From Candidatus Woesearchaeota archaeon (GTDB lineage Archaea > Nanobdellota > Nanobdellia > Woesearchaeales > JACPIF01), in the NCBI GenBank assembly GCA_016188215.1, contig JACPIF010000004.1:1-64000 (forward strand): a stretch of DNA of 64,000 bases, given 5' to 3'. The notes under the pieces were generated by a model that saw only the letters and a list, made by a program, of their open reading frames with translations, searched no databases and was not told the origin of the DNA. A program made the translations under genes and the position numbers. The first letter of the stretch is position 1. Each line of letters starts with the position of its first letter. This document shows, one piece after another, positions 1-64,000 of the stretch.

Positions 1-15
1 CCCGTTTTAGTTTAT

Positions 16-30
16 ATCACATTTCGTGAT
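16..30. terminator. Small hairpin after the malate dehydrogenase gene
   Basis: The sequence shows ATCAC, a 5-base loop and GTGAT, placed 19 bases beyond the stop codon of the minus-strand malate dehydrogenase gene. A role in 3'-end formation is only a guess, because the stem is short and AT-rich and has no clear T tract. Confidence 0.2.
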
Positions 31-48
31 GAATTTAGAAGGATGAAA

Positions 49-942
49 TTACCTAAACAATTCCCGAATAGAACTCTTCAGATTGAGCACAGAATCAATG
101 AACATCTTCTGCTCATCCTGAGGAAGCTTCCATTCCTCTACTTTGAGGATACCTTTCTTTCCGATGATGCAGGGCACTCCGATGCTTAATCCAGACTGGC
201 CATACTCACCGTCAAGGACAGCAGAGCACATCATCAGCTTCATCTTATCCCAAAGAATAGCTTCAACCATGCTAATTGTATGGTGTGCCGGGGCAAATAC
301 AGTTGCTCCTTTTCTGCTAATTACTTCTGTTGAAGAATTCCTGCATTTCTTAATTAGCTCTTCTTTCTCCTCCTTTGATAAAATCAAGAATTTCTCTTTC
401 TGCCTGAGCCTGCTGAATACAGGCACCTGCGAATCTCCATGCTCACCCATCACATAGGCTTCAATATCCTGAGGCTTGTTAGGGGCTACAATAGTCCTGA
501 AGCGTGCACTGTCCAGTTCTCCACTGAAACCGATAACACGGGAGCGCTCAAAGCCAGTATGGCGGTACATCATGTAGTTCATGGTATCAACTGGGTTAGT
601 GAGCGTGATGACAATGCTTTTGGGAGCATACTGCCTGATCTCTTCAGCAATATTCTTTATAATGCCTGCATTGAATGATGCCAGTTCAAGCCGGGATTTC
701 ATATCCGGGCTTCTTGGCCTGCCTGCCGTAACTATTACTATGTCAGAATCTGCCATGTCCTTATAGCTGCCGGCCTTTACCTGAACTGCCTGTGTGGCAT
801 GGCTGATGTCCATTGCATTCCCTTCTGCAAGATTAGTGACTATATCTATGAGCACCAACTCCCTGCAGAGCGCCCTGTGAGCCAGCTCAAAGGCTATGCA
901 CGCTCCTACACCTCCTGTGCCGATAACTGTGATTTTTGCCAT
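49..942 (-). CDS. mdh: Malate dehydrogenase (lactate/malate dehydrogenase family)
   Basis: This 297-residue NAD(P)-dependent cytosolic enzyme should interconvert malate and oxaloacetate. The N-terminal Rossmann motif is GTGGVGA (residues 8-14). The substrate loop reads AGRPRSPDMKSRLEL: an Arg sits where lactate dehydrogenases carry Gln, which favours malate. The catalytic His is in GEHGDSQVPVFS (about residues 167-178), and TNPVD is the usual cofactor-side motif. It is full length for the archaeal family. It follows IleRS on the same strand with a 6-base gap, so the two are probably co-transcribed. The family call is firm; malate over lactate rests on that Arg. Confidence 0.9.
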   Translation of the reverse strand: MAKITVIGTGGVGACIAFELAHRALCRELVLIDIVTNLAEGNAMDISHATQAVQVKAGSYKDMADSDIVIVTAGRPRSPDMKSRLELASFNAGIIKNIAEEIRQYAPKSIVITLTNPVDTMNYMMYRHTGFERSRVIGFSGELDSARFRTIVAPNKPQDIEAYVMGEHGDSQVPVFSRLRQKEKFLILSKEEKEELIKKCRNSSTEVISRKGATVFAPAHHTISMVEAILWDKMKLMMCSAVLDGEYGQSGLSIGVPCIIGKKGILKVEEWKLPQDEQKMFIDSVLNLKSSIRELFR

Positions 943-948
943 TAGAAT

Positions 949-3900
949 TTATTCTGCCTTGTCAAAGAACAGCTCTATCTCCTTGCCTTTTATTGTATCC
1001 CTGCTATTAAATGCATGCTTCCTGCTTGGATTGTTGATGGAGACAACCAAAGCGGACGCGCCTACCTTCTCCTTGATTGCGGATTTCCACGTGTTGAGCA
1101 TCTCTGAAAGCTCTTCATCAGTCTTGATGAATAACGAGATGCGGTCAGCCTTGCTCATGCCCTGCATCTTGCGCATGACCTGGATGCGCCGCATGATTTC
1201 GCGTGCATATCCTTCTGCTTCCAGCTCATCTGTCAATTGCCTGTTCAGATAGAGCACGCCATTCCTGAATTCCGCTTCTGCAAGCTCTGGCGGGACATCC
1301 CTTACAATGGTAATGTGCTCCTTGGTTATCTCAATCACGTTATTATCAATAGTCATCTCATGCTTCCCTTCCTTTTCAATGTGCGCAAGTATTGTCTCGG
1401 GGGATTCAATAGTCAGTTTGCTCACTATGCTGGGAGCCAGTTGACCAAACGCAGGGCCAAGCTTCCCATATTCTGCCTTTATCCCGAGCTTTACCTTGGG
1501 ATGCGACCTCTGGATTGCTACCTGTTTCACATTCGTATGCTTCTTGATGATGCTCTCCAGCAATCTTACTGCATCTTCAGTTGCCTTATCCGCCGTTACT
1601 ATAGTTACTTCAGAGAGCGGCCATCGCACGCCCAGCTGCACTTTTTCACGGGCTGATAGTATTGCCTGGATGATGTCGCCTGCAATCCCCATGGACTTCT
1701 CAAGCGCTTCATCAATCAGCTCAGCCTCGTAATCAGGCCATGCATACTGATGGATGCTCTCCTTAGGCAGGTTCCACGCCTGCTTCATGTTCTGGTACAT
1801 AGCCTCTGTTATGAAGGGGCTGATCGTAGTGAATAATTTCATTGATTCAAAGAGCACATTATAGCTGGTGTAGAGGATTGCCTTCTTCTCTTCCGGAGTG
1901 CCAAAGGACGCCTTATCCCTGATTAATTGGATATAAGTCCTGCTGAGTTCCAGGAATACCTCTTCAATGGCCCAGGGCACTTCGTTCAGCCTATAGGACC
2001 CGTACATTTCAGTCACGTTCCTGATAGCTGAATTCAATTTTGAAAGCATGTACTTCTCTTCCAGCTCCAGGCTTCCTGCAATAGCCTCATGCGTCAGTTC
2101 ATTCGGAGCCTGCTGAATGGTCCTGGACATGTCAAGAATGTAATTATGGAGGTTCCAGAGTACCATCAGATTCTTGTGCTTCACTTTCATGTCTTCAAAA
2201 TTATAGTTGATGTCAACTCCCGGCGAGGTGCCGCCTATCATATAGTAGCGCAACGTGTCTGCCCCGTATTTGCTGATGACTTCTTCAGGCAGGATATAAT
2301 TGCCAAGGGATTTGGACATCTTCCTGCCCATGGCATCGTTGATGAAGCCATGCATGTAGACTGCCTTGAACGATGGCCTGCCCATGGATATCATGGACGC
2401 TACAAACAGCAGGTTGAACCAGCCGCGGATCTGGTCAATGCCCTCCAGAATAAAGTCTGCAGGGAACAGCTTTTCAAACAGGTCAGTCCTTCTTGGATAA
2501 TCCAGGCAGTTCCAGGATGCTGAGCCTGCATCGAGCCACACGTCAAGGATGTCAGGCTCCCGTATCATTGTTCCTTTGCAGACCCTCTTGGTGCATCTGA
2601 ATTTAACATCGTCTATCCAGGGCTTGTGCAGGTCTTCCGGAATCTGCTTTGCATGCTTCTTCAGCTCATCAACTGAGCCGAGCACAATGTAATGCCTGCA
2701 CTTGCCGCATTTCCATATAGGCAATGGAGTGCCCCAGTATCGCTGGCGGGTGATGCCGTTATCCCTCAGATTCTCAAGCCATGCGTCAAAATTCCTTGAG
2801 CCTGCAAAATCAGGCTGCCAGAATATCTTGCGGTTGAGCTCACGCATCCTGTCCTTGAGGTCCTCAACCTTGAAGAACCATTGGGTCGTGGTGCGGAATA
2901 TCACAGGGGTCTTGCAGCGCCAGCAGTGCGCGTAATCGTGCTCGTATTTTTCCTTGTGGATGACTGCATTATGCCTCTCCAGCTCGTCCACTATCTTTGC
3001 GTCATCCTTCTTGGCTTTCAATCCTGAAAAAGAGGAAGTGCCCTGCGGGAACACGCCTGCTTCAGTAAGGTTGTTGAAGGGCGGGATATGGTTGCGGTGC
3101 CCAACTTCATAATCCTCAGGCCCGCATCCGGGAGCCATGTGCACCAAGCCAGTGCCTGCGCTCAAGTCAACATATTCAGTGGATGGAACTACAGTGTGCA
3201 CCTGCTTATTTTTTGATTCCAATAACTTTAACGCGGGTATCTCAGAAGTGAGGAAATGGCTGTATTTTGTGCCTATCAGATCCCTGCCCTTGAGCTCGTC
3301 AACTATCGTATAGTTTTCATCAAGCTTTTGCATCAGGCTTCCGGCAAGCTCTTTTGCAACAGTCCAGAGCTCATCCCTTACCCGGAGCTTTACATAGTCA
3401 AACTCAGGATGCACCATAACGCCGAGGTTGAAGGGGATGGTCCATGGTGTTGTAGTCCATATTATGAGATATTCCTTTTCATCTCCTGACTTTTCCTTTG
3501 CCTTCCCCTGAGCTTTTGGCTTTCCAATAACCTCAAATTTTACATAGATGGAATCATCGGTTACCTGCTTGTATTCCAATTCATGCTTTGCAAGGGAAGT
3601 GAGACAGCGGGGGCACCAGTGCATGGTCTTCTCGCCTTCATACAATCTTTTGTTTTCATGAGCTTTCTTGATGAGCCACCATTCGCCTTCAATGTATTCC
3701 TGAGTGATGGGCATGTAGGCGTTATCAAAATCCATCCAGACACCAAGGCGCTTGAAATCTTTGTTCATTAATTGCATGTTCCTCAAAGAGAATTCCCTGC
3801 AGTACTTAACAAATTTCTCAACGCCATAGCTGAGAATCTCATCCTTGTTCTTTATGCCCAGCTCTTTCTCCGCGCCCTGCTCTGTAGGCATGCCATGCAT

Positions 3901-4143
3901 GTCATATCCTGCCCTATCCCAGACATCATAGCCCTGCATGCGCTTGAAGCGCAATACCATGTCTTTCAGGGCCTTGTTCCAGGCTGTCCCTAAATGCACT
4001 CTTCCTGATGTGTAGGGCGGGCCATCAAGGAAATAGAACAGGGCTTTGCCTGCATTGCGCTGCTTTGCCTTCTCGTAAATCTCCTTCTCCTTCCAAAACT
4101 TCAGGATTTCAGGCTCCAACTGCAACGGATTGTATTTTTCCAT
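949..4143 (-). CDS. ileS: Isoleucyl-tRNA synthetase
   Basis: This class I synthetase of 1064 residues charges tRNA-Ile and edits misactivated valine. The HIGH-type signature is PPYTSGRVHLGTA near residue 45, and KMSKS appears as GRKMSKSLGNY near residue 610. The long insert between them is the editing domain (TTTPWTIPFNLGV, STEYVDLSAGTGLVHMAPG). Zinc-binding pairs are visible at HWCPRC and WKCGKC. The C-terminal anticodon-binding helices and tail are complete. It is the first gene of a two-gene unit with mdh. The start is the first ATG, and repeat copy 1 lies immediately upstream. Confidence 0.97.
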   Translation of the reverse strand: MEKYNPLQLEPEILKFWKEKEIYEKAKQRNAGKALFYFLDGPPYTSGRVHLGTAWNKALKDMVLRFKRMQGYDVWDRAGYDMHGMPTEQGAEKELGIKNKDEILSYGVEKFVKYCREFSLRNMQLMNKDFKRLGVWMDFDNAYMPITQEYIEGEWWLIKKAHENKRLYEGEKTMHWCPRCLTSLAKHELEYKQVTDDSIYVKFEVIGKPKAQGKAKEKSGDEKEYLIIWTTTPWTIPFNLGVMVHPEFDYVKLRVRDELWTVAKELAGSLMQKLDENYTIVDELKGRDLIGTKYSHFLTSEIPALKLLESKNKQVHTVVPSTEYVDLSAGTGLVHMAPGCGPEDYEVGHRNHIPPFNNLTEAGVFPQGTSSFSGLKAKKDDAKIVDELERHNAVIHKEKYEHDYAHCWRCKTPVIFRTTTQWFFKVEDLKDRMRELNRKIFWQPDFAGSRNFDAWLENLRDNGITRQRYWGTPLPIWKCGKCRHYIVLGSVDELKKHAKQIPEDLHKPWIDDVKFRCTKRVCKGTMIREPDILDVWLDAGSASWNCLDYPRRTDLFEKLFPADFILEGIDQIRGWFNLLFVASMISMGRPSFKAVYMHGFINDAMGRKMSKSLGNYILPEEVISKYGADTLRYYMIGGTSPGVDINYNFEDMKVKHKNLMVLWNLHNYILDMSRTIQQAPNELTHEAIAGSLELEEKYMLSKLNSAIRNVTEMYGSYRLNEVPWAIEEVFLELSRTYIQLIRDKASFGTPEEKKAILYTSYNVLFESMKLFTTISPFITEAMYQNMKQAWNLPKESIHQYAWPDYEAELIDEALEKSMGIAGDIIQAILSAREKVQLGVRWPLSEVTIVTADKATEDAVRLLESIIKKHTNVKQVAIQRSHPKVKLGIKAEYGKLGPAFGQLAPSIVSKLTIESPETILAHIEKEGKHEMTIDNNVIEITKEHITIVRDVPPELAEAEFRNGVLYLNRQLTDELEAEGYAREIMRRIQVMRKMQGMSKADRISLFIKTDEELSEMLNTWKSAIKEKVGASALVVSINNPSRKHAFNSRDTIKGKEIELFFDKAE

Positions 4144-4182
4144 GTATATTGTGATATGCGTAAACCTTAAACACTATACCTT

Positions 4183-4327
4183 GCACCGCGCTGCTGCGCG
4201 GGTAGCGCTCAGCTAAAGCTTCGCGCACTGTGCCAAATGTCCCCCGATTTGATAACAAACACGCGATTCGGGGGACCAACGTCACCACGGAGGTGAGATT
4301 CATCTCACCGACTACTTTGCTCATAAT
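4183..4327 (-). repeat. Three-hairpin intergenic element, copy 1
   Basis: Plus-strand order: a GC hairpin (CGCGC-TGCT-GCGCG, 4187-4200), a linker with ACTGTGCC, a central stem GTCCCCCGA (4239-4247) pairing with TCGGGGGAC (4268-4276), then CACCACGGAG, a hairpin GGTGAGAT-TC-ATCTCACC (4292-4309) and the end box GACTACTTTGCTCAT. Orientation is given as box-first, hence minus. It fills the gap between ileS and the upstream homoserine kinase gene. Six related elements and one short piece occur elsewhere in the window. Confidence 0.8.
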
Positions 4328-4390
4328 CGTTCTTTAAAAAACATTAAGAAGGGGTGGGTTATTTAAATATTTAGCAGATTTGAAGAAATT

Positions 4391-5410
4391 TCATTTGCCA
4401 TAGCCATAGACTCGTTGTGCATAGTCGTATGCTCCTTCTTTAGCTATAGGTGTATCTTTAATCAGCAGATCTATCCCTTTGTCTTTTGCCCAGACCACTG
4501 CTTTTTCTGCAGGCGTTGAACCCTCCATACCTCTAGAATATTCGCCCCTATCATATAAAAAAGCCAGATTAGGACCTGCTCCCGATACTACAGTAGCTAT
4601 GCCATGGTTATCATATTGAATCCTTTTCAGGACATGCAAGTCAGATTCGCTGAAGTTGCCGTAACCCTGTTTTGCGGCTCTCCTTGGCTCATGATACCTA
4701 TCGCCCCACACTATTGCAAGGAATTTTTCTACATTGCCTGTTACCAATGCAGCAGTTGCAGCAGAAATTAGGCCAGTTTGTTGAATAAAATCGCCTTGTT
4801 CCACAGGCTGTTTCATCGCTTCCCTCAAGGCTTCGGTCCCCCCGCTCTTTTGATGAGAAGAATAACCAATTGCTATTCCCAAATTTTCAGGAACATCATA
4901 AAAGTCTACGCTGCCTGAATGGTTTTCATATGGCTCTTTATAGACAATATTAAATCTGCCATTTGTTGACGCCGCAACATTATCTTTGTGCTCATTTGGC
5001 TCGCCCTTCGCAGCGAATCTAATTATTTCATCACGGGAGAGTACACCTCTTATTGCTGATTTGCTGTTTCTATAAAATATTGCAGCAGCCATAACTACAC
5101 CCACTGCCTCTGCGCCTGACCTTCCCAAGCCGCCTGTTGGATATCCAGTATCTTCAAAGAGGATATGGGCACCTTCAGAGATGCCATCCGCCTTCCTAAA
5201 ATAGTTTAAAGCCTCGCGAGCTGCGTAACCAAGCTCTCTTCCCAGTGGTTTTGGCAATGGACTCCTATTCTCAATGGTAATAGATCCCCTGTCTCGCAGC
5301 CTTGTATATGTTACTTTAAGAGCAGGATTTCCTAGTCCAAGCGCCCAAATATCAAAGCCCAATCCTACATTAGCAGAAGATGAAGGGACTTCAATAGTAA
5401 CAGACTCCAT
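4391..5410 (-). CDS. thrB: Homoserine kinase-like GHMP kinase
   Basis: The 339-residue product resembles homoserine kinase, which phosphorylates homoserine with ATP on the way to threonine. The N-terminus VPSSSANVGLGFDIWALGL is the substrate-side motif of ThrB. The GHMP ATP-binding motif is YPTGGLGRSGAEAVG near residue 98. The C-terminal GHMP motif is VVSGAGPNLAFLYD. No other threonine-pathway gene is in the window. Codon use is more AT-rich and less GAG/AAG-biased than in neighbours, which suggests acquisition by transfer. Another GHMP kinase specificity is possible, but ThrB fits best. Confidence 0.78.
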   Translation of the reverse strand: MESVTIEVPSSSANVGLGFDIWALGLGNPALKVTYTRLRDRGSITIENRSPLPKPLGRELGYAAREALNYFRKADGISEGAHILFEDTGYPTGGLGRSGAEAVGVVMAAAIFYRNSKSAIRGVLSRDEIIRFAAKGEPNEHKDNVAASTNGRFNIVYKEPYENHSGSVDFYDVPENLGIAIGYSSHQKSGGTEALREAMKQPVEQGDFIQQTGLISAATAALVTGNVEKFLAIVWGDRYHEPRRAAKQGYGNFSESDLHVLKRIQYDNHGIATVVSGAGPNLAFLYDRGEYSRGMEGSTPAEKAVVWAKDKGIDLLIKDTPIAKEGAYDYAQRVYGYGK

Positions 5411-5470
5411 AGCCGAGTTAATTTCAGAACTGTATTTAAAGTTTATGGCAAAACTGGAAAAAACACCAAA

Positions 5471-6079
5471 CTAGGCAGTGACTGCGGCCAACTCAGGAAT
5501 CTGCTCCTGGCTCAGGAAGCTCTTGAAATCTGCATCTGCCAGCATGTGCTTTGTTATCTCCATGAACAGAGAGCCGATGCTCTTGACCATTGTGGTATGC
5601 TGCACATAGACATTATTTAGTCTAGCTACGTGGCGCTTGTGCTCTTTCTCAAGCAGCAGCTTGTAGTCCAGGCCAATGTTTGCATTGAGCAGCTTCAGAA
5701 GATCAGAGTCCAACTCATCAATGTGCCTCTTGAATGTTTCAATATCAGCGATGACAGCTCCCATGCTGGTCAGCTCATCGCGGAACAGCTTATGGATAGC
5801 TTTTTTGGCAGTCCTGTAATCCTTGGTGAGCAGGGTGGTGCGCAATAACGAAAGATGATAGCAAAGGATTTCCAGCTTTTCCTTAATCTCGTCTGCATCC
5901 TTAAGCCTGGAATTGGTGAGCCTTATCTTCAAGGGCATGGCTGCATACTGTGTGTTGGCAAGATGCTTGTGCAGCTGCTTGTCATTGAATGAAAGCTCTT
6001 CAAACTTCCTGCAGATATCTGAGGGCATTTCAAGCGCTTCAAGCTGGCTCTTGAGCTGCTGCAGATTGATTTCCGGCAC
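5471..6079 (-). CDS. Hypothetical helical protein
   Basis: I do not recognise this 202-residue protein. It is almost entirely predicted helix, rich in Leu, Lys and Glu (for example KLEILCYHLSLLRTTLL), with no signal peptide, membrane segment or Cys motif. It may be a small coiled-coil or bundle protein of the cytosol. The reading frame shows good codon periodicity and is followed by homoserine kinase on the same strand 60 bases later. AT-rich sequence resembling TATA boxes lies at about 6115-6150 upstream of its start. Confidence 0.65.
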   Translation of the reverse strand: MPEINLQQLKSQLEALEMPSDICRKFEELSFNDKQLHKHLANTQYAAMPLKIRLTNSRLKDADEIKEKLEILCYHLSLLRTTLLTKDYRTAKKAIHKLFRDELTSMGAVIADIETFKRHIDELDSDLLKLLNANIGLDYKLLLEKEHKRHVARLNNVYVQHTTMVKSIGSLFMEITKHMLADADFKSFLSQEQIPELAAVTA

Positions 6080-6198
6080 TTTTACCTCTTTTATCCTGGA
6101 TTTGGCTAAAACAGAACTAGTATACCAGTATAGGAATTAGTATATAAAGGTTTCTAGAGTTGGCACTTAGGATAAGACATAGGCAAAATGAGAAGAAA

Positions 6199-6348
6199 CT
6201 ACCGCAATACAGTCCTGCACTGGTTGCAGATGTGAGCCTGCGCCTTATCGCTGTAGCTGGTGTTTTTGCCATAGTCCAGCTTCACTTCACAGCCTGGGCA
6301 TTTTGGCTCAAGCACTTCTATTGACTCAAAAATGTTTATCTGGTTCAT
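6199..6348 (-). CDS. Small zinc-ribbon protein (49 aa)
   Basis: The 49-residue reading frame starts MNQINIFESIEV and carries CPGC (residues 17-20) and CNQC (residues 41-44), a compact two-knuckle zinc ribbon. A TATA-like TTTATAAATCC lies on the minus strand around 6445-6455, leaving a leader of about 70 bases. Function is unknown; such ribbons in archaea often bind nucleic acid or ribosomes. It is supported by the paired CxxC motifs and its isolation between two real genes. Confidence 0.6.
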   Translation of the reverse strand: MNQINIFESIEVLEPKCPGCEVKLDYGKNTSYSDKAQAHICNQCRTVLR

Positions 6349-6520
6349 TGTTCTCTGCCTCGTAGCACTTGAATCTACTGTGCCATATTTTGTCTGAACA
6401 CCTTAAGACTCAAGCAACCCTTACTATAGTACTTAGAAATCGGATTTATAAACTTTTAGGAGAAAATTTTATATAAATTATAAGATGTATAATGCTAGAA
6501 AATCTTGGATTTTTCAAATT

Positions 6521-8998
6521 CTAGAAGAAACTAGCCAATTTGCTCTGCTCGCGGTTCTCAAGCAGCACATCTTTAGTATAGCCGAACACGTTGAGGATGC
6601 GCTCAATGGAAGGGATAACCTGGTGCCTTATGTAATAGTCTGCATCATAATCCTTCTCATTCACCTCATCAGGCAGCCTGGCCTTGTCGCGCAGCTTCTC
6701 CTTGCTGTTATGTGTATCTTCTGCAATAACGAACTGGATGTTTGAACCTGGACGGATACTGATGCCTGCAGCGAGCATTTTCTGGGCAACTGCAACATGA
6801 GGAGATACAGATTCATAGGTGTCAATGCGCTTCTGCAATTGCGTGTTAAGGATAACCTTCTCAATCGGCACTTTCTTATCCTTCAAATCTTTTATCACTG
6901 CCTTGACATATCTTACAGCTTCTGCAGGATTCCTGTCTTTCAGGATTATGTTGAGCACAGTCTCCTGCACTTCCCTTGCAATCAGCGATGAGTTCTTGCG
7001 TATAGCCTCAAACCCCTTGATTTTGATGCTGCCTTTTTCAGAGAGCAATGCATAGCGCTTCTTCGCGCCAATGTCGCCTGCCTTTGCTGATACGAAAATG
7101 CCCGCAGGATAGTAGCCTTCAAACTCAAGCTCCATGACTCCAGGCAGCTCAATATTGACTGCAGCGCAGAATTGCAGCGCATCCTCCTTTGTCCTGCCAT
7201 CAAGGGCAAGGAATACTGAATCTGTATCAGAATAAATCACCTTGAAGCCTGCCTGTGCAGCCTTTCCGATGACCTGCTGGATGTAAAACCTGCCCCAGGC
7301 AGTTGTTGCTTCTGCTGATTCCATGGAATACCAGCGGGCATAGGGAAAGCCAAGGTAGCCGTAGAATGCGTTGGCCAGGAGCTTGAGGCTGTTTGACTGA
7401 GCTTCCAGGAAAGGGGATTTTCCTGAGGCTGCCAGGGCTGCCTTGAGCCTTAATCTTCTGGTTATGAGCTCTTCAATGATTGCCGGGATGAAGCCTTTGC
7501 GCCTGGTGCAGAACCATGTTGCCTTGCGCTTGCCATCCAGCGGCGTAAGTTTAGCCAAGCCCTCGCAGCAGTCGCAGCGAACTGTTGCAGGAGAAATGTT
7601 ATGAGAGGAAATGAGGCTTGGGTACAGGCTCCTGAAGTCAAACACGATAATGTCATTGTATAATCCTGGCTCTGGCTCGTAGACAAAACCGCCTGTGTAA
7701 CTCATCTGCCTCCTGAAATCAATGGTGCTGTCATCAGGCTTGTTGGGGTTCAGTTCATTGAATTCAGACGATCTGGCCAGCAAGTACCATTCAACCAGCT
7801 GGGAATAGCCCATGCGGTTGATGTCATGCAGCGGGAGGCCGACTATCTTCACCATCTCGCTGAGGTTTGGCAGCATTTTCTGGGTTAGCTTGAATGTAAG
7901 CAGGGCATCCTGCAAGTTGTACTGGCAAAATGCTTCCAGCTTGTCTGTCCCATCATCCCATGCAGATGCAAGCTGCTCAATATTGGCAGCGTGCTTGCCT
8001 TCACCCAATAATTCAAGGGCAACTTTCTGCAGAGTGAATGACTCTGCTTCCATAGTCCTGCCCAATATCTTGGCGATATACCTGAAGATATCAATGTGAG
8101 TTAATCCTGTTATGCGGGCGCTGCGGTTCATGCCTTTATCCAGGTCAATCTCTGAGCTGTCCATGCCCAAATCCAGCCTTATGCCCAAAGCCTTTGCGCG
8201 CGCCATGAGATAAGGAAGGTCAAAGCCGTCTGAATAATAGCCTGCAAGGATATCAGGGGCGTATGATTTTACATGGTGCACAAACCGGTCAATAAGCTGC
8301 GCTTCAGAATCAACGAATTCTATGCTCTCATCATCTGTCCTGAACTTTTTCCAGGTTATGACTTTCTTGAGAGTGTCCCCGTACAGGGCAAGCATGACGA
8401 TGGGATGCTTTTCAGCCACCACATGCTTTCCCAGTGGATTATAGGTCTCAATGTCAAAGGCAAGTATCTTAAGGTCTTGTGCTGAATGCTCTGATGATGG
8501 CTTGACTTCAGCTGCCTTGAAACACGGGATTCCTGAAGAGTCCTGGCTCTCGATAAACTCTCCTTTAGCTTCTGTCAAGCTCAATGGAATTATTTTCTTG
8601 TCAATCAAATAACGGCGGGCAAAAAGGATGTCATACTCGTTGATTGACGTAACCATGTCCCATTGCCTTACAATGTCGCGCAGGAGCGGGACGTCGCTCG
8701 GCAGGTTAAGGAATACTTTTAATGCGACTATCGCCTCTCCCAGGAAATTCTTCTCGTGCTGCTCAACTTTAGCAACCTTTACAACCTGCTCTCCTTTTGG
8801 TATCTCCAGGCGCTGCAGCTTTCCCTTAACTTCCATGATATTTTCATATTTAGGAATTACCCAAAAGTATGGCCTGAACGTATCGTCAATTATGCAGACG
8901 TGCCTGCCATCTATTGTTTTTGCAAACAAGTGAATGACCGGCAGGCTGTTCTCTATGCGGTATGTTACATCCAGTGGATAAAATTTGAGGGTTTGCAT
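6521..8998 (-). CDS. polB: Family B DNA polymerase
   Basis: This 825-residue replicative polymerase has 3'-5' proofreading. Exonuclease motifs are AFDIETY (Exo I), YYSDGFDLPYL (Exo II; the usual Asn is absent but the catalytic Asp is kept) and YNLQDALL (Exo III). Polymerase motifs are DFRSLYPSLI (A), KLLANAFYGYLG (B) and YSDTDSVF (C). The C-terminus QSKLASFF is a good PCNA-interacting peptide (PIP box). I chose the ATG at 8998 (MQTLKFYPLDV): the 47 residues added by the longer frame run through a TATA-like TTATATAAAG just upstream and look unlike polymerase sequence. Confidence 0.96.
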   Translation of the reverse strand: MQTLKFYPLDVTYRIENSLPVIHLFAKTIDGRHVCIIDDTFRPYFWVIPKYENIMEVKGKLQRLEIPKGEQVVKVAKVEQHEKNFLGEAIVALKVFLNLPSDVPLLRDIVRQWDMVTSINEYDILFARRYLIDKKIIPLSLTEAKGEFIESQDSSGIPCFKAAEVKPSSEHSAQDLKILAFDIETYNPLGKHVVAEKHPIVMLALYGDTLKKVITWKKFRTDDESIEFVDSEAQLIDRFVHHVKSYAPDILAGYYSDGFDLPYLMARAKALGIRLDLGMDSSEIDLDKGMNRSARITGLTHIDIFRYIAKILGRTMEAESFTLQKVALELLGEGKHAANIEQLASAWDDGTDKLEAFCQYNLQDALLTFKLTQKMLPNLSEMVKIVGLPLHDINRMGYSQLVEWYLLARSSEFNELNPNKPDDSTIDFRRQMSYTGGFVYEPEPGLYNDIIVFDFRSLYPSLISSHNISPATVRCDCCEGLAKLTPLDGKRKATWFCTRRKGFIPAIIEELITRRLRLKAALAASGKSPFLEAQSNSLKLLANAFYGYLGFPYARWYSMESAEATTAWGRFYIQQVIGKAAQAGFKVIYSDTDSVFLALDGRTKEDALQFCAAVNIELPGVMELEFEGYYPAGIFVSAKAGDIGAKKRYALLSEKGSIKIKGFEAIRKNSSLIAREVQETVLNIILKDRNPAEAVRYVKAVIKDLKDKKVPIEKVILNTQLQKRIDTYESVSPHVAVAQKMLAAGISIRPGSNIQFVIAEDTHNSKEKLRDKARLPDEVNEKDYDADYYIRHQVIPSIERILNVFGYTKDVLLENREQSKLASFF

Positions 8999-9129
8999 GG
9001 CGCTGATAATTTGCCATAAAGCTGCGGGAGTTATATAAAGATTTGGTGTACGGGCACAGGTGTACTGTGTATTGCAGTTGCATAATTTTATAAATAGGCT
9101 TGCCCAGAATATCTTCAAGAGGTGATACT

Positions 9130-9432
9130 TTGGATGCATTGCAGCGGGAAATTGTCAATAAGTGCAAGCTTGATTTCCTGAAGATGAGCGTGAGGCAGCC
9201 TGGCATCCGGGAGAAGGCACTGCTTGTTTCACATATCACGCAGCTGCTGGGAATATATGGGCTTGGCTACAATAAAGAGCTGCATTACCTGCTGCGGGAC
9301 ATGATTGCCTACGGTGAGCGGAGCAATCTTGTGCTTGCCGGGCAGCGGTTTGAGTTTGATGCCCTTAACAGGAAATATAAAGTTGCGGTGGATGAGAAGC
9401 CTATTGCATGGAAGGTTGAGTTTTCTGAGTGA
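9130..9432 (+). CDS. Conserved-looking hypothetical protein (100 aa)
   Basis: I do not recognise this basic, helical 100-residue protein with a short beta-rich C-terminus (FEFDALNRKYKVAVDEK). The TTG at 9130 is preferred because GAGGTGAT lies a few bases before it; the longer ATG start at 9100 would place that Shine-Dalgarno inside the gene. It is transcribed divergently from polB, and a TATA-like TTTTATAAATAG sits at about 9086-9098. No catalytic motif is visible. Confidence 0.6.
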   Translation: MDALQREIVNKCKLDFLKMSVRQPGIREKALLVSHITQLLGIYGLGYNKELHYLLRDMIAYGERSNLVLAGQRFEFDALNRKYKVAVDEKPIAWKVEFSE

Positions 9433-9459
9433 TCTTATTTAAGGACACTTTAACTTGCA

Positions 9460-9575
9460 GACTGGCGCGAAATACGCGCCTCAACATGTCCGCGAATCAT
9501 GAGTCTCCAACCATAATCGCGGACCTCCCGCACCCCGGAGGTGAGGTTTACCTCACCGACTACTGTGCTCATTAG
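9460..9575 (-). repeat. Three-hairpin intergenic element, copy 2
   Basis: This is the most regular copy. Plus-strand order: hairpin GGCGCG/CGCGCC (9464-9480), linker TCAACAT, central stem GTCCGCGA (9488-9495) pairing with TCGCGGAC (9517-9524), linker ending CCGGAG, hairpin GGTGAGG-TTTA-CCTCACC (9540-9557), end box GACTACTGTGCTCATTA. Compared with copy 1 the central stem has changed on both arms (CCCCGA/TCGGGG to CCGCGA/TCGCGG), so pairing is kept. It lies between two plus-strand genes. Confidence 0.85.
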
Positions 9576-9646
9576 TATTTTTCCTTAAAACTATATCACA
9601 CAGATATATTTATATATAATGCTTTTCTTAAAAATGGCTGGGATAC

Positions 9647-10156
9647 ATGGTACAGGCACAGCATAAAGAGCAGCGAGTGGGCGTATTTGTTGATGTGCAG
9701 AACCTCTACTATTCTGCAAAGCATATGTACGGCACAAAGGTGAACTTCAAGGAGATCCTGAAGGAAGCGGTGCAGGGCAGGAAACTGATACGGGCAGTGG
9801 CATATGCCATCAGGGCAGATGTCAAGGACGAGTCAAACTTCTTTGAGGCTCTGGAGAAGATAGGGTTTGAGGTCAAGGCAAAGGACCTGCAGATATTCTA
9901 CGGCGGCGCCAAGAAAGGGGACTGGGATGTGGGCATTGCCATGGATGCGATTGAGCTGGCGCCAAAGCTTGATACTGTTGTATTGATCAGCGGGGATGGT
10001 GACTTCAAGCCGCTAGTGCAGCACCTGAAGAGCGCTTTGGGGTGCAGGGTGGAGGTCATTGCGTTCGGCAAGAGCGCGTCATCCATGCTGAAGGAAGAGG
10101 CTGACCAATTTTTAGACCTGGACAGTAATCCGCGAAGATTTCTGATGGCACGATGA
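9647..10156 (+). CDS. NYN-domain (LabA/DUF88-like) ribonuclease
   Basis: This 169-residue protein has a PIN-like NYN fold. The first acidic motif is VFVDVQNLYYSAK (residues 11-23), and the second acidic region is VLISGDGDFKPLV near residue 112. The central GGAKKGDWDVGIAMDAIEL supplies a further conserved Asp. These match the metal-binding acidic set of LabA/NYN nucleases, which cut RNA. Its last four bases (ATGA) overlap the start of tpiA, so the two are translationally coupled. A TATA-like tract (TATATTTATATATAATGC) lies at 9604-9622. Confidence 0.85.
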   Translation: MVQAQHKEQRVGVFVDVQNLYYSAKHMYGTKVNFKEILKEAVQGRKLIRAVAYAIRADVKDESNFFEALEKIGFEVKAKDLQIFYGGAKKGDWDVGIAMDAIELAPKLDTVVLISGDGDFKPLVQHLKSALGCRVEVIAFGKSASSMLKEEADQFLDLDSNPRRFLMAR

Positions 10157-10920
10157 AAGGATTAGCTGCTGCAAACCTGAAGATGAACCTTACCGGGCAG
10201 CAGACGCTTTCTTTAGTTAAGAATTATATCAAGCTGATAAAGAAAACCAAGCAAGATGTAGTGGTGTGCCCTTCGTATACAGCGCTGCCTTTGGTCGCGC
10301 CTGTGATCAAGAAATCAAGATTGCAGCTCGGGGCGCAGGATGTGTTCTATGAGCAGAAAGGGGCATTCACAGGCGAAATCTCTACAGATATGCTGAAGGA
10401 ATTAGGCTGCAGATTTAGCATTGTTGGGCATTCTGAAAGAAGAAATTACCTGAAGGAAACAGATGAGCTTGTCAACCTCAAAGTGAAGTGGGCGCTGAAA
10501 GCAGGCATCACGCCAATACTGTGCATCGGGGAAGATGCTTATTCCAGGGATGGCGGCGAGAGCTTTTCATTCGTTGAGAAGCAGCTTAAGGCATGCATCG
10601 CAGGCGTGGAGAAAAAGAATATCCATAAAGTGGCGCTCGCTTACGAGCCGATATGGGCATTAAGCACTACTGCAAACCGCAGGGATATAACTTCTAGGGA
10701 GATTACGCAGATGCACAACTATATCAGGAAGATCCTAAAGGATGTGTATGATGTAATGGCTGCAGCACAAGTCAGGATTCTCTACGGCGGCTCGGTCAAT
10801 GAGCAGAATATCAGTGAGATCTTGAAGGCAGAGAATGTTGATGGAGTACTGGTGGGGGCTGCCTCTCTTGACGCAAGGAAGTTTGCAAGGATTGTTGCTG
10901 CGTTTGATGCCCGGAAGTAG
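10153..10920 (+). CDS. tpiA: Triosephosphate isomerase
   Basis: The 255-residue product interconverts dihydroxyacetone phosphate and glyceraldehyde 3-phosphate. Active-site elements are ANLKMN (Lys), GHSERR (His) and AYEPIWAL (Glu); the phosphate-binding YGGSVNEQN and VLVGAASL are present. The length matches the bacterial or eukaryotic form rather than the roughly 225-residue archaeal form, so the gene may have been acquired. The loop-6 hinge after the Glu reads WALSTTANRRD instead of the usual WAIGTGK type. It overlaps the NYN gene by 4 bases. Confidence 0.93.
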   Translation: MKGLAAANLKMNLTGQQTLSLVKNYIKLIKKTKQDVVVCPSYTALPLVAPVIKKSRLQLGAQDVFYEQKGAFTGEISTDMLKELGCRFSIVGHSERRNYLKETDELVNLKVKWALKAGITPILCIGEDAYSRDGGESFSFVEKQLKACIAGVEKKNIHKVALAYEPIWALSTTANRRDITSREITQMHNYIRKILKDVYDVMAAAQVRILYGGSVNEQNISEILKAENVDGVLVGAASLDARKFARIVAAFDARK

Positions 10921-11064
10921 GCGCGCCGCGAGCCTCTTATATTAGAAAAACTTACTATAACAAGCATTGTATCTGTTGAAACATCTGTCTACTTACATAC
11001 AGGATACATACACCTGCGGAGCGCAAAGAACTGGGCAGCTGGACGCGAGCCTGCGGCGCCGCAG
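10921..11064. repeat. Repeat A, next to a pilin-like gene
   Basis: This lies between the convergent tpiA and pilin-like genes. It shares with the 13.1-13.3 kb region a leading CGCGCCGCGAGCC, then AGCATTGTATCTGTT and a further stretch of roughly 90 bases (ATACAxxxACACCTGxGGAxCGC, then AGAACT and GGACGC) that runs up to the stop codon of the adjacent gene. It ends in the perfect palindrome CTGCGGCGCCGCAG (11051-11064), which could act as a terminator for both genes. Confidence 0.6.
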
Positions 11065-11631
11065 CTAGATAACAGTCAGGTACAGCTTGTGCAGGTTCTG
11101 GTACATGTTGCCGGGGTAGGGAGGGCCGTTGCAGACACACCTGCCTGTGCACACGCAAACGTTAAGGATGTAAGTCCCTTCTTTATCTGCTTTCTTGGTG
11201 GATACGGCTATGGGGAGCTTCTGCTGCTGGTTGTTCTTAAGCTTGTAGTCAGTCACATAAATAATGTTCTGGTCAAAGCTGCCGCAGGATTCAGGGAGTT
11301 GTGAGCCTTTCGGGATGAATTCGTCGCACTTTACATCAACCACGAACAGCTCCTCCTTGCCGATAATATTCAGTATGCCCACGCCGAACACTGCGGTCTC
11401 GCCTGCAATCACATTCCGCTTGGTGAACGGGATTGCCACTTTCTCGCCTGATGAAAGCAGTGATTCCAGCTGCGCCTCGGTCTCCGCATTATACTTATCT
11501 TTGATGGCCTCAGCTCCCCTGAAGAATTTGCTGAACATTGCAATGCCCATGGTGAGCAGGGCGAGGCCAAGTATGACTACCACCAGGAAATTGATGGAAA
11601 GCTCAATGCCGCTTTTATTTAATCTTTTCAT
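11065..11631 (-). CDS. Pilin-like secreted protein with type IV (class III) signal
   Basis: The 188-residue protein starts MKRLNKSGIELS followed by one hydrophobic helix (INFLVVVILGLALLTMG), a layout typical of archaeal pilin-like proteins cut by prepilin peptidase after SG. The ectodomain is beta-rich and ends with four cysteines (VCVCTGRCVC). I used the inner ATG at 11631, which starts right after the stop of the upstream lipoprotein gene. It is probably a minor pilin or adhesin exported with its neighbours; the exact role is unknown. Confidence 0.65.
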   Translation of the reverse strand: MKRLNKSGIELSINFLVVVILGLALLTMGIAMFSKFFRGAEAIKDKYNAETEAQLESLLSSGEKVAIPFTKRNVIAGETAVFGVGILNIIGKEELFVVDVKCDEFIPKGSQLPESCGSFDQNIIYVTDYKLKNNQQQKLPIAVSTKKADKEGTYILNVCVCTGRCVCNGPPYPGNMYQNLHKLYLTVI

Positions 11632-11632
11632 T

Positions 11633-13024
11633 TTAACCAGGACTGATGAATACAAGGCTGCCCAATTGCTGGGAGATCGCCTGGGTGTTGTGCTGGATAG
11701 CGCCGCTTACAGCCTTGTCATACTCGCAGAAAAGCTTGAGCTGGGGATTCTTGGTTGTTTCAGGATTCCTTGATGTGAATGCTGCAGGCAGTATGGTGGT
11801 TGCCTTGTCAAGGTTCTTGGAAAATACCAGTGAAACTGCCTTCTCAGCCAGCAGCTCAGTATTGTCAAGCAGCTGCAGCTTGGTGCATTTTATTCCAGAG
11901 ATGCCCTGCCTGATATTGTTTACTTCCGAAACTATGGTGAACTTTGACTGCCTGATGCTGAACGGCTCTTCAAACGAGATCTTGTTCTCAATAGTGAATT
12001 CAGTGAATGAAGCCTGTATGACTAATGTTTTTGGCTTGACAGAAGCAGCATCTATCAAATCTGCAGCGCAGGCATTGCCAGAGCAGCTGTATGCCATGTA
12101 TTTTCCGAAAGGGCGATCGCATGAGCCGCAGTCTCTTGCGCAGGTGCACTCATTCTCGTTTGGCTCGCACTTGGTGTTGCCGCAGCAGGATCCCTGGCCC
12201 AGTTCATGGGTGCAGAAGTAATTACTGGAGGCAGAGCATGCATCTATAGTGCAGGGATTATTGTCCTCGCAACTGGAAGGGCATTCCCCAATGCCTGATT
12301 TAACGAACAGAATGCGGCCGGGAAGCTCTTTCTTTACTGTGCTGCTCACTACACTGCCTGATTTCAGGATGTACTCATAGTTTATCTCCAGCTCAACTGG
12401 CTTCTGCTCGCCTGTTATATTGGATAATTGGGGAGCCAGGGGAAATTCAGCTTCCAGCTTTGCAGATGGGATCCAGAAGAATTGGTTGAGCTCTGCCTCG
12501 CCGAAAAGCTTGGTGGAGCGCTGGCTGCGGTCAACCTCCAGCACCCTTATCTTCTTTATCGTTATCTTGGTAACATCATCCTGCTTGTTAGCCAGGCTAA
12601 ACGTAACCTTGAAGAGGTGCTGTGCTGTATCAAATGGCTGATAATAGGAATAGCGCATGTCAAGGGATGCGACGCGGATGTCAAGCGTTTCAGTAAAGCT
12701 TGCCTCCCGTACATTGTCCTGGTTTAAAGAGAGCACACATTCCTTTTTACTGCTGCATGAGCGCTCAAGCTGGCCTTCTTTCCCTGCGCAGCTGCCGCAA
12801 TCTGATGGGCATGTGCAGGAATTCTCGGACTGCTCGCATACGCTGTTGCCGCAGCTGTTCGCATTTATTACCTCAACGCATTTTCCCTGGGAGCAGCGTG
12901 CAGAATACCCTGGCTTGGCTGTGCAGTCTGTATTTCTTGAGCATTCAGGGGTGCAGCCTGATATGATAATCAATGCTGCAAGAATTAAAACTATGTAGAG
13001 ATGCCTTGCCTTAATCAGTATCAC
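11633..13024 (-). CDS. Cys-rich secreted lipoprotein-like protein
   Basis: The 463-residue protein has an N-terminal hydrophobic segment ending in IIISGC, which could be a lipobox or plain signal peptide. It carries two copies of a Cys-rich motif, GNSVCEQSENSCTCPSDCGSC (residues about 59-79) and a later GNTKCEPNENECTCARDCGSC, separated by beta-rich domains. The GTG start lies about 30 bases below a TATATATAATAG box (about 13050-13063), consistent with a leaderless start. The next gene follows with no spacer. I cannot assign an enzymatic role; surface attachment is plausible. Confidence 0.65.
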   Translation of the reverse strand: MILIKARHLYIVLILAALIIISGCTPECSRNTDCTAKPGYSARCSQGKCVEVINANSCGNSVCEQSENSCTCPSDCGSCAGKEGQLERSCSSKKECVLSLNQDNVREASFTETLDIRVASLDMRYSYYQPFDTAQHLFKVTFSLANKQDDVTKITIKKIRVLEVDRSQRSTKLFGEAELNQFFWIPSAKLEAEFPLAPQLSNITGEQKPVELEINYEYILKSGSVVSSTVKKELPGRILFVKSGIGECPSSCEDNNPCTIDACSASSNYFCTHELGQGSCCGNTKCEPNENECTCARDCGSCDRPFGKYMAYSCSGNACAADLIDAASVKPKTLVIQASFTEFTIENKISFEEPFSIRQSKFTIVSEVNNIRQGISGIKCTKLQLLDNTELLAEKAVSLVFSKNLDKATTILPAAFTSRNPETTKNPQLKLFCEYDKAVSGAIQHNTQAISQQLGSLVFISPG

Positions 13025-13093
13025 CTTTTTTAAATAGAATTCCCTTAATTTACTATTATATATATGTTACTGGCAGACCATGGCAGGACAGTC

Positions 13094-13347
13094 GCGCCGC
13101 GAGCCAACGTAACTCTATCATTTATTTTTGATACCGCAGGTTTCATGGGAACTTGCTGCGGAATGCTGAGGATTACCTTGTATTGCACTTCCCGTCTCTT
13201 TCCTTTCCCTTTTTCATAACACTGATAACGAGCATTGTATCTGTTTGAATGTCTGCCTAATCTCATCCAAGAATACATGTACACCTGTGGAACGCGTAGA
13301 ACTCAAAACAATGGACGCTGGTCTGCGACGCCGACGCACTTCCAGAG
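13094..13347. repeat. Repeat B, related to repeat A
   Basis: Most of the 323-base gap 13025-13347 is filled by this element. It opens with CGCGCCGCGAGCC (13094-13106), and after an extra insert of roughly 90 bases continues with AGCATTGTATCTGTTTGA (from about 13231), ATACATGTACACCTGTGGAACGCG and GGACGC, the same order as repeat A. Like repeat A it abuts the stop codon of a gene in the pilin-like locus. Reading frames through it look spurious. The promoter of the downstream lipoprotein gene lies at about 13050-13063. Confidence 0.55.
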
Positions 13348-13581
13348 CTAGCTGATGATCTCGTATTCCTTGACTATGATTATCATGAAAAGGAGCAGGA
13401 CTATAATGCCTGCGATGAGCCACCCTATGCCGTTGAGCAGGGTGTCAGTCACCATCTTGTACAGGCCGAACACCATGATGCCGAAGCCGAGCCAGAGGAA
13501 CTTGTCCAGGACAAGCTTCATTATCTCAAACTCTTCTGACTGCGTCAGCCGCTTCTTCATGGGTGGTGTCTTGAGCGCCAT
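13348..13581 (-). CDS. Small two-helix membrane protein (77 aa)
   Basis: The 77-residue protein has a charged N-terminus (PPMKKRLTQSEEFE) followed by two hydrophobic segments (residues about 27-43 and 52-70). It lies 9 bases after the pilin-like gene at 13591-14187 on the same strand, so it is in that operon. I do not recognise a family. It might anchor or assist assembly of the neighbouring surface proteins. Confidence 0.55.
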   Translation of the reverse strand: MALKTPPMKKRLTQSEEFEIMKLVLDKFLWLGFGIMVFGLYKMVTDTLLNGIGWLIAGIIVLLLFMIIIVKEYEIIS

Positions 13582-13590
13582 TTTTTCAGT

Positions 13591-14187
13591 CTATGGTTTT
13601 ATGATTATTACTACATCTTTTGAAAATGCCGAGTCCTGGGGATCGCTGGGGTCATAGCCGGGAACCCGTGAGCCAGTGCCGTCGCATTCCATTCTTGACG
13701 TATAGATGAATGTCTTGCCTGTCTGCCCGACTTGCGGCTGGTTTGTCCGCGGCGACAAGCCGACAGTCCATGTGTTGATCTGGTCTTTCTTCATGTTGAG
13801 CTTTGCGCGGTTGTAGACAATAGGGATGTCGCAGCTGGTCTGCCCGTCTCCCAGGCATTCACGGTTGCTGCCTGCCTCAAACAGCCTTAGGTTGCATTCT
13901 GCATCGCCTGTAAGCACGTTCAGGAACGCTTCCACTAATTTGCCGTCTTCTCCCTGCCGCAGGGTCATCTCGCTCGGCGCGACAGTAATAGGATTGTCAA
14001 CAGTAGGAGGATTCACCAGCTCGTTTGCCGATACAGCTTCAGCTACCTTGCCGCCTATCTGCTTGAACAGGCCCCGCATGAAGCTTAATCCCAAGCCCAA
14101 TAAAGTTATGGCGAGAATCAGGATAACAATAGCTTCCATAGACAAACTCAGAGAACCTTTTTTAGAAGCCTTCCGCCTATAACGCAT
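13591..14187 (-). CDS. Pilin-like secreted protein with class III-type signal
   Basis: The 198-residue protein begins with basic residues (MRYRRKASKKGSLSLS) and a single hydrophobic helix (MEAIVILILAITLLGLG), the same plan as the pilin-like product at 11065-11631. The remainder is an extracellular beta-rich domain with a Cys pair region (AECNLRLF, RECLGDGQTSC). A Shine-Dalgarno GAGGTGTG precedes the ATG, and a TATA-like CTATTTAAGAC lies about 30 bases upstream. It is probably the first gene of a surface-structure operon; function is inferred only from architecture. Confidence 0.65.
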   Translation of the reverse strand: MRYRRKASKKGSLSLSMEAIVILILAITLLGLGLSFMRGLFKQIGGKVAEAVSANELVNPPTVDNPITVAPSEMTLRQGEDGKLVEAFLNVLTGDAECNLRLFEAGSNRECLGDGQTSCDIPIVYNRAKLNMKKDQINTWTVGLSPRTNQPQVGQTGKTFIYTSRMECDGTGSRVPGYDPSDPQDSAFSKDVVIIIKP

Positions 14188-14261
14188 TAATGCACACCTC
14201 TTTTACTGTAATGTAGTCTTAAATAGCTACTATAAATACCTTTCTATAGCTTGCAAGCCCT

Positions 14262-14370
14262 AAAGATACTAGGCAAAAGTGCTGCAGAGTGCAGTTCATA
14301 GCCCGGAAAATCCGACATATCTGGACAGTTCCGCCTAGTTCCCAGTTCCGAAACATTTAAAAAGTAGCCA
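14262..14370 (+). ncRNA. Candidate structured small RNA upstream of L10e
   Basis: The 246-base gap before L10e holds a closed stem ACTAGGC (14268-14274) pairing with GCCTAGT (14333-14339). Inside it is a hairpin CTGCA-GAG-TGCAG (14282-14294) and a weaker TCCGACATATCTGGA. A TATA-like CTATAAATACC lies about 30 bases before the outer stem, and a TATTTTTAA tract follows. L10e has its own TATA box (CATTTAAAAAG, about 14350). It could be a small RNA or a leader. No tRNA T-loop or C/D boxes are visible. Confidence 0.35.
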
Positions 14371-14433
14371 TTATTTTTAACATAGCGTTATCTTAACTCT
14401 TTTATAGATAAAAACAAAATAAGGCATTAGACA

Positions 14434-14961
14434 ATGGCACGGCTCAGGAAATTCACTTGCTATCGTAGGATGGAACGGCCCTACACAAGGATATCAAAGT
14501 TCAAGAAGAAGTCCTATATAAGAGCAGACCCGGCAAAGGTCATTGTACGATTTGATATGGGCGACCAGAGGAAGCAGTATTCACATGAAATAAGCCTAGT
14601 ATCTAAAGTTGCGCTGCAGATACGGAGCAATGCGTTGGAATCTGCCAGGCAGACCAGCAACAGGCTGCTTGAGAAGCATCTAGGGCCGATGGGCTATTTC
14701 TTCAAGCTAAGGGTGCATCCGCATCATATCCTTCGGGAAAACAAGATTGCAGCAGGCGCAGGCGCAGACAGGTTCAGCACTGGCATGAGCCATTCATTCG
14801 GCATTCCTATAGGAACTGCTGCACAGGTCAGCAAAGGCCAGGTCATTGCCGCACTTCAGATTGAGAAGCAGAACCTTGAGCTCGGCATGAAGGCCATGAA
14901 CCGCATGAGGCACAAGCTGCCTGCAGAGTGCACAGTTGCCGTGAGAGAGCTGAGGAAATAG
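14434..14961 (+). CDS. rpl10e: Ribosomal protein uL16 (archaeal L10e)
   Basis: This 175-residue large-subunit protein sits near the A site and central protuberance. The N-terminus MARLRKFTCYRRMERPYTR and the central RVHPHHILRENK, GAGADRFSTGM and FGIPIGTAAQV segments are characteristic of archaeal L10e. The length is normal. It stands alone with its own promoter region, and the mechanosensitive channel gene follows on the same strand. Confidence 0.96.
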   Translation: MARLRKFTCYRRMERPYTRISKFKKKSYIRADPAKVIVRFDMGDQRKQYSHEISLVSKVALQIRSNALESARQTSNRLLEKHLGPMGYFFKLRVHPHHILRENKIAAGAGADRFSTGMSHSFGIPIGTAAQVSKGQVIAALQIEKQNLELGMKAMNRMRHKLPAECTVAVRELRK

Positions 14962-15042
14962 TTCTTTTTTGGTGTACAACAGCAATGCATAGCTTTAGAA
15001 ATGGACACATTTATATAATAAATTGAGGTGATTATAATTATC

Positions 15043-16137
15043 GTGGGCAGTTTAGGTCTGATTGGCTGGTTGACGAACTGGTTGGCGCAGATACATCCTT
15101 CTTTGACGCATCCTTTTGGGATAGCGTTTGCGGTCCTGATGATATTCTTTACGGGAGCCCGGCTTTTTGTCTACATTGTAGAGCGCTGGATCCTCATGCT
15201 TACCAAAAAGACAACTACTGACATAGATGACATTATTGTTGCGCGGATGAGCTGGCCCCTATCAATACTGGTTGCACTTATCGGGCTGAAGATAGCAACC
15301 ATACCGCTGCAATTGACAGGCAGGACTGATTATTTCGTACATAATGCCCTGAACACTTTTGTCATCATCAATGTCACATACATGGTTGTTATCATAGCTG
15401 ATGTCTTCCTGGACAAGTGGGGGAGACAGTTTGCTGCACGCACCAAATCTACTGTTGATGACAGCCTGTTGCCAATTGCCCATAAATTCTCAAAGATAGT
15501 GATTGCGCTTATCGGGCTGAGCTTCATACTGCATGAGTGGGACATTGACGTAGGCCCTTACCTTGCAAGCCTGGGAATTGCAGGTGTAGTACTTGGTTTT
15601 GCGCTGCAGGACAGCCTGAAAAATATCTTTGGCGGCATTTCCCTGATTTTGGACAAGAATTTCAAGGTTGGCGACGTAATCAGGTTAAGCACACAGAGCA
15701 CAGGCACTGACGTCGGCACAGTTGAGGATATTGGGCTGAGGAGCACCAAGATCAAGACAGTCAAGAATGAGATGATTGTGGTGCCGAACGGGACGCTGGC
15801 AAACGCGACCCTGGTTAATTTAGCGCTGCCTGATCCAAGCACAAGGCTGGTCATGAACTTTAATGTAGAATATGGATCTGACCAGGAAAAGGTTAAGAAA
15901 ATTATATTGGAAGCAGTGCATAAAATACAGTATGTCTCCAAGGAGAAGCCTCCTGAGATTTATTTCACCAAAATGCTTGAGTATTCCATGGAGTTCAGGC
16001 TGCTCCTATGGATAAACACGTATAAGGATGCGCTCAAGGCAGAAGACCAGATCAATTCAGCAGTTTATGAGACCCTGAACAGGCATAAGATAAGCATACC
16101 CTTCCCTACCAGGACGGTTTATATGCGGAAAGAGTAG
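15043..16137 (+). CDS. mscS: MscS-family mechanosensitive channel
   Basis: This inner-membrane channel of about 364 residues opens under osmotic stress. It has several N-terminal membrane helices and then the MscS pore-to-beta signature GVVLGFALQDSLKNIFGG followed by DKNFKVGDVIRL and VPNGTLANATLVN. The GTG at 15043 is preferred because GAGGTGAT (15025-15032) is at suitable spacing; the GTG at 15028 lies inside that site. The C-terminal alpha/beta domain is complete. Confidence 0.92.
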   Translation: MGSLGLIGWLTNWLAQIHPSLTHPFGIAFAVLMIFFTGARLFVYIVERWILMLTKKTTTDIDDIIVARMSWPLSILVALIGLKIATIPLQLTGRTDYFVHNALNTFVIINVTYMVVIIADVFLDKWGRQFAARTKSTVDDSLLPIAHKFSKIVIALIGLSFILHEWDIDVGPYLASLGIAGVVLGFALQDSLKNIFGGISLILDKNFKVGDVIRLSTQSTGTDVGTVEDIGLRSTKIKTVKNEMIVVPNGTLANATLVNLALPDPSTRLVMNFNVEYGSDQEKVKKIILEAVHKIQYVSKEKPPEIYFTKMLEYSMEFRLLLWINTYKDALKAEDQINSAVYETLNRHKISIPFPTRTVYMRKE

Positions 16138-16151
16138 AAATCAGTTTTACC

Positions 16152-17108
16152 CTATAGTTTAATTATTTCAGCTTTTAACTCATCAACTGTCTTCAGTGCG
16201 CTATACTCCTTCTCGAATCTCTCTACCAGCTCTTTATCCTTGGTCAAGTCTACCTTGCTCAAGTAAACTATTATCGGCTTGCCGGATTTCTTGATAGCCT
16301 TGTATAATTCCACCTGCTTGTCCAGCGGATACGCTTCAGTCAGGTCAAATACATAGACGATTGCAGATGCAAGGTATCTCAAGGCTAGGAACGCCTGCTT
16401 TTCTATGTTGTTCATCTTGTCAAATCGGTTCAAGGAGCCGGGGGTGTCCAGCAGCTGGAGCTTTTCCTCGCCTGTTTTAATGTAGCCTACATTGATGCCG
16501 ACTGTGGTAAATGGATAGTTCTGGATGTCTGGCTTTGAGCCAGTCAATTTGTAGAGCAGGGTGGTCTTGCCTACATTAGGGAAGCCTGTGATTACGATTG
16601 TCTTTAGCGAGGTCTTTATAACCGGGAAATCTTTCATGATCTTCCTGGATTCTTCCAGATACGCAAGGTGCTTTGCGATCTGCTTCATTACTGATGAGAT
16701 GCGGCCATAGAATGCCTGGCGATGCCTGTTTAAAGTAGGGATGTCAGTTGAGCTGCGGATCCTGCCTGCATAAGACCTGTGGAACTCCTGTATCTTGTCC
16801 CTGGCCCAGCCCAGCGAGCCCAGGGATTGCCTGAGATAGTCCACGTCAAGGGTTACCTTCATTAACTCATTGTAGAAAGGATCCAAATCCTTGATGCTGG
16901 GAAACGCCTTTGTTAGCTTGCCAAGGTCTGAGAGCAGATTGCCTTTTACAACTTCCAGCTTGTAGAGCTCAAGCTCCTTAGATTTTTGCAGCTTGGTGAT
17001 TATCTTTACCTTGAGGCGGTGCGCGGCAGACAGTTCCTTAGCCCTTCTGAATGCCACATCAAGGTAGAAGTCTGCCTTTTCAACCGGCTTGATGTCCTGG
17101 AATGCCAT
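16152..17108 (-). CDS. Nog1-family GTPase
   Basis: The 318-residue GTPase resembles the archaeal Nog1 group (Obg/TRAFAC class), which acts in large-subunit assembly. A helical N-terminal domain of about 165 residues precedes the G domain: G1 GFPNVGKTT, G2 NYPFTTVGINVG, G3 LLDTPGSL, and G4-like YLSKVDLT near the end. The C-terminal extension of eukaryotic Nog1 is absent, as usual in archaea. It converges with the mscS gene with only 14 bases between them. Confidence 0.9.
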   Translation of the reverse strand: MAFQDIKPVEKADFYLDVAFRRAKELSAAHRLKVKIITKLQKSKELELYKLEVVKGNLLSDLGKLTKAFPSIKDLDPFYNELMKVTLDVDYLRQSLGSLGWARDKIQEFHRSYAGRIRSSTDIPTLNRHRQAFYGRISSVMKQIAKHLAYLEESRKIMKDFPVIKTSLKTIVITGFPNVGKTTLLYKLTGSKPDIQNYPFTTVGINVGYIKTGEEKLQLLDTPGSLNRFDKMNNIEKQAFLALRYLASAIVYVFDLTEAYPLDKQVELYKAIKKSGKPIIVYLSKVDLTKDKELVERFEKEYSALKTVDELKAEIIKL

Positions 17109-17139
17109 GCGGGAAAGAATATTATGAGCCTATATTAAC

Positions 17140-17511
17140 CTAACCCCTTAAATTTTTTGATGCATCAGTTTCCCGCTGCCTGACTGCTGTGCTGCTCACC
17201 TCTTCATATGGGATATTAGGCATGGTATTATGCCGCTGATGGATTTCTATGAGTATTTCCTCTTGACTGCCCCCTCTTAAGCACACTTCAAGAATACCAA
17301 GCTTGTCAGGGGATAGTCTCCAATAGTATATACAGTATTTTCTAGGCCTGACATCCTTTACCTCTGCTACACCTATACATGCCCCCGTATATTTTGGGCC
17401 GACAACATAGGTGCTATCAATTCTCCCTGCAAGCAGCATCATAGGGCGCGGGCATAAAAAAGAAATTGCAGAATGTGCCAATGATTCAAGAGGCTCAATA
17501 AGTTCCTGCAT
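17140..17511 (-). CDS. Hypothetical protein (123 aa)
   Basis: I do not recognise this 123-residue protein. It has a helical N-terminus, then a beta-rich stretch (STYVVGPKYTGACIGVAEVKDV, KYCIYYWRLSPDKLGILEV). No membrane segment or metal motif is clear. It lies upstream of Nog1 on the same strand with a 31-base gap. The opposite strand has an overlapping open frame of poorer quality, so the coding call is moderate. Confidence 0.45.
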   Translation of the reverse strand: MQELIEPLESLAHSAISFLCPRPMMLLAGRIDSTYVVGPKYTGACIGVAEVKDVRPRKYCIYYWRLSPDKLGILEVCLRGGSQEEILIEIHQRHNTMPNIPYEEVSSTAVRQRETDASKNLRG

Positions 17512-17562
17512 GGATGTATATAATTTGATTTTTCTTATAAAACCTTCCCCATTCCAGCCCCG

Positions 17563-17853
17563 TTATCGCTTTTCTCTTGCGTTCTGCTCCCTTAGAATCC
17601 TTAGGTGTGTGGGCAAATCCCTTAATTCCTGCTCTTCTATCTCAAACTTCCTGCCGTTGGAAGTTCTTAGTGTAAATCTCTTATGGACGGGATCATGAGT
17701 TACGGTAATTGTGCCGCCGAATTCAAGGCCGTAGCGCTGCGTCAGGTTATTGGAAAGGCGCTCTGCAAACTTCTTGGGATCAGATTCTTCCTTTCGGATG
17801 AACTTGATCAATTCTATATCCTTCAGTTCGTCTTCTTTGAAGTTCATAAGCAT
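17563..17853 (-). CDS. Hypothetical basic protein (96 aa)
   Basis: This small charged protein starts MLMNFKEDELKDIELIKFIRK, then a beta-like middle (GGTITVTHDPVHKRFTLRT) and a basic C-terminal helix ending AREKR. No family recognised. It is read divergently from the winged-helix gene at 17962 across a 108-base very AT-rich promoter region (TTATATATTAATATATAATATAA) that could serve both. Confidence 0.55.
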   Translation of the reverse strand: MLMNFKEDELKDIELIKFIRKEESDPKKFAERLSNNLTQRYGLEFGGTITVTHDPVHKRFTLRTSNGRKFEIEEQELRDLPTHLRILREQNAREKR

Positions 17854-17961
17854 AGTTTCTCCCTGACAATTAATAAACTTTACTTAAAAAAATAGATTCA
17901 TGCGCTTTATTTTGTACAAAATAGAAACATTTATATATTAATATATAATATAAATCTATAT

Positions 17962-18252
17962 ATGACAAAGCAAGCAATTAAACAAAATAAAGAAAGAAAA
18001 GGAAACCATCAGCCAAGACTGGATACAGTTCTCATGGTAGAAGATGCCATAAAGGAGCGTAGCGGGGAATATGGCAAATTTCAGTTATGGAGGAGCCTGC
18101 CGAAATCAGTTATGTACCAGACTTTCTTAAAAATTTTGGACTATCTGGAATATTCCAATAAAATAGCCTTTGATAAAGAAGGGAAAGTTGGCTGGATTTT
18201 TAACCCCGAGCTATATAGGAAATACAGTGTACGAAAGGACTTGAGAAGGTAA
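17962..18252 (+). CDS. Small winged-helix-like DNA-binding protein
   Basis: The 96-residue protein has a basic N-terminal tail and a helix-turn-helix-like core (FQLWRSLPKSVMYQTFLKILDYLEYSNKIAFD) followed by a beta-wing-like VGWIFNPELYRKY. This pattern recurs in small archaeal regulators or antitoxin-like proteins. The promoter has several TATA-like tracts at 17925-17955. It lies beside the HEPN/MNT pair, but on the other strand. Family assignment is by visual pattern only. Confidence 0.5.
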   Translation: MTKQAIKQNKERKGNHQPRLDTVLMVEDAIKERSGEYGKFQLWRSLPKSVMYQTFLKILDYLEYSNKIAFDKEGKVGWIFNPELYRKYSVRKDLRR

Positions 18253-18287
18253 TTTATGGGGAAAATACAGCCGTTATAAATCATTCA

Positions 18288-18839
18288 TCATAATTCACCT
18301 CTTTTGAATTCAGGCAATAGCTTTTTCATCTCAAGCATGAACTCTCTTGCTCTTTTGAGAGAAGTATTTGCCTTCTGCTCCTGTATTGTTTCAGTCATAT
18401 TATACTGGAATCTGGAGCGCTTGCCCATTTCCATTGAATAAAATTCTATAATCTCCTCTGATTTAATGGAAGCGATCTCCAAAGCATCTTCTTTTGTGTC
18501 TTCGTATTCTTCCAGCAGGCCTTTCCTGATTTTATCCATAACCAAAACGATTAAGGCATCGCTGGTTACTTTATGGACTACCTTTGAGCCAGTCTTATAG
18601 CCCAGCTGCAATAAAACAGCGTTTGCAATGTAAAACATTGAATAATAGGAAATGACTACAACCCACAAATAAGGCCTAAGGGCGCTGTTCATGCACTCTT
18701 CAGCAAGATTCAATGACTGCTCTGCATTTTTTATATACATTTGCCTTGCAGTTTCGTTCTTCTCTTTTTTGATTAAGCCATCCTGCAGGTATTGGTCAAA
18801 GTTCTGCTTTGCCTCCTTTTTCTTATTTGTATCTATCAA
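18288..18839 (-). CDS. HEPN-domain protein (toxin-like) of a HEPN/MNT pair
   Basis: This all-helical 183-residue protein has the HEPN layout: RPYLWVVVISYYSMFYIANAVL in helix 2, GSKVVHKVT, and a late KRSRFQYNMTET segment comparable to the basic/Tyr motif of HEPN proteins. HEPN partners of MNT nucleotidyltransferases are ribonuclease toxins or inactive relatives. The TTG start is supported by a perfect AGGAGGTGAT seven bases upstream. The antitoxin-like MNT gene ends 59 bases upstream; an AAAAATC-CTT-GATTTTT hairpin lies between them. Confidence 0.72.
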   Translation of the reverse strand: MIDTNKKKEAKQNFDQYLQDGLIKKEKNETARQMYIKNAEQSLNLAEECMNSALRPYLWVVVISYYSMFYIANAVLLQLGYKTGSKVVHKVTSDALIVLVMDKIRKGLLEEYEDTKEDALEIASIKSEEIIEFYSMEMGKRSRFQYNMTETIQEQKANTSLKRAREFMLEMKKLLPEFKRGEL

Positions 18840-18898
18840 AAAATCACCTCCTGATCTCTTGGAGATGCTAAAAATCCTTGATTTTTATCATCAATCAT

Positions 18899-19480
18899 TC
18901 ACATCAGCCCGTAATACTGCTCTATTCCATATAAAATTACATTATTTTTTAAAGCTTCCTGTCCGACATTTGGCTCTTTTGCATTAACCATTTCAATAAA
19001 CTGGCTTTCCGAAAAAACCAATGGGTGCAAAGGCAGAGGCATGGAGCGGGCTGTCCTATTAATATCCTTTTCAAAGGCATCTTCAAGCCCGTCAGGGCAT
19101 ATAACCATTAAGTCGATATCAGAACTCTTTGTTTGTGTTCGCTTTGCATATGAGCCGAACAGCAGCAAAACATACAGCTTTGATTTTATGGCCCTCTTGA
19201 AGCTGCTGAGCATGACTGCAAGGTTCTTATCCTTTAAAATATCTTTTCTGCGCTCAAATTCCGCTTCAAAAACAAGAGGATGAACTATCTTGTTAAGCTT
19301 TACCCTGCTTGACTGCCCAAAAGTCTCAATCTTCACCAATAATGCTTTTTCCAGCCTTTTAATAATAGAATAAACATTTTTGTAGTCCATTTTCAGGGAT
19401 AGGGATATGCTGCGGATATTCAATTCTTCATTTTTGCTCTCTATGAGGAATTTTATAATAGTTGATTCTTTGCCTCTCAT
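18899..19480 (-). CDS. MNT nucleotidyltransferase with N-terminal HTH (antitoxin-like)
   Basis: The 193-residue protein joins a winged HTH (residues 1-70: NIRSISLSLKMDYKNVYSIIKRLEKA) to a minimal nucleotidyltransferase whose active motif is LFGSYAKRTQTKSSDIDLMV (GSx10DxD, about residues 108-127). Known MNT antitoxins AMPylate their HEPN toxin. The fused HTH suggests it also represses its own operon, and overlapping palindromes cover its promoter. First gene of the pair with the HEPN protein. Confidence 0.82.
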   Translation of the reverse strand: MRGKESTIIKFLIESKNEELNIRSISLSLKMDYKNVYSIIKRLEKALLVKIETFGQSSRVKLNKIVHPLVFEAEFERRKDILKDKNLAVMLSSFKRAIKSKLYVLLLFGSYAKRTQTKSSDIDLMVICPDGLEDAFEKDINRTARSMPLPLHPLVFSESQFIEMVNAKEPNVGQEALKNNVILYGIEQYYGLM

Positions 19481-19490
19481 GTTAATAACA

Positions 19491-19516
19491 CCATAGAATT
19501 ATGGTAATATGACCAT
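19491..19516. promoter_or_regulatory. Overlapping palindromes at the HEPN/MNT promoter
   Basis: CCATA-GAAT-TATGG (19491-19504) overlaps ATGGT-AATATG-ACCAT (19501-19516), just upstream of the MNT start and next to the TATA-like ATATATTTAAATC. This is a reasonable operator for autorepression by the HTH of the MNT protein (inference). Confidence 0.45.
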
Positions 19517-19655
19517 ATATTTAAATCTTTTCATTTTTCCTTGAAAAATACTCAAGCATGTGGCATAAAGACTATGAAAGGCTGTTCAAATATTAGCAAA
19601 AAAGTAGATTTTTTATACTAGTTCTTTCAGAAATGACCCTATTATGAAGTGATAG

Positions 19656-19695
19656 CCTGAGGGAGCAGAACTGAGTTCTGGAACCCCTGACTCAG
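19656..19695 (+). promoter_or_regulatory. Nested hairpin in the leader of the zinc-ribbon gene
   Basis: CAGAAC-TGA-GTTCTG (19666-19680) is nested inside CTGAG (19657-19661) and CTCAG (19691-19695). The Shine-Dalgarno GAGGTGA follows at once and the ATG is at 19706. The hairpin could affect translation or bind a protein. Confidence 0.4.
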
Positions 19696-19705
19696 AGGTG
19701 AAAAT

Positions 19706-20047
19706 ATGGAAGAATACAGCAATGTCACGATAGCCTGCATGAAGTGCAAGAAGAAGGTTGCAGTAAAAGATATGAAGTATTCCAGGAATGGAGAAGACCT
19801 TATCTGCATGGAATGCTCTAATGCTGAGAAAGGGGTCAAAGTTCCCGGCGCAAGCTCCGGATTGGTAAGGCCGATGGCAAGCTCAGCAAAGCAAGCGCAG
19901 AAAGAGACAAGCCAGAAAGTCAGCTATGAATGCGAGAAGTGCGGCTATAAGTTCTCAAGGAATAAGGGGATACCGATTAACTCATGCCCATACTGCAATG
20001 GAGGGCCGTTAAGCAAATCAGAGCAATTTGGGTTTTATAATGTTTGA
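19706..20047 (+). CDS. Double zinc-ribbon protein (113 aa)
   Basis: The protein has an N-terminal CMKC (11-14) with CMEC (35-38), a linker rich in Ser and Ala, then a C-terminal CEKC (about 76-79) with CPYC (about 95-98). Both are typical zinc knuckles. The start is fixed by GAGGTGA a few bases upstream. Similar small zinc-ribbon proteins are common in DPANN archaea with unknown function; binding of nucleic acid is likely. It converges on the tyrA-like pseudogene with one base between stops. Confidence 0.75.
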   Translation: MEEYSNVTIACMKCKKKVAVKDMKYSRNGEDLICMECSNAEKGVKVPGASSGLVRPMASSAKQAQKETSQKVSYECEKCGYKFSRNKGIPINSCPYCNGGPLSKSEQFGFYNV

Positions 20048-20048
20048 G

Positions 20049-21247
20049 CTAAAATAATGGAGCATATCCAAAGCGTTTTATGATATCAGTAGCTACTCTA
20101 TTTGCTTCTGCGATTTGCTCATCACTAAAAAACGCTTTTGTTTCTTTGAATTTCTGTTTGAAACCTTCACTATCTCCATTTTGTACTAATGTATTCCATT
20201 CAAGCACTGCCCGGACAAACTGCAGATCATGCTCTCTGATTGTTAGATCGTTAAATGCAGCCTGAAAAGCCTCTTCTTTTAGTTCAGGAGTTCTGCATAT
20301 GTATTCCATTTTTCCCAATTCTATGCGCGATATTGGTGTGCCACACAGCTGGGTCTCGAAGGGATTTTTCTTTAGTCTAAAATACATCACAGGCTCTGCT
20401 AAATTGCTAAGTTCAGAATTTGGTGTTCTTTCATTTGCAGGAATATTTCCCAGACTGTATTCTCCCATGACCTTATCGTCTAGTAAGAGGGGATTTTTTT
20501 GCCTTTGCCTAAAAACATACTCTATAGCTTCATCGACTGTTTCTCTAAATTTTGCTTCTTGCCCTGTTATCATGAGCGTAAAAAGATCGAACACCGCTGT
20601 AGTATACGCGTCAATTTGATCCTTGGCCCGTGGATTTAGCATCATTATGCCACCAGACACATGAGGCTTGCCAGACAAGACTCGTATTGTAGAAGAGGCT
20701 TTCATATTGCCAATACCGCCAATATACGCTGTATTTTGCCACGGAAAAAAACCGCAGTATTTCCATGCAGTTCCCCTGCTGATTGCTTTAAAATGCGCAG
20801 TTGCCTGCGTATCTGCAGTTTTATTATCATGCTCTTCATAGCTTCCTAATGGTATGATTTTACAGCCGAAGATATCAACCAGCACCTTCATTTGTTGGTA
20901 AACATCAGGAGAGATTCTGAAAGGAACTGTTGCCATAGCCTGCCCTTGAGTGGGGACTCCAGGTCTATATAATGTATGAACACCCATAGTTTGTACATCT
21001 TCAGGCAAAGAATCAAATGCCTGCACTGCAGGGGTCATAACAGATAATGCACTTACTACAACCGCACCTTGCTTGGTGGATGTCCTATTGTATTTGACCG
21101 CAGATCCAACATTTTCAACTTCCATGCAATAGAATTGTACGTCACTTACTCTAGCTACTGATGGGCCATCTTCAACCCCTGCCTTGCAAACTCAGGTGCA
21201 TAATAAGAGCCTATTTCACCTGCGCCATGGATACCTATTATAGCCAT
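20049..21247 (-). pseudogene. Prephenate dehydrogenase-like gene with a frameshift
   Basis: The long frame (20049-21125, 358 aa) looks like the middle and C-terminal part of TyrA: YEEHDNKTADTQATAHF aligns with the EEHD...TH motif, and TPISRIELGKM and GDSEGFKQKFKETKAFF match the dimerisation region. The missing NAD half begins upstream in another frame: MAIIGIHGAGEIGSYYAPEF from the ATG at 21247 supplies GxGxxG. One extra base in the C4 run at 21176-21179 would join both frames into about 399 residues. Codon use differs from neighbours. It may be decayed, a sequencing error, or a recoded gene. Confidence 0.7.
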
Positions 21248-21291
21248 CGACGAGACTATTCTAAGACGCTTTTTAAGCTTTGCGTCAACTC

Positions 21292-22191
21292 TTATCTTAA
21301 TTCTTCAAGAACTTTTGCGAAATATGCCATCATATTATCACATAACCCATGGCCGCAATTCTCTACGTAAATGAACTGCTTGGGCTGGTTGGCGAGAGAA
21401 TACGTGTACTGCGCGTTCTGCACTGGTATAGTTGTGTCGTTCTGGCCGTGAAGGAAGTAAACAGGGCGCGGCGCGATTAATGCAATGTAGTGGTCTGGAT
21501 TGATGGAATCAAGGAACGCCTGCTGTTGCGCATCCCCAGTCTTGATAGGGCCGTAGCCTGCGCTTGATACGATGATGGCTGCCTTAATGCCCGGGTCTAG
21601 CGCGGCTGCAACTGCTGTAAACCTGCCGCCCATGCTCTCTCCCATGAGGAGCACATTGCCTTTGTCAACATATGGCATCTGCTTTACAAGGTCAACTGCA
21701 CTGAGCGCATCATAAATCACTAGATGCTGCACCGGCTCTTTTCCCATAAGAAATGTTTGGTAATCGCGGTCTAGGGAAGGGAATATGCTGCCAGTTTCAC
21801 CTACTCCTCTTTGGTCAAAGGTAAATGCGACAAAGCCATGGCTTGCTGCAAACCTTGCAACGCGGGCCTCATCTTCTTTTCTCACACCGCCGCCTGGAAG
21901 GATGACGATAGCTGGCAGTTTGGCATGTTCTGCTGATTTTGGGGTGTAAAGTAACCCATATATGCTGATGTCTTTGCTTGTAAAGGTGAGCTTTTGCTCG
22001 GTAAAGTTTGCAGTTTCATTGGTTGAGAGAATAGAGAAGGAGACTGCCACTCTCTGCAATGGATAGTGGAGGTAATGATTGCTGTCAATATAATATGGCT
22101 TTTGTTTAATGTAGAAGTAAGCCATGGCAGACAGAATAATGAGGGTAAGTAATATCACTAGTAGCTTGAGTTTCTTCTTGGAGATATTCAT
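21292..22191 (-). CDS. Membrane-anchored alpha/beta hydrolase
   Basis: The 299-residue protein has one N-terminal membrane helix (residues about 8-26) and an extracytoplasmic alpha/beta-hydrolase domain. The nucleophile elbow is LMGESMGGR, the oxyanion region VILPGGGV, and later catalytic residues lie in LHGQNDTTIPV (Asp) and NCGHGLC (His). It belongs with the dienelactone hydrolase or acyl-peptidase-like group; the substrate is unknown. I chose ATG 22191 because it overlaps the upstream stop as ATGA and has GGAG before it. Confidence 0.82.
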   Translation of the reverse strand: MNISKKKLKLLVILLTLIILSAMAYFYIKQKPYYIDSNHYLHYPLQRVAVSFSILSTNETANFTEQKLTFTSKDISIYGLLYTPKSAEHAKLPAIVILPGGGVRKEDEARVARFAASHGFVAFTFDQRGVGETGSIFPSLDRDYQTFLMGKEPVQHLVIYDALSAVDLVKQMPYVDKGNVLLMGESMGGRFTAVAAALDPGIKAAIIVSSAGYGPIKTGDAQQQAFLDSINPDHYIALIAPRPVYFLHGQNDTTIPVQNAQYTYSLANQPKQFIYVENCGHGLCDNMMAYFAKVLEELR

Positions 22192-22643
22192 GTTCTCCAG
22201 TTCCTGGAAAGCCATGTATTGGCAAAGCCCCAGAAATCGTCTTCATCCTGTACGCCTGCGAGGCTGCCAATCTGCCGCAAAGGATAGCCGCCATTATAAT
22301 GGCTAAGCCTTTCCTCCTCTATGCCGTACATAAATGGCCAACCTTTTCTTGCGTTATGCAGCCAATAGCCTGCATCCAGAAGCTGCTGCCTATATTGCGG
22401 CTTCCTTGTTGTTGCGAGTTTCACAAAACCGACATACGAACATTGCTGTTGAGGATCAATTGCGGTTGCCAATGTCTCAGGAAAGTGGGCATCAAACATA
22501 TCTGCGTCAAGAGCTTTCATAAGCTTTTGGGCTTCTGTCTTTATCATTGCGCGAATCTCTTCTCCTGTGAGAGCATGCTCTCTCCGGAACACCTTCTTGT
22601 CAAGGAGATAAATGTATACCAGGTAATCAACTAACATGCCCAT
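22188..22643 (-). CDS. Hypothetical protein (151 aa), possibly HD-like
   Basis: I do not recognise this soluble protein, rich in aromatic residues (YNGGYPLRQIGSLAG, DDFWGFANTWLSRNW). The start MGMLVDYLVYIYLLDKK at 22643 is preferred: a TATA-like CTTTTAAATGG lies about 27 bases upstream, and longer versions run into the divergent promoter. Its stop overlaps the hydrolase start, so the pair is coupled. Confidence 0.55.
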   Translation of the reverse strand: MGMLVDYLVYIYLLDKKVFRREHALTGEEIRAMIKTEAQKLMKALDADMFDAHFPETLATAIDPQQQCSYVGFVKLATTRKPQYRQQLLDAGYWLHNARKGWPFMYGIEEERLSHYNGGYPLRQIGSLAGVQDEDDFWGFANTWLSRNWRT

Positions 22644-22717
22644 GGAGGGGATGAATAATGCCCCATTTAAAAGATTTAGGGAAATTCTTTTATAGCAAGG
22701 AGCTAAAAGTATTTGAT

Positions 22718-23074
22718 ATGGCACACATCACCCGTAAGACTTTTAAGTGCACCAAGTGCGGGGAGTGCTGCAAGCCTATAACCAAGGTTTCTGAGAAAGA
22801 TATACAAAGGATAGAGAAGGCCGGCTTTAAGCGCGGGGAATTCCTGGATGTTGATCCTTTCAGGAAAGAGTCAGGTGTGAAGGATGTGCTGAAACGGAAG
22901 AATGGCTACTGCATGTTCCTCAGGGATAATAAAGACAAGACATTTGACTGCACTATATATGAGCACAGGCCGGATGTATGCAGAGAATATCCTTTCTTCG
23001 AAGGTGTAGAGAAGCTGCCGAGCTGCCTGCCGAATGAGCTGGTGTGGTATAAGAAGATTGAGGAGATGGGCTAG
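22718..23074 (+). CDS. YkgJ-family cysteine cluster protein
   Basis: The 118-residue protein carries the spaced cysteines of the YkgJ (CxxCxxCC) family: FKCTKCGECCKPI, then CMFL, FDCTIYEHRPDVCREYPF and SCLP. These probably bind a metal or Fe-S centre; the biochemical role is unknown. I chose ATG 22718 because TTTTATAG lies 27-30 bases before it, which fits leaderless transcription. The ATG at 22658 would sit in the promoter of the divergent gene. Confidence 0.75.
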   Translation: MAHITRKTFKCTKCGECCKPITKVSEKDIQRIEKAGFKRGEFLDVDPFRKESGVKDVLKRKNGYCMFLRDNKDKTFDCTIYEHRPDVCREYPFFEGVEKLPSCLPNELVWYKKIEEMG

Positions 23075-23131
23075 GAGACTTTTACCATTCTATTGTAGAT
23101 ATATTTATAAAGGAAATGAACATACCAAAAA

Positions 23132-24442
23132 ATGGTTCCCATGCGAAGTATTGTGCCTATTTCCGAGCTTAAGCATTATGTAGATCAGGAAATAGAGGTA
23201 GCTGGATGGGTTGACACGCTGCGCGACCAGAAGAGGATGCAATTTCTAATAGCAAGGGATCATACTGGAAGGGTGCAGGCAATTAATGAAAAGAGGGGAG
23301 ACGAACTTGAAAGAACAATATCAGCTTTAACTCCAGAATCCGTTCTGTATGCCACTGGAAGAGTCGTGAGCAATCAAAAAGTTAAGTTAAATCAACTAGA
23401 GATTGTGCTTAGTGGGATAGATATTCTCAGCATCGCACAAACTCCTATACCTATTAATGAAACTGCAGCCCTTGAGGCGAGACTCGACTGGAGGTACATT
23501 GACTTGCGCAAACCTTCAAACAGATTAATATTCTTAGTACAGACTGAAATAGAAGCTGCAATGCGTGCATACTGGCTTGAACATGGTTTTATAGAGATAC
23601 ATTCACCAAAGCTAGTAGAAGGAGCCACTGAATCTGGTGCAGAGCTATTTCAGCTTGAATATTTTGGTAAAACAGCCTCACTTGCTCAATCCCCACAGTT
23701 CTATAAGCAGATGGCAATGGCCGCAGGCTTCAACAGGGTTTTTGAAATAGGACCCGTGTTTAGAGCAAATCCCTCATTTACATCCCGGCATGATACTGAA
23801 TTTACAAGTATTGACATGGAAATATCCTGGATAGAATCACACGAGGATGTCATGGCATTTGAAGAGCGTTGGCTTCAATATGCATTAGGAATAGTAGCAG
23901 CTAAGTATGGCAAAGAAATAAAGGAACATTTCGGTGTTGAATTAGGTGTTCCCAGCGTTCCATTTCCCAGGGTTTCCATGAAGGAGGCATACGATATTTT
24001 GCAAAGTAAAGGATACGAGCCTCCAGAAAAGGGAGACCTTGATCCAGGGGGAGAGCGGACCCTTGCACAACATATTAAAGAGAAGCATGGGCATGAGTTC
24101 GTCTTTGTGAAAGATTATCCTATTTCAGTGCGTCCCTTTTACCATATGCGGCACGCTGGCAGGCCAGACACTACGCGAAGTTTTGATCTTATCTGGAATG
24201 GCCTTGAAATTACTACTGGAGCACAGCGCGAGCACAGGTATGAACCACTCTACCAGCAGGCAATTGAGAAGGGAGTAAATCCTGACTCCATTAAACACTA
24301 CTTAGAGTTCTTCAAGCATGGATGCCCCCCTCATGGAGGCTTTGGAATGGGTCTAACAAGAATACTTATGAACGTACTAGGCCTTAGAAATGTTAGGGAG
24401 GTCACCTTCCTGTACCGAGGTCCAAATAGATTAGTACCATAA
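23132..24442 (+). CDS. aspS: Aspartyl-tRNA synthetase (archaeal/nondiscriminating type)
   Basis: This class IIb synthetase of 436 residues has an N-terminal OB-fold anticodon domain (EVAGWVDTLRDQKRMQFLIARD) and a catalytic domain with motif 2 VFRANPSFTSRHDTEFT and motif 3 GGFGMGLTRILMNVLGL. The end EVTFLYRGPNRLVP resembles the AspRS type that also serves tRNA-Asn in organisms with GatCAB. The gene is AT-richer than its neighbours. A TATA-like ATATATTTATAAAG lies about 35 bases upstream, and an aaRS-like paralogue follows directly. Confidence 0.92.
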   Translation: MVPMRSIVPISELKHYVDQEIEVAGWVDTLRDQKRMQFLIARDHTGRVQAINEKRGDELERTISALTPESVLYATGRVVSNQKVKLNQLEIVLSGIDILSIAQTPIPINETAALEARLDWRYIDLRKPSNRLIFLVQTEIEAAMRAYWLEHGFIEIHSPKLVEGATESGAELFQLEYFGKTASLAQSPQFYKQMAMAAGFNRVFEIGPVFRANPSFTSRHDTEFTSIDMEISWIESHEDVMAFEERWLQYALGIVAAKYGKEIKEHFGVELGVPSVPFPRVSMKEAYDILQSKGYEPPEKGDLDPGGERTLAQHIKEKHGHEFVFVKDYPISVRPFYHMRHAGRPDTTRSFDLIWNGLEITTGAQREHRYEPLYQQAIEKGVNPDSIKHYLEFFKHGCPPHGGFGMGLTRILMNVLGLRNVREVTFLYRGPNRLVP

Positions 24443-25840
24443 GTGGTCCAGATGATACAATGCGTGGAAGAGGTTGTCGCGACAGCAGTCGCAGGTTACA
24501 ACTGTGACATAACTGGCAGAGTCACTGCTGTAAGGAAACATAGTAATGTACTCTTTCTTGATGTGGAGGATCATACCGGCAAAGTACAAATTGTAGTTGA
24601 AAAAACCCGCAATGATATATTTGCTCAAGCCTCACATATTACACCAGGTTCTTACATTACTGTTAGTGGCACCTATGGCAGTGAGGGGCTCTTGCAGCCG
24701 GAAATACTGGCAGCTTCACTCACCGTGGAATCCTTAGCTACATTAGCGATGTCACCCCTGCCTTGGGAAATTAACGGCCTTCATCACCGACATGGTAAGC
24801 AGATATTTGATTTCCCGGGATATTATCTTGCAAACCCACAGCGTGCCTCTGTACTTAGAATCAAGACAAACTTTGTCTTGGCTCTACACCGATACTTTCA
24901 GGATAACAAATTTACACTGGTAGAACCTCCAATTCTTACAGATAAGGTTCTTTATACGCCCGAATCCGCAGTGAGAGCACAGTTACATGGCGAAGAGGTT
25001 TTTCTTTCACAATGCGCAACCTTTGAGCTTGAGCCGCTGGCAATGGTCTTTAAAAAAGTATATACTATCTCCCCTGCTTTTCGCAACGAGCCTGCTGGCT
25101 CCAAGCGCCACTTGGCTGAATATACCCATGTCAAGGCTGAAGTGCTATTTGCTGATTTGGACAGCCTAATACATCTTGCTAGTGAGGCCCTATATCAAGC
25201 ACTTGAGAATTGCCTTTCAAAAAGCGAACTGGAACTTTCAATGATAAAGACTGATATCAATCTTGACAAAATGCACCCAAAAAATCATGTTAGGATAACT
25301 TATGATGAAGCTTTTAAAATTGCCCAGGCAGCCGGCTCTTCTACAGAATATAGTCACGGGCTTACAGATTTTGATAAGCAATCAGTGACACGTCACCTTG
25401 ATGAAGTCTATGTTTGGGTTATGTTTCCGCCCTTTGATAGCGAGGGGTTTCCTTACCGCAGGAAAAGTGATGCACCTCACCTTTCAATGGTGGCTGATTT
25501 GATAGCTCCCAATGGCGCTGGTGAATTGGTTGGTGTTGCAGAGAAGATAGCCAATGCTGAAGAATTGATAGAAAACTTAATCTTAAAAGGTAAAGGCCGT
25601 GAAATTAGGCAATACTGGGATTATATTCTGCTCCGAAAACAGGGTATGCCCCCCCATGGAGGATTGGGCGCAGCACCTGAACGAATTCTCTATGGCCTCC
25701 TTGGGCTGAATCATATAAGACTAACTAAGCCCTGGCCACGGTACCCTGACAGACACATAAACTCCCAACCTGAGAAAGAGCTTAATCCATGGAGGGACGA
25801 AGATCTCGATAGATTAATCAAGAAATATAATATAACCTAA
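24443..25840 (+). CDS. AspRS/AsnRS-like class II synthetase paralogue
   Basis: The 465-residue protein has an N-terminal OB-fold (CDITGRVTAVRKHSNVLFLDVED) and a class IIb core: motif 2 AFRNEPAGSKRHLAEYTHVKAE and motif 3 HGGLGAAPERILYGLLGL. The end HIRLTKPWPRYPDRHI resembles AsnRS-related proteins rather than true AspRS. It may charge tRNA-Asn, or be one of the synthetase-derived amino-acid ligases. It begins at a GTG abutting the aspS stop (or at ATG 24452). It shares the AT-rich composition of aspS, suggesting joint transfer. Confidence 0.75.
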   Translation: MVQMIQCVEEVVATAVAGYNCDITGRVTAVRKHSNVLFLDVEDHTGKVQIVVEKTRNDIFAQASHITPGSYITVSGTYGSEGLLQPEILAASLTVESLATLAMSPLPWEINGLHHRHGKQIFDFPGYYLANPQRASVLRIKTNFVLALHRYFQDNKFTLVEPPILTDKVLYTPESAVRAQLHGEEVFLSQCATFELEPLAMVFKKVYTISPAFRNEPAGSKRHLAEYTHVKAEVLFADLDSLIHLASEALYQALENCLSKSELELSMIKTDINLDKMHPKNHVRITYDEAFKIAQAAGSSTEYSHGLTDFDKQSVTRHLDEVYVWVMFPPFDSEGFPYRRKSDAPHLSMVADLIAPNGAGELVGVAEKIANAEELIENLILKGKGREIRQYWDYILLRKQGMPPHGGLGAAPERILYGLLGLNHIRLTKPWPRYPDRHINSQPEKELNPWRDEDLDRLIKKYNIT

Positions 25841-25849
25841 CTTACAAAT

Positions 25850-26344
25850 TTAAGCTAATGAATCACTATGTTTTCTAATCTTCTTTGCCAGAGCCTCAAG
25901 TGCTTTGTCATCTGCCTTCTTGTAGTCATGTGATGAAATATACCCCTCATATTTCGCAAAATACTTATCAACATCTGATTTTATTGGTTTCCATTCTCCA
26001 CTCTTGAGAGTGTCATGCATAGGAAACAGTTTGGCATGAAAATGATCTACTCCAAATCCTTCAAATATCATTCCGGTACGGCCTACATCCTTAAAATGGC
26101 TATCCAATAATTTGCCTACTTTCTTGGCTGCTACAACTAATTCCTTTAAAACAGTATCTGGAGCTTCAAATGCATAGCTATTAAAATGTTTTTTTGTAAT
26201 TATCACCGAAACACCCTCAGTATTTGGAAATATAGATAGGAAAGCAAGATGGTTCTTGTCCTCCCAGATTTTATGGCATGGTAACTCACATTTAACTATT
26301 TTACAGAATATACAATCTCTATTTTTAACTTTCATACAATGCAT
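25850..26344 (-). CDS. HIT-family nucleotide hydrolase-like protein
   Basis: The 164-residue protein has a zinc-like CIFCKIV start and the HIT core. The histidine triad reads DHFHAKLFPMH: the first two histidines, including the presumed nucleophile (middle His), are present, but the third triad position is Lys. HIT proteins hydrolyse AMP-linked or dinucleoside substrates. It converges with the synthetase-like gene. A second ATG three codons in (MKVKNRDC) is an alternative start. Confidence 0.85.
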   Translation of the reverse strand: MHCMKVKNRDCIFCKIVKCELPCHKIWEDKNHLAFLSIFPNTEGVSVIITKKHFNSYAFEAPDTVLKELVVAAKKVGKLLDSHFKDVGRTGMIFEGFGVDHFHAKLFPMHDTLKSGEWKPIKSDVDKYFAKYEGYISSHDYKKADDKALEALAKKIRKHSDSLA

Positions 26345-26454
26345 GATTTCTTTTTTTATTTAAATATCTATCCTTAGTTTTCTTGCCTGCCTTAAGCCGA
26401 TACCTTTAAATATCCTCCATCTTTCCTAAGGCTAGATTCTAGAGGATAAAACTA

Positions 26455-26841
26455 ATGGCAGATTTCAAGCTGGTGATATCGGACCCGAAATCAGGGAAGA
26501 GCTATCAGAGGGAAGTGAAAGACCCGGATAGCAGCGCTTTGATAGGCCGGAAAATAGGCGACACGGTCAAGGGAGACGAGTTCGGACTGGCTGAATACGA
26601 GTTCATGATTACAGGAGGCTCAGACTATTGCGGATTCCCCATGAGAAAAGATGTGTCAGGCATAGCAAGGAAGAGGATACTTGCAGTAAAAGGGATTGGT
26701 GTAGGAAAGGTAGGCAAGGGCGTAAGGCACAAGAAGACCATAGCAGGGAACACTATCCATCCGAGGATTTCTCAGATAAACTTGAAGATTCTTAAAGAAG
26801 GCAAGGCTGCGCTGGCTCCTAAGCAGGAAGCTGCAGCCTAG
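26455..26841 (+). CDS. rps6e: Ribosomal protein eS6
   Basis: This 128-residue small-subunit protein shows the archaeal S6e pattern: MADFKLVISDPKSGKSYQ, LIGRKIGDTVKG, FMITGGSDYCGFPMRKDV and RKKTIAGNTIHP-like GVRHKKTIAGNTI. The length matches archaeal S6e, which lacks the eukaryotic tail. It is followed after 18 bases by aIF2-gamma, a common archaeal pairing. A TATA-like CCTTTAAATATCC lies at about 26402-26414. Confidence 0.96.
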   Translation: MADFKLVISDPKSGKSYQREVKDPDSSALIGRKIGDTVKGDEFGLAEYEFMITGGSDYCGFPMRKDVSGIARKRILAVKGIGVGKVGKGVRHKKTIAGNTIHPRISQINLKILKEGKAALAPKQEAAA

Positions 26842-26859
26842 GCCGGAGCATGCCAATAT

Positions 26860-28125
26860 ATGAAGCAAAGCACTACTACTATCTCAAATTCCATAGCACA
26901 GCAGCAGCCAGTCATCAGCATAGGCCTGTGCGGCCACGTTGATCATGGCAAGACAACACTTCTGGAAAAATTATCAGGCAAATGGGCAGATACTCATTCT
27001 GAGGAATTGAAGCGGGGGATCACAATACGGTTGGGGTACGCAGACGTTGTCTTCAGGAAATGCGAGAACTGCGGAGAATATGCCTACACGGTGCAGGAAA
27101 CCTGCCCGAACTGCAAGGGAGAGGCTATACCTGTAAGGAAAGTCAGCTTTGTAGACGCTCCCGGGCATGAATCACTGATGGCAACCATGCTGTCAGGCGC
27201 TGCAATTATTGATGGCGCTCTAATTTTAGTGTCAGCTGCAGAGAAATGCCCGCAGCCCCAGACAAGGGAGCATGTAACTGCCCTGGAAATCATCGGCATC
27301 AAGAATGTCATTGTGGTGCAGAACAAGATTGACATGGTTGACAAGGAAAGGGCGCTGGAGAATTACAAGGAGATTAAAGAATTCCTGAAAGGCACGGCAT
27401 ACGAGAATGTGCCTATCATCCCGATATCTGCGCAGTACGGCGCCAATCTTGACAAATTGATATGGGCTATTGAGACTTATATCAAGACGCCAAGCCGTGA
27501 CGTGAATAAGGATCCTGTCATGCTGGTCGCGCGCTCATTTGACATCAACAGGCCGGGAACCATGCCGAAAGATATGAAGGGAGGCGTATTGGGCGGCGCG
27601 CTCAAATCAGGGAAATTAAGCGCAGGCCAGGACATTGAAATCAGGCCGGGAAGATTAGTTGAGGAGAAGAACCAGAAGATGTGGAAGCCTATACTTACCA
27701 GGATAGCTGCACTGAACACCGGCGGGATGCAGGTAGAGGAAATATATCCTGGCGGCTCATTCGGATTGCTGACAATGCTGGATCCTGCCATAGTGAAATC
27801 AGACTCATTGACCGGGGCAGTCATCGGGCTGCCTGGGAAATTGCCGAAGGTGTGGGATGAAATGGCGCTTGAGGTGAAGCTGCTTGAGCGGGTTGTCGGG
27901 GCAAGCGACGAGCTTAAAGTAGAGCCAATCAAGATGAACGAGATACTGATGCTTAACGTGAACAGCGCAGCTACAGTCGGAATCGTTTACGAGATTACGA
28001 AAAACAAAGTGAAGGCGCGGCTTAAACTGCCGGTGTGCGCAGAAGAAGGGAGCAGGGTAACTATATCAAGACGAGTAGGTAATAGGTATCGGTTGATTGG
28101 GTATGGGATTATTGTTAAGAAATGA
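26860..28125 (+). CDS. Translation initiation factor aIF2, gamma subunit
   Basis: This GTPase of 421 residues delivers initiator Met-tRNA to the small subunit. G1 is GHVDHGKTT, G3 DAPGHE, G4 QNKIDMVD and G5 PISAQYG. The zinc knuckle between the G motifs is CENCGEY...CPNCKG. Domains II and III follow with the expected SGKLSAGQDIEIRPG, and the end is RYRLIGYGII. Length is normal for the archaeal protein. It forms a unit with eS6. Confidence 0.96.
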   Translation: MKQSTTTISNSIAQQQPVISIGLCGHVDHGKTTLLEKLSGKWADTHSEELKRGITIRLGYADVVFRKCENCGEYAYTVQETCPNCKGEAIPVRKVSFVDAPGHESLMATMLSGAAIIDGALILVSAAEKCPQPQTREHVTALEIIGIKNVIVVQNKIDMVDKERALENYKEIKEFLKGTAYENVPIIPISAQYGANLDKLIWAIETYIKTPSRDVNKDPVMLVARSFDINRPGTMPKDMKGGVLGGALKSGKLSAGQDIEIRPGRLVEEKNQKMWKPILTRIAALNTGGMQVEEIYPGGSFGLLTMLDPAIVKSDSLTGAVIGLPGKLPKVWDEMALEVKLLERVVGASDELKVEPIKMNEILMLNVNSAATVGIVYEITKNKVKARLKLPVCAEEGSRVTISRRVGNRYRLIGYGIIVKK

Positions 28126-28127
28126 TC

Positions 28128-28616
28128 TTATTTTGTAAAATAATATTTTTTCTTATAAATGTATGCAATAATTAATCCACGGATAAAAGCTTCGGTAACA
28201 AATAAAAATATAGCTATGTGTTTTACTAGGCTAAGATATTGTATATAAAATAAACTGTCAACTTCACTCAATTTAAGGAACTGTGACACTAATAAATCAG
28301 GATTAATATAAATAAAAACGGAATTAATCAATTCTAATAAAATTAAGGAAGCATTATACCATAATATGAATCTCCAGCCCCAGTTCTTGCGTTTAATGAG
28401 AGCGTAGATTATGAATATCTGAGCGATACCTATTGCAACTATAAAAGGAACTGCTGCCCAAGTTTTGGTTAGGTAAGGTCCTATTTGAAAATAGGGATAT
28501 ATTAGATTTTTAAGTGTTAAAAATAATCCAATACTAAAAAATACAATAAGAAGAATTATACCAGTCGGCATTCCCTCGTATTTCTTAGAAATATTGTTCT
28601 TAGCAATCTTAGCCAT
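28128..28616 (-). CDS. Hypothetical four-helix membrane protein
   Basis: The 162-residue protein has about four hydrophobic segments (residues about 17-37, 54-74, 84-108 and 125-155) and charged termini. No family is recognised. The gene is very AT-rich compared with its neighbours and stands alone, converging on the aIF2-gamma gene by 2 bases, so a recent acquisition is possible. Confidence 0.6.
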   Translation of the reverse strand: MAKIAKNNISKKYEGMPTGIILLIVFFSIGLFLTLKNLIYPYFQIGPYLTKTWAAVPFIVAIGIAQIFIIYALIKRKNWGWRFILWYNASLILLELINSVFIYINPDLLVSQFLKLSEVDSLFYIQYLSLVKHIAIFLFVTEAFIRGLIIAYIYKKKYYFTK

Positions 28617-28669
28617 TATAGAGAGAATTATAAATAGAATACTTAAATTTTCTCCTTTTTTTGAAGAAA

Positions 28670-28888
28670 TTAATCCCTAGTGCTTCTCTTATACCTGTAG
28701 CGCATCAAATTGCCCCTGACATTCTCAAACTCAACAAAGTTGCTCTTCCTGAGGCGCTTTAGGCATGCAGTCACGCTTCCAACGGACATCTTCAGGACTT
28801 TCGCTATCTCCTTTGTGATGTGCCACTTCCTCTGGTTCTTTTTGAGATACTCTAAGATTTCGTATTGTCCGATACTGCATCCCCCAAT
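28670..28888 (-). CDS. Winged-helix regulator, start codon unclear
   Basis: The frame reads GCSIGQYEILEYLKKN, HITKEIAKVLKMSVGSVTACLKRLRKSN and FVEFENVRGNLMRYRYK, a clear winged helix-turn-helix of the MarR/ArsR-like kind, about 70 residues. No ATG, GTG or TTG exists in this frame before the domain. A TTG at 28887-28885 would be in frame only if the G5 run at 28881-28885 had one more G. A TATA-like CTTAAATAG lies upstream at about 28916-28923. It may be a frame error or a rare start such as ATT at 28888. Confidence 0.6.
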   Translation of the reverse strand: MGGCSIGQYEILEYLKKNQRKWHITKEIAKVLKMSVGSVTACLKRLRKSNFVEFENVRGNLMRYRYKRSTRD

Positions 28889-28966
28889 TGCTACATAGCT
28901 GACAATCAGGAAGTACTATTTAAGACTTATGCTTGCCGACTTGCAAGATAAGAAACCCAGAAAAGC

Positions 28967-29125
28967 CTAATCGTATTGCCCTTTGACTTTGTACTTGTCC
29001 GAACTCACTATCTCCTCAAATTCCCGCTCAATATCATCTTCAAAGCCTTTCTTTGGGGCAAGAAGCCTGTAGAGCAGGTATGCGAGAATTACAATACCCA
29101 AGCCGATAAGAATCTTATTAATCAT
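28967..29125 (-). CDS. Small single-helix membrane protein (52 aa)
   Basis: The frame begins MINKILIGLGIVILAYLLYR, one membrane helix, followed by a charged cytosolic tail (APKKGFEDDIEREFEEIV...). Good frame, with a plausible AGAGG just upstream. Function unknown. Confidence 0.55.
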   Translation of the reverse strand: MINKILIGLGIVILAYLLYRLLAPKKGFEDDIEREFEEIVSSDKYKVKGQYD

Positions 29126-29244
29126 GCCTCTTTTTAGCATTGGCAACTATATAAAATTATGCTTTTTTTGCAGTCAAATCTGCTTTTTTATGTATAATTT
29201 TGGATACTGGTTTAGTATACTGAATTTACTTTAGGCATTTACCC

Positions 29245-29325
29245 AAGCTGTCCGCGTACTTTCAATATTAGAGCAATGATAAGCGGACCTTCGGCACAGT
29301 GCGAGCACAGCTCGCTTTACTCCTT
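29245..29325 (-). repeat. Three-hairpin element, copy 7 (partial)
   Basis: Central stem GTCCGC (29250-29255) pairs with GCGGAC (29283-29288); the GCACAGTGCGAG linker and a hairpin GCGAGC-ACA-GCTCGC (29301-29315) follow. The GC-hairpin side and the AGTAGTCG box are missing. It lies in the divergent gap before the ATPase operon. Confidence 0.55.
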
Positions 29326-29406
29326 TTTAACGTTATTTTTCCCAGACTCACCAGCAAAAATAAAAAATAAGAAATTTTATAAAGGGAGCTACAATTACGT
29401 TTTTGC

Positions 29407-29724
29407 ATGGATGTGAAGCTGCTCAGGGACATAAAAGAGACTGAAGAGAAAGCCAGGCAGATCATTGCAGCTGCCGAGAAAAAGCGCGCAGAGGCCATTG
29501 AAAAGGCGAAGCTGGACGCCATGAAGGGATATGAGAATTTCTTGCGGGATCTGGAGCAGCACAAGGAGCAGCAGCTTGCCGAGAAGCGGGCAGAGCTGAA
29601 GCGGAAGAAGAAAGCTATAATTGCAGCCAGCGAAAAGGGGATTGAGCAGCTCAGGCAGGCAGGCGCTGCGAATCTTGACAAGGCAGTTCAGCTGGTGATT
29701 GAAAAATTCAAGAGTGCTGTGTGA
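29407..29724 (+). CDS. atpH: A/V-type ATPase subunit H (AhaH-like stalk)
   Basis: The 105-residue protein is a single long coiled coil (KETEEKARQIIAAAEKKRAEAIEKAK...) typical of subunit H, which pairs with subunit E in the peripheral stalk. First gene of the operon H-I-K-E-C-F-A-B-D. A TATA-like TTTTATAAAGG lies at 29374-29384, about 25-30 bases before the ATG. Confidence 0.88.
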   Translation: MDVKLLRDIKETEEKARQIIAAAEKKRAEAIEKAKLDAMKGYENFLRDLEQHKEQQLAEKRAELKRKKKAIIAASEKGIEQLRQAGAANLDKAVQLVIEKFKSAV

Positions 29725-29728
29725 GAGT

Positions 29729-31600
29729 ATGCTGAAAAGCGACCGGATGCTAAAGGTTTTAATTACAGGGCCGAAGACCCAGCTAGCAGCAACCATAGAA
29801 TCGCTGCATGCCAGGAGGATATTACATCTCATTGAGCATAAGCGATCAGCTGAGCTTGACATTGGAAGACCGCTGGAGGATGCGGGCAAGATTGCTGATA
29901 TTCTTGTAAGGCTCCGCGCCCTGATAACAGCATTGGGCATAAAACCAAGACCAATTAATCTGGAAGCAGCTGCGCAGGTGTATGGCGCAGGAGGAGCTAA
30001 TCTGGACTATCACACGCTTGATTCACTTACAAAAGACATGCAGGAGCGCATCGCCCAGTACCACGAGCAGGCAAAGAATCTGGCAGAGCGCGTAGCAAAG
30101 CAGGAATCAGAGCTGAAATTCTTTGAAGTGTGCGAAAAGCTGGGCATAGAGCCTGCGGTGTTTGCTGATTATGAATCAGTTGCTTATTTCCTGGGATATG
30201 TTGATGCTGCATTCACTGAAAAGGCTGTCAAGGGCATCACAAAACAGTATGAGCTAACTTCTGCCAAAGAGAATGCCAGGCAGATCATTGCCCTGTTTGT
30301 ACCAACAAAGGTAAAGGAAAAGGTACAGCAACTCATTCAGCAGCATCACTTTGCGCCGATAGAAATCACTTCTGAAGGGCATGCATCTGCACAGGAATGC
30401 AGGCATGAGCTAAAATCCCTGAAAGTTGATCAGCAGCAGCTGCAGGAAGAGTTTGAGCAGCTCAAGCAAGAGCATGCGGATTTCCTGCTGCACTACGAGC
30501 ATGTCCTGCGGCAGGAGGCTGAGAAGCAGGAAGTGCCTTTACGGTTCGGCGCAACTGACAATTTTTTCATCGTGCAGGGGTGGGTGCCTGAAGAGCAGAT
30601 CATGAGCCTGCATGCAGAGCTCAGGAAAAAGACAGATGACAGGATTCACGTGATGGTTGACAAGCCAGGCAGGCATGATGATGTTCCGGTAAAACTGAAC
30701 AATCCCAAGCCAGTCAAGCCGTTTGAGTTCCTGGTGAGCCTGTACACACTGCCTAAATACCAGGAGATCGACCCGAGCTTTTTCCTTTTCCTTACATTCC
30801 CTATTTTCTTTGGCTTTATGCTGGGGGATATAGGCTATGGGCTTGCGAGCCTGCTCATATTCGCATTCATCCGGTGGAAGATGCCTGCGACAAAGCAGAT
30901 ATCCAACATATTGATGCTTGCCTCATTCAGCAGCATAATCTTTGGCATCATCTTCGGCGAGATATTCGGATATGAGGCGTTCCGCGGCCTGCTCAGCAGA
31001 GAGCATGACATGGTTACTATTGCGGGAAATGAAGTGCACCTTTTGCTGGCATACGCCATACTCTTCGGCTTGTTGCATGTCAACCTGGGGTTCCTGATAG
31101 GATTCTACAATGAGCTGCGGATGCATGGGCTTAAGGCTGCTGTCCTTGAAAAGCTCAGCTGGATACTTTTGGAATTCTCTCTTGCGATCACCGGAGTTGC
31201 TTATGTCCAGGGCCTTGCTGCCCCATTATACGGGGGCATTGCCTTGTTTGCACTTTCACTTGTAATGATCTATATGGGTGAAGGCGTGAAGGGATTGATA
31301 GAGCTTCCGTCCATCTTCACCAATGTCCTTTCATATGCGCGGCTGATGGCGCTCGGCCTGGCATCAATTGCGCTTGCAGTTGTCATAAATGATTTTGCAA
31401 TTGAGTTTTTCCACAGCGGAAATATCCTGCTTATGATGGCGGGCGTGCTCATACTGGTCGTGGGCCATCTCATCAACCTTGGCCTTGGCATCCTGGGACC
31501 GTTCCTGCACTCATTACGATTGCATTATGTTGAATTTTTTTCAAAATTTTATAAGGGAGGCGGCAAGCGGTTCAAGCCGTTTGGCGACTATGAAGAGTAG
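29729..31600 (+). CDS. atpI: A/V-type ATPase subunit I (a subunit)
   Basis: This membrane stator subunit of about 623 residues carries the ion half-channels. The N-terminal half is soluble and coiled coil; about eight membrane segments follow residue 350. The key helix FTNVLSYARLMALGLASIALA contains the conserved Arg facing the K ring. The ATG at 29729 (MLKSDRMLKVLITG) is preferred; it begins 4 bases after the subunit H stop. Confidence 0.93.
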   Translation: MLKSDRMLKVLITGPKTQLAATIESLHARRILHLIEHKRSAELDIGRPLEDAGKIADILVRLRALITALGIKPRPINLEAAAQVYGAGGANLDYHTLDSLTKDMQERIAQYHEQAKNLAERVAKQESELKFFEVCEKLGIEPAVFADYESVAYFLGYVDAAFTEKAVKGITKQYELTSAKENARQIIALFVPTKVKEKVQQLIQQHHFAPIEITSEGHASAQECRHELKSLKVDQQQLQEEFEQLKQEHADFLLHYEHVLRQEAEKQEVPLRFGATDNFFIVQGWVPEEQIMSLHAELRKKTDDRIHVMVDKPGRHDDVPVKLNNPKPVKPFEFLVSLYTLPKYQEIDPSFFLFLTFPIFFGFMLGDIGYGLASLLIFAFIRWKMPATKQISNILMLASFSSIIFGIIFGEIFGYEAFRGLLSREHDMVTIAGNEVHLLLAYAILFGLLHVNLGFLIGFYNELRMHGLKAAVLEKLSWILLEFSLAITGVAYVQGLAAPLYGGIALFALSLVMIYMGEGVKGLIELPSIFTNVLSYARLMALGLASIALAVVINDFAIEFFHSGNILLMMAGVLILVVGHLINLGLGILGPFLHSLRLHYVEFFSKFYKGGGKRFKPFGDYEE

Positions 31601-31612
31601 AAGAAGCTCAAA

Positions 31613-31625
31613 AAGGTTTAAATAG
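31613..31625 (+). promoter_or_regulatory. Internal TATA-like promoter before subunit K
   Basis: AAGGTTTAAATAG lies after the subunit I stop and about 65 bases before the subunit K start. The c-ring subunit is needed in many copies, so an extra promoter here makes sense (inference). Confidence 0.4.
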
Positions 31626-31643
31626 GTGGTGGAAAGCCAACAT

Positions 31644-31682
31644 ATGGAAAAGATACTTAAAATAGGCAAAATGGAGGTTTAA
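31644..31682 (+). CDS. Possible 12-residue leader peptide before subunit K
   Basis: ATGGAAAAG... reads MEKILKIGKMEV and stops inside the GGAGG that serves subunit K (ATG 31688). It could couple translation; it may also be chance. Confidence 0.2.
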   Translation: MEKILKIGKMEV

Positions 31683-31687
31683 GGAAA

Positions 31688-31921
31688 ATGGCAGTTGAAT
31701 TGGGAACTGGATTGGTTGCGGTTGGAGCTGGCCTGGCAATCGGGATAACAGCTATTGCAGCAGCCATTGCAGAAAAGGAGATTGGAGCCGCTGCGGTAGG
31801 GGCAATGGCAGAGAAGGAAGAGCTGTTTGGAAAAGGTTTGATCCTGACGGTCATTCCGGAAACCTTGGTCATCTTTGGATTAGTCGTGGCCATCCTTATC
31901 ATAGGTATGGCTGGCGGGTAA
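31688..31921 (+). CDS. atpK: A/V-type ATPase subunit K (c-ring proteolipid)
   Basis: The 77-residue protein is one helical hairpin: a Gly/Ala-rich first helix (GLVAVGAGLAIGITAIAAAIA), a polar loop, and a second helix carrying the ion-binding Glu in TVIPETLVIFGLVVAIL. It is the single-hairpin type found in many archaea. GGAGG precedes the ATG, and the unit has its own TATA-like box. Confidence 0.94.
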   Translation: MAVELGTGLVAVGAGLAIGITAIAAAIAEKEIGAAAVGAMAEKEELFGKGLILTVIPETLVIFGLVVAILIIGMAGG

Positions 31922-31962
31922 GCGGATAGCAGACAGAGTTTTAGGTTTAGCTTCATTGCACC

Positions 31963-32610
31963 ATGGGTCTTGAAAAAGTAAGGGAGGAAGTCTTAGAGCA
32001 GGCGCGAAAGCAGGCAGATGCAATACTGCGAGCTGCGCGCTCAGAGGCTGAATCCATAGAAGGCCAGAGCAGGGCGCGCATGGAGCAGGAAAAAAGGCAG
32101 GCTAATGAAGAGCTTGGGATATTGCTTGACGAGATTGAGCGGCAGGAGCTGTCTCAGGCAAAACTGGATGCGCGGAATGCGCTCCTGCAGGTGAAGAAAG
32201 AGCTCATTGAGCTGGCTCTTGCAAAGGCGCAGCAGAAACTGGCAAAGCTTAAGGATGAGGAAAAAAGGCAATTGTATGCTGCTATGCTCAAGCATGGCCA
32301 GGCAAGCATGAAGGTTGTGCATGTGTACTGCAATAAAGATGATATTCTTCTTGTGAAGAAACTAGGGAATCTTAATGTACATCCCGCACCTATTCCCGGC
32401 GGCCTCATTGTTGAAAACGAGCAGCAGACCGTGCGGCTAGACATGAGCTTCAGCAGCATCTTGGAGGGCGTCAAGGAAGAGCGCCTTACACAAATCCATA
32501 AAATTCTTTTTGCTTCAGCTGGGGAAAGGATAGGGCAAAAAGAGGATTCAAAGAGAGAGGCCGCAAAACAGGCCAAAGGCAAGAAAGCAAAGAGGAAAAT
32601 TAAGCGGTAA
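31963..32610 (+). CDS. atpE: A/V-type ATPase subunit E (peripheral stalk)
   Basis: The 215-residue protein has a long N-terminal coiled coil (EEVLEQARKQADAILRAARSEAES...) and a compact C-terminal domain with PIPGGLIVENEQQTVRLDMSFSSIL, the usual signature. A Lys-rich tail (KQAKGKKAKRKIKR) extends the end. It pairs with subunit H. The subunit C gene follows after 2 bases. Confidence 0.92.
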   Translation: MGLEKVREEVLEQARKQADAILRAARSEAESIEGQSRARMEQEKRQANEELGILLDEIERQELSQAKLDARNALLQVKKELIELALAKAQQKLAKLKDEEKRQLYAAMLKHGQASMKVVHVYCNKDDILLVKKLGNLNVHPAPIPGGLIVENEQQTVRLDMSFSSILEGVKEERLTQIHKILFASAGERIGQKEDSKREAAKQAKGKKAKRKIKR

Positions 32611-32612
32611 AA

Positions 32613-33665
32613 ATGGCACTGGAAATGCTGCAAAGGCGAAAAACAGGCGAACGCAAAAGATTGCGGCTGGGGACTTATCCCTATACTTATGCAAGGGTCA
32701 GCGCCATGCGCGGCAAGCTTATCAAGAAGGACGATTACATCAGGCTGCTCAGGATGGATACCTCATCAATCATCAAGTTCCTGGAAGAGACTGAATATAA
32801 GGCATCAATTGACAGGCTTTCGCCAAAATACAAAGGTGTTGAACTTGCAGAGCGGGCGCTTTCCGATAATATGGTGAGGACAGCAGCAAAGCTCAAGGAA
32901 ATATCAAAGGTAGAGGTTGTTGCGCTTATTGATGCATACTTAAAACGATGGGATGTATATAATATCAAGACAATCCTTAGGGGCAAGAATAAACAGCTGA
33001 ATGCGGAAGGGCTGCTCATCCCCTTGGGAAGCCTGCAGGAGACTCAGCTGAAAGAGCTTATGAGCCTTCCGACAGTCTCTGAAATCCTAAAAAGGCTGAA
33101 GGCGAAGGGGTATGCAGTTGACGCAGCACATTTTGAAAAGACAAAAGAGCTGGGGCTTGTTGAGAACCAGCTGGACAGGGATTTCTACTATACTACGATG
33201 CGGTTTGCCGAGCAGATACCTGAAGAGGGCGAGCAATTCAGGCGATTCCTTAAAATGGAGATTGATATTGTCAATATGCGCAACCTGCTTAAACTAAAGC
33301 GCGCGAATGCAGGACAGGAGAACACGATGCAGCACTTAATACCTGCCGGTCTGCACATCCATGAGCAGCAACTTAGGAGAATGGCAGCAGCGCGGAACAC
33401 AGAAGAGCTTATCTCGCATCTGAAAGCAACAAAGTACGGAGCATTGTTTGAGAAGCAAGCCAGCCTCGTTGATATTGAGCTTGCCCTTGACAAGTATTGG
33501 CTGCAGCAGGCGCAACTGTATTCCCACCAGAAGCCACTGTCAGTGCAGACCATCCTGGCGTATCTCCTTGCAAAGGATATTGAAATGAGGAACCTGCGCG
33601 CGATTGTGCGGGGAAAGCAGCTTGGGTTGCAGGAATCGTTCATTGAGCAGAAGTTGTTGATATAA
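32613..33665 (+). CDS. atpC: A/V-type ATPase subunit C (d-like)
   Basis: This helical 350-residue subunit couples the central stalk to the K ring. Segments YPYTYARVSAMRGKL, FLEETEYK and MEIDIVNMRNLLKLKRA, with the repeated EMRNLRAIVRGKQLG near the end, are typical. It is full length. It is followed by about 100 AT-rich bases containing repeated GA-GATATA motifs but no clear gene before subunit F. Confidence 0.92.
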   Translation: MALEMLQRRKTGERKRLRLGTYPYTYARVSAMRGKLIKKDDYIRLLRMDTSSIIKFLEETEYKASIDRLSPKYKGVELAERALSDNMVRTAAKLKEISKVEVVALIDAYLKRWDVYNIKTILRGKNKQLNAEGLLIPLGSLQETQLKELMSLPTVSEILKRLKAKGYAVDAAHFEKTKELGLVENQLDRDFYYTTMRFAEQIPEEGEQFRRFLKMEIDIVNMRNLLKLKRANAGQENTMQHLIPAGLHIHEQQLRRMAAARNTEELISHLKATKYGALFEKQASLVDIELALDKYWLQQAQLYSHQKPLSVQTILAYLLAKDIEMRNLRAIVRGKQLGLQESFIEQKLLI

Positions 33666-33768
33666 ATATGACTAAATAAAAAATATGAATGAAGATATAC
33701 ACCTGAGATATGAGAGATGAAGATATAAACATGGAAATATGGCATGAAGTTTGATGAGGAACCTGACT

Positions 33769-34071
33769 ATGACTGAAATCATTGTTATCGGAGGGCCTGA
33801 ATTCAACCTGGGATTCCAGCTGGCTGGCATACGGCATATCATTGATACTGAGCAGCAGGCTGAGCAGAAGTTCAGGGAAGCTTTTGAGAGCCCGCAGACA
33901 GGCATTATCATCACTGATGACAAGACTATCGGCAAATTATCGCCGCATTTCAGGGAAACTGTTGAGCTTTCGGCGAAGCCGAGCGTTGTGGTACTTTCGC
34001 TTGAGGGAAAAGACGAGGGACTGCGGCAGATGATCATTAAAGCTATAGGGGTAGATGTATGGGAGAAGTAG
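33769..34071 (+). CDS. atpF: A/V-type ATPase subunit F
   Basis: This small Rossmann-like subunit of about 100 residues is part of the central stalk: [28 protein letters not shown] and [18 protein letters not shown] 33769 has GATGAGGA about 10 bases upstream. Its 3' end overlaps subunit A by 13 bases. Confidence 0.9.
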
Positions 34072-35843
34072 ACAAAAAAGAAGACGCCAGGGGAAAGGCA
34101 GGATCCATTTACCGTATAGCAGGGCCCGTCGTAGTTGCCAAAGGCATAGCCGCAAGGATGTATGATGTTGTCAGGGTCGGCAAGGAAAAGCTGATGGGAG
34201 AAGTCATCCAGATAACTGATGACAAGACCGTCATCCAGGTCTATGAGGACACTTCAGGCATTACGCCCGGCGAGCCGGTTATTAATACCGGGCAGCCGCT
34301 GGTGGTTGAACTTGGCCCAGGCCTGCTTACTTCTATTTATGACGGCATCCAGAGGCCGCTGCCTATCCTAAAGGCTGCCATGGGAGATTTCATCACAAGG
34401 GGCGTGGATGCGCCAGGCTTATCAAGGGAGAAAAAATGGGAATTTACGCCAGTGGTTTCACGGGGAGATATGGTGAAGCAGGGCGATGCGCTGGGAGAAG
34501 TTGAGGAGACTCCGGGCATTATGCATAAAGTGCTTGTGCCGCCCGGCATGTCAGGCAAGGTTGCCGAGATATCCAAAGGGAAATTCACTGTTGATAATAT
34601 TATATGCAAGCTGGATGATGGCAGCAAGATTTCATTGATGCAGAAGTGGCCGGTAAGAATGCCAAGGCCTGTCAATAAGAAACTGAGCCCAGTGATGCCG
34701 CTGCTTACAGGACAGAGAATATTTGATGCATTGTTTCCGCTTGCCAAAGGCGGGGTTGCTGCAATCCCAGGGCCGTTTGGAGCCGGAAAAACGGTGACCC
34801 AGCAGACTCTTGCAAAATGGTCTGATGCAGACATCATAGTTTATATCGGATGCGGCGAGCGGGGCAATGAGATGACTGAGGTGCTTACCGAGTTTCCTCA
34901 CCTCACTGACCCAAAATCAGGCAACCCGCTCATGAACAGGACTGTATTGATTGCAAATACCTCAAATATGCCGGTGGCTGCGCGGGAAGCTTCTGTCTAT
35001 ACGGGAATCACAATTGCAGAATTCTACAGGGATATGGGATATTCAGTTGCATTGATGGCTGATTCAACAAGCAGGTGGGCAGAGGCAATGCGGGAGATCA
35101 GCAGCAGGCTTGAAGAGATGCCGGGAGAGGAAGGGTATCCTGCATACTTATCAACACGGCTCGCTGAATTTTATGAGAGGGCAGGAAGAGCAGTGCCGCT
35201 CGGAACAGTTGCCTCAAACAAAAAAAGTGAGGGCTCTATCTCGGTTATAGGAGCAGTTTCCCCGCCTGGCGGCGACGTGTCTGAGCCGGTTTCCCAGGCA
35301 ACGCTCAGGGTAGCGAAGGTTTACTGGAAGCTGGATGCGCGTCTTGCCCAGAGAAGGCATTTCCCCTCAATAAACTGGCTTGACTCATACTCACTGTATC
35401 TGCGGGCGCTTGAGCCGTGGTATGCACAGAACGTGGCAGCTGACTGGAAGGAGTATGTTGAGCGGATGATGAGAGTCCTGCAGGAAGAGGAAAAGCTGCT
35501 TGAGATCGTGCAGCTTGTCGGCTCTGACGCGCTGCCTGACAGGGAGCAACTTACGCTGGAGATTGCAAAGATGATCCGGGAATTCTTCCTGCAGCAGAAT
35601 GCATACCATGAGGTTGACACGTACAGTGAGCTGAAGAAAACTTACATGATGATGAAGATTATCCTGCTGTACGGGACGCTGGCGCAGGAAAGCCTGGCCA
35701 GGAAAGTTCCGGTGAGGGATATCATCAATATCAAGGCAAAGCAGAAGATTGCCAATGCGCGGTTTGAAAAAGGCTATGAAGAGCTGCTGGATTCAGTAGA
35801 GCAGGAGATGCGCAAAGAGTTTGAGCAGCTGAAGGGAGCATAG
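34059..35843 (+). CDS. atpA: A/V-type ATPase catalytic subunit A
   Basis: This catalytic subunit of 594 residues has a P-loop [12 protein letters not shown] (about residues 235-246), the non-homologous insert typical of A subunits before it, the catalytic [11 protein letters not shown] region, and [21 protein letters not shown]. Length is normal. It overlaps subunit F and is followed 20 bases later by subunit B. Confidence 0.97.
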
Positions 35844-35863
35844 CAAATTTAGGTGATTATCGC

Positions 35864-37237
35864 ATGAAAGAGTACAAAACTATCACACGGATTGCAGGGC
35901 CGCTGGTGTTCGTGAAGAACACAGATCCAGTTGCGTATGCAGACTTAGTAAGGATCATGCTGCCTGACGGCAGGGTCAAGAACGGGCAGGTGCTGGATAC
36001 GAGCGATGATGTTGTCGTGGTGCAAGTCTTTGAAGGCACTTCCGGTATTGATAAGGAGACAAGGGTGAAGTTCCTGGGAGAAACCATCAAGCTGCCGGTT
36101 GCAGATGATATGCTTGGAAGGATATTGAACGGGGCAGGCAAGCCGATAGACGGCGGGCCGGAGATAATACCTGAGAAGAGGCTGGACATCATAGGAGCTG
36201 CTATCAACCCATATGCGCGGGAAAGCCCTTCTGATTTCATACAGACTGGCATCTCAACGATTGATGCCACCAACACGCTTGTCAGGGGGCAGAAACTTCC
36301 CATATTCTCCGGAAGCGGGCTGCCTCATAACGATATTGCGCTGCAGATTGCGCGGCAGGCTAAGGTGGTCGGGCAGCAGAGCAAATTCGTTGTCATCTTT
36401 GCGGCGATGGGGATTACCAATGAGGAGGCGCAGTATTTCATCAGGGATTTTGAGCAGACCGGAGCGCTGGAAAGGAGCGTTGTGTTCCTGAACCTGGCGG
36501 ATGATCCTGCGGTTGAGCGCCTCATCACGCCTCGGATGGCACTGACTGCCGCTGAATACTTTGCCTATGAGAAGAATGCACATGTCCTCGTGATTTTGAC
36601 TGATATGACCAGCTACTGCGAAAGCCTGCGGGAGATAGGAGCTGCGCGGGAAGAAGTGCCTGGAAGGAGAGGATATCCCGGGTATATGTACACAGACCTT
36701 GCGACTATCTACGAGCGTGCCGGCATCATCAAGGGAAGGGAGGGAAGCATAACGCAGATTCCCATCCTTACCATGATTGGGGATGATATAACGCACCCTA
36801 TTCCTGACCTGACCGGATATATCACAGAAGGCCAGATCGTGCTGTCACGGGAACTGCACCGCAAGAACCTTTACCCGCCCATTGATATCCTGCCAAGCCT
36901 TTCACGGCTGATGAACCTTGGCATTGGCAAGGAGAAGACGAGGGAAGACCATAAGCAGGTGTCTGACCAATTGTATGCGTTCTATGCAGAAGGCAGGGAC
37001 CTGCGCGGACTGGTGGCAATCGTAGGCGAAGAGGCATTGTCCGAGCGTGACCGCAGGCTGCTCAAGTTTGCAGAAGAGTTTGAGAAGCGGTTTGTCCGGC
37101 AGGCAAGGAACGAGGACAGGAGCATCCAGCAGACGCTTGACCTGGCGTGGGATCTGCTTGGAACAATCCCTGAGCATGAGCTCACCAGGGTCAGCAATGA
37201 GCTGAAGCAGAGATACTATAAGCCTGGTAGGAAATAA
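35864..37237 (+). CDS. atpB: A/V-type ATPase regulatory subunit B
   Basis: The 457-residue non-catalytic nucleotide-binding subunit starts [19 protein letters not shown] and has [31 protein letters not shown] in place of a P-loop, and [29 protein letters not shown]. It is complete. Repeat copy 3 separates it from subunit D. Confidence 0.97.
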
Positions 37238-37255
37238 ACTGCTAAAAAGCAGGAA

Positions 37256-37354
37256 CCAGCTGAGATGAATCTCAGCTGGGCTGTGCGAGAAGTCCCCCGA
37301 TTTTTTGCTGTGAATATGCAGTTCGGGGGACATGTTGTGGCGCGCATTACGCGC
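37256..37354 (+). repeat. Three-hairpin element, copy 3 (inside the ATPase operon)
   Basis: Order on plus: hairpin CCAGCTGAGAT-GA-ATCTCAGCTGG (37256-37279), linker GCTGTGCGAGA, central stem GTCCCCCGA (37292-37300) with TCGGGGGAC (37323-37331), linker ATGTTGTG, GC hairpin GCGCG-CATTA-CGCGC (37340-37354). The central loop has TTGCTGT near the 5' arm, whereas copies 4, 5 and 6 have ACAGC near the 3' arm, so this loop is inverted. Confidence 0.8.
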
Positions 37355-37398
37355 AGTATCCTAATCAAGTTTTGGTCGCTTCAAAAGGATAAAGAATT

Positions 37399-37409
37399 AG
37401 ATTTAAACA
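37399..37409 (+). promoter_or_regulatory. TATA-like box before subunit D
   Basis: AGATTTAAACA lies between repeat copy 3 and the subunit D gene. With the repeat it suggests that subunit D has a promoter of its own (inference). Confidence 0.4.
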
Positions 37410-37453
37410 AGAATTACACTCATCTATGATGAGTGGTTTTTGACAATTTGAAA

Positions 37454-38080
37454 ATGGCGATTGATGTAAAACCGACACGGAGCGAGCTTATCAAGCTAAA
37501 GCAGCGGATCAAATTAGCCAAATCAGGATATAACCTGCTGAAGAGGAAGCGTGATGGGCTGATCCTTGAATTCTTTGAGATACTGAAGCGGGCGAAGAGC
37601 GTGCGGCAGGAATTGATGGCTGCGTATAAAGAGGCGCTGCATAAGGTAAACGTGGCGCGGGCGGTTGAAGGGGATATCACGCTGCAGTCGCTTGGGCTGA
37701 GCATTGCAGATCATGGGGAGGTCAGCATAGAGACAAAGAATATCATGGGAGTAGTGGTGCCAAAGATACAGTCGCACAAGCTGAGGAGGGGCAGCCTGGA
37801 GCGGGGCTACGGCCTTATCGGTGTATCTGCCAGGGTGGATGAGGCGGCTGAGGCGTTTGAAGCGGTGGTGGAGCATGTTATCAAGGCTGCTGAAGTTGAG
37901 ACGTCAATGAAGAAGCTGCTGAGCGAGATTGAAAAAACAAAGAGAAGGGTGAATGCGCTGGAGTTTGAGATAATCCCGCGGCTGGAGCGCACCAGGGTTT
38001 TTATTTCCCTGAGGCTTGAGGAGCTTGAGCGGGAAAATATCTTTAGGCTGAAGCGCATCAAGAAGAAAACTCCATCGTAG
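37454..38080 (+). CDS. atpD: A/V-type ATPase subunit D (rotor axle)
   Basis: The 208-residue antiparallel coiled-coil rotor starts MAIDVKPTRSELIKLKQRIKLAKSG, matching the family N-terminus; the GTG at 37433 would add seven residues and is less likely. The middle GLIGVSARVDEAAEAFE and C-terminal helix RRVNALEFEIIPRLERT are typical. It ends the ATPase cluster. Confidence 0.93.
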   Translation: MAIDVKPTRSELIKLKQRIKLAKSGYNLLKRKRDGLILEFFEILKRAKSVRQELMAAYKEALHKVNVARAVEGDITLQSLGLSIADHGEVSIETKNIMGVVVPKIQSHKLRRGSLERGYGLIGVSARVDEAAEAFEAVVEHVIKAAEVETSMKKLLSEIEKTKRRVNALEFEIIPRLERTRVFISLRLEELERENIFRLKRIKKKTPS

Positions 38081-38146
38081 GGGCTATCGCAACATTTTTA
38101 TATGCCCAAGTGCATCTTCTTTCCAGTCAGCAACGCGCCACAACAT

Positions 38147-39655
38147 ATGAATTCTACTAACATGCAGCAGCAGCAGTATGCACAGCCACGGCACAGGCAG
38201 GAAACAATAATCAAGGAGATAGGCAGCTTCCTAAGGGAGCTTGAAGAGACCAAGAAAAGCAGGGAGATCACATACTTCAGCCAGCTGCTCGGCACTAAAA
38301 TATACGATGCTGACAACCATCACATCGGCAGGCTGCAGGACCTGGTGGTCACTTCAGGAGAGAAGTTTCCCGTGGTTGAGGCGCTCATCTGCCAGCACGG
38401 GAAGTTTACAATCAAGATCATGTGGCAGTTCATTGCCGCATTCAACACACATATCAACTTAACGCTTCCCTTCTACAAAATCCCAAAAGAAAAAATACAG
38501 GACAACGATATTCTCATCGGCGCGACCATCATTGACAAGCAGCTTGTTGACATAAATGGGCTGAAGGTCATCAGGGTAAATGATATCGCGCTTGCCAAGA
38601 TCAAGGGGAGGCTCAACCTGGTGAGCATTGACATAGGCATGCGGGGAATCCTGCGCAGGATTGGGCTGCAAAAGGTCAGCGGCTGGCTTGGCATCAAGGA
38701 CCAGCTGGTGCCGTGGAGTAATATTGAGCCGCTGCACGACAGCCTCAAGCGCATCCGCATCAATGTTTCCATGCCGCATATTGACGAGCTGCATCCTGCG
38801 GATGTTGCAGACCTGCTTGAAGAGCTCAGCATGAAGGAGCGGCAATCTGTGTTCAAGTCCATTAACAGCAGAACCGCGGCCCGCATCCTTGAAGAAGCAG
38901 AGGATTTCGTGAAGAAATCAGTGGCGAACAGCCTGGAGGAAAGGCGCGCAGCTTTAATCATTGAAAAGATGTCCAGGCACAAGGCAGCTGATATCCTGAG
39001 CCTGATTGATGATGAGAAGAAAGAGCGCCTGCTTGGCCTGATGAAGCTAGAGGTTGCAGCTGCCATCAGGGAGCTGCTCACTTACCCTGCGGAATCAGCA
39101 GGGAGGTTCATGTCGCTGCGCTATGTTGCCATACCAAAGCATTTCACCATCCGCAGGACCATTGAATACCTGAGGAGAATGGATCTGAAGCCAAGGATCC
39201 TCCATTATGTGTATGTTGTTGATGAGCTGAATGCGCTCGCAGGAGTGCTCTCATTGAGGGATATAGTGCTTGCGCATCCTGAGGCTTTGGCGCAGGATAT
39301 CATGAAGAGGCGTGTGATCAGCATCAAGACAAAGGCTGGGGTCAAGGATGCGACTGCCATCATGGCAAAGTATGACCTGCTCGGGCTGCCTGTCATTGAT
39401 TCCGAGAGGAAAATCAAGGGCATACTGAACATTGAAGAGGTGTTTACTGAGAGCGGAACCAGAGTTGCAGAAGAGCCAATTGCGCAGCCGCTTCCGAAAT
39501 ATAAAAACATCTTCCGGGAGATAGGCGCTGTGCTGCGGGACATTGACGAGTTCATACGCATAAAGCAGATTGAGCGGCTTAAGGGGCTCAAGGACCGCGG
39601 CATCAAATTAAGTTTTGACAAGCAAAAGATCATTGATGATGAAACTAAACATTAG
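38147..39655 (+). CDS. PRC-barrel, MgtE-N and CBS domain protein without a pore
   Basis: The protein of about 502 residues has, in order, a short Gln-rich start, a PRC-barrel-like part (YFSQLLGTKIYDADNHHIGRLQDLVV), a second PRC-like segment, an MgtE N-domain (ELHPADVADLLEELSMKERQS), and a CBS pair (AGRFMSLRYVAIPKHFTIRRT; QDIMKRRVISIKT). These are the cytosolic magnesium-sensing parts of MgtE, but there is no MgtE membrane domain. Its end overlaps the NRAMP gene. The ATG at 38102 lies in a TATA-like CATTTTTATATG, so 38147 is preferred. Confidence 0.85.
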   Translation: MNSTNMQQQQYAQPRHRQETIIKEIGSFLRELEETKKSREITYFSQLLGTKIYDADNHHIGRLQDLVVTSGEKFPVVEALICQHGKFTIKIMWQFIAAFNTHINLTLPFYKIPKEKIQDNDILIGATIIDKQLVDINGLKVIRVNDIALAKIKGRLNLVSIDIGMRGILRRIGLQKVSGWLGIKDQLVPWSNIEPLHDSLKRIRINVSMPHIDELHPADVADLLEELSMKERQSVFKSINSRTAARILEEAEDFVKKSVANSLEERRAALIIEKMSRHKAADILSLIDDEKKERLLGLMKLEVAAAIRELLTYPAESAGRFMSLRYVAIPKHFTIRRTIEYLRRMDLKPRILHYVYVVDELNALAGVLSLRDIVLAHPEALAQDIMKRRVISIKTKAGVKDATAIMAKYDLLGLPVIDSERKIKGILNIEEVFTESGTRVAEEPIAQPLPKYKNIFREIGAVLRDIDEFIRIKQIERLKGLKDRGIKLSFDKQKIIDDETKH

Positions 39656-40883
39656 ATCGGTGATGCTGTTTCTTGCCGTGATCGGCCCGGGCCTCATTAC
39701 GGCAAATGTTGACAATGATGCAGGAGGCATCGCAACCTTCTCGGTTGCAGGAGCGCGCTTCGGCTATGCCCTGCTCTGGACCCTGATTCCTATCACTATC
39801 CTCCTAGCTATGACGCAGGAGATGTGCGCACGGATGGGGGCAGTAACCGGAAAGGGATTATCTGACCTGATACGTGAGAATTTCGGGATAAGGATGACGG
39901 TCTTTATCATGATAGGGCTTGTGCTGGCTAACTTTTCAGTTACTGTCGCCGAGTTTGCAGGAATCGCGGCAGCAGCCCATATATTCGGCGTGAGCAAATA
40001 CCTTGTCATCCCTCTCGTGGTCTTCATCACCAGCTTCTTTATCATAAGGTCAAATTACAAGACACTTGAGAAAATATTCCTGATAATGATACTGTTCTAT
40101 GGCACCTATGTGGTATCTGCTTTTATGGCAAAGCCGGACTGGGGTGAGGTATTGCAGGCAACAGTTGTCCCGAGCTTTACGCTGAGCGCCCCCTACCTCT
40201 TCCTTCTCGTCGGGCTTATCGGCACCAATATCACGCCGTGGATGCAATTCTTCCTGCAGTCCACCATCGTTGAAAAAGGCATCAAGGAAGAGGATTACAA
40301 GTACTCGCGGATTGAGGTATGGCTGGGATCAATAATGACTAACGCAGTCTCTTTCTTCATTATCGTAACCTGTGCAGTCACTTTGTTTGCGGCGGGCGTG
40401 TATATTACAGATGCAGGGGATGCTGCTGCTGCGCTTGAGCCGGTGGCAGGGCGCTATGCCTCGCTGCTGTTCGCAATCGGCCTGTTCGGAGCGGCACTAT
40501 TCGGGGCGATGATACTTCCACTATCAACAGCTTTCTCAGTGACCGAGGGCATGGGCTGGGAAAACGGGCTCAACAAGAACTTCAAGGGTGCGCCTGAATA
40601 CTATACCATCTTTCTTGTCCTGCTGATAGGCTCTGCGCTCCTTGTTCTTGCGCCGGGCATCCCGCTTATAAAGGTCATGCTGGTATCCCAGGTGATCAAT
40701 GGCCTGCTGCTTCCCTTCATCCTAATACCTATGCTCCTGTTGACTTCAAATAAAGCCCTCATGGGGAAGCATGCTAATTCAAAATTGTTTAATGCGGTTG
40801 CCTGGACAGGATGCATTTTAGTGGTAATCCTTGCATTGCTGCTTACAGTGCTAACATTATTTCCCAACATAGGGTTTGCTTAA
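39636..40883 (+). CDS. NRAMP-family divalent metal transporter
   Basis: This membrane protein of about 415 residues has about 11 helices. Helix 1 carries GPGLITANVDNDAGGIAT, a variant of the NRAMP DPGN motif. Helix 6 reads GTNITPWMQFFLQS, lacking the MPH methionine that selects Mn/Fe in classical NRAMPs; this resembles the NRAMP-related magnesium transporters. It overlaps the upstream MgtE-like sensor by 20 bases, so the two proteins probably act together. Mg transport is inferred. Confidence 0.88.
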   Translation: MMKLNIRSVMLFLAVIGPGLITANVDNDAGGIATFSVAGARFGYALLWTLIPITILLAMTQEMCARMGAVTGKGLSDLIRENFGIRMTVFIMIGLVLANFSVTVAEFAGIAAAAHIFGVSKYLVIPLVVFITSFFIIRSNYKTLEKIFLIMILFYGTYVVSAFMAKPDWGEVLQATVVPSFTLSAPYLFLLVGLIGTNITPWMQFFLQSTIVEKGIKEEDYKYSRIEVWLGSIMTNAVSFFIIVTCAVTLFAAGVYITDAGDAAAALEPVAGRYASLLFAIGLFGAALFGAMILPLSTAFSVTEGMGWENGLNKNFKGAPEYYTIFLVLLIGSALLVLAPGIPLIKVMLVSQVINGLLLPFILIPMLLLTSNKALMGKHANSKLFNAVAWTGCILVVILALLLTVLTLFPNIGFA

Positions 40884-40960
40884 ACTAAAGCATATCTTAC
40901 ATATCCTGTAAGGTTAAATCTTAAATAACATTATATCTTATTCTGGAAAATATCTTAGGT

Positions 40961-40981
40961 ATTGAATATTGAATATTGAAT
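40961..40981. repeat. Three tandem copies of ATTGAAT
   Basis: Seven-base unit ATTGAAT is repeated exactly three times in the gap before the lipoprotein gene. It may be a regulator site or slippage product. Confidence 0.5.
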
Positions 40982-41032
40982 ATACTGACTATCCTGATAC
41001 AGGGTAGTGTGTTTTACATGGGGAGTGCAATC

Positions 41033-41857
41033 ATGAAGCGAAATACGACTTTTGGGATAGTGCTGCTTGGATTGCTGCTTGTCCTTGCAGGATGCGATCA
41101 GGCAGCAGATGGCGATAATCTGACGGCTGATACAGGCGGTGCAACTACTGACACTGGCGCTATTGATACAGGGGTAACAGATACAGGTATAACTGACACA
41201 GGTGTTACGGATATTGGCGTGACAGATACAGCAACAACTGATACAGGCACGACTGACACTGGAATGAATGATACAGGAACTACAAGCACTGTTGAAAGCC
41301 CTGAAACGCCGCTTGAAATACTGATTGTTGAGCATGTAAGGCTTGAGGCAGAGGCCGGGGCTGCAGTTTTGAACGGAAATGACACTGAAACTGTCACTGA
41401 TGAGCTTGAGCGGAATATTAACCAAATAGCTGACCTCATCGCAAACTACAGTGATATCTCTGAGTCAGAATTCGTTTCTGCCTGGCAGATGCACGAAAAT
41501 GTGGTAGATGATTATGCTATAGAAGTTGACGCAGGCAGGGACCTGAGCACACTTGATGATGAGATTGAAGAGGCGGCTGATGCCATGGAGGATGTCTTTG
41601 GGGATATGAACCTATCCAATTCAACAGGGATGGGCATGTATAGGGAGCACATGTTCCTAATGCTGAATGTGATAAATGCTACAGCTGAAGGAGACTCAAC
41701 TGCAAGCCTGGCTGAAGCTGAGGAGCATGCGCGCGACATGGCAAGAGCATGGGCTGAGACATTGGGTATAAGTGCTATGACAACTTCAGAAGTATCCAGC
41801 ACATCCAGCACTGGAAGCACTGACACCGGCACAACAGATACAGGAAGCACCTATTAG
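41033..41857 (+). CDS. Secreted lipoprotein with DTG repeats
   Basis: The 274-residue protein has a lipoprotein-like signal ending LVLAGC (Cys 21). Residues about 32-84 are a low-complexity Asp/Thr/Gly repeat (TDTGVTDTGITDTG), the middle is a helical acidic domain of about 165 residues, and the end returns to TDTGTTDTGSTY. The ATG at 41033 is chosen because GGGGAG lies about seven bases upstream. Repeats probably form a flexible stalk. I do not recognise the helical domain. Confidence 0.7.
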   Translation: MKRNTTFGIVLLGLLLVLAGCDQAADGDNLTADTGGATTDTGAIDTGVTDTGITDTGVTDIGVTDTATTDTGTTDTGMNDTGTTSTVESPETPLEILIVEHVRLEAEAGAAVLNGNDTETVTDELERNINQIADLIANYSDISESEFVSAWQMHENVVDDYAIEVDAGRDLSTLDDEIEEAADAMEDVFGDMNLSNSTGMGMYREHMFLMLNVINATAEGDSTASLAEAEEHARDMARAWAETLGISAMTTSEVSSTSSTGSTDTGTTDTGSTY

Positions 41858-41859
41858 GC

Positions 41860-41905
41860 GCTTTTCTTTCTTTTTCTTTTTTACCTTCTCTTACTTTCTC
41901 TTACA
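41860..41905 (+). terminator. Pyrimidine-rich terminator region
   Basis: The stop codon of the lipoprotein gene is followed by several T runs (TTTTCTTTCTTTTTCTTTTTTACC), which is a typical archaeal intrinsic terminator pattern. Confidence 0.5.
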
Positions 41906-41940
41906 GCAAGCTTTTAAATCTATTCTGATTGCTGTTTTCT

Positions 41941-42681
41941 ATGGCTGCTTACATTCAAATAAAACAGGGCTTTTTCCTAGATGATGTCGCGCTTTACATT
42001 GAGCCGTACAAGATTTTGGCATTCGGCGATGTGCATATAGGCTATGAAGAGGCGCTGAACAAGCAAGGGGTTTTGGTGCCCAGGTTCCAGTTTGAAGAGA
42101 CTATGAAGCGGATCAAAAGGATTATGGAAAATATTCCGGGAGAGATTGAGACAGTTGTTATTAACGGCGATCTGAAGCATGAATTTGGGACTATTTCAAA
42201 CCAGGAATGGAAGGAGGCGCTTGAATTCCTGGATTATATTGGTGGATTCTGCAAAGAAATAGTCCTGGTAAAGGGCAACCATGACACTATCCTTGGCCCT
42301 ATTGCCAGGAAGCGGAACGTCAAGCTGATGGAGCATTACCTTACTGAAGACAAGAAGCTCCTTTTTATACATGGCGACAAGATCCCTTCGGATTTCCCCT
42401 GGTGCGAGACTATTGTCATGAGCAATGAGCATCCGGCTGTTTCTCTGCGGGAAGGGGTACGGGTTGAGACCTATAAGTGCTTTCTTAAAGGAACATGGAA
42501 AGGTAAGGAGCTGATTGTATTGCCATCCTTCAACGTTGTGACTGAAGGGACTGATGTCATAAAGGAAAAGCTGTTGAGCCCATACCTGCACCAGAACCTT
42601 GATAATTTTGAGGTTTTTGTTGTGGATGATACTGTTTACAGGTTTGGGACACTGAAACAAATAAAGGAACTTGGAAAATAG
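41941..42681 (+). CDS. Calcineurin-like metallophosphoesterase (COG1407 type)
   Basis: The 246-residue protein has metal motifs FGDVHIGYEEAL, NGDLKHEFG, KGNHDTI and HGDK, the order of calcineurin-like phosphoesterases, and matches the small archaeal group often encoded near Lhr helicases (an Lhr gene is 10 kb away here). The ATG at 41941 (MAAYIQIKQG) is preferred; TTTTAAATC lies about 30 bases upstream. The substrate is unknown. It converges with the XRE-CBS regulator by 2 bases. Confidence 0.85.
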   Translation: MAAYIQIKQGFFLDDVALYIEPYKILAFGDVHIGYEEALNKQGVLVPRFQFEETMKRIKRIMENIPGEIETVVINGDLKHEFGTISNQEWKEALEFLDYIGGFCKEIVLVKGNHDTILGPIARKRNVKLMEHYLTEDKKLLFIHGDKIPSDFPWCETIVMSNEHPAVSLREGVRVETYKCFLKGTWKGKELIVLPSFNVVTEGTDVIKEKLLSPYLHQNLDNFEVFVVDDTVYRFGTLKQIKELGK

Positions 42682-42683
42682 AC

Positions 42684-43232
42684 CTAAACTGTCTTATACA
42701 ACTTACTCAGCACATCTGATTTTGTGATGACGCCTTCTAGCCTTCCGCCATCTGCTACTAATACCATTGGATAGAATGTCAGGAGATTTGATACTATCCT
42801 GATAGATGCCTTCTTTGAGACGACTGGAGGGGATTCTGTCATGACGTCCCTTACCAGTCTTCCCTTGCCCTGCAATAGCGCGTCAAGGAGGATTGTCTCT
42901 GAGATTGTGCCTACCACCTTGTGATCATTCAGCACAGGAAGCTGGGAGATGCCATAGTTCTTTATCTTCTTGATAGCTTCCTTTATGGTATCTTCCGGAT
43001 GCAGCGCAATGACCTTGGGGTTCATCACTTCCTCAGCCTTAACCTCTTTATCATGCGTTATGTCATGGAGCACGTCAACAATCTTCTTGACCTTGCTGTA
43101 CGTCGGGTCAATCCGGCCTGCCTCTATCTTCGCTATGAGGCTCTGTGAGACGCCTGCCTGCTTTGCCAGCTGCGTCTGCGTCATGCCAAACTTCTTGCGC
43201 ACATGCTTTATCTCGTTCAGCTCAATTGCCAT
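42684..43232 (-). CDS. XRE-type HTH regulator with CBS pair
   Basis: The 182-residue protein has an N-terminal HTH (KKFGMTQTQLAKQAGVSQSLIAKIEAG, residues 13-39) and two CBS motifs (VMNPKVIALHPEDTIKEAI; VMTESPPVVSKKASIRIV). CBS pairs bind adenosyl ligands such as AMP, ATP or SAM, so the regulator probably senses one of these. It is divergent from metK, and a long palindrome lies between them. Known archaeal HTH-CBS proteins are transcriptional regulators. Confidence 0.85.
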   Translation of the reverse strand: MAIELNEIKHVRKKFGMTQTQLAKQAGVSQSLIAKIEAGRIDPTYSKVKKIVDVLHDITHDKEVKAEEVMNPKVIALHPEDTIKEAIKKIKNYGISQLPVLNDHKVVGTISETILLDALLQGKGRLVRDVMTESPPVVSKKASIRIVSNLLTFYPMVLVADGGRLEGVITKSDVLSKLYKTV

Positions 43233-43272
43233 ATTCTTATATGAATAAATAGCTTATTTAAATATTTTTCTA

Positions 43273-43318
43273 AGAATATACTGGAGCGATAGGAAGCTTA
43301 TTCCTATCGGAATATTCT
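43273..43318. promoter_or_regulatory. Palindrome between the XRE-CBS gene and metK
   Basis: An inner inverted repeat CGATAGGAA-GCTTA-TTCCTATCG (43287-43309) is enclosed by AGAATAT (43273-43279) and ATATTCT (43312-43318). The metK TATA-like ACTTTATAAAAG follows at about 43328. It is the best candidate operator for the XRE-CBS protein (inference). Confidence 0.55.
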
Positions 43319-43381
43319 AAGTACAAAACTTTATAAAAGCAGGGAGCGCCATACTCGAAAGCATTATGGGGTGAATCAAAA

Positions 43382-44596
43382 ATGACAAAGGTTGAATTTT
43401 ACACATCAGAAAGCGTTACTCGACGAAGATCACCCCGCCGTGATCGCGGCGGCGAAGTTAGTGACGCAATTCTTGATGAGTTATATAGGCAAGATCCCTA
43501 TTCCCGCGTTGCGATTGAGACATTAACAACGACAGGCCTAGTTATATGCGCTGGAGAAGTCACTACAAAAGGCTTTGTTGACGTTCAAAAAATTGTTCGC
43601 CAGACTTTGAAAGACATAGGCTATACTGATCCCCAGTACGGCATTGACTGCGAGGATGCAGGCGTCTTAGTAAGCATACATGGGCAATCACCTGATATTG
43701 CACAGGGCGTAGACGAAGGGGAGAGCAAGGAGCAGGGTGCAGGAGACCAGGGCATGATGTACGGGTTTGCCACGAATGAGACTCCTGAGCTGATGCCTTT
43801 GCCAATCATGCTTGCGCATGCATTAACGCGAAAGCTTGCAGAAGTCCGGAAGAAAGGTGTAATTGACTATATCGGCCCTGACGGCAAGAGCCAGGTCTCT
43901 GTGGAGTACCATGACAATAAGCCTGTAAGGGTAGATGCTGTAGTGATTGCACAGCAGCATAGGGAATATGTGAGCCAGCACCAGATACGGAAGGATATCA
44001 TTGAGAAAGTAATCAAGCCGGCATTTGAGGAATGGAAGCATAAGACAGGCCAGATGCTGCTTGATGATGACACCAGGATCCATATCAATGCAACTGGAAA
44101 GTTTGTCATTGGCGGGCCTGAGGGCGACACCGGCGTCACCGGAAGGAAGATAATCGTTGACACTTACGGCGGGATAGGCAGGCACGGCGGCGGAGCATTC
44201 TCAGGAAAAGATCCGACTAAAGTGGACAGGTCAGGGGCTTATGCCGCGAGATTCGTTGCAAAGAATATCGTTGCTGCAGGATTGGCAGACAAGTGCGAAG
44301 TGCAGCTTTCCTATGCCATTGGCATTGCCGAGCCAACTTCTGTCAATGTAGACACCTTTGGCACCAACAAGATCCCGGAAGAGAGGATTGTGGAACTGGT
44401 GAGAAAACACTTCAGGCTCACACCGCGGTGGATTATTGACACGCTGAAGCTGCGAAGGCCAATCTACAAGAAAACAGCTTCCTACGGCCATTTCGGAAGA
44501 ACTGATCCGGACTTCACATGGGAGCAGACTCCTTTTGCAGAAGTACTGCGGAAAGAGGCTGGAGTTGTAGAGACACATAAGCTGCGGGTCAAGTAA
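43382..44596 (+). CDS. metK: S-adenosylmethionine synthetase, bacterial type, altered first motif
   Basis: The 404-residue protein matches bacterial-type MetK, which makes SAM from ATP and methionine: [66 protein letters not shown] and YGHFGR. However, after TSESVT the catalytic GHPDK motif is replaced by [13 protein letters not shown] (43421-43459), a site that also contains GATCAC-CCCGCC-GTGATC. Most archaea use a different SAM synthetase, so this was probably acquired. ATG at 43382 with GGGGTGA upstream. Confidence 0.85.
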
Positions 44597-44682
44597 TCTT
44601 TTAATTTCTTATCTTTTCCATATTTTTTACCTTTATTCTAATTTAGACCTATTTTATATACCCTGCAGTATTCCCGCATTTT

Positions 44683-45399
44683 ATGGCTGGCTATTGGAAT
44701 ATCGTGAACAAGGTCATTGCGCAGAGTGATGTAATCCTGCTGATACTGGATGCGAGGATGCCTGAGGATACAAGGCATGCCGAGGTTGAGGATAAGGTGC
44801 GGAAAGCGGGCAAGAAGCTGATGTATGTCTATAACAAGGCAGATCTGGCCCCTGAGAATCCTTTCATGAGATACAAGCCAGCGGTGCTTGTCTCGTCCAC
44901 AAAACGGTGGGGCGGCACAAAACTCTACCGCAAAATCCTTGAGTTGAGCAAGGGGAAGGCTTGCAAAGTTGGAGTTGTTGGCTATCCTAATGTCGGGAAA
45001 AGCTCTGTGATTAACCTGATCAAGGGGAAGGCAAGCGCAAAAGTCAGCAGCGTAGCTGGCATGACGCGCGGGGTGCAATGGTTCAAGACAGGCAAGGTAT
45101 GGCTGCTTGATACGCCGGGAGTAATACCATATGACGAGAAGAATGTAGCAAAGCACGTTATGATAGGCACCAAGAACCCGCACGAGCTGCGGGACCCTGA
45201 TGTCTTTGCCATGGAATTCATTGAGCATAATCCTGATCTTATTGAGCAGCATTACGGGATAACAGCTGACGGCGATTCTTATGAGATATTGGAGAGGCTG
45301 GCTGCGAAGCAGAAGCTCTTTATCAGGGGCGGGAAGCCGGACATTGAGCGGATGTCACGCAAACTGCTGCAGGATTGGCAACGAGGGAAGCTGGCTTAA
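44683..45399 (+). CDS. Circularly permuted GTPase (YlqF/RbgA-like)
   Basis: The 238-residue protein has G motifs in permuted order: G4 NKAD, then G5, G1 GYPNVGKSS and G3 DTPGV. This is the YlqF/RbgA or Nog2-like group that assists large-subunit assembly. The start MAGYWNIVNKVIAQSDVILLILDARMP is typical. It converges on apt with no spacer. A TATA-like TTTTATATACC lies about 30 bases upstream. Confidence 0.88.
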   Translation: MAGYWNIVNKVIAQSDVILLILDARMPEDTRHAEVEDKVRKAGKKLMYVYNKADLAPENPFMRYKPAVLVSSTKRWGGTKLYRKILELSKGKACKVGVVGYPNVGKSSVINLIKGKASAKVSSVAGMTRGVQWFKTGKVWLLDTPGVIPYDEKNVAKHVMIGTKNPHELRDPDVFAMEFIEHNPDLIEQHYGITADGDSYEILERLAAKQKLFIRGGKPDIERMSRKLLQDWQRGKLA

Positions 45400-45924
45400 T
45401 CATTCTTCTTTATCATATTTAATCAGCGATAATATATCATAACCCTTCAACTTGTCTCTTCCATGCAAAAAGCTTAGCTCAATCAGGAAGCACAGGCCGA
45501 TGACTTTACCGCCTAATTTTTCCGCAAGATAGACGGCAGCCTTGCTTGTACCCCCGGTTGCAAGGAGGTCGTCAACAATAAGCACATTGTCTCCAGGCTG
45601 TATCGCATCCTCATGAATCTCAAAGGCGTCTGTGCTGTATTCTGTGTCAAATTCCATCTTTATTGTCTTTGCGGGCAATTTTCCAGGTTTCCTTAATGGG
45701 ACAAAGCCTGCATGCAGCTCATAAGCCAGAATGCTGCCAAAAATGAAGCCGCGGGATTCAGCGCTCGCCACCTTGGTGATTTTCTTTCCGTCAAAATGAT
45801 GGAGCATCTCCCTGACGACATGCCTGAATGCGTGAGCATCCTGCAATAAAGTTGTAATATCCTTGAACATAATCCCTTTCTTGGGAAAATCCGGGATTGT
45901 GCGGATCTTGCTCTTTATGTCCAT
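45400..45924 (-). CDS. apt: Adenine phosphoribosyltransferase
   Basis: The 174-residue enzyme turns adenine and PRPP into AMP. The PRPP loop is VLIVDDLLATGGTSKAAV; SAESRGFIFG and PLRKPGKLP are APT hallmarks. The start is the inner ATG at 45924 (MDIKSKIRTIPDFPKKGI), which fits the family; the 39-residue upstream extension crosses the divergent promoter. It should salvage adenine released by the MTA phosphorylase at 46605-47399. Confidence 0.94.
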   Translation of the reverse strand: MDIKSKIRTIPDFPKKGIMFKDITTLLQDAHAFRHVVREMLHHFDGKKITKVASAESRGFIFGSILAYELHAGFVPLRKPGKLPAKTIKMEFDTEYSTDAFEIHEDAIQPGDNVLIVDDLLATGGTSKAAVYLAEKLGGKVIGLCFLIELSFLHGRDKLKGYDILSLIKYDKEE

Positions 45925-46003
45925 GTTAGAATAGCGATTTAACAGTGTTATATATAGTTTTCTGGCACAATGCTTATAAATAGGCTTACTTAAAACCTTA
46001 AAA

Positions 46004-46633
46004 ATGGAATCATACGACGATCCTTTTGAAACAATCCGCAATACTGTAGTTGCTATTTCAGATTCGACCCTTCCTTTTAGCCAAACAGTGGCCCAGAAAT
46101 TAGCGGAGAGAAGGATTCAACTTGTTTTAGGTACTTCTGATAGCTATAACGGATTTGTTGCAGAAATGGAGAAAAATTTTAAACCATTTATTCTTCCAGT
46201 CTCATATCAGAGAGATTCAAGAGAGGAGGCTGGAAGATTCTTCGAAGAAAGCAAAAGGTATTTCACGAGATTTCCTGGAATTCTAATACATGAGTTTCAT
46301 GTCCCCCCTGTTCCATTGACGGTGGATAAAGATTTGTATGCCTTTGAACAAGCAGTTCAACCATACAAAAAATTAGCCGAAGTTGCTGCTAATCACTCGA
46401 GTAAGGTTATTTTGGTTACTCCTGTTGCAGATCCTAGAGTTTTGAGGCTTGAGGAGGAGCTTGCCCTAACTACTACACAAAAAGTAAGAGAACTATTTCA
46501 GCGGCAATATGAACATTTAGGAATTCAATTTAGAAATTTTTTAAAAGGCTATGAGCCTCTAGAAATTCAAGTTCAAAATCTGTTGACAAACCATGTATTG
46601 AGTCCTAACGCCCGCCAATCACCGCAGCCTTGA
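46004..46633 (+). CDS. Degenerate short-chain dehydrogenase-like protein
   Basis: The 209-residue protein has a Rossmann-like pattern ([33 protein letters not shown]), and a late helix [22 protein letters not shown] placed like the SDR YxxxK helix. Both the Gly-rich cofactor motif and the catalytic Tyr are missing, so enzyme activity is doubtful. Its composition is more AT-rich than its neighbours. Its end overlaps the MTA phosphorylase gene tail-to-tail. I am not sure of the family. Confidence 0.5.
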
Positions 46634-47399
46634 TGTCTTCCCTGCACTGGCATTCTGTGAAATTTATTCTTGGAATTGCCTTGAGGATTAACCTTTTTAC
46701 ATTGTCTGCATTCTTCTTCATGACACTAAGCACTTCCTCAATGTTTACAGGTGGCCTATCCTCCATAAAGCAATCATAGTCTGTTGACATCGCAATAGAC
46801 GCATAACAAATGCCAGCTTCACGCGCCAATACGACTTCAGGAACTGTGCTCATGTTAATAACATCTGCACCCCACTGCCTGAACATGTGGGATTCTGCCT
46901 TTGTTGAGAATCTTGGGCCTTCCACAGTAATTATGGTGCCCTTGTCATGGTGCTTGAGGTCAAGCTCCCTGGCTGTATCTGATAAAATAAGCCTCAGCTT
47001 GTGGCAGAATGGCTCTGCCATGGGGATGTGGCAGACTTTATCTTTTTCATAGAAGGTTGAGGCTCTCTTTGTCGTCCTGTCAATGAATTGGTCAATGAAT
47101 ACAAGATCTCCGGGGTTGAGGTGCTCCCGCAATGAGCCGCAGGCAGTTGTTGCTAGGATGTGCGTGCAGCCTTGCTCTTTCAAAGCCCAGATGTTTGCCC
47201 TGAAATTCACATTGGTAGGCATTATTGTATGCTTCTTTCCATGCCTGGCAAGAATCACGACATCATGGTTGCCCAATTTTCCAGTTGTCAAAGGAGAAGA
47301 AGGCTTGCCGAAGGGCGTGTCAACCTCAATCTCTTTATAATCCTTCAAAAGCTTAGGATCATCCAATCCAGAGCCGCCAATTATTCCGATTTTGACCAA
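46605..47399 (-). CDS. mtnP: S-methyl-5'-thioadenosine phosphorylase-like (PNP family)
   Basis: The 264-residue trimeric-type phosphorylase should split MTA (or a purine nucleoside) to adenine and ribose phosphate. Motifs are [45 protein letters not shown] and [17 protein letters not shown], with SMSTDYD at the purine site. It works with metK and apt in SAM turnover. Inosine phosphorylase activity is an alternative. Confidence 0.9.
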
Positions 47400-47513
47400 T
47401 AAACCACCCCTGATAAGGATTTCGCTTTTGATTTAAATATTTTTTGCGCTTTATTTTCACCACCATTTGTGGACAAGGGAAAGTATAAATATCGGTTCTT
47501 GGCGTAGTATACT

Positions 47514-48386
47514 ATGCAAAGAAGTCATCTGCCCATTAATGTTCGTGATATTCTATCCCAAGCTTTAGCAAAGAAGAGTCTTTCAATATACGATTTGCAC
47601 ACGCATGTGGAATCTGCAGACTTACGTGAACCCATAAAACGCTCAAAATATCGTGCAATTATTCATGAGCGAGGCCTTACCGCTGTTGTGCAAACTGACC
47701 ATAATTCACCCCCATTCAACTTTAAGTCCCGCCTTTTTATTCCAGGCATAGAAATAGGAAGCATTCAAGGCCACATAAACCTTATGGGCATAAATGAACG
47801 CTATAAGAAGCTCATTGAGGAGCATTATCCTCTTGAAGAACCATCCAGGCCGACATTGAAGAGAAAAGCTATTTCTGCTGACCAGATATTATTTGACCTT
47901 CATGAGTGGTATGGCAACAGCCCTGATTTGCCTATTGATGTTTTACCACATCCATTTCAGAAAGGTGGAATCTTTTACAATAAAGACCCCATTGAAGTTA
48001 TACAAGCATTCAAGCGCAAACGGGTGCCGCACGCAGAGGATAGGACTTATTTTATTGAATGGACTAATGGATATCATAAAAGCCCTTATTGTGCAAATGC
48101 TGAGCGGGTGCTTGAGATTGCACAGAAAAAACAGTTTGATTTTGTCCTCGTAGCTGGTTCAGACAGCCATAGGAGTGAAAGCCTAGGTTTAGCCGGCATT
48201 GTAGTGACGCCTGGAGGCAATTCATATTCATTTGAAAGAGCGAAACAGGCTCTCCGCAACAGGCAGCATCTAGTGTACCATCTCAGCATAGATCCAGATA
48301 ATCCAGACTATATCACACTAACATTAACTACAGCTCGTGGTACTGATAGAAGAGATTTTCAATTTGTTGCAGAAAGGACAGCCTAA
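47514..48386 (+). CDS. PHP-domain phosphoesterase
   Basis: The 290-residue protein has PHP metal motifs YDLHTHV, QTDHNSPP, GIEIG, DVLPHPFQ and AGSDSHRSES. PHP enzymes hydrolyse phosphoesters; a nucleotidase or histidinol-phosphatase-like role is possible. Codon use differs from its neighbours. A TATA-like AAGTATAAATATC lies about 30 bases before the ATG. It converges with the ZPR1 gene. Confidence 0.85.
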   Translation: MQRSHLPINVRDILSQALAKKSLSIYDLHTHVESADLREPIKRSKYRAIIHERGLTAVVQTDHNSPPFNFKSRLFIPGIEIGSIQGHINLMGINERYKKLIEEHYPLEEPSRPTLKRKAISADQILFDLHEWYGNSPDLPIDVLPHPFQKGGIFYNKDPIEVIQAFKRKRVPHAEDRTYFIEWTNGYHKSPYCANAERVLEIAQKKQFDFVLVAGSDSHRSESLGLAGIVVTPGGNSYSFERAKQALRNRQHLVYHLSIDPDNPDYITLTLTTARGTDRRDFQFVAERTA

Positions 48387-48388
48387 TA

Positions 48389-48964
48389 TCACAGCTTTGA
48401 CTTCTGCGCCTTATCAGAAATAATTGCAGAATTCCCAGTGGGATCCTCAATGATGAGCTTCTGCTTCTCCTGGCCCCACTTTATCCTTATAAGCTTCTTG
48501 AGCAGGTTCTTTGCCTTTGTCTTGTCCTCATCGTCTTCTGCTGTGTCGCGCAGCGTCTCAATCTGCGCCTTTACCCTGTTGAGGATGCCTTCAATATTGG
48601 TGACGTAGCCCTGGGCTGCTGGACCGGGCGTTATAGTTGTGATGTGGGGTATCTTCACGGTTGCCTCGCTTGACTTCACTACACGCACTTTCATGTCATC
48701 CTCTGAAGAAATCTCAAAAGTGTATCTTGCGGGCTCGTGCTGCTCTGCTGCCTCGACATCTGCCTTGTGGTACTTGCATGCAGTGCATGTCATTGAGTAG
48801 AGGAAGACTTTGCCGAAAAAAGGGATTTCAGACTCAGATTCAGACAGCACTAATGTCTTTTGATGGCATAACGGGCATGGCTCGTGGTCTAATTCTTCAG
48901 GCGCTTCAGCAGCTATTTTACTTTTTTCTGCACTTGATTTCTCTTTACCAGAACTCCTTTTCAT
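48389..48964 (-). CDS. ZPR1 zinc-finger domain protein
   Basis: The 191-residue protein has an N-terminal Lys/Glu-rich tail and then a ZPR1 domain: C4 zinc finger CPLCHQ...CTACKY and the beta-rich part KVRVVKSSEATVKIPHITTITPGPAAQGYVTNIEGIL. ZPR1 binds elongation factor 1A and helps its folding in eukaryotes; the archaeal role is presumed similar. Confidence 0.9.
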   Translation of the reverse strand: MKRSSGKEKSSAEKSKIAAEAPEELDHEPCPLCHQKTLVLSESESEIPFFGKVFLYSMTCTACKYHKADVEAAEQHEPARYTFEISSEDDMKVRVVKSSEATVKIPHITTITPGPAAQGYVTNIEGILNRVKAQIETLRDTAEDDEDKTKAKNLLKKLIRIKWGQEKQKLIIEDPTGNSAIISDKAQKSKL

Positions 48965-49029
48965 GCAGCTTTAGGAATCTGCAATGTTTATATAGTTTTT
49001 GATTGAAAAAGAAATTAGAAATAAAAAAC

Positions 49030-49443
49030 CTATTCCAATTCCATCTCATCCCTTGGCATTTTCTTGACCTCAGGGGCTGACTCCTTTGCCCTGTAAATCT
49101 GGGCAAAGCTTGGAGTGACAACGATGTAATCCTCGCCAAAGCCGGCAATCTCGCCTTCAATCGCATCAGTTGTCTTCTTTAGCTTGTTGATGGATCTCTT
49201 TAGCTCTACCAGGTCCTTGTCCTTCAATGGCTTGATATTGACTAAAGCAATGGTGTAGCCTTCGCGCAGCGAGTCAAGTATCTCCTTGACGTCATCAAAA
49301 TCCTTCAGCACAAATGGCCTGACTATGATTTTTGACTTGAATTCCTGGCTTTCAGAATCGAGCTCAACGTACCCTTCCTCATGGTCGCCCGAGTGCTCAG
49401 GCGCCTTCACCTTCTTCATTATCTTTGAAAAAAACTCCTTCAT
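49030..49443 (-). CDS. sepF: SepF-like cell-division protein
   Basis: The 137-residue protein has an N-terminal amphipathic membrane-binding helix (MKEFFSKIMKKV), a disordered linker and a SepF core (IIVRPFVLKDFDDVKEILDSLREGYTIALVNIKPLKDKD...). SepF links FtsZ to the membrane in archaea. The ATG at 49443 is chosen because GGAGGG lies just before it. A TATA-like TATATTTAAATTTATC is at about 49508-49522. Confidence 0.88.
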   Translation of the reverse strand: MKEFFSKIMKKVKAPEHSGDHEEGYVELDSESQEFKSKIIVRPFVLKDFDDVKEILDSLREGYTIALVNIKPLKDKDLVELKRSINKLKKTTDAIEGEIAGFGEDYIVVTPSFAQIYRAKESAPEVKKMPRDEMELE

Positions 49444-49936
49444 TTTCAATACCCTCCTTCCAAGACCCTTCAAAAAAACACTGCTATGCCTATTTTCTTG
49501 GGCTACGTATATTTAAATTTATCTAATTCGCACACTGAAACCCTTAACTTTAGCCTTTATATCATTATTGACTTTCTTGTATTTTTATATCATGCATCAT
49601 CTAAAATAATGAGCAAAGTAGTCGTTCGGCTGAAGCCTCACTCCGTGGGTGCGAGTAGTCCGCCAACATTAATGCTACAGCTATAATGGCGGACAGGTAT
49701 GCTGCGCCTTGCGAAAATCGTAGATTCCACAAAATTCGCAAGAATTTTGAGAGCCGAAAATCAGAGATTTTCATGCAGCCGTATCCTATTACTGTTACTG
49801 TGGAAAGAATATTTAGAGGAAAAAGTTCCTTAACTTTAGGGTCTCATCTAATTTAAGAGAAACCTTTAAATAATAGAATATAGCTTCTAGAGGCAGTATT
49901 AAGCAATTTAAGTAGTTTACAGACTAGGGGGTTGGC
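49444..49936. other. 493-base intergenic region between sepF and L21e
   Basis: It holds the sepF promoter (TATTTAAAT, about 49509), repeat copy 4 with two extra hairpins, CTTGCGAA/TTCGCAAG (49708-49742) and GAAAATC-AGA-GATTTTC (49756-49772), and the L21e TATA-like CCTTTAAATAATAG (about 49863). No credible gene is visible. Confidence 0.6.
49609..49706 (+). repeat. Three-hairpin element, copy 4
   Basis: ATGAGCAAAGTAGTCG opens the element. The second stem is decayed (TTCGGCTGAAGCC), CTCCGTGGGTGCGAG follows, and the central stem is GTCCGCCA (49658-49665) with TGGCGGAC (49687-49694). The pairs differ from other copies on both arms. The loop has ACAGC near the 3' arm. The GC hairpin is weak (TGCGCCTTGCG). 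Confidence 0.75.
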
Positions 49937-50227
49937 ATGGTCAAAAGATTAGGGGGATACAGGAGAAAATCTCGGTACAAGATGAGTAAGCCGGTGCATG
50001 AGCGCGGCAAATTAAGCTTGCGGAGATATTTCCAGAGCTTCAAGCCCAATGATAAGGTGGGCCTAGATATGGAGCCCAGGGTGCACGCAGGGGTCTATAA
50101 CCTTCGCTTTCATGGCAGGATAGGTGTCGTAACCGGGCATAAGGGCTCATGCTACGCAGTCAAGATACGGGATGGCAATAAGGAAAAGAGCCTGATTGTG
50201 CATCCTGTGCATCTGAGGAGGGTATAG
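49937..50227 (+). CDS. rpl21e: Ribosomal protein eL21
   Basis: The 96-residue large-subunit protein reads MVKRLGGYRRKSRYKMSKPVHERGK, with FHGRIGVVTGHKGSCYAV as the KOW-like core. It starts the archaeal unit L21e-rpoF-DUF655. The stop overlaps the next start by one base. A TATA-like CCTTTAAATAA lies about 65 bases upstream. Confidence 0.96.
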   Translation: MVKRLGGYRRKSRYKMSKPVHERGKLSLRRYFQSFKPNDKVGLDMEPRVHAGVYNLRFHGRIGVVTGHKGSCYAVKIRDGNKEKSLIVHPVHLRRV

Positions 50228-50559
50228 TGGCACACACAGCAGTCCTTGAAGAAAAGCCATTAACCATGGCTGACATGAAAGAAGAGCTTGCCAGAATCAG
50301 GAAACGGGATGGCGAGCTGAATTTCCGGGCCAATAAGACAGATGAGTACCTGACCCACTTTGTCAAGCAGGGCAATGCGCAGAAATTAGTTGCGGAAATC
50401 GCCAAGCTGGGCATACCCAGGCTGAAAGAGAGCCATATCGTGAAGATAGTGGACCTGCATCCTGCGACTGTAGAGCAGCTGAAGGCGGTGCTGCAGGGTT
50501 ATACACTGAGCGTAAGCGATGACAACCTCAAGAAGATTATCAATGTACTCAAAACCTAA
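50227..50559 (+). CDS. rpo4: RNA polymerase subunit Rpo4 (RpoF)
   Basis: The 110-residue subunit forms the stalk with Rpo7. It begins with GTG sharing a base with the L21e stop; LEEKPLTMADMKEELARI and the HRDC-like end TVEQLKAVLQGYTLSVSDDNLKKI match. The conserved gene order supports this call. Confidence 0.93.
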   Translation: MAHTAVLEEKPLTMADMKEELARIRKRDGELNFRANKTDEYLTHFVKQGNAQKLVAEIAKLGIPRLKESHIVKIVDLHPATVEQLKAVLQGYTLSVSDDNLKKIINVLKT

Positions 50560-50570
50560 AATGGTGCAAC

Positions 50571-51137
50571 ATGATGGAGCGAAGAGCAAAGGAAGAAACT
50601 GCAATAGTTCTGGATTTCCTGCCGAACGGCTACCCGTTAGACCCACGGCCGAGCCATCGCAAGACGCCCATCGTGCAGGCCATGGGCAAAGAGCATTTTG
50701 TACTGCTTGAGCTAGTCCCAAAGAAAGAGGCTGCAGCCATGCAGCCGGGAGAAGAGGTTTACATCGGCGAGGGCAAGCGGGACAAGATACACCATATTCT
50801 CGGAAAGCTTCCCATGAACAAGCTGACTGCCACTGCAAAGGCAGAGCTGGAGTTCCTGATAAAGGATATTGTAGAGAAGAACCAAGCGAGGTTCATTGAT
50901 TTCTTCAACAGGGCGCAGCCGCTGAGCACAAGGATGCACCAGCTTGAATTATTGCCTGGGCTGGGCAAGAAGCATATGTGGGAGATCCTTGAGGCGCGCA
51001 ACCAGAAGCCTTTTGAAAGCTTTAAGGACCTCAAGGAAAGGGTGAAGCTGATGCCTGACCCTGAAAAGGCAGTTCTCAGAAGGATAATGCAGGAGCTGCA
51101 GGGCGAGGAAAAGCACAGGATTTTTGTAGATATGTAA
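50571..51137 (+). CDS. DUF655 family protein
   Basis: The 188-residue protein has an N-terminal OB-like part (AIVLDFLPNGYPLDPRPSH) and a C-terminal helix-hairpin-helix (LELLPGLGKKHMWEILEARNQKPFESFKDL). DUF655 is conserved in archaea beside L21e and Rpo4 and is thought to bind nucleic acid. Start at the first of two ATGs. Confidence 0.92.
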   Translation: MMERRAKEETAIVLDFLPNGYPLDPRPSHRKTPIVQAMGKEHFVLLELVPKKEAAAMQPGEEVYIGEGKRDKIHHILGKLPMNKLTATAKAELEFLIKDIVEKNQARFIDFFNRAQPLSTRMHQLELLPGLGKKHMWEILEARNQKPFESFKDLKERVKLMPDPEKAVLRRIMQELQGEEKHRIFVDM

Positions 51138-51142
51138 CTTAC

Positions 51143-51790
51143 ATGGCTTCTATGCACAAGCAATACAGGATAGGGCACCTTACGACTTCCAAGAAGGAAA
51201 TTGTTGATTTGGCAAAGGCATGGATAGTCATCTCACTTGCATTTGCAGTATATATCACCAAATTTATACTCCACCAGCCTCTCTTAGGCTCCCTATTCTA
51301 TTTCTCTATCATTGTATCAGCCCTCACGGTTGGAACAGGTTTTTTGGTGCATGAATTTGCGCATAAGGTACTGGCGCAGCACTATGGGTGCGACGCGGAA
51401 TTCAGGAGCTTTGATGTTATGCTCATTGTCGCACTGCTCGGCTCGTTCATCGGCTTTATCTTTGCTGCCCCAGGGGCTGTCTTCATAAATGGGCCTGTGG
51501 GAGTGAGGAGAAACGGGAAGATATCCATGGCAGGGCCCCTCACTAACCTTATTTTCGCCGCTATCTTTCTGGCAGGACTGCTTCTTTTCAGCTCAGGTTC
51601 GCTGCACTTCATATCTGTATATGGCTTCAGCATAAATACCATGTTGGGCCTATTCAATATGATACCTTTCGGCATATTCGACGGCAGCAAAATATTTGCC
51701 TGGAACAAAACGGTGTATGGTGTGATGGTCGGGGCTGGTGTCCTCTTTTTAGTGCTGCAGATTGTTGCGCAGAATAAGGGCTGGTTTTAG
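51143..51790 (+). CDS. Site-2 protease-like membrane metalloprotease (M50)
   Basis: The 215-residue membrane protein has about five hydrophobic segments. The zinc motif is LVHEFAHKV (HExxH variant with the second His present as HEFAH), and a second motif is NMIPFGIFDGSKIFAW, the NxxP...DG of M50 proteases. It should cut substrates in the membrane. It follows DUF655 after 5 bases. Confidence 0.85.
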   Translation: MASMHKQYRIGHLTTSKKEIVDLAKAWIVISLAFAVYITKFILHQPLLGSLFYFSIIVSALTVGTGFLVHEFAHKVLAQHYGCDAEFRSFDVMLIVALLGSFIGFIFAAPGAVFINGPVGVRRNGKISMAGPLTNLIFAAIFLAGLLLFSSGSLHFISVYGFSINTMLGLFNMIPFGIFDGSKIFAWNKTVYGVMVGAGVLFLVLQIVAQNKGWF

Positions 51791-51811
51791 TAAATTTGTA
51801 CTAAAATAAAC

Positions 51812-51936
51812 AATTAGCACAGTAGTCGCTCACAAATGTTCGCTCCGTAAGTCCATGGTCCGCGAATCGCGAGCCACAGCAAATAATCGCGGACCGCCCC
51901 ATGGTGGGCGCGCAGTTCGCGCAGTGTGCTCATTTA
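51812..51936 (+). repeat. Three-hairpin element, copy 5
   Basis: TTAGCACAGTAGTCG begins the element and TGTGCTCATTTA ends it, so the ends form an inverted repeat. The second stem (CTCACAAATGTTCG) is weak, then CTCCGTAAG, central stem GTCCGCGA (51858-51865) with TCGCGGAC (51887-51894), and GC hairpin GCGCGCAGTTCGCGC. The loop contains CACAGCAAATAAT. Confidence 0.82.
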
Positions 51937-52019
51937 GTGCTATTTCTTGTTCTTTGTTTGCAGCTCATATATATCATCTGGTAACCTTTAAATAGGCGTT
52001 ATAGTTTGTTCTCTCTGCT

Positions 52020-52619
52020 ATGTTTGAAAAAATAAAGGGGATGGTGCAGAATAAGGAGGCTGTGGATGAGCTTTCTTCAAGGATAGGCGAGCAGGGCTTC
52101 CGCATGGATGTCATGGCCAAGGAGAATTCTGAGCTGAAGCGCGAGTTTTCTGAGATACGGGAAGAGTTGCGGTCTATTGCAAAGGCACAGCGTGACATCA
52201 CTGAAGAAATGCAGGGCAATATTTCCCTGGTCACGGAGAGCAGGCAGCGGTTTGAGCGCGAGGTGGATGATTTCAAGATAATGAAGGGCAGGCTGCAGCA
52301 AAGCTTGTTTGAGCAGTTATCAGAAGAATACAGGAAAGAACTATTAGTTGCGATAGAGCGGCTCAAGGCTGATGTCGCCTCGTTCAACAGCCTCAAGCAG
52401 GAGATATTCAGCATAGCTGCGCGCACCACAAGGCTTGCGGGAGAGATTGACAAGCTTGCATCCATCTCAAGCAAGATACGGAAAGAGGATTTTGAGCTGC
52501 ACCAGTACGCTACTGTACTCCAGCGGCAGGAGAACGAGAAGATACGTCTGTTGCGGCAGATAGACGCGCTTGAGCGCCTGGTTTCACGGGAACGGAGAAA
52601 GAAATCAACTACGTTTTGA
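52020..52619 (+). CDS. Hypothetical coiled-coil protein
   Basis: The 199-residue protein is predicted coiled coil along its length (SELKREFSEIREELRSIAKAQRDITEEMQ) with a basic tail ending RERRKKSTTF. No membrane segment. Such proteins are frequent in DPANN; a scaffold role is possible. A TATA-like CCTTTAAATAGG lies about 30 bases before the ATG. Confidence 0.65.
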   Translation: MFEKIKGMVQNKEAVDELSSRIGEQGFRMDVMAKENSELKREFSEIREELRSIAKAQRDITEEMQGNISLVTESRQRFEREVDDFKIMKGRLQQSLFEQLSEEYRKELLVAIERLKADVASFNSLKQEIFSIAARTTRLAGEIDKLASISSKIRKEDFELHQYATVLQRQENEKIRLLRQIDALERLVSRERRKKSTTF

Positions 52620-52698
52620 TAAGAATTCCTGCATACTATCGCAGGAGAATCTTATTATTATCTGTATAGAAAATGACGACTGTTTTGCTTTTCATGCC

Positions 52699-52821
52699 CT
52701 AGCCGGAATACCACTTTCTTGCAATCTCTTTCGCTAGTTTCCTGTCTGTAGTGATGCCTGACTCGAGAATCCTATCTGCTATGTTATGGATGATCTCAAT
52801 CTTCTTCATGGCGTTTTCCAT
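52699..52821 (-). CDS. Small basic helical protein (40 aa)
   Basis: The frame reads MENAMKKIEIIHNIADRILESG and then TTDRKLAKEIARKWYSG. GGGGTGG precedes the ATG by a few bases. The segment looks like a small regulator or antitoxin fragment, but no family is recognised. It sits in the 404-base gap before the Lhr gene; the rest of that gap shows nothing clear apart from an AT-rich promoter (TTTAAACCT at about 52857). Confidence 0.45.
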   Translation of the reverse strand: MENAMKKIEIIHNIADRILESGITTDRKLAKEIARKWYSG

Positions 52822-53023
52822 AGTTCCACCCCGTATGCAGCGAAGCAGGCTGGTTATTTAAACCTTTTTGGCTTTGGCCTAGCAATCGTTGAACTTGTAA
52901 GGGCGTGTGGCGGGGGAGAGCGAAGGCTGGGTTGCAATTTTTACTTAACTGAAAAACTTGATTTGCAACTGATATTCTTGGGAATATTAGTCCTCACACG
53001 GCGGACGGCCTCTACTTCTTAAA

Positions 53024-55609
53024 CTATTTCTGTATCTTAGCCAGAACTTTCTTGTGCAGCCGTTTGATGAACTCGTGCCTGTCTTCAATCTTAAGAATGT
53101 CGGTATAGCCCTGCGCAACAAGGTTGAAGGCGAATGGGGAGGGTGTTGAGGTATGGATCTCCTTAACTTTTGCAATTCCCTTCTCAACCTGGCTTATCAC
53201 TAATTCTGAATTCTTGATGTCCATCAAATCTTCAAGCACTTCCCTTCGTGCTTCCCGCAATATAGGGAAATCTTCAGAGATACGCTTGACTGCGCTCAAT
53301 AATATCTGTGAGCTTACCTGCTGCCTGCCGACACGCTTCTGGTGCCCTTTATAGTTCCTTAAAATCATTAGGGAGCGGGCGGCACAATGCCTGAACCTGC
53401 GCTTCAGCACTTCTGTCCGCTCAATGGCCAGCTCTGCAACCTTCCTCAACTCATTTGACTTTAACATGTTGAAAGCTCGCAGCGCCTGCACTTCCCTTGA
53501 AGAAGCGACATAAAATCCGTTATCGCTGATGCCAATTTCCACATCGCGGTGCTGGATCCGCGAGATTGCAAAGGCAACTGCCCTCGCCAACACATCATTT
53601 ACCCTTCTTCCAAACAATGTATGGAAAATATGATAGGTCTGCTTTCCGTCATTAAAGACCTCAATTGTGATAGTCTTGTCAGACGGGACTTCTGAGAAAT
53701 AGAACTGCTCATAGAAATATTCGTAGATTGAGTTTGCAGCGTTATCGTCCACGTACAGGTATTCATGGATAAATTTCAGGATATCGGTCCTGGATCGCTT
53801 CTTGGTGAACATGTCATTCAGGTTTTTCCTCAATCTGTTGATCTCAAGCGCCAGGTCAAATGACAGGGGAAGCATCTCTGAAAACCAGCTTGGGACTGTA
53901 GGCGGCCTGTTTACTGAAACAGCGACCTGCGCCACCATGCCGCGCGCAAACTTAAACTCATAAGTTGCCCCGCCAAGCACGAAGACATCACCAGGTCTCA
54001 GCCGCTCCAGGAAGGCTTCATCAATCTTGCCGATGGACTGCTCGCCGACCTTTACAGTTACAAATGTCTCGTCAGGGATTGTGCCTACATTTGTCATGAA
54101 AATAACACGGCTCATCTTTCCCTTGCGGCCGATCATGCCAGTTTCCTCATCATGCCATATCTTTGCGTAGATATGCCGCTCCTCCAGCGAGATGTGCTTC
54201 CCGGTGAGGTAGTCAATGACTTCCATGAATTCTGCGCGCTCAATGCCTTTGTAGCAGTGGCTCTGCCTTATCATGGTGAAGAGGTCATTTATGTGCATTT
54301 TCTCGGCGATCGACATTGAATATATCTGCTGCGCGAGCACGTCAAGGCAGTTTGTCGGGATATGGATGCGGTCAATCTTCTTTTCAATGGCTGATTTCAG
54401 CAGGACAGCGCATTCAACCAGATCATCGCGGTCAAGGACAAGAATCCTGCCCTTTGCCGTCTCATGCAGCTTGTGCCCCGAGCGACCGATGCGCTGCAGG
54501 CAGCGGGCAACACTTTTCGGGCTGCCCAGCAAAATGACTAGGTCAACATACCCTATGTCTATGCCCAACTCCAGCGAGGTTGATGAAACCACTACTTTCA
54601 GCTTGCCCTGGCGCAGGCGCTCCTCAATGTCATGGCGGTGCTCTTTTGAAAGCGAGCCGTGGTGCGCGCCAATGTTCTCATCGTATTGCTTTGGGAACTT
54701 GTCCTTCAGGTAGTGCACAACACGCTCTGTTGCAGATCGGGTGTTGGTGAAAATCAAGGTAGTGCGATGCTGCCTGATCAGGTCGTCCATTAACTCGTAC
54801 ATCTTTTGGTGCATATCCCCATGCGGCACGTCAACAAGATTATCCACAGGAGACAATACCTTGAGGTCAAGCTTCTTCAGAAACTGCACATCTACTATCC
54901 TGCATTTCCTGTATTTTCCGTTTTCCAGGCCAACCAGGAACTGCGCAATCTCTTCAAGAGGGGAGATGGTTGCAGACAACCCGACGCGGGTCATGCCGGG
55001 AGCAAGGCGCTGCAATCGCTCAAGAGACAGGGAAAGATGGACACCGCGCTTGTTCTCTGCCAATGCATGGATCTCGTCTACAATGCACCAGTCAACTGCC
55101 TTCAAATGCTCTGAGAATTTCCTGGTTGTAAGAAGGATTGCCAAAGATTCTGGGGTTGTAATAAGGATGTGGGGCGGCTTTTTCAGCATCTTTGACTTTT
55201 CAGAAGCTGTAGTGTCTCCTGTTCTGACACCTACCCTGATACCGAGCTTGCTGCCATGCAGCTCTTCCATTTCCTTTAATGGATTGATGAGGTTTACAGA
55301 AATATCCTGGTTCAATGCCTTTAAAGGAGAAACATATACGCAGTATACTTTGTCCTGCAGGATGCCTTTCTGCGCTGAATCCACCAATTCATTGAGGATG
55401 GAGAGGAATGCGGTCAGAGTTTTTGTCGCTCCGGTCGGTGCACTTACTAGGATATTGCTCCTGCTGTGTATCTCCATGACTCCATAGAGCTGCGGCAGGG
55501 AGAAGCTCTTGAACCTTGAGAAGAACCATTTCTTCACCAAGGGGTTCAGCATCCCCAACAATTCCTTTTCTGTGTTCTGCTGCTCCTTGTATTCCATGGT
55601 TTGTGACAA
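53024..55609 (-). CDS. lhr: Lhr-like superfamily 2 helicase
   Basis: The 861-residue DNA helicase/repair protein has Walker A SAPTGATKTLTAF (the usual GSGKT is GATKT here), motif Ia VSPLKALNQD, DEIH box WCIVDEIHALAENKRG, SAT motif GLSATISP, and motif VI QRIGRSGH. The winged-helix and Lhr-core C-terminal domain follow (residues about 430-861). Length matches the Lhr-Core group. The start is the ATG at 55609. Confidence 0.93.
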   Translation of the reverse strand: MSQTMEYKEQQNTEKELLGMLNPLVKKWFFSRFKSFSLPQLYGVMEIHSRSNILVSAPTGATKTLTAFLSILNELVDSAQKGILQDKVYCVYVSPLKALNQDISVNLINPLKEMEELHGSKLGIRVGVRTGDTTASEKSKMLKKPPHILITTPESLAILLTTRKFSEHLKAVDWCIVDEIHALAENKRGVHLSLSLERLQRLAPGMTRVGLSATISPLEEIAQFLVGLENGKYRKCRIVDVQFLKKLDLKVLSPVDNLVDVPHGDMHQKMYELMDDLIRQHRTTLIFTNTRSATERVVHYLKDKFPKQYDENIGAHHGSLSKEHRHDIEERLRQGKLKVVVSSTSLELGIDIGYVDLVILLGSPKSVARCLQRIGRSGHKLHETAKGRILVLDRDDLVECAVLLKSAIEKKIDRIHIPTNCLDVLAQQIYSMSIAEKMHINDLFTMIRQSHCYKGIERAEFMEVIDYLTGKHISLEERHIYAKIWHDEETGMIGRKGKMSRVIFMTNVGTIPDETFVTVKVGEQSIGKIDEAFLERLRPGDVFVLGGATYEFKFARGMVAQVAVSVNRPPTVPSWFSEMLPLSFDLALEINRLRKNLNDMFTKKRSRTDILKFIHEYLYVDDNAANSIYEYFYEQFYFSEVPSDKTITIEVFNDGKQTYHIFHTLFGRRVNDVLARAVAFAISRIQHRDVEIGISDNGFYVASSREVQALRAFNMLKSNELRKVAELAIERTEVLKRRFRHCAARSLMILRNYKGHQKRVGRQQVSSQILLSAVKRISEDFPILREARREVLEDLMDIKNSELVISQVEKGIAKVKEIHTSTPSPFAFNLVAQGYTDILKIEDRHEFIKRLHKKVLAKIQK

Positions 55610-55730
55610 AGCCTGCCCCTTTAAAAGGATTGCGAACAGCTGGAAATATGCTTAGACTGGTATTTGAAGAAAGCTTTAAATAACATCGTCGATATAGGTT
55701 CTGGGGCTTTGATTAGTGCAGGTGTTTTTA

Positions 55731-55877
55731 ATGGTTGAGACCGATCCCCACAGAGACCATATCGGCATTATTGTAGACACGCCGCTGTACTGCTACCGGT
55801 GCCAGGTCAGGATGAAGCAGCTGTCTGCTGCACGGTGGAGATGCACAAGCTGCGGATCTGAGTACGAGGAGAAGTAG
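55731..55877 (+). CDS. Small zinc-ribbon protein (48 aa)
   Basis: The frame reads MVETDPHRDHIGIIVDTPLYC with CYRC (about residues 21-24) and CTSC (about 38-41). It resembles rubredoxin-like or ribosome-linked zinc ribbons of archaea. A CTTTAAATAA box lies at about 55674-55684. In-frame GTGs at 55716 and 55722 are possible starts nearer to the promoter. Confidence 0.6.
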   Translation: MVETDPHRDHIGIIVDTPLYCYRCQVRMKQLSAARWRCTSCGSEYEEK

Positions 55878-55961
55878 CGAAATTTACTTCTTTTCAGTTT
55901 TATTTATGTGTTTATCTACATCTTATGTAAGTTTAAAAGATTAATAATACGGCAAAGAGGC

Positions 55962-55987
55962 ACAATCTATTGTGGACAATAGATTGT
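55962..55987. repeat. 12-base perfect inverted repeat
   Basis: ACAATCTATTGT, GG and ACAATAGATTGT form a perfect 12-bp hairpin. It lies 85 bases after the stop of the zinc-ribbon gene and may be a terminator or protein site. Confidence 0.6.
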
Positions 55988-56058
55988 AGGATATTCTTTG
56001 TAAATTATAGAAAATTATAGAAAATTTTGAAAAACCATCAAATTGTCAAAATTCTCTA

Positions 56059-56108
56059 AGAGAACTTTGAATGAAAATGATAAATTAGGGGATTATTCAA
56101 AGTTCTCT
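56059..56108. repeat. 14-base perfect inverted repeat
   Basis: AGAGAACTTTGAAT (56059-56072) and ATTCAAAGTTCTCT (56095-56108) are exact complements with a 22-base AT-rich loop. It is larger than expected by chance; it might be an element end or a regulator site. Confidence 0.6.
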
Positions 56109-56222
56109 ATATGTTATTAACAGCCATATGTATTCTAGAAACATACATTATATCTAAACTTAGAATTTTTACGCAATCTTTATAAACATCATACTATCCC
56201 CAGTCGATGGCTAGCAACAGCC

Positions 56223-56251
56223 GTTCTAGCGCCGCAAGGCGCGAACATGTC
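56223..56251 (-). repeat. Three-hairpin element, fragment copy 8
   Basis: GTTC-TA-GCGCC-GCAA-GGCGC-GAAC is a hairpin and is followed by ATGTC, matching the GC-hairpin and CAACATGTC linker of copy 2. It breaks off at the start of the central stem. Confidence 0.4.
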
Positions 56252-56302
56252 AAATTTCAAACTTTAGGGTAGATAAACTTAAAGATAAACTAACAATTTG
56301 CA

Positions 56303-56400
56303 AGGGAGCAACGAGATAAATCTCGTTGCACTGTGCGAGGTCCCCGAACCGCAATTTACAGCAAGCATCGGGGACATATTTGGGCGCGCATTTCGCGCTA
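56303..56400 (+). repeat. Three-hairpin element, copy 6
   Basis: Hairpin GCAACGAGAT-AA-ATCTCGTTGC (56308-56329), ACTGTGCGAG, central stem GTCCCCGA (56340-56347) with TCGGGGAC (56368-56375), ATATTTGG and GC hairpin GCGCG-CATTT-CGCGC (56384-56398). The loop has TTACAGCAAGCA near the 3' arm. The flanks match copy 3 in the same direction. Confidence 0.82.
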
Positions 56401-56446
56401 GTTTCCAACTAGTAAAAGTGAATAACAAAAACAACTAAACTAAAAA

Positions 56447-57115
56447 ATGGCAACAATCTATGATGTACCGGCGCAGGAGCTCGTTGAGAAGGCAGCTGAA
56501 AAGCTGAAATCTGTGAATGAGATACAGCCGCCTGCGTGGGCGCCGTTCGTCAAGACAGGACATTCCAAAGAAAGGCCGCCTGCGCGGGATGACTGGTGGC
56601 ATGTGCGGGCTGCGGCAGTGCTGCGGGTAGTCTATCGGCTGGGCCCTGTCGGCGTGTCAAAGCTGCGCGTCAAGTACGGCGGCAGGAAAAACAGGGGAGC
56701 AGCTGGCGAGCACACTTACAGCGGCTCCGGCAATATCCTCAGGAAAATCCTGCAGCAGCTTGAGAAAGCCGGGCTGGTGAAGCAGGTCACCAAGGATGTC
56801 CACAAGGGAAGAATCATAACTCCAAAAGGAAAATCATTGCTTGACAAGACAGCTACTGAAATAATTGCAGGATCAGCCAAACCAGTGCAGAAGACTGAGG
56901 CAAGCGCAGCTGCAGAGCAAAAGCCGAAGCATGAAAAGAAGGCTGAGAAACTGGAAGAGAAAGCTGAGAACCTGGAAAAACAAAGTTTTTCTGGCGCCAG
57001 AAATGCGCGCATTTCTGAGCGAGCCGAAAAGACTGAAAAGGCAGAGAAAACCGCTGAAAAGACGGAGAAAAACGTTGGGAAGGCTGAGGTTGCGGCAGAA
57101 CATGTCGGAGCTTGA
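56447..57115 (+). CDS. rps19e: Ribosomal protein eS19 with charged C-terminal extension
   Basis: Residues 1-145 are archaeal S19e ([70 protein letters not shown]). A further 75 residues are Lys/Glu/Ala-rich coiled coil ([14 protein letters not shown]...), not usual in the family. The 3' end overlaps the PDCD5 gene by 14 bases. Confidence 0.94.
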
Positions 57116-57422
57116 TGAGATCAGGAAGCGAAAGCTGGAAGAATTGATGCGCGCACAGCAGCAACAGCACAATAATGATGAGCAGGAATTTGCGCAGCAG
57201 GTGCAGCAGCTTGAGGCTATTGTCAAGCAGCGGCTGACAAAGGAAGCGGTGCAGCGCTACGGCAATATAAAAGCGGCAAACCCGCAGAAAGCCGTGCAGC
57301 TGCTTGCGGTGCTCGGACAGCTGATACAGGGCGGCAGGATTGATACAATTGACGATGAATTGCTCAAGAAAATACTGATCCGCATGCAGGAGCCCAAGAA
57401 AGATTTCAATATCAGGAAATAA
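57102..57422 (+). CDS. PDCD5-family DNA-binding protein
   Basis: This 106-residue protein ([22 protein letters not shown]) has the core [34 protein letters not shown] and ends FNIRK. The archaeal family often sits between S19e and L39e. ATG 57102 within the end of S19e is the natural start. Confidence 0.93.
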
Positions 57423-57426
57423 AAAA

Positions 57427-57600
57427 ATGGCACGATACAAGCATCCAAGCAGGAAACAAAGGCTGGTAAAGCTTAACAAGAGAACGAGATGGGCGCCGTT
57501 CTGGACTGTAATGAAGATATACGGCAAAGGAAGAAGGATACATCCCGGAAGGCATACAAAAGTTAAGCGAAGCTGGCGAAGGACCAAGACAAAGGCGTGA
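57427..57600 (+). CDS. rpl39e: Ribosomal protein eL39
   Basis: The 57-residue protein reads MARYKHPSRKQRLVKLNKR, then WAPFWTVMKIYGKGRRIHPGR and a basic end; TRWAPFW and its small size are close to archaeal L39e. It lies between PDCD5 and L31e with 4- and 2-base gaps. Confidence 0.92.
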   Translation: MARYKHPSRKQRLVKLNKRTRWAPFWTVMKIYGKGRRIHPGRHTKVKRSWRRTKTKA

Positions 57601-57602
57601 AC

Positions 57603-58202
57603 ATGGCACTTGAACGAATCTATAATGTCCCTTTGAGGAAGGAATTCATGAAGGCCCCAAGGTACAGGAGGGCGAAGAAAGCAGTCATAGCATTGCGTGA
57701 GTTCCTTGCAAAGCACATGAAGGCTGATATTGATAAGGTTAAGATACAGCAGTATGCAAACTTATTGATATGGAAGCGAGGCATGCAGAGCCCTCCGCAC
57801 CACATCAAGATCAAGGCAGTCAAGCAGGACGATGGAACTGTTATAGCGGAGCTTGTTGGCGCACCCGAGAAAAAGGTTGAGAAACTGGAAGAAAAGACAG
57901 AGAAGGCCGGAAAGGCTGAGGTAGGCGCGCAGCCAGCTGAAAAACAGGAACAGGAGAAACCAAAGCGATTAGGCAAGAAAGCCCTGCAGAAAGAGATGCA
58001 GCAGGTCCAAGGAAAGATTGAAGAGGCTGCAGCTGAGTTGAAAGAGAAGATTGAGGAGCACCAGAAAGAAGCTAAAAAAGTTGAGGGAGAAGAGATTAAA
58101 GAGCTCAAGCACGAGCAGGAAACCGTGAAGAAACACAAGCCCAAAACTCCCAAGCAGCCCAAGACCCAGGAGACTCATCCGACCGGGCCGCAGCACCAGT
58201 GA
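57603..58202 (+). CDS. rpl31e: Ribosomal protein eL31 with long charged extension
   Basis: Residues 1-90 match L31e (MALERIYNVPLRKEFMKAPRYRRAKKAVIALREFLAKHM, LLIWKRGMQSPPHHIKIKA). About 110 more residues are Lys/Glu/Gln-rich (EEKTEKAGKAEV, KEMQQVQGKIEEAAAELKEK), like the S19e tail. ATG 57603 follows the L39e stop by 2 bases. Confidence 0.93.
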   Translation: MALERIYNVPLRKEFMKAPRYRRAKKAVIALREFLAKHMKADIDKVKIQQYANLLIWKRGMQSPPHHIKIKAVKQDDGTVIAELVGAPEKKVEKLEEKTEKAGKAEVGAQPAEKQEQEKPKRLGKKALQKEMQQVQGKIEEAAAELKEKIEEHQKEAKKVEGEEIKELKHEQETVKKHKPKTPKQPKTQETHPTGPQHQ

Positions 58203-58228
58203 ATCCCATTACTATATTCTTATTTAGG

Positions 58229-58942
58229 TTATTTGCTGGACCTTTTCATTGTCTTATAACCATAGTACGAAAGAAGGGCCAATATAATTAAAACAAGCAC
58301 ATATACTACCAACTTCTTTACATTAATTCCACCAGAGCAGTCATAATCATTTCCGCCGCTGCAATCAGGATCACATAACCCGTCTGCTGCTTTATCACAC
58401 ACTCCATCTGCCTGCCCGGACCTGCAATCTGAAGAGCATGCTATATAATTCTCGCCTTTGTCGCATACCCTGTTGCCACAGGTGCAATCGCTTGGACAGG
58501 TGTCTATAGATTCAATGCCTTCGCATACCTTGTTCTCGTTGCACACTGAGAATGAGCTTACGTCCACTTCAAACATTATCTCCCTACCCTTCAGGATTAA
58601 TACGCTTTTTGCGTTTGGGTAGTAAGGGAGAACCAGGTCTACCACAGTTGAGCTTGGCTGACTAGCCGCTGCTCCGCCTGGAGCGCGAAAAATCGCGACT
58701 TCTACGTTAAAAGTTGTCTCGTAAAGAACCTCGCCATTAAATGAAGTGATTCTGGCAGTATACAGCTTGCCATCTGTTTTACTCATTGGCTCTGCTGGAA
58801 CAAGCTCTATATTCTTGAGCGTGAATTTTCCTGAGTCAAAGTCAAGGGCAATCGAATACGACACTGTTTCGGCTTTGACCAATGATATCAATGCGAAAAT
58901 TGCTAGCATCACTAAGAAAATTTTCATTTGAGTTTTCCCCAT
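58229..58942 (-). CDS. Secreted Cys-rich protein with C-terminal membrane anchor
   Basis: The 237-residue protein has a signal peptide (MKIFLVMLAIFALISLVKAE), a beta-rich domain, two Cys-rich motifs (CEGIESIDTCPSDCTCGNRVC, CDKGENYIACSSDC), and a C-terminal helix (KLVVYVLVLIILALLSYYGY) with a basic tail. The Cys motif recurs in the lipoprotein at 11633. GGAGATGA precedes the ATG. It is the last gene of the surface-protease locus. Confidence 0.72.
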   Translation of the reverse strand: MGKTQMKIFLVMLAIFALISLVKAETVSYSIALDFDSGKFTLKNIELVPAEPMSKTDGKLYTARITSFNGEVLYETTFNVEVAIFRAPGGAAASQPSSTVVDLVLPYYPNAKSVLILKGREIMFEVDVSSFSVCNENKVCEGIESIDTCPSDCTCGNRVCDKGENYIACSSDCRSGQADGVCDKAADGLCDPDCSGGNDYDCSGGINVKKLVVYVLVLIILALLSYYGYKTMKRSSK

Positions 58943-58960
58943 TTTATTTTCATCTCCTTT

Positions 58961-61870
58961 TTATCCCGCGTCTCCACAAAATCTGCGGCCCCTGGTTCCC
59001 TGTGGTTCAATCCCGCTGGGAGATTCGTTAGTGCAACTCGTTGAAGAGAGTCTGGCTGTAATATTTATATCCTCTGATTTCATAATAAAAGAGCAGGTTT
59101 GATTCATTGGATTCTCACACGGGCTTGCCATCCAGCGGAAAAACCTTGAGCCGTCAAAAGCTTCGGCCTTTATCGAGAACCTTGATGATTCTGGCCAATT
59201 TGTTTTTCCCATCTTGCAGTTATAGCCGCAGATTTCCTTCTCCAGAGTAGAGTTGTATAATATGAACTTGCCGTCGCCAGTACCCTCTTTTGTTACGGTT
59301 ACTGTAAATGTCCTGGGCTTATTTAGCTCAACTTTCAGCCCTGGGCCTGGCGCGTGGGTTGCAGTGAAAGCATCAATCTTCTTCTGGATCTCGCGCTCGT
59401 TCACCGGCCCGAAATCAATCCCAAGGTCTACGCTGACCATCAAAGATAGTTTTGCAGGCCGTATGTTCTTATGCACAAATGCGCAGCCGCCATCACTCCA
59501 GTCGCTTCCGTCAGGGAACAGGCCGAGCGCAGGATAGCTTGCCACGGGATGCTTGTAATATGTTGTTCCAGGCATATCTTTAATGCCGGTGAAGTAATGC
59601 ACTCCGCGGACACCTTCAAGGTCGCCCCATTTCCTTTTGGCTTCTTCCACGTTAGTGGCGCAGTTCGGCAAGTCATAGTATTGCATATAATCATTCCCAC
59701 CATATTCCACGTATTCGTCCCCAAGGCTGCCTATTGCATGGCCGAGCTCATGAACCAGTGTCCTTCCTACAAATTCCTGCCCTCTTATAGGATCCTGCAA
59801 TGAAAGAAATACTTTTCCCCCAGAAGCGTCTGAAGTTGGGAAGTTGGCAAAAGACCTGAATAGCTCCACTGATGAGACTATGACAGTGTCCCTGCTGCAT
59901 GTCCTGACAAACCTCTCGTAATCGTCATAATCGGGGACAGTAAGATTGCCCACGCCTTCAAACCCTGAAGGCTCCTCGTGATGCTTATAGTCCGGAGCCA
60001 AGACCATCCAAACATTAAATTTCTGCTTGTTTTCCTTGAACGGAGAAAGGCTGAACACGCCAAGCTTATTTTGCGATATGCTTTCAAAATCCATGAGCAG
60101 GTTTATTCCCTCCTTCAGCACATTGTAATCCTTAAAACCATCGCCTACAAAGACTATGTCCAGCTTGTCTTTCGGATCGCCATTGACCCAGACTGGCTTG
60201 CAGGCTGGCTCGCCTATGCATTTGCGCACCTGTGAATTGCATGTCCTTCCTTCTCCGCAGTCACTGTCGGAACAGCAGTCAAATTTCTGGCATTTGTGAT
60301 TGTTGACAGTGCCGCATGCGCATTGCACTGGAACGCAGCCCTGTTCAGAGCATGCCTTGTCATTCGGGCATTCTGAATCGCCACTGCAGCCTGCAGTGAA
60401 TTTTGCAATCACTGAATGAGCATTCTGAATCTTAATAGTGCATTCATTCTGAGTGCCGGCGCACGAGCCGCTCCAGCTTTCAAATAACCATCCCTTTGCA
60501 GGCTCAGCTATTAGCCTGACTGTATCTCCAGGAGCATACATCGCAGAGCAATTGTTTCCGCAATCAATCCTGCCGTCTGCAGTCTCCACCCTGCCATTCC
60601 CGACTGTCCCTGCTGAAAGCCTTGGCTCATGGCCCCCCAGCTTGCCGAAAGATATGCGCATCATCCCCCTTTCAGTATTGTATACCACCCAGAGAACAAT
60701 GTCGCCATAAGCTTCGTCAATCGGGCCGGATGCGCCAACTTTATTCCAGTTTTCCAGCACCAACTTCCTCGTCCTTCCATCGGGAAACATGCCCCAGATG
60801 TTCCAGTCAATCGGTACAATCGGAAGGACTTTCCATGTGCCGGAAGAGCTGCTGTACTGCCATGTGGCATTTGGATACAGGATAAGTTTTGTAGGAGGAA
60901 CTTTCAATCTTACAGCTTCATCCCATGCATTCACTGAAGAGCCGCCCTTGGCAGAAGACAGCTCCATCGTGTATATGCGCCAGATGCCGAAAAGGTTGGC
61001 ATCAAGGAGATTCTCTTTCTGGGGCTCGTCAGAAGTGTCATTGAGCACTTTCAGGATTTCATCCTTTACCTTGTCTATGGTTTCATTCTCGGTAAGGTTG
61101 CTGGCGGCTGTTTGATTTATTGGAGCGATTGGAGTGAGGTTTATGCTGGTGGCATTATCCGCCCCTATCTTTGGCTCGCCGGTTATGTTGCTCACATTAA
61201 GGATTGTTATTGGGATATCCTCAGGAGCGCTCTCATTCGGGGGGCTTATGATGATTAACTTTGTTATGTTTTCAATGTCAGTCTCATTGCTGCCATTCAG
61301 GATCATCTTGATAAACCCGGGACCAATCATTGTCCCGTTGAAGCCAGGGCCAATCTCAACTTTTATGTATCCCGGGCCAATAGTTACATTCAAGCCAGGG
61401 CCGAGCTCAGGCGCCACAAATCCCGGGCCAATGGTTGCCTTCTTGTACCCTTCGCCAATCTCAGGCCTTGTGTAATTATCTGTAGTTGGTGCCACAAATC
61501 CCGGGCCAACCGTAGCTTTCTCATAGCCGGGGCCAATGGTTGCATTAACGTACCCCGCGCCGATAGTAGGCGATGTGTAATTGCCATCAGATTTTGGGGC
61601 TATGTAGCCTTCGCCTGCAGTAGGAGACTTATAGCTGTTGTCTGAAGTGGGTGATGTGTAACTATTGTCTGAAGTTGGGGATTTATAGCTGCTGTCTGAG
61701 GTCGGTGAAATATAACTGCCGTCTGAAGCAGGCGAGCTGTAGGATGAGGTCTCGTTGGCAGTTGCGTAGCCAGTCAATGACGGCGGGGCAAGCAGAACGA
61801 TGAGGACCAGCAGGAAAGCAGGTATACAAATATTCCACGCGTCTGAAGTTATGATTTTATGGATATTCAT
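58961..61870 (-). CDS. Large secreted M64-type metalloprotease with repeats
   Basis: The 969-residue surface protein has a signal or anchor helix (residues about 15-38), then a Ser/Tyr/Pro repeat (SDNSYTSPT) and a Gly/Pro repeat (ATIGPGYxxAT). A beta domain follows (about 290-425), an InlB-like B-repeat, a Cys-rich segment, and the M64 peptidase with LVHELGHAIGSLGDEYVEYGG (HExGHxxxxLxDEY). A second B-repeat ends the protein. M64 is the IgA-peptidase family. The start overlaps the upstream gene by 4 bases. Confidence 0.85.
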   Translation of the reverse strand: MNIHKIITSDAWNICIPAFLLVLIVLLAPPSLTGYATANETSSYSSPASDGSYISPTSDSSYKSPTSDNSYTSPTSDNSYKSPTAGEGYIAPKSDGNYTSPTIGAGYVNATIGPGYEKATVGPGFVAPTTDNYTRPEIGEGYKKATIGPGFVAPELGPGLNVTIGPGYIKVEIGPGFNGTMIGPGFIKMILNGSNETDIENITKLIIISPPNESAPEDIPITILNVSNITGEPKIGADNATSINLTPIAPINQTAASNLTENETIDKVKDEILKVLNDTSDEPQKENLLDANLFGIWRIYTMELSSAKGGSSVNAWDEAVRLKVPPTKLILYPNATWQYSSSSGTWKVLPIVPIDWNIWGMFPDGRTRKLVLENWNKVGASGPIDEAYGDIVLWVVYNTERGMMRISFGKLGGHEPRLSAGTVGNGRVETADGRIDCGNNCSAMYAPGDTVRLIAEPAKGWLFESWSGSCAGTQNECTIKIQNAHSVIAKFTAGCSGDSECPNDKACSEQGCVPVQCACGTVNNHKCQKFDCCSDSDCGEGRTCNSQVRKCIGEPACKPVWVNGDPKDKLDIVFVGDGFKDYNVLKEGINLLMDFESISQNKLGVFSLSPFKENKQKFNVWMVLAPDYKHHEEPSGFEGVGNLTVPDYDDYERFVRTCSRDTVIVSSVELFRSFANFPTSDASGGKVFLSLQDPIRGQEFVGRTLVHELGHAIGSLGDEYVEYGGNDYMQYYDLPNCATNVEEAKRKWGDLEGVRGVHYFTGIKDMPGTTYYKHPVASYPALGLFPDGSDWSDGGCAFVHKNIRPAKLSLMVSVDLGIDFGPVNEREIQKKIDAFTATHAPGPGLKVELNKPRTFTVTVTKEGTGDGKFILYNSTLEKEICGYNCKMGKTNWPESSRFSIKAEAFDGSRFFRWMASPCENPMNQTCSFIMKSEDINITARLSSTSCTNESPSGIEPQGTRGRRFCGDAG

Positions 61871-62868
61871 TGCAGATCGTCATTTGTATGGCCAAACTTC
61901 ATTTGGATGATGCCGGGGTTTGCAACAGTAGGAGGCTCTACGCGGTAGATGACCCAGAAAAAGTCTATTCCGCCAAATGGCGAATACTCTATCGGGCCGT
62001 CAGCCTCTGCCTTGTTCCAGTTATGCAGTACTACTTTCTTGGCAGGGCCATATGATTCAGAGCCCCACTTTTTCCAATCATCTTCTTCAATGTCCTTAAC
62101 TTCCCACGTGCCTTTTGAGTCTCCAAATTTCCAGGTTGCGTCCTTGTTTAGCTCAAGAAGCCTGAAGGATATATCACTTGCGCCCCGACCGCCTATATCG
62201 TAAAAAATAGTCTGGGAATAGATGCGCCAGTCATTGACTAAATCAGGATCTATATTGCCTTTCCCGGAAACCTGCTCCAGTGGTTTTTCAGCTGGCTGCT
62301 CAACTATCTCAAATGAGTCAACCATGCGCTGCACTTCCTTCTGAAAGTTCTGGAACTCCTCCTCATCAGCTGCAAATGAAAGGATGTATGCATTGCCGTT
62401 CCTTACAGTCCATACCTGTAAGACCCGGAGCTTGTTTCCCTGAGGGCCTGTTGAGCTGTACACCACTTTGCGGCCAGGGCTGCTGCTCAGCTGCACTTCT
62501 GCAGGATTAGATACTTCAATATCTGGCAATGCTTCTTTCAATAGGGCGAGCGCACTTGCAGTATATGCATCAAGGGATATTAACGGATCTGAAAGCTCAT
62601 CCACCACTATGTTGAAACTTTCAGCAAAAGTGTCATTAGACTTTAAAGGAGGTACAAAAACTGCAGCAATGCCTGCCTCATCTGCCTTTACAAGCCAATC
62701 TTTCGGATATTGCATCTGTATCTTATAGTACGAATTCTGGTATACGGTGAATTCTGTTTCTGCAGGTTTCGCTTCATTTGAGTTCTGGCTAGAAGATGGA
62801 GCCTGAGGCGTGCAGCCTAATAGTATGATAAGAAGCAATAGGATTACTGGTGGTCTATTACCTTTCAA
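61867..62868 (-). CDS. Secreted lipoprotein with PsbP-like and shared beta domain
   Basis: The 333-residue protein has a lipoprotein-like signal (LLLLIILLGCTP). Residues about 38-190 resemble a PsbP/DcrB-like domain (YYKIQMQYPKDWLVKAD). Residues about 205-325 (DWRIYSQTIFY, ATWKFGDSKGTWEV, KKVVLHNWNKAEADGPIE) match a domain in the M64 protease. The stop overlaps the protease start as ATGA, so the two are coupled. Confidence 0.75.
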   Translation of the reverse strand: MKGNRPPVILLLLIILLGCTPQAPSSSQNSNEAKPAETEFTVYQNSYYKIQMQYPKDWLVKADEAGIAAVFVPPLKSNDTFAESFNIVVDELSDPLISLDAYTASALALLKEALPDIEVSNPAEVQLSSSPGRKVVYSSTGPQGNKLRVLQVWTVRNGNAYILSFAADEEEFQNFQKEVQRMVDSFEIVEQPAEKPLEQVSGKGNIDPDLVNDWRIYSQTIFYDIGGRGASDISFRLLELNKDATWKFGDSKGTWEVKDIEEDDWKKWGSESYGPAKKVVLHNWNKAEADGPIEYSPFGGIDFFWVIYRVEPPTVANPGIIQMKFGHTNDDLQ

Positions 62869-62922
62869 TAAAATCCCTCTTTTTAGTACTATTTTCCTTG
62901 ATTACTCCTATATATAGATTTC

Positions 62923-62952
62923 GTCCACTAGTCCTCCACTTAGTCCACTAGT
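62923..62952. repeat. Direct repeat before cbf5
   Basis: GTCCACTAGT occurs at 62923-62932 and 62943-62952, exactly 20 bases apart (about two helical turns). It sits just upstream of the likely cbf5 TATA box (CTTTTATTATT) and may bind a regulator. Confidence 0.4.
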
Positions 62953-62992
62953 AGAAACTTTTATTATTGCCTGCCTGTTTGGGCACTGGAAA

Positions 62993-63979
62993 ATGGGAAA
63001 TCTGCCCTTTGAAAAGGTAAAACGTGATGTTTTGGTAAAGCGGGAAGCAAACACTTCTCCAGAGTATGGCAAAAAGCCGGAAGAAAGGGCTGCTGAGGAG
63101 CGCATACAGTACTCTGTTGTCAACATTGACAAGCCGCGCGGGCCGACATCACACCAGGTGAGCGAGTACGTGCAGAAGATATTCGGCATTGACAAGGCTG
63201 GGCATTCCGGCACGCTTGATCCACATGTAACTGGTGTGCTGCCCATAGCGCTCGGCAGAGGAACAAGGATTACACAATTTCTGCTGACAGCAGGTAAAGA
63301 ATATGTTGGCATCATGCATCTGCATAAAGAGGTGCCTGAGAAGGAAATAAGGGAAGCAGTTGCTAAATTCACAGGAAAACTTATGCAAAAAGTCCCCCTG
63401 AGGAGCGCGGTGAAGCGGCAGGTGCGGGAGCGTGAAGTGTACTATTTTGACATTCTTGAGATTGACGGGAAGGATGTGCTGTTTAAAGTCGGGACGCAGG
63501 CTGGGACTTACATCAGGATGATCTGCCATGATGTTGGAAAATACTTGAAAGTCGGGGCGCACATGTCTGAACTGCGGAGGACAAAGGCAGGGATGTTTGA
63601 TGAGAGCACTCTAATTACATTGCAGGATCTGCAGGATTATTTTGTATATTCAAAAGAAGGGAATGATGCGAAGCTTAGACAGGCACTGCAGCCGGTTGAG
63701 CTTGGAGTAACGCATCTTCCTAAAGTGTGGGTAATTGACAACACGGTTGACGCGCTCTGCCACGGTACGCAACTAGCGGTGCCGGGAATTTGTAAATATA
63801 ATACGGGAATCAAAGAAAAGGACACGGTTGCCCTAATGACGCTGAAAGATGAATTAGTTGCAGTAGGGAATGCTGCCATGAGCTCTGAGCAGATTGGAAA
63901 GGAGAGCAAGGGGATTGCAGTGAGGCCAAGTGCTGTGTTTATGCAGCCGGGTGTTTATCCGAGGTATAAGAAAATATAA
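62993..63979 (+). CDS. cbf5: tRNA/rRNA pseudouridine synthase Cbf5
   Basis: The 328-residue H/ACA enzyme has a catalytic region AGHSGTLDPHVTGVLPIALGRGT (Asp in TLDP), QAGTYIRMICHDVGKYL, and a C-terminal PUA domain (ALCHGTQLAVPGICKY, GIAVRPSAVFMQPG). Together with Nop10, L7Ae and Gar1 it modifies rRNA. The length and order match archaeal Cbf5. The start lies about 35 bases after a TTTATTATT box. Confidence 0.95.
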   Translation: MGNLPFEKVKRDVLVKREANTSPEYGKKPEERAAEERIQYSVVNIDKPRGPTSHQVSEYVQKIFGIDKAGHSGTLDPHVTGVLPIALGRGTRITQFLLTAGKEYVGIMHLHKEVPEKEIREAVAKFTGKLMQKVPLRSAVKRQVREREVYYFDILEIDGKDVLFKVGTQAGTYIRMICHDVGKYLKVGAHMSELRRTKAGMFDESTLITLQDLQDYFVYSKEGNDAKLRQALQPVELGVTHLPKVWVIDNTVDALCHGTQLAVPGICKYNTGIKEKDTVALMTLKDELVAVGNAAMSSEQIGKESKGIAVRPSAVFMQPGVYPRYKKI

Positions 63980-64000
63980 TCTGAAGTACATTATGTCATA

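Follow-up and report, generated by a model that had tools for sequence, protein, structure and literature searches.

The window, that is, the whole 64,000-nucleotide stretch of DNA that was analysed, carries on its minus strand a TyrA-like gene that is split between two reading frames. The features of the locus, in the direction of reading of the gene, are as follows:

21269..21278, minus strand: a TATA-like AT-rich stretch, GCTTAAAAAG, read directly from the sequence and lying ~25 nt ahead of the upstream start codon
21155..21247, minus strand: the 5′ remnant of the TyrA-like gene, with the start codon and 24 N-terminal codons (β1-GxGxxG-αA)
21165..21179, minus strand: the putative deletion junction, GGGGTTGAAGATGGC, placed by a spacing count and by the unmatched profile positions 27-49
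20049..21125, minus strand: the 3′ remnant, 358 aa from the ATG at 21125, without an internal stop

The upstream ATG at 21247 opens the peptide MAIIGIHGAGEIGSYYAPEFARQGLKMAHQ, which is out of frame past the first 24 codons and is ended after 30 aa by a TAG (21157-21155); the peptide of this frame that carries the GxGxxG motif is MAIIGIHGAGEIGSYYAPEFARQG. The AT-rich stretch before it would fit the promoter of a putative leaderless archaeal transcript. The frame of the 3′ remnant opens after a stop near 21191; its first start codon is the ATG at 21125, and it contains the end of the Rossmann domain, the PDH dimerisation domain and a long helical C-terminal extension. The positions 21176-21179 read GGGG on the minus strand (CCCC on the plus strand), and a one-base change at this run puts the two frames in register.

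The 358-aa ORF matches Pfam PDH_C with an E value of 0.0011 and 19.7 bits, just under the cut-off of 22 bits, and the NCBIfam prephenate dehydrogenase models with E values down to 8.7e-11, all under the curated cut-offs. When the window was cut into its 1,798 stop-to-stop frames and all of them were scanned with a family profile built from 16 intact relatives, the 358-aa frame ranked first (profile positions 50-416, 373.9 bits), a collinear homology to ~420-aa proteins that includes the C-terminal extension. The second rank among the same frames was taken by the upstream frame (positions 3-26, 11.7 bits, E 0.0066), which lies directly upstream of the main match, on the same strand, in the right order and collinear with it, while the profile positions 27-49 have no matching frame among the 1,798. 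Since the second-ranked match has the right order and strand, the peptide MAIIGIHGAGEIGSYYAPEFARQG is, by this homology, the true N-terminus of the TyrA-like gene, and the ORF 20049-21125 corresponds by its profile match to the C-terminal five-sixths of a ~420-aa TyrA-family protein. An earlier, sequence-only reading had taken the frame 20049-21125 for part of a split tyrA-like gene with its GxGxxG motif encoded upstream in another frame; the Pfam, NCBIfam and profile matches bear out the former and a second-ranked match beyond chance the latter, and the comparison with relatives proposed there reveals that the relatives start upstream and that the upstream peptide is homologous to them. The C-terminal helical dimerisation/substrate domain, with its His, HD..Q and Arg residues, is present in the 358-aa ORF, whereas the N-terminal Rossmann NAD(P)-binding domain is incomplete, with GxGxxG in the upstream frame only and β2-αB-β3 missing. 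The window gene descends from the TyrA family and its present copy encodes no complete member. A fold predicted for the window ORF from its single sequence has a pLDDT of 35, too low to be informative.

The three closest matches in the same archaeal order are 40-44% identical, 418-431 aa long and uninterrupted, and more relatives came up when the order was searched with a profile. A genome-contig search with the window ORF alone gave no match, and an alignment of relatives was needed as the query; with a profile of the order relatives run against a public genome set, the best 80 of 283 relatives come from DPANN archaea (labelled Pacearchaeota, Woesearchaeota, Nanoarchaeota, Micrarchaeota and Nanohalarchaeota) and from Bacteroidota, the latter mostly Sphingobacteriaceae. 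On a tree, the window protein groups within the large-form clade with four archaeal members, with a support of 98/100, to be read with the caution due to a long branch. The intact relatives match the PDH_N (PF02153) and PRK08655 profiles, and a structure model of one of them (mean pLDDT 89.4) finds its best PDB matches in the soybean and bacterial prephenate dehydrogenases, which suggests that they fold like the solved enzymes. The window ORF matches PDH_C (PF20463) and the NCBIfam PRK08655.1-x models weakly and retains H117, the HD..A.TQ motif and R215, but unlike the family it is missing a piece of the Rossmann fold; the members described here also differ in their length of ~420 aa, in their long helical C-terminal extension and in scoring under the NCBIfam cut-offs. 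By its sequence and the modelled fold of its relatives, the window gene is a TyrA.

The large-form TyrA of Sphingobacteriaceae (Pedobacter, Mucilaginibacter, Daejeonella) is ~60% identical to the intact archaeal members, alignable with them over the full length, equally long and likewise encoded by a stand-alone gene. It is the only TyrA-like match in four of the five Sphingobacteriaceae tested, which suggests that it may serve as their TyrA. In length and several motifs the large form presumably also resembles yeast Tyr1, a fungal TYR1-type prephenate dehydrogenase, a likeness that we take as a lead only. Some archaeal and fungal TyrA proteins have been grouped in one broad clade (PMC5681985) and the yeast TyrA has been treated as a cluster of its own (PMC1173090), and the passages concerned do not describe DPANN members. 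Fitness data are available for divergent TyrA candidates at large (PMC7311316). No paper was found in literature searches on prephenate dehydrogenase in Woesearchaeota and on large-form TyrA in archaea. Further TyrA-like proteins of ~440 aa occur in the same archaeal order (L016, L028-L032 and L034), of which L028-L031 group apart on the tree in a clade with full support, and two genomes (G009 and G052) have two TyrA-like genes each.

The size of the lesion follows from the number of residues between a conserved Gly and a conserved Asp of the intact relatives (residues 23 and 52 in L004). This spacing is 28 residues in 84 of 85 intact relatives and 29 in the remaining one, whereas in the window only 5 nt separate the codons matching the conserved G and D; the missing sequence thus amounts to 79 nt relative to the 84 and to 82 nt relative to the one. 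As 79 is 3n+1, a single added base seems to mend the frame. The sequence-only reading had accordingly suggested a one-base indel in the C4 run, and an added base at 21176-21179 does join the frames; the residues DVQFYCMEVENVG, however, do not then fall in the expected place but ~26 residues too early, and a single-base indel as the lesion is rejected on account of the fixed spacing in the 85 relatives. In the model of the intact relative, β2 (25-29), αB (32-41) and β3 (47-49) all lie within the missing stretch, and the 3′ remnant begins in the middle of the Rossmann sheet. Judged by this model, the deletion takes these three elements out of the Rossmann fold, a region through which such folds normally contact the adenosine ribose of the cofactor. 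One added base reopens the frame without restoring the cofactor site.

The same geometry bears on programmed frameshifting at the GGGG run, the expression mode that had also been considered for this gene. A shift at the run does bring the two frames together, but the joined product would still be without β2-αB-β3 and ~26 residues short, and each of the relatives has one continuous frame, with no split gene among them. Neither a complete functional product nor a conserved arrangement is therefore found, and because the joined product would stay incomplete, we regard frameshift expression as highly improbable.

Each remnant, in its own frame, shows a coding-like codon usage, as do all thirds of the 358-aa ORF, which as a whole lies at the low end among the window genes. 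The 358 codons contain no stop, and long neutral drift without one is unlikely, since 3.8% (weighted) of the possible single-base changes would create a stop; the upstream 24 codons in turn retain GxGxxG. As the two remnants have stayed conserved and coding-like, and the 358 codons free of stops, we infer that the break is either recent or not real, i.e. an assembly artefact. The protein itself has evolved unusually fast, its terminal branch measuring 2.04 where the tree median is 0.22 (about nine times, with the usual caution for long branches), which suggests that relaxed or changed selection preceded the break. It keeps 65 of 99 near-invariant positions, the lowest proportion of the archaeal members tested, the next lowest being 76 of 110. 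The window ORF nevertheless keeps 28 of the 36 positions that are conserved across both the large-form family and the second, ~440-aa subfamily, among them H117, H166, D167, Q174 and R215; the losses include T93, Y224 and H307, of which T93 and Y224 are universal in TyrA. Genome-wide fast evolution is not supported as the cause of the long branch, the aIF2-γ of the source genome being an ordinary 62-68% identical to that of relatives of the same order. Given the long branch, the retained core residues and the lack of a genome-wide acceleration, the gene probably evolved rapidly while it was still coding, and the break came afterwards.

Both a decayed gene and an assembly error, as envisaged in the sequence-only reading, hold up as explanations of the break, though with different weight. 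Were the gene of the organism intact and ~79 nt dropped by the assembler or in the consensus from what is probably a metagenome-assembled contig, both halves would be expected to look conserved and coding, as they do, and the catalytic core to be largely kept. A drop of 79 nt, however, requires more than a homopolymer miscall, the neighbouring genes of the window are open and appear full-length, and the length of the branch points to a change in selection before the break, so that an artefact seems unlikely, if by no means negligible. Somewhat less likely still is that the downstream ORF, starting at the ATG at 21125, is a living truncated protein in which the TyrA dimerisation/substrate domain has taken on a cofactor-independent role. 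The 358 open codons with coding-like usage in all thirds, the deeply conserved positions that are kept, including the five named above, and a long but constrained branch with too many changes for stop-free neutral drift would all agree with such a protein. The upstream remnant, on the other hand, is still conserved, where decay would be expected had the deletion been old; none of the 85 counted relatives is truncated and all have the full spacing; the TyrA-universal T93 and Y224 are changed; and the ORF would start in the middle of the Rossmann sheet. In its fullest form, namely a fast-evolving substrate/dimerisation domain that has shed half of the cofactor site and taken up another function in an archaeon in which no chorismate pathway is detected, this proposal appears rather improbable.

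The genomic context is informative as to why such a gene could be lost. In the source genome, which is 91% complete, no second TyrA-like copy, no chorismate synthase and no chorismate mutase (PF01817) were found, and no chorismate-to-tyrosine pathway is apparent. Since neither a second copy nor a chorismate synthase was detected, the organism could probably do without the enzyme, whose substrate it presumably does not make. Chorismate synthase likewise went undetected in 15 archaeal genomes that carry the large-form gene intact (3 + 12), while the search was positive in control genomes and in a Pedobacter genome; the completeness of the genomes searched is 69 to 100% where known, so that single absences are weak but the pattern is consistent. 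The large-form proteins L018-L025, L048-L056 and L064 belong to this observation. Pedobacter sp. PAMC26386, the one Sphingobacteriaceae genome tested for it, has both the large-form TyrA and chorismate synthase, in contrast to the archaeal carriers tested. Around ten archaeal intact genes no conserved gene neighbourhood was seen, and the gene stands alone.

We therefore consider it probable that the TyrA-like gene was recently inactivated by a 79-nt out-of-frame deletion, in an organism that appears to be without the pathway that the enzyme served, and infer that the organism itself carries the deletion and that it is recent. Before the break, the gene would have stood alone and intact, encoding a TyrA-family dehydrogenase of the large form (~420 aa), predicted to be NAD(P)-dependent and to act most likely on prephenate or arogenate. 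A single deletion in the archaeal lineage would then have inactivated it by stripping β2, αB and β3 from the nucleotide-binding fold, with the N-terminal 24 codons fused to the wrong frame and stopped after 30 aa, and the remainder left as an open frame that may be untranslated or uselessly translated. Such a pseudogene would be of a fairly ordinary sort and a known kind of thing. Against it, the downstream ORF is long, open and well conserved at the deeply conserved positions, which fits a surviving truncated protein too, and the pathway genes that were not found may be located in the portion of the genome that is not assembled.

Taken alone, the locus would be a minor instance of gene loss in an archaeon with a small genome. 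It also illustrates that a frame seemingly mended by one base can hide a much larger deletion, the size of which is revealed at once by relatives. A mildly interesting by-product is the large-form TyrA kept by archaea that seemingly make no chorismate, and the 15 archaeal carriers without chorismate synthase raise the question whether prephenate or arogenate is imported or the enzyme acts on another substrate.

Elsewhere in the window, an adjacent pair at 18288-19480 on the minus strand, consisting of a HEPN-domain gene (PF05168) and a gene for a nucleotidyltransferase that begins with a wHTH-like region, resembles toxin-antitoxin-type pairs of the HEPN-MNT kind. On the plus strand, 23132-25840 holds two class II aminoacyl-tRNA-synthetase-like genes, putatively of the Asp/Asn type, which abut each other, the first ending at 24442 and the next beginning at 24443.
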